Under the pieces are notes generated by a model, which worked only from the letters and a program-made list of their open reading frames with translations, ran no database searches and was not told where the DNA came from. The translations under genes were made by a program, and so were the position numbers. From the NCBI GenBank assembly GCA_020443325.1, contig JAGRIK010000077.1, positions 1 through 32,783 on the forward strand: a stretch of DNA of 32,783 nt. The letters are read 5' to 3'. The DNA comes from Halioglobus sp. Its GTDB lineage: Bacteria > Pseudomonadota > Gammaproteobacteria > Pseudomonadales > Halieaceae. This document shows positions 1 through 32,783 of the stretch, piece by piece. Positions within the stretch are counted from its first letter, which is position 1, and each line of letters begins with the position of its first letter.

Positions 1-53
1 CCGGCAGGCGTTTCACCAAGCGAATCACGTGGAGCGACTGAAACGCCTGCCGG
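1..53. repeat. Conserved-loop palindrome, copy A1
   Basis: Perfect 15-bp inverted repeat. The left arm CCGGCAGGCGTTTCA is at 1-15 and its exact reverse complement at 39-53, around a 23-base loop at 16-38 that contains CACGTG. The whole 53 bases recur identically at 6234-6286. The loop recurs in reverse complement at 6076-6098 inside a different stem. The right flank (GCGAGCCCGTCG at 57-68) is also shared with the second copy. The element begins at the first base of the window, so it may extend further left. There is no U-tract after the stem in either direction, so it does not look like an ordinary terminator for bioA. Confidence 0.95.
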
Positions 54-66
54 GTCGCGAGCCCGT

Positions 67-107
67 CGCCCCCGACAAGACCCCGACACGCCCCCGACAA
101 GACCCCG
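67..107. repeat. Two-copy 19-bp direct repeat
   Basis: The 19-base unit CGCCCCCGACAAGACCCCG occurs at 67-85 and 89-107, a 22-base period. It lies between palindrome A1 and the 3' end of bioA. A diverged version of the same GC-rich text follows palindrome copy A2 near 6302-6327, so it may be part of a larger repeat unit. The remaining bases to 164 show nothing else recognisable. Confidence 0.6.
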
Positions 108-164
108 CATAGAACCCGGTAAAGCCGATCACGAAGTCAGTGGTAGTCTGCAGATGAGGAGGAT

Positions 165-1454
165 CTAAAGCCCCGCCACCACATCCACCATAGCCGCAGT
201 CAAAGTGGCCACATCTGCAGTGCCCATGACATAAGGCGGCATCGCATACACCAGCTTGCCAAACGGACGCACCCAGACCCCACGCTCGACAAACATCGGT
301 TGCACCACACGCATATCCACCGCTTCCCGCAACTCGATCACACCAATCGCACCCAGTGTGCGCACATCTGCGACATTGGAACACTCTCTCGCCGGCGCGA
401 GGCCGGCACTCAGTTCCCCGTGCAGACGCTCAACAGTGCGCCGCCAGGGCTGGGAGAGGAGCAGCCTGATACTGGCCAGCGCAGTCGCACAGGCGAGCGG
501 GTTGGCCATGAATGTCGGGCCGTGCATAAATGCCCCGGCCTCGCCAGCGGTGATGCCACTGCTGATACGCGCTGTGCAGAGGGTTGCGGCGAGTGTCATA
601 TAGCCCCCGGTGAGGGCCTTTCCGAGACACAGAATATCCGGCACGACGTTCGCATGCTCCAGCGCGAACATTTTCCCGGTGCGGCCGAAGCCGGTGGCGA
701 TCTCATCGAAAATCAACAGGACATCGTACTCGTCGCAAAGCGCGCGCAGCTTCACAAGGTACTGCGGTGAATAAAAACGCATCCCGCCAGCGCCCTGTGC
801 CACCGGCTCCACGATGACGGCGGCCAGCTCGTTGCAGTGTTGTTCGAGCAGCACCTTCATCGCTGCAATATCAGCGTCCTCACAGGGGGCATCGAATGCG
901 CAGGTGGGGGCAGGTGCAAACAGTTGTTGCGGTAACGCCGCGCCGAATAAATGGTGCATGCCCGTGACGGGGTCGCACAGGGACATCGCGCCGAAGGTAT
1001 CACCGTGATAGCCGTTGCGCAGGGACAACAGTTTTTGCTTTTCTGGCTTGCCGGTGCTGTACCAGTATTGAATGGCCATCTTCATTGCGACTTCCACCGA
1101 TACGGAGCCGGAGTCGCTGAAAAACACTCGGTCCAATGCCACAGGGGTGAGTTCTACGAGTAGTTCTGCCAATTGCACGGCCGGCTCGTGCGTCAGCCCA
1201 CCAAACATCACATGGGACACATCGTGTAATTGCGCTTCGACCGCGCGATTGAGAACGGGGTGGTTGTATCCGTGTATCGCGCACCACCAGGAGGCCATGC
1301 CGTCGATCAATTCCCTGCCATCGGCGAGTTTGATACGTACACCACTGGCGCTGGTCACGGGGTAGACGTCAGCACCGCCAGTGGCCGGGGCATAGGGGTG
1401 CCAGATGGCAGCGCTATCGGCGCGCTGTATCTCCTGCCACGATGCGCGCGTCAT
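165..1454 (-). CDS. bioA: Adenosylmethionine-8-amino-7-oxononanoate aminotransferase
   Basis: BioA is a PLP enzyme that transfers the amino group of S-adenosylmethionine to 8-amino-7-oxononanoate, giving 7,8-diaminononanoate in cytoplasmic biotin synthesis. The 429-residue product matches the usual length. Visible class-III aminotransferase landmarks are the N-terminal WHPY near residue 18, the substrate-pocket MASWW near 53-57, NGYHGDT near 147, the PLP-binding FDEIATG (Asp250), and the Schiff-base lysine in [10 protein letters not shown] (Lys279). The ATG at 1452-1454 overlaps the tesA stop (ATGA), so the two are probably translationally coupled and transcribed as tesA-bioA. No other biotin gene is nearby, so the usual bioBFHCD cluster must lie elsewhere if present. 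Confidence 0.97.
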
Positions 1455-2092
1455 AACCCTGCCAGTACGTCGTTGACGGTGGGCAGTACATTGGCGAGTA
1501 TCAGTGGCTGGGCTTCGACGGTGGGATGGAGTCCGTCCGGCTGCACCAGTTTCGGGTTTGTGGCAACACCGTCGAGGAGGAACGGCGCCAGGATACTGTC
1601 AGTTTCCGCCGCGACGTCGCGGAAGCTTTCGCGAAACCCGGTGGTGTAGCGTGCCCCGTAGTTGGGCGGGATTTCCATCGGAAGCAGAATTACCCGGGCA
1701 CCGTTCTCCTGGGACATTCTCACCAGTGCAGCCAGGTTGCTGCGCAACGTCGGCAGCGGGTATCCGCGCAGGCCATCGTTGGCGCCCAGTTCGATGATGA
1801 CGACATTGGGACTGTGTTCTTCCAGCAGCGCCGGTAATCGACGCAGTCCACCTTCGGTTGTTTCGCCGCTGATACTGGCATTGATCACGCTCAAGCCGGC
1901 GTCCTGCGCCTGCAACTCGTTCGCCATTTGCGCAACCCAGCCCTGTTCAAGAGACATACCATAGGCTGCACTGATACTATCGCCTAACACCAGAATTTTC
2001 TGTTCACTGGCGTGCGCGTTCACGATGAGCGCCAGTAACAGGCATCCAAGTAGTAATGAGTTGCGTATACCGCAGTAAAGGGCACGATGCAT
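1451..2092 (-). CDS. tesA: Acyl-CoA thioesterase I / lysophospholipase (SGNH hydrolase)
   Basis: TesA is a periplasmic multifunctional esterase that hydrolyses acyl-CoA, lysophospholipid and some peptide-like esters. The reading frame is open further upstream, but the start chosen is the ATG at 2090-2092. From there the protein is 213 residues and opens with a signal peptide (hydrophobic residues about 12-24, predicted cleavage after AHA near residue 28), as in known TesA. SGNH motifs follow: GDSIS with nucleophile Ser39, the glycine block in [12 protein letters not shown], and DGLHPT with the catalytic Asp and His near the C-terminus. It is divergent from ybbA, an arrangement also found in Escherichia coli. 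The chosen ATG overlaps the ybbA ATG on the other strand. Confidence 0.94.
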
Positions 2093-2753
2093 GATCAAAT
2101 GTGACAATCTCCAGAAGCGGGTTCCCATGGCGGGCACCGAACTGGAGATACTGAAAGGGATTACACTGGAAATCAAGTCGGGAGAGTCCGTCGCCATTAT
2201 CGGCGCGTCCGGCTCCGGTAAATCCACGTTGCTGGGCTTGCTCGCAGGGCTCGATGAGGCCACAGCGGGCAGCGTCGAAATAGACGGCACTGACCTCGGC
2301 GCGCTGGATGAGGATGATCGGGCGCGCTTTCGCGGCCAGCATATCGGTTTCGTGTTTCAGTCCTTCCAGCTGTTGCCGGCACTGACAGCACTGGAGAATG
2401 TGATGTTACCGCTGGAATTGCAGGGGCAAAACAGTGTCCAGGAACAGGCGCTGCACTACCTGCGGCGCGTCGGGCTCGATGCCAGAACAAATCATTATCC
2501 ACTGCAGCTGTCCGGCGGGGAGCAGCAGCGAGTTGCACTGGCGCGCGCGTTTGCGTCCAAGCCCGCGATTCTGTTTGCCGATGAACCGACCGGCAACCTG
2601 GATACCGTGACAGGTGAGCACATCATCGATCTGCTGTTCGAGCTCAATCGGGAGGAGGGTACAACACTGGTACTGGTCACCCATGACCAGGTGCTGGCAG
2701 ATCGCTGCCAGAGGCGGCTGCGCCTGGATGGCGGTGCGCTGGTGCAGGAGTAG
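2091..2753 (+). CDS. ybbA: ABC transporter ATP-binding protein, YbbA type
   Basis: This is the ATPase of the YbbA-YbbP exporter, in the MacB/LolD group of ABC systems that power transport or extraction from the inner membrane. Its natural substrate is not established. All nucleotide-binding elements are visible in 220 residues: Walker A GASGSGKST (about 38-46), Q-loop FVFQSF (Gln90), signature LSGGEQQ (140-146), Walker B ILFADE (160-165), then PTGNLD and the H-loop VTHD. The start is forced: an in-frame stop lies 15 bases upstream of the ATG and no other start codon lies between. The gene for its permease follows after 6 bases. The start codon overlaps that of tesA on the other strand. Confidence 0.95.
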   Translation: MIKCDNLQKRVPMAGTELEILKGITLEIKSGESVAIIGASGSGKSTLLGLLAGLDEATAGSVEIDGTDLGALDEDDRARFRGQHIGFVFQSFQLLPALTALENVMLPLELQGQNSVQEQALHYLRRVGLDARTNHYPLQLSGGEQQRVALARAFASKPAILFADEPTGNLDTVTGEHIIDLLFELNREEGTTLVLVTHDQVLADRCQRRLRLDGGALVQE

Positions 2754-2759
2754 AGTCCG

Positions 2760-5234
2760 GTGTCGATGACTGCGACAAAAATGCTGGCGCGCGATTGGCG
2801 CGGCGGCGAACTGGGCGTACTGGTCATGGCCCTCGTGCTGGCAGTGGGCGTGGTGTCCGGTATCAGCGCGTTTACCACGCGGCTGCAGAATGCGCTGGAG
2901 CAGGAGAGTCACCGTTTCCTGGCGGCTGACCTGGTCGTCACAAGCGGCAGGGAATTACCGGCGGACTGGCTGCTGGAAGGCGAAGGGGAGGGGTTACAGC
3001 AGGCGCTGACCCTGCAATTCCCCTCCATGGTCTATGTGCGCGATGACACCATGGCACTGGCGTCGATCAAGGCGGTGAGCGAAGCGTATCCACTGCGCGG
3101 GGAGATGACCTACAGCAGGGAGCCCTTTGGCGCGGTACTCTCGGCTGAAGAAGGCCCGGGCCGCGGTGAAGTCTGGCTGGATTCCCGCCTGTTCGCGTTG
3201 CTGGATGTCGCTGTTGGTGATGAGGTCACGATCGGCGAAGCCAATTTTGTCGTCGCTGCGGCGGCGCGCACGGAACCCGACCAGGGCTCGTCTTTTTACG
3301 GGTACGGCCCCAGGGTGGTCATGCACTACGGCGATATCCCCGCCACCGGCGTGGTACAGCCGGGCAGTCGGGTCGAGTATCGACAGCTGTACGCCGGCGC
3401 GGCGCCTGCAATTGCGACGTTCTCGAAGTGGCTGGAACCGCAGCTGCAGGAAGGGCAGCGTGCACTGACGGTGGAAGAGGGACAGCCCGGTATCGGTAAT
3501 GCGCTGGACCGCGCCGAGAGTTTCCTGCTGCTGGCCGGCAGCCTGGCAGTGGTGCTGGCGGGCGTTGCCGTCGCGCTGGCAGCGCGACGATTCAGCGAGC
3601 GGCACCACGATTATGTTGCGATCATCAAAAGCCTGGGGGCAACCTCCAGCACAGTAAATCGCCTGTACGGCAGCAGCTTGCTACTCCTGGGCCTCGTCGC
3701 CACCGTGCTGGGTTGCCTGCTGGGTTGGGGTATACAGGGGTTGTTCTTTTCCCTGTTTGCTGAACAATTGCCGGTACAGCCGGGGCCCAGCGGCATACGC
3801 CCCTATGCGATTGGCGCAGTCACCTCCCTGACCTGCCTGTTTTGTTTTGCCTGGCCGCCGCTGCGGCGTCTCGGTCATGCGAGCCCGCTGCGGGTCCTGC
3901 GCAGGGACTTGCCGATGGAAAATCGCCAGGCCATCTACGATTACATTGTGGGATTGCTGGCGGTCACCCTGTTGATGTGGTGGTACAGCCAGGACTGGAA
4001 ACTCACGCTGGCGGTGCTGGCGGGCCTTGCGCTGACCGTTGGTCTCGGGTTTTGCCTGGCGTTGACGCTGCTGCGAGGCGGGCGCCTGGTGGGGATGAGT
4101 GCCGGCAGTATCTGGCGCCTCGCTTTGGCGGGTTTGCAGCGCCGGGGCAAGGCGAATGCGTTGCAGGTCGTGATCTTCGCGATGGCGATCATGATGCTGC
4201 TGGTGCTGTTACTGGTGCGCACTTCGCTCATAGACGAGTGGCAGGCGCAGTTGCCCAGTGATGCACCCAACCATTTCATGATCAACATCGGGCCTGAGAA
4301 TGTGCAGGCGATCGAGCAGTTACTGCGCGCGGAAAACATCACCAGTGAGCCGTTCTACCCGATGATTCGCGGCCGCATCATGTCGGTCAGGGGGGAGGAG
4401 TTGCCCAGCACCGACGATGTGCAGGAGGGGCGCCGCCAGCGCGAAATCAATTTTACCTGGTCGGATACGTTGCCCAACGAGAACCGGCTGCTGGCGGGGC
4501 AGTGGTGGGAACCGGGCACCGATGAGGCTCTGGTTTCACTGGAGGAGGAGTTTGCCGAGCGAATGGGTCTCGAGGTGGGAGACTCGGTCGGCTTTCTTGT
4601 CGGTTCTGAACCGCTGGAGGCGCGCGTGGCGAGTATTCGCCAGTTGCAGTGGCAATCCATGCGGCCCAATTTTTTCCTCGTGTTTCCGCCGCGCCTGCTG
4701 GCGGATTACCCCGCAACCTTTATGACCAGCTTTCACCTGGACGAGGGGAATAAGGCGTTCCTCAATCGCTTTGTACGCCGCTTTCCCACCGTGACCGTGA
4801 TAGAGATGGATATCGTTGTGGAGCAGATTCGCACGATCATCAACCAGGTATCCGCTGCCATTAACCTGGTGCTCGTGGTGATTCTTGCGGCTGGGGGGCT
4901 GGTGCTGGTCGCCGGTGTGCAGGCCAGTGTTGATGCCCGCGTGCATGAGAGCGCTATCCTGCGCGCGCTGGGCGCACCACGCCGCTTGATACTCGGGGGA
5001 TTGTTGATCGAGTTTGCCACCCTGGGCCTGTTCGCGGGTTTTCTTGCCACCGTGGCGGCAGAACTGTCAGTGTTTATCCTGCAGACGCTGGTAATGGAAA
5101 TGGATTACACGCCGACACCGTGGTTGTGGCCGGTCGGGATATTAAGTGGGGCATTTGTGATTGGAGCCCTGGGCGTATTCAGTTGTCGCCGGGTGGTGTC
5201 CACGCCGCCAGTAACGGTATTGCGAGAACTGTAG
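2760..5234 (+). CDS. ybbP: ABC transporter permease, YbbP type (double FtsX domain)
   Basis: This is the membrane partner of YbbA. The 824-residue protein is slightly longer than E. coli YbbP. It has an N-terminal membrane segment near residues 14-36, a large periplasmic region, then a first FtsX-like transmembrane block near 255-370 (containing HHDYVAIIKSLGATSS). Further central helices follow around 395-490, then a second periplasmic domain and a final FtsX block near 690-815 (containing ESAILRALGAPRR). The GTG at 2760 is called; an ATG two codons later at 2766 is equally possible. The product is probably an inner-membrane exporter, but the substrate cannot be told from sequence. The stop is followed by a 9-bp tandem repeat. 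Confidence 0.93.
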   Translation: MSMTATKMLARDWRGGELGVLVMALVLAVGVVSGISAFTTRLQNALEQESHRFLAADLVVTSGRELPADWLLEGEGEGLQQALTLQFPSMVYVRDDTMALASIKAVSEAYPLRGEMTYSREPFGAVLSAEEGPGRGEVWLDSRLFALLDVAVGDEVTIGEANFVVAAAARTEPDQGSSFYGYGPRVVMHYGDIPATGVVQPGSRVEYRQLYAGAAPAIATFSKWLEPQLQEGQRALTVEEGQPGIGNALDRAESFLLLAGSLAVVLAGVAVALAARRFSERHHDYVAIIKSLGATSSTVNRLYGSSLLLLGLVATVLGCLLGWGIQGLFFSLFAEQLPVQPGPSGIRPYAIGAVTSLTCLFCFAWPPLRRLGHASPLRVLRRDLPMENRQAIYDYIVGLLAVTLLMWWYSQDWKLTLAVLAGLALTVGLGFCLALTLLRGGRLVGMSAGSIWRLALAGLQRRGKANALQVVIFAMAIMMLLVLLLVRTSLIDEWQAQLPSDAPNHFMINIGPENVQAIEQLLRAENITSEPFYPMIRGRIMSVRGEELPSTDDVQEGRRQREINFTWSDTLPNENRLLAGQWWEPGTDEALVSLEEEFAERMGLEVGDSVGFLVGSEPLEARVASIRQLQWQSMRPNFFLVFPPRLLADYPATFMTSFHLDEGNKAFLNRFVRRFPTVTVIEMDIVVEQIRTIINQVSAAINLVLVVILAAGGLVLVAGVQASVDARVHESAILRALGAPRRLILGGLLIEFATLGLFAGFLATVAAELSVFILQTLVMEMDYTPTPWLWPVGILSGAFVIGALGVFSCRRVVSTPPVTVLREL

Positions 5235-5243
5235 ATTCGGGTC

Positions 5244-5305
5244 GCGACAACCGCGACAACCGCGACAACCGCGACAACCGCGGCAACCGCGGCAACCGCG
5301 GCAAC
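5244..5305. repeat. 9-bp tandem repeat (seven units)
   Basis: Seven consecutive units lie between the convergent stop codons of ybbP and the tetR-type gene. Four copies of GCGACAACC (5244-5279) are followed by two of GCGGCAACC (5280-5297) and a last unit (5298-5305) that lacks its final base. The clean switch from the A-type to the G-type unit suggests one substitution that then spread by slippage. No open reading frame uses it and there are no spacers, so this is a minisatellite and not a CRISPR array. Copy number is probably variable between strains. Confidence 0.95.
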
Positions 5306-5348
5306 ACTGCGCACTTGCGCCGCGACCTACCTCGGCCCTTGATGCCGC

Positions 5349-5996
5349 TCAGTCGCTGACGGGTTTGTCCGGGGATGGAGAATAGCTGATCCCGTCGAGA
5401 AAGATCTGCACGCCAAACTTCACCTGGCGCTGCAAATCGATGTAGCGCTCGAACAGCTGCGGCGCATCAACGAGCAACGTCGCGAGACCATAAATACTGG
5501 ACCAGGCGGCATTCGTCATGTAAGCGACATTATCGACGTGTCGAAAAACACCACTGTCCACACCGCGTTGCAGAATATCCTGCACCAGTTGCAGCGTGTC
5601 GCGGCTGGCCTTGCGCAACTCGGGGTATTTAACGGTAGGTTGCACTGCCGGGCCAAACATCAGTTTGAACAGTTGCGGATTGCGCGCCGCATAATCCACA
5701 TAGGTCTGGGCGAACGCGAGCAACTGTTCCTGCGGGCAATCGCCGGTGCTCTCTCCTGCGCTGCGCAGGGCATCGAGCAGGTTGCGGTAGCCGTCAGTCG
5801 CCATCGCAGCGAGCAGCTCGCTCTTGTCGGAGAAATGGCGATAAGGCGCAGTCTGGGAGACCCCCACCGCGCGGGCCAGTGCCCGCAGGCTGAGTTCCTC
5901 GACTCCGTTAACCTGTAGCTGTGCGATAGCCGTGGTGAGCAGCTCCGCGCGGAGGTTGCCGTGGTGGTAGCTTTTTGAGGTCGCGGTTTCGGTCAT
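5349..5996 (-). CDS. TetR/AcrR-family transcriptional regulator (WHG-type C-terminus)
   Basis: This is a 215-residue DNA-binding regulator. The N-terminal helix-turn-helix is clear (about residues 36-56, [21 protein letters not shown]), preceded by [10 protein letters not shown], which is typical of the TetR subgroup with a WHG-type ligand-binding domain. The C-terminal 130 residues are helical and hydrophobic, as expected for a ligand pocket and dimer interface. It is convergent with ybbP and followed upstream by a 421-base non-coding region, so its targets are not obvious. It may regulate itself. A short palindrome TAAGCTTA at 6001-6008 lies directly before the start codon. The ligand is unknown. 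Confidence 0.93.
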
Positions 5997-6048
5997 GGCG
6001 TAAGCTTAACCTAAAATGGGTGGACTCTGGGAAGTGGCTTTGTAGGGC

Positions 6049-6125
6049 GGTTACGGATAGAAAAAGTGTTTCTCAGTCGCTCCACGTGATTCGCTTGGTG
6101 AGAAACACTTTTTCTATCCGCAACC
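6049..6125. repeat. Conserved-loop palindrome with a different stem, copy B
   Basis: The arms at 6054-6075 and 6099-6120 are perfectly complementary over 22 bp (inner part AGTGTTTCTCA / TGAGAAACACT). Pairing extends outward by another 4 of 5 bp (6049-6053 with 6121-6125, one mismatch). The 23-base loop at 6076-6098 is the exact reverse complement of the loop of copies A1 and A2, and the CA/TG dinucleotides touching the loop are also kept. The rest of the stem shares only a short GTTT stretch near the loop with the A stem. It lies about 55-130 bases upstream of the tetR-type start codon. The T-run at 6109-6113 lies inside the stem, so this is not a terminator. Confidence 0.96.
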
Positions 6126-6222
6126 TCAGTGCACACCATTCGACTAGATCACAAAAAATATGTTCCATTCATACACTTCACAATCTAGCGTTCGTCATAT
6201 CGTGCCGTAGCCTTGGGATGCA

Positions 6223-6297
6223 GGGCTCGTGCACCGGCAGGCGTTTCACCAAGCGAATCACGTGGAGCGACTGAAACGCCTGCCGGGGTGCGAGCCC
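6223..6297. repeat. Conserved-loop palindrome, copy A2
   Basis: The inner 53 bases at 6234-6286 are identical to 1-53: arms 6234-6248 and 6272-6286, loop 6249-6271. Here the left context is visible, and the pairing resumes outside the perfect stem: GGGCTCG at 6223-6229 matches CGAGCCC at 6291-6297, with an imperfect 4-base stretch between. It lies in the same spacer as copy B and in opposite orientation, so the two 23-base loops are themselves complementary to each other at a distance of about 150 bases. Confidence 0.96.
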
Positions 6298-6417
6298 GTC
6301 GGCCACGACTAACCCCCCGACTGCGCTACAAAAAAATTCAACTCATTGGTAGCAGGAACCAACTAGAAGGGACCAACCCCAACAGATCAGCCCCCTCAAC
6401 GACATGGAGTGCGAATA

Positions 6418-7398
6418 TTACGGCAGCAGATGCTTAACCGCGTCCCGCTCTTCAGCCAGTTCCTGCTCGGTAGCCGTCATCTTCGCGCGGCTGAAATCGC
6501 TGATCTCGGCGCTCTGTACAATGGTCCACTCGCCGTCGCTGCAGCGGCAGGGGAAAGAGTAGATCAGGCCTTCCTGGATACCGTAGGAGCCGTCGGATTG
6601 CACGCCCATGGAAACCCAGTCATCGCCCTCTGTGCCCAGTGCCCAGGAGCGCATGTGCCCGATAGCGGCGTTGGCGGCCGAGGCGGCTGAAGAGGCGCCG
6701 CGCGCCTTGATGATTGCCGCGCCGCGCTGCTGTACCACCGGAATGAAGTCGTTTTCATACCACGCCTGGTCCACGAGGCTGATCGCGGGTTCGCCGTTGA
6801 CCTTCGCGTTGAACAGGTCGGGGTACTGGGTGGCGGAGTGGTTGCCCCAGATTGTCATGTTGGTCACATCGTTGACGGTCTTGCCGGTCTTGAGTGCTAT
6901 CTGGGTTTTCGCGCGATTGTGGTCGAGGCGTGTCATCGCGGTGAAATTGTGTGGATTGATGTCGGGGGCGTTGCGCTGGGTGATCAATGCGTTGGTGTTT
7001 GCGGGGTTGCCGACTACCAGCACCTTGATGTTCCGGCTTGCGTGATCGTTGATCGCCTTGCCCTGGACGGAGAAGATTGCTGCGTTGGCTTCCAGCAGGT
7101 CCTTGCGCTCCATACCGGGGCCGCGTGGACGCGCGCCGACCAGCAGGGCGTAATCGGAGTCCTTGAAACCGGTGTTGGGGTCGTCGGTGCAGACAATACC
7201 TGCCAGCAGGGGGAACGCGCAGTCCTCAAGCTCCATTTTAACGCCGTCGAGGGCTTCCATCGCCGGCGTGATATCGAGCAGTTGCAGTATCACAGGCTGG
7301 TCATCGCCGAGCATCGCGCCGGAGGCAATGCGGAAAACGAGTGCGTAGCCAATCTGGCCAGCCGCGCCGGTTACAGTCACACGAACGGGTTGTTTCAT
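6418..7398 (-). CDS. mdh: Malate dehydrogenase (NAD-dependent, LDH-like type)
   Basis: Mdh interconverts malate and oxaloacetate with NAD in the cytoplasmic TCA cycle. The 326-residue product belongs to the group found in Burkholderia, Xanthomonas and many marine proteobacteria rather than to the E. coli mdh group. Visible features are the nucleotide-binding [10 protein letters not shown] (11-20), Asp42 at the end of the second strand (favouring NAD over NADP), and substrate arginines in [13 protein letters not shown] (Arg92, Arg98). The nicotinamide-side VVGNPANTN (about 128-136) follows, then the catalytic pair Asp159 in TRLDHNRA and His187 in IWGNHSATQ. It is monocistronic and divergent from ttcA. 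GAGGATC upstream of the ATG is a suitable ribosome binding site. Confidence 0.97.
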
Positions 7399-7431
7399 GG
7401 GGGAGTGATCCTCATAAATGGATTGATGCGG

Positions 7432-7459
7432 AATTTAGCGGCGGACATTGTCGTGGCAA
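7432..7459 (-). promoter_or_regulatory. Putative sigma-70 promoter of mdh
   Basis: Read on the minus strand, TTGCCA (7454-7459) and TAAATT (7432-7437) are separated by 16 bases. These match the -35 and -10 consensus at 5 and 4 of 6 positions. The spacing to the mdh start at 7398 gives a leader of about 25-30 bases containing the GAGG ribosome site. This is a by-eye match only. Confidence 0.35.
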
Positions 7460-7490
7460 ACTGGCGAAATTACAAGGTGGTGGCCGATTG

Positions 7491-7521
7491 CTGCGGGAAT
7501 CCCGGATGTGTCATTCCGCAG
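7491..7521. repeat. Imperfect inverted repeat between mdh and ttcA
   Basis: CTGCGGGAAT at 7491-7500 pairs with ATTCCGCAG at 7513-7521 with a single bulged G, leaving a 12-base loop. A smaller perfect hairpin, CGGG/CCCG (7524-7535), follows immediately. There is no U-tract on the plus strand. It lies in the divergent spacer and could be an operator or a leader structure of either transcript. Its function is unknown. Confidence 0.4.
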
Positions 7522-7632
7522 TTCGGGTGCGCCCGCAAAAAATTAGTTCGTCAAATGCCCCCTGCACAACTGGACGCGAGCGAGCACTAGCAAGTAAAAT
7601 GCCCGCCAAATCAAGCACTAACGGCAACCACT

Positions 7633-8475
7633 GTGCGCGAACTATCCCGCAAGGACAAACTCGAATTCAACAAGCTGCAAAAGCGCTTGCGCCGCAACGT
7701 GGGCAAAGCTATTGCCGACTACAACATGATCGAGCAGGGCGACAAGGTCATGGTCTGTGTGTCCGGCGGCAAGGATTCCTACGGCATGCTGGACGTGCTG
7801 GTCAATCTGCAAAAGAGCGCGCCGGTGGATTTCGAACTGGTGGCAGTGAATCTGGACCAGAAACAGCCCGGCTTTCCCGAGGAGGTGCTTCCTGCCTACC
7901 TGTCCGGGATGGATGTGCCTTACTACATCCTGGAGAAGGACACCTACAGTATTGTGAAAGAAGTGGTACCCGAGGGGAAAACCACCTGTGGCCTGTGTTC
8001 CCGTTTGCGGCGCGGCAGTCTCTACGGGTTTGCGCAGGATATCGGTGCCACCAAGATCGCGCTGGGTCATCACCGCGACGATATCGTCGAGACGTTGTTC
8101 CTGAATATGTTTTTTAACGGCAAGCTCAAGGCCATGCCGCCCAAGCTGTTGAGTGACGACAAGCAGAATGTCGTGATCCGACCCATGGCGTATTGCCGCG
8201 AGAAAGATCTCGCGCGCTATTCAGCTTATAAGGAATTCCCTATCATTCCCTGCAACCTGTGCGGGTCCCAGGAGCACTTGCAACGGGTGCAAGTCAAGGC
8301 GATGCTTGAGCAATGGGAGCGGGAATACCCGGGCCGCACGGAATCGATTTTTCGCAGTATCTGCCATATTTCGCCTTCCCAGCTGGGCGACCGTAAACTC
8401 TTTGATTTCGAAAACCTTCGTATAGAGCGCGACGCCGGGCTGCACGTTCCCGCGATCAGGGTGGTTAACCTCTAG
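7633..8475 (+). CDS. ttcA: tRNA 2-thiocytidine(32) synthetase TtcA
   Basis: TtcA thiolates cytidine 32 in the anticodon loop of certain tRNAs, using ATP to activate the base and a [4Fe-4S] cluster to handle sulfur. The 280-residue product shows the ATP-pyrophosphatase loop SGGKDS (44-49), the paired cysteines CGLC (Cys119, Cys122), and PCNLCGSQ (Cys207, Cys210), which together supply the cluster ligands. ALGHHRDD near 143 and the long conserved block [10 protein letters not shown] are also typical. It starts at GTG 7633, matching the N-terminus of the family ([18 protein letters not shown]). It is shorter than E. coli TtcA, mainly at the C-terminus. Its TAG stop overlaps the ccmA GTG by one base, so it appears to be the first gene of the ccm transcript. 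Confidence 0.97.
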
Positions 8476-9092
8476 TGCCGACTCGCGACAGCGGGGTGCC
8501 GGTTCTGGCAGCCCGTTCACTGTGTCTGGAGCGGGGCGGTCGCGAGTTGTTCCGCGAGCTGTCATTTACTATCTGTGCCGGCCAGTTGTGGCAGATAGAG
8601 GGTGCCAATGGCGCAGGCAAGACGAGCCTGTTGCGTATTCTGTGTGGCCTGTCCCGTTACGGTTTCACCGGGCAGGTGGAGCGCTTTGCACCTCTGCTTT
8701 ACCTGGGGCACCAGAGCGCGCTGAAGGCACTGCTGACACCGAGGGAAAACCTCGCGTTTCATGTCAGCGGAGAGGGCTGCTACGGGGATGAGCAGATCGA
8801 ATCGGCCCTGGCACGTGTAGGCCTCTATGGCTACGAGGATGTCGCCAGCCACACCCTGTCAGCGGGCCAGCACCGGCGCGTGAACCTGGCGCGACTGTTG
8901 TTGTCTGATGCTACATTGTGGCTGCTGGATGAACCGTTTACCGCTATCGATAAGGCGGGAGTGGATGAGTTGCAGGCGTTGCTGGCATCGCATGTGGCCG
9001 GGGGTGGGGCGGTTGTGATGACCTCTCATCAGGCGCTGGATGTGTCCTGTGATGTCAGGTACCTGAACCTGGGTACGGGGCTGGCCGCGTGA
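8475..9092 (+). CDS. ccmA: Heme exporter ATP-binding protein CcmA
   Basis: CcmA is the ATPase of the CcmAB complex of system I cytochrome c maturation, which uses ATP hydrolysis to release heme-loaded CcmE from CcmC/D. Walker A GANGAGKTS (about 43-51), signature LSAGQ (128-132) and Walker B LWLLDEP (148-154) are intact. The signature has Ala in place of the common Gly, which is usual for CcmA. The 205-residue length is normal. It starts with GTG in TAGTG, sharing one base with the ttcA stop, and its TGA overlaps the ccmB start (GTGA). Confidence 0.97.
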   Translation: MPTRDSGVPVLAARSLCLERGGRELFRELSFTICAGQLWQIEGANGAGKTSLLRILCGLSRYGFTGQVERFAPLLYLGHQSALKALLTPRENLAFHVSGEGCYGDEQIESALARVGLYGYEDVASHTLSAGQHRRVNLARLLLSDATLWLLDEPFTAIDKAGVDELQALLASHVAGGGAVVMTSHQALDVSCDVRYLNLGTGLAA

Positions 9093-9775
9093 CGCCGCCC
9101 GGTGCTGTGCAGTTTTGTATTCGTCTCCTGCGGCGGCAGTTGTTGCTGGCGGTCAGGCGTCCGCTGGAAATCGGCAACCCGCTGCTGTTTTTCGCGATGG
9201 TGGTGGCCCTTTTCCCGCTGGGACTGGGTCCCACGCCGGAGACGCTCGCGGGGTTCGCGCCCGGTGTACTGTGGATTACCGCGTTGTTGTCCAATCTGTT
9301 AACGTCCGACGCGGTATTTCGGAGCGATTTCGAGGATGGCAGCCTGGAGCAACTGTTGCTGGCGCCACAACCCCTGTTTATGTCGGTACTGGCTTACATC
9401 GGCGCGCACTGGCTAACGACTGGCCTGTTGCTGGCCGCAGTGTCACCGGTATTTGCACTGATGCTGAACCTGCCCGCACAGGCGATTGTTGCGCTGGTGG
9501 CCAGCCTGCTTATCGGAACCGCGTTGCTGAGCCTGATCGGCGGTATTGGAGCGGCCCTTACCGTTGGGCTCAAGCGCGGCGGTATGCTGATTTCGCTGCT
9601 GATCCTGCCGCTGTACATGCCGGTACTCATTTTCGGGAGCGCCGCCGTGCAGGCCGCTGTCGGTGGGTTTCCCGTGGGACCGTACCTGGCCATTCTCGGT
9701 GCGATGTTGTGTTTGGCCATCGCGCTGGCACCGCTGGCGATGGCCGCTGGATTGAGGATAAGTATTGATGCGTGA
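9089..9775 (+). CDS. ccmB: Heme exporter membrane protein CcmB
   Basis: CcmB is the integral-membrane partner of CcmA. It is 228 residues with about six hydrophobic segments (roughly 22-42, 53-70, 100-125, 130-160, 165-190, 200-222). Family landmarks include FRSDFEDGSLEQLLLAP near residue 75 and LPLYMPVLIFG near 170. The GTG start at 9089 overlaps the ccmA stop by four bases. A 78-base gap to ccmC is the only sizeable break in the operon and contains a promoter-like sequence. Confidence 0.97.
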   Translation: MTPPGAVQFCIRLLRRQLLLAVRRPLEIGNPLLFFAMVVALFPLGLGPTPETLAGFAPGVLWITALLSNLLTSDAVFRSDFEDGSLEQLLLAPQPLFMSVLAYIGAHWLTTGLLLAAVSPVFALMLNLPAQAIVALVASLLIGTALLSLIGGIGAALTVGLKRGGMLISLLILPLYMPVLIFGSAAVQAAVGGFPVGPYLAILGAMLCLAIALAPLAMAAGLRISIDA

Positions 9776-9815
9776 CAACGTTTTCCCATTGAACCCTCGC
9801 GTGGCGGACATTTGG

Positions 9816-9843
9816 TTGTTCGGCGCGGCGCGCTCTGTATAAT
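9816..9843 (+). promoter_or_regulatory. Putative internal promoter before ccmC
   Basis: TTGTTC (9816-9821) and a perfect TATAAT (9838-9843) are separated by 16 bases, in the only real gap of the ccm operon. Initiation about 7 bases after the TATAAT would fall near 9850, only a few bases before the ccmC ATG at 9854. No ribosome binding site is visible before that ATG. If real, the resulting transcript would be nearly leaderless. Confidence 0.4.
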
Positions 9844-9853
9844 TGCCGCCGCA

Positions 9854-10600
9854 ATGTGGCCTATCTTTCACAAGTTCGGTTCCCCTCCCTGGTTGTACGC
9901 CATCGCCGGCGCCATCCTGCGCTGGCTATTGCCCATAACACTGCTTGCGCTGGTGACGGGCATGGTCTGGGGGCTGTTGTTCACGCCCTCTGAAAATGTG
10001 CAGGGAAACAGTTATCGCATCATTTATATCCATGTACCCGCTGCCGTGGTGGCACTTGCCGGCTACTATGTGATGGCCCTCGCAGGCGCTGTCAGCCTGA
10101 TCTGGCGTATGAAAATGGCTGATGTAGCGATGAAGGCGGCTGCGCCGGTAGGAGCGGCGTTAACGTTTGTTGCACTTTTTACCGGTGCGATCTGGGGCAA
10201 GCCCACATGGGGCACCTGGTGGGTATGGGACGCGCGCATCACCTCCATGCTGATACTGTTGTTTCTCTACCTGGGCGTGGTAGCGCTCTATGAGGCCTTC
10301 GACAACAAGGAGGCCGCGGGCAAGGCCTGCGCCGTTCTCAGCCTTGTAGGTATGGTGAACATCCCGATTATCTACAAATCTGTCGACTGGTGGTATTCCC
10401 TGCACCAGGGCGCCTCGATTAAATTCACCGGCGAAACAAGCATCCACCCCAGCATGCTGTACCCGCTGCTGCTGATGATTGCCGCATTTTATGCCCTGTT
10501 TACCTGCGCCCTGCTGCTGAACATGCGCGCGGAGTTGCTGCAGCGCGAGCAGCGCACGCAATGGGTGCAAAAACTTCTCAGCAAGGATGTGGTCAACTGA
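9854..10600 (+). CDS. ccmC: Heme-handling protein CcmC
   Basis: CcmC, a member of the heme-handling (WWD) family, presents heme at the periplasmic face and attaches it to CcmE. From the ATG at 9854 the protein has 248 residues. The frame is open upstream to a TTG at 9812, but the family N-terminus (MW, then PP-LY) fits 9854. The WWD motif WGTWWVWD is at residues 119-126, flanked by the two axial-ligand histidines His60 (YIHVPAA) and His184 (SLHQGAS), at the same positions as in E. coli. Six transmembrane segments are apparent. No clear ribosome binding site precedes the ATG. Its TGA overlaps the ccmD ATG (TGATG). Confidence 0.96.
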   Translation: MWPIFHKFGSPPWLYAIAGAILRWLLPITLLALVTGMVWGLLFTPSENVQGNSYRIIYIHVPAAVVALAGYYVMALAGAVSLIWRMKMADVAMKAAAPVGAALTFVALFTGAIWGKPTWGTWWVWDARITSMLILLFLYLGVVALYEAFDNKEAAGKACAVLSLVGMVNIPIIYKSVDWWYSLHQGASIKFTGETSIHPSMLYPLLLMIAAFYALFTCALLLNMRAELLQREQRTQWVQKLLSKDVVN

Positions 10601-10803
10601 TGTACTTTGACAGTCTTCATGCGGCGCTGGACATGGGCGGCCACGGCTTCTATGTGTGGACAGCGTACTCTGTCACCATCGTGATGATCGCGTTGGTGGT
10701 GATCGCGCCTGTGTTGCGGCGCAGGCGCTTCCTGCGGCAACTGGCGGGGCAGCTCAAGCGTGCGCAGGTCGCGACGGCTGAAAACACTAGGGGAGAGCGA
10801 TAA
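10600..10803 (+). CDS. ccmD: Heme exporter accessory protein CcmD
   Basis: CcmD is a 67-residue single-span protein that stabilises the CcmC-heme-CcmE complex for release by CcmAB. It starts at the ATG overlapping the ccmC stop: MYFDSLHAALDMGGHGFYVW matches the usual CcmD opening. One transmembrane helix (about 18-38) follows, then a basic cytoplasmic tail (RRRRF). It is a normal size for this poorly conserved family; position between ccmC and ccmE is the strongest evidence. Its TAA overlaps the ccmE ATG by one base (TAATG). Confidence 0.93.
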   Translation: MYFDSLHAALDMGGHGFYVWTAYSVTIVMIALVVIAPVLRRRRFLRQLAGQLKRAQVATAENTRGER

Positions 10804-11252
10804 TGCATCCGGTGCGAAAACAGAGACTGTATCTCGTGCTGTTCATTGCGCTGTTTTCCAGCATCGCCGTAGGGCTGGTGGTTTATGCACTGCGCGGCAA
10901 TATCAATCTGTTCTACCCCCCGGCAGAGGTGGCCGCTGGCAAGGCGCCGACAGGGCAGCCCATCCGTGTCGGGGGCATGGTGCTGGAAGACAGCCTGCAA
11001 CGCGCGCCGGACAGCCTGGCGATTCGGTTCAAACTCACCGACTACGAGGCCGCGGTCGACGTAGTCTATGTTGGCATCCTGCCCGACCTGTTTGCCGAGG
11101 GCCAGGGTGCAGTGGCTTCCGGGGTGTTGAACGAGGAGGGTGTACTGGAAGCTACCGAGATACTCGCCAAGCACGATGAGAACTATATGCCGCCCGAAGT
11201 GACACATGCGTTGGAGAATTCAGCGTACGACGAAAAAGGCAATGCCAAATGA
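10803..11252 (+). CDS. ccmE: Periplasmic heme chaperone CcmE
   Basis: CcmE carries heme covalently bound to a histidine from CcmC to the CcmF ligation complex. The 149-residue protein has an N-terminal anchor helix (about 9-30), a beta-barrel domain with VGGMVLEDSL near residue 56, and the heme-attachment motif LAKHDENYMPPEV with His124 and Tyr128. Those residues fit the classic HxxxY type of CcmE. Its TGA overlaps the ccmF ATG (ATGA). Confidence 0.97.
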   Translation: MHPVRKQRLYLVLFIALFSSIAVGLVVYALRGNINLFYPPAEVAAGKAPTGQPIRVGGMVLEDSLQRAPDSLAIRFKLTDYEAAVDVVYVGILPDLFAEGQGAVASGVLNEEGVLEATEILAKHDENYMPPEVTHALENSAYDEKGNAK

Positions 11253-13225
11253 TTCCTGAAATCGGACACTTTGCGTTGATCCTGGCACTCTGCCTCGCGC
11301 TGGTGCTCGCATCGGTGCCCGCCTGGGGTGCCTGGCGTGGCAACAGCGTCGCGATGGCGCTCGCCCCGAGCCTTGCCGTTGGCCTGCTGGTCTTTGTTGG
11401 TATCAGTTTCGGCTGCCTGGCCACGGCATTCCTGCAGGATGATTTCACGGTCGCGCTGGTTGCATCCCACAGCAATACGCTACTGCCTCCCATGTATAAG
11501 TTTTCCGCCGTCTGGGGCAACCACGAGGGTTCCCTGGTGTTGTGGGCACTGATCCTGGCTATGTGGACGGCGGCTGTTGCGATCTTCAGCTCCCAATTGC
11601 CGCTGCTGGTCCTGTCAAGGGTGCTGTCGGTAATGGGGGCGATTGCCGTCGGGTTTTTGTCGTTTTCGCTGCTCACCTCCAACCCGTTTGCCCGGCTGCT
11701 GCCGGGCGCGCCGGCTGACGGCGCTGACCTCAACCCGCTGCTGCAGGATCCGGGCCTGATTATCCACCCGCCGCTGCTCTACATGGGTTATGTCGGTTTT
11801 TCGGTGGCCTTTGCCTTCGCGATCGCCGCTCTACTGGGTGGACGACTGGACGCCTCGTGGGCACGCTGGTCGCGGCCGTGGACTAACATCGCATGGGCCT
11901 TCCTGAGTCTTGGCATCATGCTCGGTAGCTGGTGGGCCTATTATGAACTGGGCTGGGGCGGCTGGTGGTTCTGGGATCCGGTCGAAAACGCCTCTTTCAT
12001 GCCCTGGTTGGCGGGCACCGCACTGGTCCACTCACTCGCAGCGACTGAGAAACGCGGGCTGTTCAAGAGCTGGACGGTGCTGCTGGCGATATTTGCGTTT
12101 TCGCTGAGCCTGCTCGGTACATTCCTTGTGCGCTCCGGGGTGTTGACCTCGGTACACGCGTTCGCGGTCGATCCCGAGCGGGGTATGTTCGTCCTGGTGT
12201 TCCTGGCATTGGTTGTGGGCGGCTCACTGACCCTGTATGCGCTGCGCGCACCCGCCGTAAGCAGTCGGGTCAGCTTCGACTGGGTGTCGCGTGAGAGCCT
12301 GCTGTTGTGCAATAACGTGGTGTTCCTCGTGGCCGCGCTCACCGTGCTTTTCGGCACGATGTTTCCGCTGATCGTGGATGCGCTCGGCATGGGCAAGGTC
12401 TCTGTCGGCCCGCCTTACTTTAACGCCGTCTTCGTGCCGCTGATGGCGCTGCTGGTTCCGGTCATGGGGCTGGGCCCTGTCTCGCGCTGGAAGCGCGACT
12501 CCCTGAGCCGGTGGCGCGGCGAGCTGCTGATTCCCACAGTGGTGGCCGTGCTGTGCGGCATTACCCTGCCCGCGTTGCATGCCCCCTATAACATCTGGGT
12601 GGCGCTCGCGGTGCTGCTGTCGAGTTGGCTGCTGCTGGGCCTGCTAAAGGATTTCTGGCAACGCTTGCGCAACGCATCGACCACTGCAGGCGGGTTGCGT
12701 CGCCTGACTCCCGGCTACTGCGGGATGGTGATCGCCCACCTGGGGTTTGCGGCCTGTGTCATTGGTATTGTCGCGACCAGCCAGTACTCCGTCGAACACG
12801 ATCTTAAAATGGACCCTGGCGATTCCCGGGAGTTGGCCGGCTACGATTTCCGCTTCATCGAGGTAGTGCAGGTGCGCGGTCCAAACTTTGTCGCGGATGA
12901 AGCGCGCTTCGAGGTCACGCGAGACGGTGTGCCGGTGGCCAGTATGAGCCCGCAGAAACGGCGCTATCTGGCCAGTGGTTCTGTGATGACCGAGGCGGCG
13001 ATCGATGCAGGCCTGTTCCGCGATCTCTACGTGGCGATGGGCGAGCCGGTAGGAGAGAGCGGTGCCTGGGCGATGCGACTCCATTACAAGCCGATGGTGC
13101 GCTGGATGTGGCTGGGAGCGATATTGATGGCCTTGGGCGCGTTTACCGCAGCAGCGGATAAGCGCTATCGACGGCAACGCACGGCGGCACCCGCGGCGAA
13201 TAAGGCGGCGCTTCATGGGGCCTAG
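11249..13225 (+). CDS. ccmF: Cytochrome c heme lyase subunit CcmF
   Basis: CcmF is the large membrane core of the heme ligation complex, which receives heme from CcmE and joins it to the CXXCH motifs of apocytochrome c. At 658 residues it is close to the E. coli length. It is hydrophobic throughout, with about 14-15 spans, an early NHEGSLVLW near residue 90, the WWD domain WGGWWFWDPVENASFMPW near 236-253, and a C-terminal periplasmic domain ending in a final helix (WMWLGAILMALGAF). It overlaps ccmE by 4 bases and ccmG by 11. Confidence 0.97.
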   Translation: MIPEIGHFALILALCLALVLASVPAWGAWRGNSVAMALAPSLAVGLLVFVGISFGCLATAFLQDDFTVALVASHSNTLLPPMYKFSAVWGNHEGSLVLWALILAMWTAAVAIFSSQLPLLVLSRVLSVMGAIAVGFLSFSLLTSNPFARLLPGAPADGADLNPLLQDPGLIIHPPLLYMGYVGFSVAFAFAIAALLGGRLDASWARWSRPWTNIAWAFLSLGIMLGSWWAYYELGWGGWWFWDPVENASFMPWLAGTALVHSLAATEKRGLFKSWTVLLAIFAFSLSLLGTFLVRSGVLTSVHAFAVDPERGMFVLVFLALVVGGSLTLYALRAPAVSSRVSFDWVSRESLLLCNNVVFLVAALTVLFGTMFPLIVDALGMGKVSVGPPYFNAVFVPLMALLVPVMGLGPVSRWKRDSLSRWRGELLIPTVVAVLCGITLPALHAPYNIWVALAVLLSSWLLLGLLKDFWQRLRNASTTAGGLRRLTPGYCGMVIAHLGFAACVIGIVATSQYSVEHDLKMDPGDSRELAGYDFRFIEVVQVRGPNFVADEARFEVTRDGVPVASMSPQKRRYLASGSVMTEAAIDAGLFRDLYVAMGEPVGESGAWAMRLHYKPMVRWMWLGAILMALGAFTAAADKRYRRQRTAAPAANKAALHGA

Positions 13226-13757
13226 ACTCAAGCTGTTCCTGCCGCTGTTCCTGTTTGCGCTGCTCGCCCTCGTCCTGTTTCGTGGCCTGTTTCTCGATCC
13301 GTCTGAGATGCCCTCCGCGCTGATCGATCGACCGCTGCCGGCATTCAATCTGCCCGCGCTGGGCGGGGCACAGCAATTGTCGCGTGATGATGTCACCGGG
13401 CAGGTAGCGCTGTTGAATGTCTGGGCCACCTGGTGTGTGTCCTGTCGCGTTGAGCATCCCTATTTGCAACAGCTGGCAGAGGCCGGCATTCCGATCTACG
13501 GCCTCAATTACAAGGACAGCGACGAGGCCGCCCAGGGCTGGCTGGATGAGTTGGGTAACCCCTACCGCCTCACCATCGCCGACCGGGAGGGGACTCTTGG
13601 CCTGGATCTGGGCGTCTATGGTGCGCCGGAAACCTATTTGCTGGATGCAAGCGGTGTGGTGCGTTATCGCCATGTTGGCGTGGTGAATGAGGACGTGTGG
13701 CGGACTGTTCTGGAGCCCATGTACCTGGAACTGAAGAAGGGAGCTGTTGCACCGTGA
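13215..13757 (+). CDS. ccmG: Thiol:disulfide interchange protein CcmG/DsbE
   Basis: CcmG is a membrane-anchored periplasmic thioredoxin-like reductant that keeps apocytochrome cysteines, or CcmH, reduced for heme attachment. It has an N-terminal anchor (about 5-26) and the thioredoxin active site WCVSC (Cys74, Cys77). The Val at the first X is a change from the commoner WCPTC/WCPSC. The family acid residue follows in CRVEHPYL, and the cis-proline loop is GAPETYLLD. It is 180 residues, a normal length. It starts 11 bases inside ccmF in another frame, and its stop overlaps the ccmH GTG (GTGA). Confidence 0.96.
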   Translation: MGPRLKLFLPLFLFALLALVLFRGLFLDPSEMPSALIDRPLPAFNLPALGGAQQLSRDDVTGQVALLNVWATWCVSCRVEHPYLQQLAEAGIPIYGLNYKDSDEAAQGWLDELGNPYRLTIADREGTLGLDLGVYGAPETYLLDASGVVRYRHVGVVNEDVWRTVLEPMYLELKKGAVAP

Positions 13758-14233
13758 GGCCTGTTCGAAATCTCCTAGCCTGCGTTTTTCTGGTGGTGGC
13801 CAGCCAGGCGCTGGCGCTTATCGAAACTTACGACTTCAGCAGCCCCGAGTTGGAGGAACGTTACCAGCAACTGAGTGAAGAACTGCGCTGTCCCAAGTGC
13901 CAGAACCAGAACATTGCTGATTCCAACGCCCCGATCGCGCAGGATTTGCGCAAGCTGTTGCACCAACAGTTGGAGGCCGGCGCAAGCAACGAGGAGATAC
14001 TCGACTACATGGTCGCCCGCTACGGCGAGTTCGTGCGCTATCGCCCACGTTTTGGCGGTACCACGGTGTTTCTCTGGTTGGCGCCCATCCTGCTCCTGCT
14101 GGCTGCGATCGGTGTCCTCCTTGCGACGCTGCGTTCGCGTTCAACGAAGGTCGGTGACAAGGGCACAGCACTCACCGAACAGGAGCAGGCTCGTTTGCAG
14201 AGTATGCTGGATAAAACGGAGCGCGACTCTTGA
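13754..14233 (+). CDS. ccmH: Cytochrome c maturation protein CcmH (LRCxxC protein)
   Basis: CcmH is a periplasmic thiol-oxidoreductase subunit of the heme ligation complex. The frame is open further upstream, but the GTG at 13754 (overlapping the ccmG stop) gives a proper signal peptide (residues 1-21, ASQALA) and 159 residues. The defining motif LRCPKCQNQNI has Cys46 and Cys49. A transmembrane helix follows near 103-123, then a short charged tail. It corresponds to the N-terminal half of E. coli CcmH; the TPR half is the separate next gene, as in Pseudomonas. Confidence 0.95.
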   Translation: MRPVRNLLACVFLVVASQALALIETYDFSSPELEERYQQLSEELRCPKCQNQNIADSNAPIAQDLRKLLHQQLEAGASNEEILDYMVARYGEFVRYRPRFGGTTVFLWLAPILLLLAAIGVLLATLRSRSTKVGDKGTALTEQEQARLQSMLDKTERDS

Positions 14234-15447
14234 CCACATTCATTCTGGCCTGCGCCGGTTTAGTGCTGCTGAGCGGCGTCTTCTACCTGTTTCCCAGGAT
14301 ACGTCCCGGTGCTGAAGAAGCAGACCTCGATCGCGCCAACCTCGAGTGGTTCCGCCAACGCGAAAAGGAGTTGGCGCGAGAAGGTGACAGCGTGCTCCAG
14401 GAGGACGCGCGTATCAGGCTGCTGGAGGACCAGCGCCAGTATGAGGAGCAGAAAAAGGCGCCGGTCCGGACATTTCCGGTGTGGGTATTGCTACCGCTGG
14501 TGGCGGTGCTCGCCAGCGGTATGTACTACGTGCTGGGTGCTGCCCCCGATGTGTTGATTACGCAACGTTTGCAAAGCATGCAGGACGATACGACGCCCGA
14601 GCAGATGCGCGCACTGATTAACGATGTCGAGACACGCTCCGCACAGCGGCCCGATAACCTGCACTACCTGGCGATGCTGGGTCGGTATTACATGGCCCAG
14701 GAAGATTACCAAAAAGCCACTGCGACATACGACACGCTGGTCGAGGCGGTGCCGGAAGATGCACAGGCGCTCGCCTACGCCGCGCAGGCCGAATACCTTG
14801 CGGCCGGTCGCACTCTGGAAGATCGAGCCCGTCTGCGGGCTGAACAGGCCCTGGCGGCCAACCCGCACCAACGCACGGCCCTCGGCCTGCTCGGTATGGC
14901 TTCATTCGAACAGCAACAGTACCGCGCGGCGATCGAGTACTGGCAGCGACTGCAGGCCATGGAGCCGCCGGGTTCCGAGAGCGCCCAGATGATTGCTCAG
15001 GTGATTGCAACCGCGCAGCAGCAACTCGCACAGGAGGATCCGGCCGCGGCAGCTTCTATTGCAGCCAGTGCAGCCACCACAGGGCCTGCGGAAGCAGAAT
15101 CGACAAAAGGAGTGACGGTGACGGTCTCGGCTCCACCGGACGCCACGATCGCCGCCACCGACACCGTATTTATCCTGGCGCGCAATGCCGAATCCGACAG
15201 TCGCATGCCCATAGCCGTTCAACGGCTGAGTGCGGCCGATTTGCCGGTGACGCTGCGCCTGGATGACAACAATTCGATGGCAGGCCAGAAACTGTCGCAG
15301 ACGGCATCGGTCATAGTCGCGGTACAGGTGTCTGCCACCGGTCAACCGGGGGAGGCGAACGCGACCTGGTTAGGGCAGGTGGGGCCAATTTCGCCGTCTG
15401 CGGATGTCCAGCCGCTGGACATTGTCCTACGCAGCAACACTAACTAG
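14230..15447 (+). CDS. ccmI: Cytochrome c maturation protein CcmI (TPR)
   Basis: CcmI is an apocytochrome c chaperone of the ligation complex. The TTG start at 14230 shares the sequence TTGA with the ccmH stop, and no better start lies near. The 405-residue protein has two membrane segments (about 3-20 and 82-103) separated by a charged coiled-coil-like loop. A TPR region (about 130-255, with LHYLAMLGRYYMAQEDY and LGLLGMASFEQQQYRAAIEYW) comes next, then an Ala-rich linker and a C-terminal beta domain (about 295-400, VTVSAPPDATIAATDTVFIL) typical of the family. It is the last gene of the ccm operon. A large palindrome begins 40 bases after the stop. Confidence 0.95.
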   Translation: MTTFILACAGLVLLSGVFYLFPRIRPGAEEADLDRANLEWFRQREKELAREGDSVLQEDARIRLLEDQRQYEEQKKAPVRTFPVWVLLPLVAVLASGMYYVLGAAPDVLITQRLQSMQDDTTPEQMRALINDVETRSAQRPDNLHYLAMLGRYYMAQEDYQKATATYDTLVEAVPEDAQALAYAAQAEYLAAGRTLEDRARLRAEQALAANPHQRTALGLLGMASFEQQQYRAAIEYWQRLQAMEPPGSESAQMIAQVIATAQQQLAQEDPAAAASIAASAATTGPAEAESTKGVTVTVSAPPDATIAATDTVFILARNAESDSRMPIAVQRLSAADLPVTLRLDDNNSMAGQKLSQTASVIVAVQVSATGQPGEANATWLGQVGPISPSADVQPLDIVLRSNTN

Positions 15448-15487
15448 TTCGAATAAATGGTAGGTCATACGCTCCTGTAGTAAGCGA

Positions 15488-15599
15488 GGCGTTGTAACAC
15501 TTGCCCTATTGCAGGACTGTGCGAGACATGGATGTCGAGCTCAAGCCCCCATGGATGGGTTCACGGCGGGTCCTGCAATAGGGCAAGTGTTACGACGCC
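15488..15599. repeat. 112-base compound palindrome with two internal hairpins
   Basis: The 30-base arms at 15488-15517 and 15570-15599 pair at 29 positions; the one exception (15493 with 15594) would be a T-G wobble. Inside the 52-base centre are two small hairpins built on the same core CATGGATG. GACAT-GG-ATGTC is at 15525-15536 and CCCAT-GG-ATGGG at 15548-15559. The outer bases differ but stay complementary in each. The centre resembles, from memory, a repeat seen between genes in marine gammaproteobacteria such as Marinobacter. It lacks a U-tract but could still end or process the ccm transcript. Confidence 0.93.
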
Positions 15600-15846
15600 G
15601 GATTGAACGCAAGTTCTTATCCTCACGTTGATAGAGGGTAATACACTTTTTAGGTTGTTTGACTGTAGTTTTTTGTTACTCATGACCTCCCGAAAAACGA
15701 ATTTCCGTATTTCCCCTATTCAGGCATAGTGTTGTTCGATTAAAGTATATACACTACATCTTGTGTTTCGGCGACGGCGTAAAATTCTTCAAAATCCGGA
15801 ATAAATCTATAAAAAACATATAGTTGTGCAACATACTTAAGGTTAT
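15600..15846. other. AT-rich leader region before smc
   Basis: This stretch is visibly richer in A and T than anything else in the window and has no gene. Candidate promoter pieces exist, such as TTGTTC at 15732-15737 with the TATATACA region at 15746-15753, or TATAAA at 15808-15813. None has both boxes at good spacing, so no promoter is called. TTAAGG just before the smc ATG is an adequate ribosome site. Confidence 0.6.
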
Positions 15847-18800
15847 ATGCGACTAAAGTCAATCAAACTGGCGGGATTCAAGTCATTCGTTGATCCCACG
15901 TCGGTCAATTTCCCCAGCAATATGTGTGCTGTCGTGGGCCCCAATGGCTGCGGCAAATCCAATGTTATTGACGCCGTCCGCTGGGTGATGGGGGAAAGCT
16001 CTGCCAAGAACCTGCGCGGGGAGTCCATGGCCGATGTCATTTTCAATGGCTCGGTGAATCGGCAGCCGGTCGGGCAGGCTTCTATCGAGCTCATATTCGA
16101 TAATAGCGAAGGCCGCGTCGGTGGCGAGTATGCCAGTTACGCGGAGATTTCCACGCGGCGACAGGTCACGCGCGACGGCCAATCCGATTACTTCCTCAAC
16201 GGCACCAAGTGCCGGCGGCGCGATATTACCGATATCTTTCTGGGTACCGGCCTGGGTCCACGCAGTTACGCCATCATTGAACAGGGCATGATCAGTCGCC
16301 TGATCGAATCCAAGCCGGAGGAACTGCGCGTCTTCCTGGAGGAGGCGGCGGGTATCTCCAAGTACAAGGAGCGACGCAAGGAAACCGAGAGCCGGATGCG
16401 GCGCACGCTGGAAAACCTCGATCGCCTGACAGACCTGCGCGATGAGCTTGGGCGACAATTGCAGCACCTGCAGCGCCAGGCGCAGGCGGCGGAAAAGTAC
16501 ACGGAGTTCAAGGCTGAGGAACGGGAACTCAAGGCGCAATTGCTGGCCTTGCAGTGCCAGGCCCTGGACGAGCAGTTGAAAACGGCGACCCATGCGATCG
16601 GCGAACTGGAGGTCAAGCTGGAGGCGATTCACTCTGAGCACCAGCACGTGGATACCGCAATCGAGCAGCACAGGGTGGACCACACCGATCGCACCGACGA
16701 CTTCAACAAGGTGCAGGCCACGTATTACCAGTTGGGATCCGAGGTCGCCAGAATCGAACAGACGATCAAGCACCAACAGGAACGGGGTCGCCAGCTGCAG
16801 GACGACCTGGCCCAGACGGCGTCGAACCTCGTGGAGGCGGAGAGCCACCTCGGAGAGGATCGCAGAAAACTGTCCAGTTGGGAGACTGAAATGGAGTCCC
16901 TGAGTCCCGATCTTGAGCGCCTGCAAGCGCTCGAATCGGCCTCGGCAGAGGCACTGCTGCACGCCGAGGAGGCGATGCATGAGTGGCAGCACCAGTGGGA
17001 TGAGTTCAACCAGCACGCCGCAGAGCCGCGGCAACAGGCCGAAGTACAGCAGTCGCGCATACAGCATCTGGAGCAGGTATTGCAGCGTCTGCAGGCGCGC
17101 ACCCGCCAGTTGGAAGAAGAGAAGCAGGGCCTCGCGGCGGGCCCTGCAGATACAGAAGCGGATGAACTGGGCGAGCAGTTGGCCGAGGTTGAGCTGACCA
17201 TGGCCGAGCATGAACGGCGCAGTGAGTCCCTGGTGGAAACGCTCGCTGCAAACAGGGATGCGCGCACCAGGCTCTCGACTGAGCTCAACCAGGTGCGCTC
17301 CACGCTGCAACAAATGCGCGGACGCAGCGCATCACTGGAGGCGCTGCAGCAGGCGGCCATGCAGGACAGCAGTAAAAGCGTCGGCGCGTGGTTAGAGGCG
17401 CGACAGCTGGCGGATCGATCGCGGTTACTGGAGGCAATGCAGGTCGATGATGGTTGGCAACTGGCGGTCGAAACAGTGCTGGGCGACTACCTGCAGGCCG
17501 TGTGCGTGGACGACATCGGAGCACTGGGAGATTTCCTGGGCAGTTTTGAGCAGGGCAACCTGTTACTGGTGGAGCCCGCTGCCGGTGAGACACCCCCGCC
17601 GGGTTACCTGTCTGGCAAGGTGCAGAGTGGCGGTCGGGCAGACGGGCTGTTGGCAGGCATTCGCGCCGCGGAAGATTTGCCCGGGGCGCTGCAGCAGCGC
17701 GCGTCGTTGGCACCCCATGAATCGGTTATCACCCGCGATGGCATCTGGATGGGCCGCAACTGGCTGCGTGTGGCGCGCGTGTCGGATAGTGACGGCGGGG
17801 TTATCCAGCGCCAGGAAGAACTTGAGGCTCTGGCCGTTAAGCTGGATGCCGAGCAGCAGCGCGAGGTGCAGCTGACCGATGAGTTACAGGAGTGCGAGGA
17901 TACACTGAAAGCATTAGAGGAGCAGCGCCAGGAGTGCCAGCGTGCGCTACAGGCGAGCACGCGCCAGCATGCTGAAACCAGTGCGAAAGTCTCCGCTTAC
18001 CAGGCCAAGGCCGAGCAGATCAAACTGCGCAATGAACGGATCAATACCGAGATCGACGAGGCCAGGGGGCAGTTCCAGCAGGAGCAGGAAGCTGTGTCCC
18101 AGGCGCGCTCTGTGCTGGCTGAGTGTATCGAGCGCATGGAGACAGACTCGCGGCGTCGCGAAGAGTTGTTGCTGACCCGTGACCAGATTCGCGGGACCCT
18201 CGACAGTGCACGGCAGAAGGCGAGGGAGGATAAAGACAGTGCCCACCAGGTGGCGATGCGCCACCAGTCACTCGATACGCAGTTGAGCGCTGTGCGCGAA
18301 ACGATAGAGCGTACGGACAAGCAGGTGTCGCAGTTGCGCGAACGGCAGGAAAGCCTGTCCGCGGCACTGCGTGAAAGCGATGATCCTTTGACGGGCTTGC
18401 GTGAGGAACTGGAGCAGCAACTGGAACTGCGGCTGGCGTCAGAGGGCGAACTCAGTGCCGCACGCCAGTTGGTGGCGGACATAGAGCACAAACTGCGCGA
18501 GGCCGAGCAGAAACGCGCCGCTATTGAACAGCGAGCAGAAACCGTGCGCAGTGAGCTGGAGCGCGAGCGGATCAACAAGCAGACGCTGCAGGTGCAACGC
18601 AACACGCTTTACAAGCAGTTGCAGGACGAAAAACACGATCTCGAGGTGGTGCTGAGCGCTATGCCAGAGGGGGCGAACGAGCCCGAGTGGCAGAACGCAC
18701 TGGAGCGCGTTGCGAACCGCATCGCTCGCCTCGGCCCGATTAACCTGGCGGCGATCGACGAATACAACCAGCAATCCGAACGCAAGAACTATCTGGATGC

Positions 18801-19344
18801 CCAGAACGAGGATCTTGTAACCGCCCTGGATACGCTCGAATCAGCCATTCGCAAAATCGACAAGGAAACCCGCAACCGTTTCCGCGAGACGTTTGAAAAG
18901 GTCAACTCGGGGCTGCAGGAGTTGTTCCCCCGTGTCTTTGGTGGGGGCAGTGCCTACCTCGAAATGACCGGAGACGATCTGCTTGATACCGGTATCACCA
19001 TCATGGCCCGGCCACCCGGCAAGAAAAACGCGACAATCCACCTGCTGTCCGGGGGCGAAAAAGCCCTGACTGCGATCGCGCTGGTGTTTTCCATATTCCA
19101 GCTTAACCCAGCGCCATTTTGTATCCTCGACGAGGTGGATGCGCCGCTGGATGATGCCAACACTGGGCGCTACGCACGGCTGGTGAAAGAGATGTCCGAC
19201 AAGGTGCAATTCATCTATATTACGCACAACAAGATTTCCATGGAGTTCGCTGACCAGTTGATGGGGGTAACCATGCACGAACCGGGCGTATCAAGATTGG
19301 TGTCTGTCGATGTGGAGGAGGCCGCAGCTCTGGCGGCCAGTTAA
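15847..19344 (+). CDS. smc: Chromosome segregation ATPase Smc
   Basis: Smc is the condensin ATPase that, with ScpA and ScpB, organises and separates the chromosome. The 1165-residue protein is full length. The N-terminal head has Walker A GPNGCGKS (31-38). Long coiled-coil arms rich in Glu, Gln and Arg occupy about 165-500 and 660-1000. A hinge domain lies between about 505 and 650 (from SVGAWLEARQL). The C-terminal head has the signature LLSGGEKALTAIAL near 1066 and Walker B FCILDEVDAPLDDAN near 1091. Its presence argues against the MukBEF-bearing Enterobacterales/Vibrio lineage. scpA and scpB are not in the window. zipA follows after 29 bases. Confidence 0.98.
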   Translation: MRLKSIKLAGFKSFVDPTSVNFPSNMCAVVGPNGCGKSNVIDAVRWVMGESSAKNLRGESMADVIFNGSVNRQPVGQASIELIFDNSEGRVGGEYASYAEISTRRQVTRDGQSDYFLNGTKCRRRDITDIFLGTGLGPRSYAIIEQGMISRLIESKPEELRVFLEEAAGISKYKERRKETESRMRRTLENLDRLTDLRDELGRQLQHLQRQAQAAEKYTEFKAEERELKAQLLALQCQALDEQLKTATHAIGELEVKLEAIHSEHQHVDTAIEQHRVDHTDRTDDFNKVQATYYQLGSEVARIEQTIKHQQERGRQLQDDLAQTASNLVEAESHLGEDRRKLSSWETEMESLSPDLERLQALESASAEALLHAEEAMHEWQHQWDEFNQHAAEPRQQAEVQQSRIQHLEQVLQRLQARTRQLEEEKQGLAAGPADTEADELGEQLAEVELTMAEHERRSESLVETLAANRDARTRLSTELNQVRSTLQQMRGRSASLEALQQAAMQDSSKSVGAWLEARQLADRSRLLEAMQVDDGWQLAVETVLGDYLQAVCVDDIGALGDFLGSFEQGNLLLVEPAAGETPPPGYLSGKVQSGGRADGLLAGIRAAEDLPGALQQRASLAPHESVITRDGIWMGRNWLRVARVSDSDGGVIQRQEELEALAVKLDAEQQREVQLTDELQECEDTLKALEEQRQECQRALQASTRQHAETSAKVSAYQAKAEQIKLRNERINTEIDEARGQFQQEQEAVSQARSVLAECIERMETDSRRREELLLTRDQIRGTLDSARQKAREDKDSAHQVAMRHQSLDTQLSAVRETIERTDKQVSQLRERQESLSAALRESDDPLTGLREELEQQLELRLASEGELSAARQLVADIEHKLREAEQKRAAIEQRAETVRSELERERINKQTLQVQRNTLYKQLQDEKHDLEVVLSAMPEGANEPEWQNALERVANRIARLGPINLAAIDEYNQQSERKNYLDAQNEDLVTALDTLESAIRKIDKETRNRFRETFEKVNSGLQELFPRVFGGGSAYLEMTGDDLLDTGITIMARPPGKKNATIHLLSGGEKALTAIALVFSIFQLNPAPFCILDEVDAPLDDANTGRYARLVKEMSDKVQFIYITHNKISMEFADQLMGVTMHEPGVSRLVSVDVEEAAALAAS

Positions 19345-19373
19345 TCGGGCGAATCGGAAAGCGGATGTAGCGA

Positions 19374-22935
<3,562 letters not shown>

Positions 22936-23073
22936 CCATCCTCAGTCAACAGCAGTTCAAGATGCGACACCAGTCTCACTCTTGTGGGCTAAGTGTAGGA
23001 AAAGTAACACTATTCACGCACCCCCATAATGAAAACCCCGTTGACATGTGCCACAATCCGGAAGCGTCTTCGG

Positions 23074-23088
23074 CGCGCTGACAGCGCG
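23074..23088. promoter_or_regulatory. 15-bp palindrome over the putative promoter of the 2-oxoacid oxidoreductase operon
   Basis: CGCGCTG at 23074-23080 and CAGCGCG at 23082-23088 form a perfect 7-bp inverted repeat around a single A. It covers the putative -35 box (23078-23083) and lies 35-50 bases before the first gene. The size and odd centre fit a site for a dimeric regulator. As RNA it could not fold with a one-base loop, so a DNA-level role is more likely. The cognate protein is unknown. Confidence 0.45.
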
Positions 23089-23106
23089 TACTTTTATAGC
23101 TATACC
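23078..23106 (+). promoter_or_regulatory. Putative sigma-70 promoter of the 2-oxoacid oxidoreductase operon
   Basis: CTGACA (23078-23083) and TATACC (23101-23106) are 17 bases apart, matching consensus at 5 and 4 of 6 positions. Initiation near 23113 would leave a short leader containing CAGGG before the GTG at 23124. An upstream perfect TTGACA at 23041-23046 has no matching -10 and is not favoured. Confidence 0.35.
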
Positions 23107-23123
23107 AATAAAGAGCAGGGCCA

Positions 23124-24896
23124 GTGAAACCAACTGACACCAAGAATCCCGAGTATTTCCACAAGGTCGTGGATTGCCAGTATGCGTGCCCGGCGCATAC
23201 GCCGGTCCCCGAGTATATCCGGCTGATTGCCGCAGAGCGGTACACCGATGCCTATATGGTTAACTGGCAATCCAATGTCTTTCCGGGAATTCTGGGGCGG
23301 ACCTGTGACCGGCCCTGCGAGCCGGCGTGTCGCCGCGTGCGCGTGGAGGAGCAGCCGGTGGCGATCTGTCGGCTCAAGCGCGTTGCCGCCGACAACAAGG
23401 ACGACATCACCGATCGACTGCCCGAAATCCCGAAAACCAAGAATGGCAAACGCGTTGCGCTGATCGGTGCCGGCCCGGCGTCCCTGACAGTAGCGCGCGG
23501 CCTGGCACCGCTGGGATACAGCATCGACATCTACGACAACCAGTTTGCCGGCGGCGGTATGATGCGCAGCCAGATTCCCTCGTTCCGCTTACCCATCGAA
23601 GTGCTGGATGAGGAGGTCAACTACATTCTCAATATGGGCGTGAACGCCACCTTTGATGTACAGGTCGAAAGCCTGAAAGAGATATTGGACAAGGAGTATG
23701 ACGCGGTGTTTGTCGGCACCGGAGCGCCGCGTGGCAAGGGGCTCAACTTGCCGGGGTTGGAAGATGCCATGCCCAATGTCTATCTCGGGATCGACTGGTT
23801 GTCCAGCGTGGCCTTCGAACACACCACGTCCATTGGTAAGCGCGTGCTGGTACTCGGTGGCGGAAATACCGCGATGGACTGCTGCCGGACGTCCCGTCGC
23901 ATGGGCGGAGAGGATGTGCGTGTCGTTGTGCGCAGCCCGTTCGAGGAGATGAAAGCCTCACCCTGGGAGAAAGAGGACGCCGCCAGCGAGGGCATCCCTA
24001 TCTACAACAATCACGTACCGAAAGAATTCGTGGTGGAAGACGGCAAACTCAAGGGCATGCACTTTGAGAAAGTTGAGGCGCACTACGACGAGGAGGGTAA
24101 GCGCACCCTGGTGCCGACCGGCGAAGACCTCGTCTTCATGGAGGCCGATGACGTCCTGATGGCGATTGGCCAGGAAAACGCATTCCCCTGGATAGAGCGG
24201 GACCTGGGTATCGAATTCGATAAATGGGAGATGCCCGTGGTGGACGAAGTGACATTCCAGTCCACCAATGAAAAAGTGTTCTTCGGGGGTGATTCCGCGT
24301 TTGGCCCGGAGAACATCATCACTGCTGTCGCTCACGGCCACCAGGCTGCGGTCAGTATCGACCTGTTTTGCCGCGGTGAAGATGTGCACAACAGGCCCCC
24401 CCCGCACGTCACCCTGTCCAGTCAGAAAATGGGCGTGCACGAATGGAGTTACGACAACGCCGTGGCCAATGACCTGCGTTACGCCGTCCCGCACGCACCG
24501 CTCGCCAAGACCCTGAAGAACCGTAAGATTGAAGTGGAACTGGGGTTCGATGTGGAGACGGGTTACAAGGAAGCCGAACGCTGTCTCAACTGCGATGTGC
24601 AGACCGTGTTTGACGAATTGCGCTGTATAGAGTGCGACGCCTGTGTGGATATCTGCCCCACAGATTGCATCACCTTCACTACCAATGGCGCCGAGGAAGA
24701 TCTGCGCAAACGCCTTGAAGCACCCGCCAATAACCTGGCACAGGATCTGTATATATCGGCCGACCTGCCCACGATGCGGGTGATGGTCAAGGACGAGAAC
24801 GTCTGCCTGCACTGCGGCTTGTGTGCAGAGCGTTGCCCGACCACCGCATGGGATATGCAGAAGTTTCTCTACAATGTCAGCAAGGCGGGTGAGTGA
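23124..24896 (+). CDS. FAD/NAD(P)-binding iron-sulfur oxidoreductase, GltD-like (electron-transfer subunit for KorAB)
   Basis: This is a 590-residue flavoprotein related to the glutamate synthase small subunit. The N-terminal iron-sulfur domain has Cys18 and Cys22 (CQYAC), then Cys61, Cys65 and Cys69 in GRTCDRPCEPACRR. An FAD site GAGPASL lies near 113, and an NAD(P) site VLVLGGGNTAMDC near 240. Two ferredoxin-like 4Fe-4S motifs lie at the C-terminus (CIECDACVDICPTDC near 500 and CLHCGLCAERCP near 560). No glutamate synthase large subunit is present. Instead its stop overlaps the korA-type gene, so it probably passes electrons from 2-oxoacid oxidation to NAD(P)+, as I recall for KorC of Azoarcus evansii. 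The start is GTG. The direction and cofactor preference are inferred. Confidence 0.88.
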   Translation: MKPTDTKNPEYFHKVVDCQYACPAHTPVPEYIRLIAAERYTDAYMVNWQSNVFPGILGRTCDRPCEPACRRVRVEEQPVAICRLKRVAADNKDDITDRLPEIPKTKNGKRVALIGAGPASLTVARGLAPLGYSIDIYDNQFAGGGMMRSQIPSFRLPIEVLDEEVNYILNMGVNATFDVQVESLKEILDKEYDAVFVGTGAPRGKGLNLPGLEDAMPNVYLGIDWLSSVAFEHTTSIGKRVLVLGGGNTAMDCCRTSRRMGGEDVRVVVRSPFEEMKASPWEKEDAASEGIPIYNNHVPKEFVVEDGKLKGMHFEKVEAHYDEEGKRTLVPTGEDLVFMEADDVLMAIGQENAFPWIERDLGIEFDKWEMPVVDEVTFQSTNEKVFFGGDSAFGPENIITAVAHGHQAAVSIDLFCRGEDVHNRPPPHVTLSSQKMGVHEWSYDNAVANDLRYAVPHAPLAKTLKNRKIEVELGFDVETGYKEAERCLNCDVQTVFDELRCIECDACVDICPTDCITFTTNGAEEDLRKRLEAPANNLAQDLYISADLPTMRVMVKDENVCLHCGLCAERCPTTAWDMQKFLYNVSKAGE

Positions 24897-26761
24897 TTGT
24901 GAAACGTATTGAATCGGTCAACGACTTCGTTATCAAGTTTGCCAATGTTAACGGCACCGGCTCCGCCAGCGCCAATAACCTGTTCGCCAAGGCCCTGTTC
25001 CGTATGGGCCTGCCGGTATCACCCAAGAATATCTTTCCTTCGAATATCCAGGGGCTGCCCACCTGGTATGAAGTGAGGGTAAATGAAAAGGGGTACCTGG
25101 GACGCCGCGGCGGGATCGATATTGCGCTGTCAGTTAACCCGCAGAGTATGGCACAGGATATCGGTGAGGTACTGCCGGGCGGGTATTTTATCTATGACAA
25201 TACCAAGCTCCTGGATATACGCCTGCATCGCGATGACATCTCTATCATCGGTGTGCCGCTTACCCGCATCTGCAATGAGCAGTACGACGATCCGCGGCAG
25301 CGACAGCTGTTCAAGAATGTGATCTATGTCGGCGCACTCGCCGCGCTGCTGGATATGGATTTCAAGGTGCTGACCGGCCTTGTGGAGGACCAGTTCAAGG
25401 GTAAGAAAAACCTGGTGCTGCCCAATATTCACGCGTTGGAATTAGGTTACCAGTACGCCCGCAATAACCTGGATTGCCCGATAGGCATACGTGTACAAAA
25501 GAGCGACAAGGTAGGGGATAAGATACTGCTGGATGGCAATACCGCACTCGGCCTGGGAGCATTATATGGCGGTGCAACGGTGGCCGCCTGGTACCCGATT
25601 ACACCCTCAACATCTGTCGTGGATGCTTTTGAGAAATACGCCAAGCGTGTCAGGATTGATCCGGGCACTGGTCAACGCAACTACGCCATCGTTCAGGCCG
25701 AGGATGAACTGTCGGCGATCGGCATGGCCATTGGCGCCAGTTGGAACGGTGCGCGTTCCTTCACGGCCACCTCGGGTCCGGGGGTATCGCTGATGAGCGA
25801 GTTCCTCGGTCTGGCGTATTTCGCCGAGATACCAACCGTGTTATTCAATGTGCAGCGCGCCGGGCCGTCGACAGGTATGCCCACCCGCACGCAGCAGGCC
25901 GATATCCTGTCCTGCGCCTATGCGTCTCATGGTGACACCAAGCAGGTGCTGTTGTTTCCTTCGACGCCGCGAGAGTGTTTCGACTTTGGCGCGTTGTCCT
26001 TTGACCTGGCGGAGCGCCTGCAGACGCCTATTATCCTGATGACCGATCTCGATCTGGGGATGAACGACAACATGTCGGAGCCGCTGTCCTGGGATGACGA
26101 GCGCAAGTATGATCGCGGCAAAGTGCTCACCGCGGAGCAACTGGAGGCGGGTGTAGAGTTCGGTCGCTACCTGGATGTTGATGGCGACGCTATCTGTTAT
26201 CGCACCTATCCGGGTACGCACCCCACCAAGGGCGCATTTTTTACCCGCGGTACCTCGCGCAACGAGTATGCGATTTACACTGAAAAAGGCGAGGAGTACG
26301 AGGCCAATATGCTGCGCTTGCTGCGCAAATGGGACACGATTAACGAGTATGTCCCCGCACCGATTATTGTCGACTGCGGGATGGAAACTGATACCGCTGT
26401 GCTGTATTTCGGTACGAGCGAGGAGGCCTCGCGCGAAGCGCTGGATCACCTGTCAGCGGAGGGTGTGCACCTGAACGCCATGCGTGTGCGTGCGTTTCCG
26501 TTCAACCAGGAAGTACAGGAGTTTATCGAGCGGCACAAGCAGGTTTTTGTCATCGAGCAGAACCGCGATGCGCAGTTGCGGACCCTGCTGATGGCGGAAT
26601 TCGAGTTTGGCCCCGATAAACTGAAATCAGTGCTCTGCTTCGACGGTACACCAATCAGTGCCCGCAATATTCGCAAGCAGATCAAGAAACACCTCAATAG
26701 CGATAACGTACTGCCGTTACACCGTGATACCGCACTGCTGCGTGCCGGAGAGACTTCATGA
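24893..26761 (+). CDS. korA: 2-oxoglutarate:acceptor oxidoreductase, fused gamma-alpha subunit
   Basis: With the next gene this forms a thiamine-dependent enzyme that oxidises a 2-oxoacid and CoA to acyl-CoA and CO2 with low-potential electrons. The 622-residue protein joins a gamma domain (about 1-195, FANVNGTGSASANNLFAKAL) to the alpha (pyrimidine-binding) domain. YPITPSTSVVDAF near 238, the SGPGVSLMSE block near 298, and GPSTGMPTRTQQADI near 324 are characteristic of 2-oxoglutarate-type members. The GTG at 24893 overlaps the preceding stop (GTGA); an in-frame GTG at 24899 is an alternative. Substrate specificity for 2-oxoglutarate is likely, not proven. Confidence 0.92.
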   Translation: MIVKRIESVNDFVIKFANVNGTGSASANNLFAKALFRMGLPVSPKNIFPSNIQGLPTWYEVRVNEKGYLGRRGGIDIALSVNPQSMAQDIGEVLPGGYFIYDNTKLLDIRLHRDDISIIGVPLTRICNEQYDDPRQRQLFKNVIYVGALAALLDMDFKVLTGLVEDQFKGKKNLVLPNIHALELGYQYARNNLDCPIGIRVQKSDKVGDKILLDGNTALGLGALYGGATVAAWYPITPSTSVVDAFEKYAKRVRIDPGTGQRNYAIVQAEDELSAIGMAIGASWNGARSFTATSGPGVSLMSEFLGLAYFAEIPTVLFNVQRAGPSTGMPTRTQQADILSCAYASHGDTKQVLLFPSTPRECFDFGALSFDLAERLQTPIILMTDLDLGMNDNMSEPLSWDDERKYDRGKVLTAEQLEAGVEFGRYLDVDGDAICYRTYPGTHPTKGAFFTRGTSRNEYAIYTEKGEEYEANMLRLLRKWDTINEYVPAPIIVDCGMETDTAVLYFGTSEEASREALDHLSAEGVHLNAMRVRAFPFNQEVQEFIERHKQVFVIEQNRDAQLRTLLMAEFEFGPDKLKSVLCFDGTPISARNIRKQIKKHLNSDNVLPLHRDTALLRAGETS

Positions 26762-27810
26762 GTTACCAATTACCCAAATTTCGCCACCCTGAATTGCCGG
26801 TTAATGACCTGGGCTATACCCGTGCGGATTACGAAGGTGCAATCTCCACCCTGTGCGCTGGCTGCGGCCATGACTCAATCAGTGGCGCGATTGTCCGGGC
26901 CTGTCACGAACTGTCTATCGAGCCGCACAAGATCGCCAAGCTTTCGGGTATCGGGTGTTCTTCCAAGGCCCCGACCTACTTCCTGGGAAATTCCCATGGC
27001 TTCAATTCGGTGCATGGCCGCATGCCTTCGGTGGTAACCGGTGCTGCCCTGGCAAACCGTGACCTGCTGTATATGGGGGTATCCGGGGATGGTGACACTG
27101 CATCCATCGGGATGGGCCAGTTTACGCATGTGGCCCGGCGCAATCTCAACATGGTCTATATTGTCATGAACAACGGTTGCTATGGCCTCACAAAGGGGCA
27201 GGATTCAGCGACAGCGGACAGGGGGTCGGCCAGTAAAAAAGGCGATCCGAATATCTACAGCGCCATTGACCTGTGTGGAACGGCCCTGCAAATGGGTGCG
27301 ACCTTTGTCGCACGCAGCTTTTCCGGTGATAAAGAGCAACTCGTGCCGCTGATCAAGGCTGCGATTTCCCATCGCGGTTTTGCGCTGATTGATATTGTCT
27401 CTCCCTGTGTGACGTTCAACAATAATACGAAGTCCACCAAAAGTTATGAATTTGTCCGCGAGCACGCCGAGGCAACCGGAACCATTGATTTTGTGCCCAT
27501 GCACAGTGAGATCACCACAGAGTACCAGCCCGGCCACGCCCACGAAGTCACCATGCACGATGGCTCATCCATTCGTTTGTACAAAATGGACGAGTCGCTT
27601 AATCCCTTTGATCGGCGCTCTGCAGTAAATGTACTGGAAGAGCATCGGTACTCGGGGAATATCCTTACAGGACTCATCTATATGAACCTGGACTCGCGTG
27701 ACCTGCACGAGGTGTTGGAGACCTCCCAGCGACCTCTCAACTCACTGGATGAGAGCGATCTCTGCCCCGGTAACAAGATGCTACTCAATATCAACGCGAG
27801 CCTGCGGTAA
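26758..27810 (+). CDS. korB: 2-oxoglutarate:acceptor oxidoreductase, beta subunit
   Basis: This is the thiamine-diphosphate and 4Fe-4S subunit of the same enzyme. The 350-residue protein has the cluster cysteines TLCAGCG (Cys33, Cys36), SGIGCSSK (Cys67) and SPCVTFNN near 215. The HGRMPSVVTGAALAN block is at 86-100, and the ThDP/Mg motif runs from GDGD (110-113) to NN (138-139). Its ATG overlaps the korA stop (ATGA), so all three genes are coupled. A strong terminator follows 28 bases after the stop, making this a closed three-gene operon. Confidence 0.95.
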   Translation: MSYQLPKFRHPELPVNDLGYTRADYEGAISTLCAGCGHDSISGAIVRACHELSIEPHKIAKLSGIGCSSKAPTYFLGNSHGFNSVHGRMPSVVTGAALANRDLLYMGVSGDGDTASIGMGQFTHVARRNLNMVYIVMNNGCYGLTKGQDSATADRGSASKKGDPNIYSAIDLCGTALQMGATFVARSFSGDKEQLVPLIKAAISHRGFALIDIVSPCVTFNNNTKSTKSYEFVREHAEATGTIDFVPMHSEITTEYQPGHAHEVTMHDGSSIRLYKMDESLNPFDRRSAVNVLEEHRYSGNILTGLIYMNLDSRDLHEVLETSQRPLNSLDESDLCPGNKMLLNINASLR

Positions 27811-27837
27811 AGCGGATTGAGTTTCATGCTGGTGTAA

Positions 27838-27862
27838 AGCCCGCCCAGGGCGGGCTGTTTTT
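27838..27862 (+). terminator. Rho-independent terminator after korB
   Basis: AGCCCGC (27838-27844) pairs with GCGGGCT (27850-27856) around a 5-base loop and is followed by GTTTTT. It separates the 2-oxoacid oxidoreductase operon from the phosphate regulon genes. It is the clearest terminator in the window. Confidence 0.9.
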
Positions 27863-27890
27863 GACAGATTTGTTGCAATTTCCCCCCGGC

Positions 27891-27924
27891 TTGTCATGTA
27901 ATTGTCATACTTGAGACATTTAAT
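27891..27924 (+). promoter_or_regulatory. Pho box and promoter of phoB
   Basis: Two identical 7-mers TTGTCAT at 27891-27897 and 27902-27908 are spaced 11 bases apart with the 4-base linker GTAA. This is the standard PhoB-binding arrangement, close to CTGTCAT-N4-CTGTCAT. A -10-like TTTAAT at 27919-27924 lies 10 bases further on, so the Pho box takes the place of a -35. This indicates phosphate-controlled autoregulation of phoBR. Confidence 0.87.
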
Positions 27925-27958
27925 ACCTGTTTTAAACAGAACGATGGTTTGCGAGTAG

Positions 27959-28663
27959 ATGAGTACAGACACGGTATTACTTGTTGACGATGAGGTTGCT
28001 ATCAGGGACATGTTGCGCATGGCCCTGGAGTTGGCGGATTTTCGGTGTATTGAAGCGGAAGATATCCAGCGGGCATACCAGCTGATCGTGGATGAACGGC
28101 CTGCAATCGTATTGCTGGACTGGATGTTGCCGGGCGGAAGTGGCCTGGAGCTCCTGCGGCGCCTGAAACGGGAAGAACTTACCCGCGATATACCAGTCAT
28201 CATGCTGACGGCCAAGACTGCGGAGGACAACGTGATCCAGGGCCTGGATGTCGGGGCTGACGACTACATCACCAAGCCCTTCGCCCCGCGTGAATTGTTA
28301 GCGCGAATCAAAGCACTACTGCGTCGCACTGGCGGCGGTTCCGAAAGTGAGAAAATCCAGGTAGCTGAACTGTTGTTGGATGGCGAAAGCAAGCGCATCT
28401 TTATCGCAGACCAACTTCTGGAAATGGGCCCGACAGAGTTCAATCTGTTGCAGTTCTTTATGTCACATCCCGAACGGGCCTATACCCGTGGACAGTTGCT
28501 TGACCAAGTGTGGGGCGCCAATGTGTATGTCGAGGAGCGCACGGTGGATGTTCACATCAGGCGACTACGAAAGGCCCTGCAATCCGCTGCGGGCGACTAC
28601 AGTAACCTGATCCAGACAGTGCGCGGCACGGGTTACCGTTTTTCTGCGCGCGGCGTAATGTAG
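27959..28663 (+). CDS. phoB: Phosphate regulon response regulator PhoB
   Basis: PhoB activates phosphate-starvation genes when phosphorylated by PhoR. The 234-residue OmpR-family protein has a receiver domain with the acidic pair Asp10/Asp11, phosphoacceptor Asp54 (VLLDWMLPG), and Lys106 (ITKPF). A winged-helix domain (about 130-230) follows with LLEMGPTEFNLLQFFM and TVDVHIRRLRKAL. The preceding Pho box and the following phoR, phoU and pstS make PhoB the clear choice over other family members. The phoR start lies 19 bases after its stop. Confidence 0.97.
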   Translation: MSTDTVLLVDDEVAIRDMLRMALELADFRCIEAEDIQRAYQLIVDERPAIVLLDWMLPGGSGLELLRRLKREELTRDIPVIMLTAKTAEDNVIQGLDVGADDYITKPFAPRELLARIKALLRRTGGGSESEKIQVAELLLDGESKRIFIADQLLEMGPTEFNLLQFFMSHPERAYTRGQLLDQVWGANVYVEERTVDVHIRRLRKALQSAAGDYSNLIQTVRGTGYRFSARGVM

Positions 28664-28682
28664 TGCAGGTTTTTACCCCCAG

Positions 28683-29954
28683 ATGAGCTGGTATACGACA
28701 GCGAGCCGGCTTGTATTGCTGGTTGCCGTGTCGGCAGCGCTGGGCTGGATGTATGGTTACACCCGAGAGGCGGTGATTTTCGTGCTCCTGCTGTGGATTG
28801 GTTTCTGGTTGTACCAGATGCACCGAGCCCAGTTGTGGTTGAATAGTGCGGAGAAATTGCCACCGGATGCGGACGGTATATGGGGCGAACTTTTCTCCCG
28901 TATTTATTCCCAACAGAGAACAAACTCCAGGGAGAATGCCCAGTTGCAGTCAACGGTGGAGTATTTGCAGGATTCATTTGCCGCGATGCGTGATGGCGTT
29001 GTAATGGTCGATAAACAGGGCGCAATTCAATGGTTGAATCGCGCGGTAGAACCGCTGTTGGGGCTGCGCTACCCCGAGGATACTGGCCAAACCCTGACCA
29101 ACCTCGTGCGCGCTCCAGAGTTCAACCAGTATTTTTTAGCGCGTGACTATAGCAAACCGCTGCAATACCAGGCTGCAAGTGGCGATCGGTCCAGGCACCT
29201 GCGTGTGGATGTCACACGCTTCGGCGAAGGGGAACGGTTACTTTTTATACGCGACGTCAGCAGTGAAGTGCGCATGGAGAACATACGCAGGGACTTTGTC
29301 GCAAACGTGTCCCACGAGTTGCGTACCCCCCTGACAGTCATCAGCGGCTATCTCAGTACTATGCTGGAAAATGCCCAGGATGTGCCCCAGCGCTATATAA
29401 GGCCCTTGCAGCAGATGGACCAACAGGCTCATCGAATGGAAACCCTGCTGAAGGATTTACTGTGGCTGTCGCGAATCGAAAGCGAAAAGCGTGAAGATGA
29501 AAGGGAATATGTCGATATCAGGGCGTTGCTGCAGGAACTGAAGGATGAGCTGCGAGAGGCTTACCCTGAAACACGCCTGATACTAGAGGTCGATGTGGAA
29601 GCGAAAGTGTATGGTGACTACCGACAGCTGTACAGTGCGGTATCGAATCTGGTCATCAATGCCATCAAATACAACACCACTGACAGCCCTGTAACGATTC
29701 GCTGGACCTCGAAAAACGGTCGCTTACGATTGGAGGTGCAGGACAAGGGGATAGGTATAGATTCCAGCCATATACCCAGATTGACGGAGCGGTTCTACCG
29801 TGTCGATGATAGCCGCAATTCAGCCACAGGCGGCACAGGCCTGGGATTGGCAATTGTGAAGCATGTGGCCGCCGCGCACGGCGCAACCCTGGAGATAAAG
29901 AGCAAATTGGGCGAGGGTAGTACATTTACCATGGTGTTTCCGCAAAGCAGTTAA
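28683..29954 (+). CDS. phoR: Phosphate regulon sensor histidine kinase PhoR
   Basis: PhoR is the inner-membrane kinase/phosphatase partner of PhoB. The 423-residue protein has two N-terminal helices (about 8-25 and 30-45) with almost no periplasmic loop, as expected since PhoR reads the Pst/PhoU state rather than external phosphate. A PAS domain follows (about 95-195, MRDGVVMVDKQGAIQWLNRA). The H-box is FVANVSHELRTPLT (His211), and the catalytic ATPase domain has N box NLVINAIKYN, then DKGIGID and GGTGLGLAIVKH. It is directly downstream of phoB. Confidence 0.97.
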   Translation: MSWYTTASRLVLLVAVSAALGWMYGYTREAVIFVLLLWIGFWLYQMHRAQLWLNSAEKLPPDADGIWGELFSRIYSQQRTNSRENAQLQSTVEYLQDSFAAMRDGVVMVDKQGAIQWLNRAVEPLLGLRYPEDTGQTLTNLVRAPEFNQYFLARDYSKPLQYQAASGDRSRHLRVDVTRFGEGERLLFIRDVSSEVRMENIRRDFVANVSHELRTPLTVISGYLSTMLENAQDVPQRYIRPLQQMDQQAHRMETLLKDLLWLSRIESEKREDEREYVDIRALLQELKDELREAYPETRLILEVDVEAKVYGDYRQLYSAVSNLVINAIKYNTTDSPVTIRWTSKNGRLRLEVQDKGIGIDSSHIPRLTERFYRVDDSRNSATGGTGLGLAIVKHVAAAHGATLEIKSKLGEGSTFTMVFPQSS

Positions 29955-29978
29955 AGCGAGCGATAAGAGGCAAAAGTT

Positions 29979-30698
29979 ATGTTGAAGAAAGAAGATTACC
30001 AGCAACACATCTCCGCGAAATTCAACTCAGAGTTGGAATCGCTGCGCAATCATATGTTGTCGATGGGCGGCAAGGTGGAGCAGCAACTCATCACCGCGCT
30101 GGATGCCGTGATGAAAATGGACAGCGGTGAAGCCGAACTCATCGTGCGTCGCGATAGCGAGGTCAATAAGATGGAAATGGCCATTGATGACGAGTGCGCG
30201 ACAATCATTGCCCGGCGACAGCCAACCGCCAGCGACCTGCGGCTGGTCATCGCCATCATCAAGGTCAATCGGGATCTGGAGCGTATCGGCGATGAGGCTG
30301 CCAAGGTCGCCAAGCAGGCCGTGCGGATGTCGGAGGATGGCAGGTCGCCGAGTAACTTTATTGAGATAAAGCATATTGGCGCCATGGTAGGGGTAATGCT
30401 GAGACAGGCGCTCGATGCGTTTGCACGCCTGGACGTAGACCAGGCCGTTGAGGTGGTCAAGGGTGACGACAAGGTAGACAAGGAATACGGCAGTGCAATG
30501 CGCAGCCTGATCACTTTCATGGTGGAAGACCCGCGCAATATTGGCGCTATCCTCAACGAGATGTGGGCCCTGCGAAGCCTGGAGAGAATTGGCGATCACG
30601 CCTGTAATATTGCTGAACATGTGATCTATCTTGTTCGCGGACTGGATGTCCGACACGGTGGGCTCAATGAGTTGAGTGACAGGGGCGAGGGGCTCTAG
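29979..30698 (+). CDS. phoU: Phosphate signalling regulator PhoU
   Basis: PhoU links the Pst transporter to PhoR and represses the Pho response when phosphate is plentiful. The 239-residue all-helical protein has two related halves, each with the metal-binding signature: NRDLERIGDEAAKVA near 98-112 and LRSLERIGDHACNIAEH near 195-211. It follows phoR by 24 bases, with AGAGG before the ATG. In most relatives phoU ends the pst operon after pstB; here it sits between phoR and pstS, so it may be transcribed with phoBR. Confidence 0.97.
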   Translation: MLKKEDYQQHISAKFNSELESLRNHMLSMGGKVEQQLITALDAVMKMDSGEAELIVRRDSEVNKMEMAIDDECATIIARRQPTASDLRLVIAIIKVNRDLERIGDEAAKVAKQAVRMSEDGRSPSNFIEIKHIGAMVGVMLRQALDAFARLDVDQAVEVVKGDDKVDKEYGSAMRSLITFMVEDPRNIGAILNEMWALRSLERIGDHACNIAEHVIYLVRGLDVRHGGLNELSDRGEGL

Positions 30699-30747
30699 CA
30701 GGCCGTAGGCTCACCCCGTACAGGCTATTTAGGGCGAATATAGCCCG

Positions 30748-30765
30748 GTGTAATAAAACCGTAAC
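30748..30765 (+). promoter_or_regulatory. Pho box before pstS
   Basis: GTGTAAT (30748-30754), linker AAAA, and CCGTAAC (30759-30765) have the 11-base period of a Pho box. They carry the common C-to-A change in the TGTCA core of both halves. A weak -10-like CATAGA follows at 30774-30779. The site lies in the 144-base gap between phoU and pstS and suggests a separate phosphate-controlled promoter for the pst genes. The leader also has a small perfect hairpin, CCGGG/CCCGG, at 30794-30808. Confidence 0.68.
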
Positions 30766-30842
30766 AATCCGGCCATAGACTGCTCTGCAAATACCGGGGA
30801 CTGCCCGGAAAATCACTCAATCAAAGGTATGGAGTACTCTCT

Positions 30843-31982
30843 GTGAAAAATCACATGGCAGCAGTAGCAGTTATCACAGCATTGGGGGCTTTCGGTTCAG
30901 CGCAGGCAGCGAACCGCGATATCGTCAGTATTGTCGGTTCATCCACCGTGTACCCGTTTGCCACCGTGGTGGCCGAGCGTTTTGGCCGCTCCACGGATTT
31001 TAAATCTCCCAAGATCGAATCGACGGGGACCGGTGGCGGGTTGAAGCTGTTCTGCCGCGGCGTGGGAGCGGGTACGCCGGATATTACCAACGCCTCCAGG
31101 CGTATCAAGAAAAGCGAGTATGATGACTGCCAGGAGAATGGCGTCACCGAGGTTGTTGAAGTGCTGGTCGGTTACGACGGCATTGCAATTGCGAACTCCC
31201 GACAGGCCCCAGCGCTGACGCTCAGCCTTAAGGATATCTACCTGGCTCTGGCGAAGGACATCCCGGGCCCCGACGGCAAGCTGATCCCCAACCCGAATAG
31301 CACATGGAAGGACGTCAACCCGGCGTTACCGGCCACGAAGATTGAAGTACTGGGGCCGCCGCCAACCTCCGGAACCCGTGATGCCTTTGCCGAGTTGGCC
31401 ATGGCGGGCGGGGCCGAGCAACTGCCGGACCTGAAGGCATTGGCCGAGCTGGGTGCTGACCAGGTCGACGAAATCAAGGCGACAATGGCGAGGCTTGGCC
31501 TTCCTGAGGGTCTCTATGCCGCGCTGGTTGAGAAGAGTGGTGGGGCACCCAAGGGTAGCGATATTTTTGTCACGGTGGCCTATGCGATGCGAGAGGACGG
31601 TGCCTATATTGAGGCCGGTGAGAACGACAATTTGATCGTGCAAAAGCTGGAGGCCAACCCCGACGCCGTCGGTGTGTTTGGGTATAGCTTCCTTGAAGAG
31701 AATGGTGACAAGGTGCAGGGAGCGGTTGTCGACGGGGTTGCACCCGATTTCGACACGATTGCCAGTGGAGACTATCCGGTGTCGCGGCCGCTCTACTTCT
31801 ATATGAAAGGCGCCCACGTCGGCAAAATTCCTGGAATACAGGAGTACGCTGTCGAGTTTACGTCAAACAAGGCGATGGGCGAGGACGGTTACCTGACTGA
31901 GAGAGGGTTGATTCCGCTGAGTGACGAAGCGCTGAAACAGGTCCAGGCGGATGTCAAAAATATGACCCCCCTGAAAATGTAA
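30843..31982 (+). CDS. pstS: Phosphate ABC transporter substrate-binding protein PstS
   Basis: PstS is the periplasmic phosphate receptor of the PstSCAB importer. The 379-residue precursor has a signal peptide (residues 1-22, cleavage after AQA). Binding-site motifs are VGSSTVYPFA near 31-40, STGTGGGLKLFC near 60-71, and PPPTSGTRDAF near 173-183. It belongs to the long PstS type with an insertion, typical of marine proteobacteria. GTG at 30843 is preferred over the ATG at 30855 because GGAG lies 8 bases before the GTG. A Pho box precedes it and pstC follows after 23 bases. Confidence 0.96.
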   Translation: MKNHMAAVAVITALGAFGSAQAANRDIVSIVGSSTVYPFATVVAERFGRSTDFKSPKIESTGTGGGLKLFCRGVGAGTPDITNASRRIKKSEYDDCQENGVTEVVEVLVGYDGIAIANSRQAPALTLSLKDIYLALAKDIPGPDGKLIPNPNSTWKDVNPALPATKIEVLGPPPTSGTRDAFAELAMAGGAEQLPDLKALAELGADQVDEIKATMARLGLPEGLYAALVEKSGGAPKGSDIFVTVAYAMREDGAYIEAGENDNLIVQKLEANPDAVGVFGYSFLEENGDKVQGAVVDGVAPDFDTIASGDYPVSRPLYFYMKGAHVGKIPGIQEYAVEFTSNKAMGEDGYLTERGLIPLSDEALKQVQADVKNMTPLKM

Positions 31983-32005
31983 GCGCAGCGGGCAGCTAAT
32001 CAACA

Positions 32006-32783
32006 ATGCAGACGACGACGGTTTTCCTGGTACTGATAGCCCTGTGTGCTGTCAGTTTCTATACGGGACGCAGGCGATCGCAAATCCTTGCGATGCAACA
32101 GGAGGGGGGGCTCGCCTCGCTGCACTCACTGCCCAATCACTACGGCTACATGGCAGCGGTGTGGGCGGCCCTTCCCGCGCTTGTCGTCCTGCTGTTGTGG
32201 ATGGGCCTTGAATCCAGCGTTCTGCACAAGTTGGTCATTGCGCAGCTGCCGCAAAAAGTCCAGGAGATGCCCGTTGATGAGCTGGGGCTCTACTACAACC
32301 AGATACGCGGGTTCGCCAGTGGGGCTATCGACTCTGCGCAGCTGGACACGTTCCAGGTTGAAGCGGCGGAGTACTACCGCCAGACTGCAGCATCGTTCAG
32401 CCAGCTGAAGGCCGCAATGGTGTTCCTGGTGGCTGTCATTGGGACACTGTTGGCCTTGCGGCGGGTCACGCCGCTTTTCCGGGCCAGGAATCACGTCGAG
32501 AAGATTTTTGAATGGGTGCTGTTCAGCTGCTCATTTATAGCCGTGCTTACGACTCTCGGCATCGTCCTGTCGGTCATGTTCGAGGCAATCCGTTTTTTCC
32601 AGATAATCCCGCTGTCAGATTTCCTGTTTGGCCTGCAGTGGAGTCCGCAGATGGCGATTCGCGCCAACCAGGTTGCCGCGTCCGGCTCGTTCGGGTTTGT
32701 CCCTCTTTTGGTCGGCACGCTTCTTATTTCGGCGGTGGCCCTGCTGATTGCTGTACCGGTCGGGCTGATGTCCGCTATCTACC
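32006..32783 (+). CDS. pstC: Phosphate ABC transporter permease PstC (5' part)
   Basis: This is the first 259 codons of an open frame that runs off the right edge. PstC is one of two membrane subunits of the phosphate importer. Hydrophobic segments appear at about 3-19, 49-67, 137-151, 167-191 and 235-254. FGFVPLLVGTLLIS near 229-242 is the recognisable start of the permease core. The long segment before it, with a soluble helical stretch (about 70-135), marks the extended PstC variant known from Pseudomonas and Vibrio relatives, not the short E. coli form. The ribosome site before the ATG is weak. The truncation is due to the window, not a mutation. Confidence 0.92.
   Translation, partial: MQTTTVFLVLIALCAVSFYTGRRRSQILAMQQEGGLASLHSLPNHYGYMAAVWAALPALVVLLLWMGLESSVLHKLVIAQLPQKVQEMPVDELGLYYNQIRGFASGAIDSAQLDTFQVEAAEYYRQTAASFSQLKAAMVFLVAVIGTLLALRRVTPLFRARNHVEKIFEWVLFSCSFIAVLTTLGIVLSVMFEAIRFFQIIPLSDFLFGLQWSPQMAIRANQVAASGSFGFVPLLVGTLLISAVALLIAVPVGLMSAIY

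Follow-up and report, generated by a model that had tools for sequence, protein, structure and literature searches.

The repeat described here is a stem-loop, dispersed and mostly intergenic, in which a 23-nt apical motif (loop L) stays constant on top of a sequence-free stem of about 23-27 bp, the pairing of which is maintained by matched changes in both arms. The strand that bears the motif (the L strand) tolerates G.T pairs but not A.C pairs, and the constraint acts on this strand folded by itself. We suggest, with a probability of roughly 45%, that the repeat is a loop-tagged, REP-like, non-autonomous element, the folded single strand of which is bound through its loop by a trans-acting factor. 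The copy from which the analysis started lies in a 32,783-nt contig of a Halioglobus genome, here called the window; its parts are listed in Table 1.

Table 1. Parts of the window copy and the second A-type hairpin (a dot means that no strand is assigned).
Feature	Position	Strand	Remark
Two-hairpin repeat unit	6027..6348	.	common to other copies in this genome
Hairpin B	6049..6125	-	27-base arms, one mismatch, inverted repeat 96% complementary; L strand is the minus strand
Loop L of hairpin B	6076..6098	-	
Spacer between hairpins B and A2	6126..6222	.	contains both 5' flanks (L-strand sense)
Hairpin A2	6223..6297	+	26-base arms, three mismatches, inverted repeat 88% complementary; L strand is the plus strand
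Loop L of hairpin A2	6249..6271	+	
Hairpin A1, second A-type copy	1..53, loop 16-38	+	truncated by contig start

A preliminary description of this DNA had reported three palindromes with an identical loop, the stem of B being 22 bp long and those of A1 and A2 15 bp, and on rereading the window its coordinates and stem lengths were borne out. The B core (6054-6120) forms 22 perfect pairs and, extended to 6049-6125, 27 pairs with one mismatch; the A2 core (6234-6286) forms 15 perfect pairs and, extended to 6223-6297, 26 pairs with three mismatches. A1 (1-53) likewise has 15 perfect pairs, anything further left being missing at the contig start, and in this draft genome several contigs start or stop within the repeat. 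The A1 region is a direct repeat of 6234-6317 (92% identical over 84 nt), and a 29-base string, TCA-loop-TGA, is the same in A1, B and A2, inverted in B. DNA folding of the extended B and A2 gave z scores of -8.8 and -7.9, equalled by 0 of 200 shuffles, while the minimum free energy computed for hairpin B as RNA was -44.5 kcal/mol for the minus strand and -41.0 for the plus strand. Alignments to other copies in the genome span up to query 37-359 of window 5990-6350. The window copy is without the outer inverted repeats that better preserved copies have, and terminal repeats CAGCGTGTTGAAAAAG with up to three mismatches were absent from the window. Two other features of the window are recorded in passing: a match to the Rfam TwoAYGGAY RNA at 15481-15606 (46.2 bits against a gathering score of 43), lying across an inverted repeat of 30 nt that is 97% complementary, and a 9-bp tandem repeat (CGCGACAAC / CGCGGCAAC) at 5243-5314, in six overlapping 27-nt copies.

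The loop recurs across this genome and beyond it. With up to three mismatches allowed, 40 + 66 = 106 copies were found in the draft genome (4.7 Mb in 365 contigs), the reversed control giving 0 + 0. A covariance model of the repeat, R2, made 114 matches in this genome, 71 in Pseudohaliea rubra (G030), 48 in Halioglobus MAG_Ve_Sed_32, 36 in Lysobacter concretionis, 18 in the distant relative G581, 16 in G016 and 2-4 in each of the five Pandoraea genomes searched; these are matches at E up to 0.001, not each inspected. Counting this genome every time, L was present in 5 of 57 relatives' genomes, in 3 of 390 genomes of an order-level sample, in 2 of 369 at class level and in 2 of 398 at phylum level, where the other case is a chance palindrome in G812. 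An exact-pattern scan over one genome per species, with a pattern that excluded this genome's loop variants (A at position 12), returned 105 stretches; once chance matches without paired arms (L150, L161 and L172) were dropped from the counts, 22 carrier assemblies were left. These belong to the Halieaceae (Pseudohaliea rubra, Halioglobus and others), to Lysobacter (L. concretionis, L. antarcticus and L. sp. A03), to one Lysobacterales MAG, to seven Pandoraea and to gammaproteobacterial MAGs.

A phage origin was considered and rejected: viral contigs held 0 matches to the exact pattern and 7 to a looser one, 0 of the 7 with paired arms, and their 36 matches to a 15-base G581-type pattern included none with GAGCGAC within 60 bases, while a phage search yielded only 4 matches, all partial (51-66% of the query) and with E values from 1 to 4. 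A plasmid origin was likewise discarded, the plasmid search having returned no match.

The freedom of the stems was assessed at 222 distinct sites, each taken with 40 bases on either side; 57 of them come from this genome, and two chance coding sites had been removed. The arms pair over at least 15 bp at 207 of the 222 sites and over at least 20 bp at 196, leaving 15 with a shorter stem or none; stem length is 20-29 bp at 191 sites, with medians of 26 in Halieaceae, 23 in Lysobacter and 24 in Pandoraea. At a 75% identity cut-off the 207 stems fall into 43 unrelated clusters. Arms that are complementary and yet differ in sequence from copy to copy, as foreseen in the preliminary description, are thus the rule, and the outcomes that it had held would speak against its proposal are not those observed: the loop is found elsewhere, most flanks are complementary, and the stems are not one sequence. 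When sites with stems shorter than 15 bp are left out, the paired fraction is 0.81-0.98 over stem positions 1-22, 0.77 at position 23 and 0.84 at position 24, and it then drops outward to 0.72, 0.67 and, at position 27, 0.44.

Covariation between the arms of 35 ungapped cluster representatives was 1.18, compared with 0.236 (sd 0.018) after shuffling and at most 0.224 with a slid partner; 97.6% of cells pair in these representatives, a high fraction that is partly built in, since they were picked from stems of at least 20 bp. Pairs changed on both sides numbered 23 against 21.6 in shuffles, and 83 of 500 shuffles were as high. Matched changes can also be followed at orthologous sites. In the gap between leuD and a CoA-transferase gene (names assigned by eye), genomes G000 and G016 both carry a hairpin pair in which the stem changes are matched and the loops hardly differ, leuD being 82% identical; the same gap is empty in G001. 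In the rpoC-rpsL gap (again by eye), stem changes between H. japonicus BC5_1 and 7_bin.18 are mostly matched, rpsL being 91% identical. In these two Halieaceae genomes the hairpin pair lies at 796-1013 in L093 and at 4605-4799 in L117, with EF-G further on, by Pfam for L117. At one orthologous site (L196 at 7054, L193 at 14673) the loop is inverted in G000 relative to G016, with the outer left flank in common; the opposite orientation reflects either an inversion between the arms or an independent insertion.

Neighbouring hairpins within 900 bases of each other were oriented (-,+) 62 times, (-,-) 6 times, (+,+) 6 times and (+,-) 0 times, copies inside one genome not being independent in this count; in inverted neighbours the L-strand 5' flanks always face each other, 62 to 0. 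Units of L. concretionis are mostly tandem or single. Home-made gene calls place 144 of the 151 sites that could be classified between genes, a further 75 sites at locus edges being left unclassified. Convergent genes flank 53 sites, tandem genes 79 and divergent genes 12, compared with 149, 405 and 120 when all adjacent genes are counted. A hairpin standing alone is sense to its upstream gene in 28 cases and antisense in 18, and the L strand is therefore more than just the 3' end of a host gene message. In L. concretionis (e.g. L110, L170, L173) we also noted a second dispersed repeat around CCGCAACACCCCGCCAGGACGCCGCATCGGC, located 5' of 7 of 30 hairpins at a varying distance. A GGCAC motif 5' of some hairpins was considered as a sigma-54-like element and set aside because its spacing, judged by eye only, does not fit.

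An indication of how the stems are constrained comes from their imperfect pairs, which were always scored on the strand with CCAAGCG. The 4805 pairs include 186 G.T, 12 A.C and 56 other non-Watson-Crick pairs; after repeats of one event were removed the counts are 100, 12 and 48, and in the cluster representatives alone 36, 3 and 21. In a control of sixty motif-free hairpins of similar size from the same loci, run with the motif hairpins masked, G.T and A.C are nearly balanced (60 and 53, with 158 other). Ten copies in the distant relative G581 have 41 G.T, 0 A.C and 15 other pairs, reducing to 5, 0 and 4 distinct events. Because duplex, cruciform and copying are all strand-blind, the large excess of G.T over A.C shows a constraint on the L strand folded alone, and the pattern fits RNA as well as single-stranded DNA. 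For hairpin B, the bias marks the minus strand as the folded one. A strand-specific mutation bias could mimic part of the effect, if it were strong and common to several groups. One-strand wobble bias offers a simple test for other palindromic repeats, separating duplex DNA from a folded single strand.

The same counts bear on fold-back (quasi-palindrome) copying, a process known in principle, by which one arm would be rewritten from the other so that pairing arises without selection for structure. It would account for arms that are often perfect though the stems wholly differ between clusters, and the loop inversion between G000 and G016 is something that arm recombination could do. However, a strand-blind process predicts about as many G.T as A.C pairs, as in the control, and not 100 against 12; it also leaves the constant loop, the stem length and the 62-to-0 orientation unexplained, and we regard it as very improbable. 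Of the two explanations offered in the preliminary description, this one fails as the whole cause of the pattern, although copying of this kind may contribute, whereas the other, a putatively recognised loop on a stem kept for structure only, gains support from the 43 stem clusters, the covariation and the strand-specific wobble.

The apical motif mostly reads C[C/A]AAGCGAATnnCGTGGAGCGAC. It varies at positions 11 and 12, has either C or A at position 2 and is otherwise near-constant within the limits set by the search pattern; information reaches 2.0 bit in the loop, which was part of that pattern, and at most 0.58 bit at positions 20-28. The G581 relative, detected by the model alone, has the form CAAA-GCGAGTTATCG(C/A)-AGATTGT..-GAGCGAC, in which the motif retains its ends around a lengthened middle, and its apical part contains GCGA-GTTA-TCG(C/A) between the constant CAAA and GAGCGAC. 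This suggests, on thin support, that a short helix, GCGA/UCGY, lies inside the apical motif: of 213 loops, 140 have A-U and 68 have A.A at pair 8-12, and 2 change from G.U to G-C at pair 5-15.

It is quite possible, if short of an even chance, that the repeat acts as a structured RNA. Either a promoter of its own or read-through would then yield transcripts of the L-strand hairpin, the apical motif of which would bind a protein or another RNA; the motif may fold on itself, with the GCGA/UCGY helix lying between a constant CMAA and GGAGCGAC. The tolerance of G.T and not A.C on one strand is in accordance with this, as are the longer apical part in G581 with its constant ends, the replacement of G.U by G-C at pair 5-15 and the preference of the sites for positions 3' of genes. 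Against it, the inner helix is weak, given the A.A at pair 8-12, and single hairpins have no clear sense bias; moreover, a simple pattern scan of 5900-6500 found no sigma-70-like promoter and no terminator around the window copy, and no Rfam 15 family reached its gathering score at this copy, the sole one scanned, where matches below gathering occur.

In this genome the better preserved copies are elements of ~450 bp with terminal repeats CAGCGTGTTGAAAAAG and, in several copies, CTAG at one or both ends (on both sides in L005 and L014). No autonomous parent of this element was found, the loop-less terminal repeats in the places examined being near contig ends or partnerless. In Pandoraea terrigena the element is a long inverted repeat with 291-nt arms that are 84% complementary and, by eye, with no convincing gene inside; the element occupies one orthologous place in six Pandoraea genomes. 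The terminal repeats with their CTAG flanks and the long arms in P. terrigena would suit a view of the palindromes as passive parts of MITEs, in which the constancy of loop and stem merely reflects recent spread. We think this unlikely, since recent spread can neither keep 43 unrelated stems pairing nor create a strand bias, and since outside this genome outer inverted repeats beat all 30 shuffles in only 7 of 39 pairs (3 of 18 here by the same crude test). L. concretionis, with its single and tandem units, and carriers whose single units are without inverted repeats also speak against it.

The preliminary description had looked to a RAYT-like gene, the copy number of which would follow the elements, and this expectation was not supported. 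The Y1 transposase domain (PF01797) occurs in 10 of 22 carriers (one assembly being counted twice, matchless both times), and it was not found in P. rubra, with its 71 matches, nor in G016 and G034; a gene may have been lost or left unassembled. A reverse transcriptase was rejected as partner, since PF00078 is present in 3 of 22 carriers and out of step with the repeat: this genome, P. rubra and L. concretionis had none, and Halioglobus MAG_Ve_Sed_32 had 3 matches. A neighbour gene conserved across genera was also rejected. Ten of the recurring ORF clusters were scanned, and all proved to be ordinary genes of the host (transporters, a TonB receptor, EF-G, dehydrogenases, a protease, HlyD-type and DksA-type proteins and a xerC-like integrase), with the integrase, from Lysobacter, the sole recombinase-like family among them. 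In three Lysobacter genomes (L130, L131 and L185) the hairpin pair adjoins this xerC-like ORF cluster, identified by Pfam as an integrase for L130 only; the three probably represent one inherited site.

Between the two readings of the folded strand, we slightly prefer the single-stranded-DNA, REP-like one to a structured RNA, because the hairpins are oriented almost without regard to host transcription and the units occur in a dispersed manner. The factor would most likely be a single-strand DNA-processing enzyme outside the Y1 family, which, binding the loop, would have dispersed the hairpin units; in this genome an ordinary transposase would presumably have multiplied the unit further, within the ~450-bp element that has CTAG-type ends and terminal inverted repeats. 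Several observations weigh against the REP-like reading. No enzyme was found, Y1 and reverse transcriptase not being in step with the repeat; tolerance of G.T suits single-stranded DNA no better than RNA; at some places (in two Halieaceae and in six Pandoraea) the element has not moved; the ~450-bp inverted-repeat element accounts for part of the spread here; and the number of pairs changed on both sides did not rise above that in shuffles.

We tentatively propose, at somewhat less than even odds, that the long arbitrary stem merely presents the fixed 23-nt motif, which would be read by a single-strand enzyme or act as a structured, perhaps catalytic, RNA. If so, stem and signal are fully separated, the reverse of REP and attC, in a motif common to Halieaceae, Lysobacter and Pandoraea. 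This would be a natural separation of hairpin structure from recognition signal, with compensatory changes visible both within one genome and at orthologous sites. The partner, if found, would represent a new kind of loop reader, either an enzyme or an RNA-binding factor, with a fixed 23-nt target on any stem.

Full-text searches of the open-access literature, outside which most subscription papers lie, listed no repeat in which the stems are free and a long loop is constant, passages of PMC2864571 included. The nearest relatives in behaviour are the REP and REPIN families, described in the accessible part of PMC3733652 as palindromes scattered outside genes, either alone or as inverted pairs with mostly 20-100 bp between the members, with stems of 6-13 bp, loops that are for the most part very short, and a tag, GTAG or CGTC; they lie between convergent or unidirectional genes, and G.T pairs have been noted in them. 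TnpA-REP reads the tag, bulge and loop of the folded single strand, on one strand only, and IntI is named as comparable to it (in the part of PMC8266576 at hand). L hairpins resemble REPs in being dispersed, extragenic, preferentially 3' of genes and present as inverted dimers (62 pairs). They differ in that their stems of ~23-27 bp have no fixed sequence and the constant part is the 23-nt loop; the 5' foot carries GTAG in 7 of 43 clusters and the 3' foot CGTC in 4 of 43. Of 27 hairpins in P. rubra (e.g. L068, L184), 18 have GTAG at the 5' foot, like GTAG-type REPs, and no Y1 was found in that genome. Unlike in a RAYT-mobilised REPIN, Y1 was not found in 12 of 22 carriers of L. The L repeat works like a REP but misses two defining features, the tag and the size, as well as the enzyme test.

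In IS200/IS605 elements the same strand is used at both ends, whereas inverted L neighbours are always on opposite strands, 62 to 0; a Y1 gene was also not found in P. rubra, G016 and G034. IS200/IS605 subterminal hairpins are recognised single-stranded through the loop and mismatch features, according to the same part of PMC8266576, and the L hairpin is similarly constrained as a single strand. Like the structured RNAs of Rfam, the repeat has a covarying stem round a constant core and tolerates G.U on one strand; none of the known families reached gathering score at the window copy (the only one scanned). Integron attC sites share with it a folded single strand, a largely free stem sequence and a strand preference, and in them constant boxes are found at the foot of the stem and the loop varies. 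Conserved foot boxes of the attC type are absent from the L repeat at positions 20-28 (at most 0.58 bit); it is constant in the loop instead of at the foot, and its sites are dispersed.
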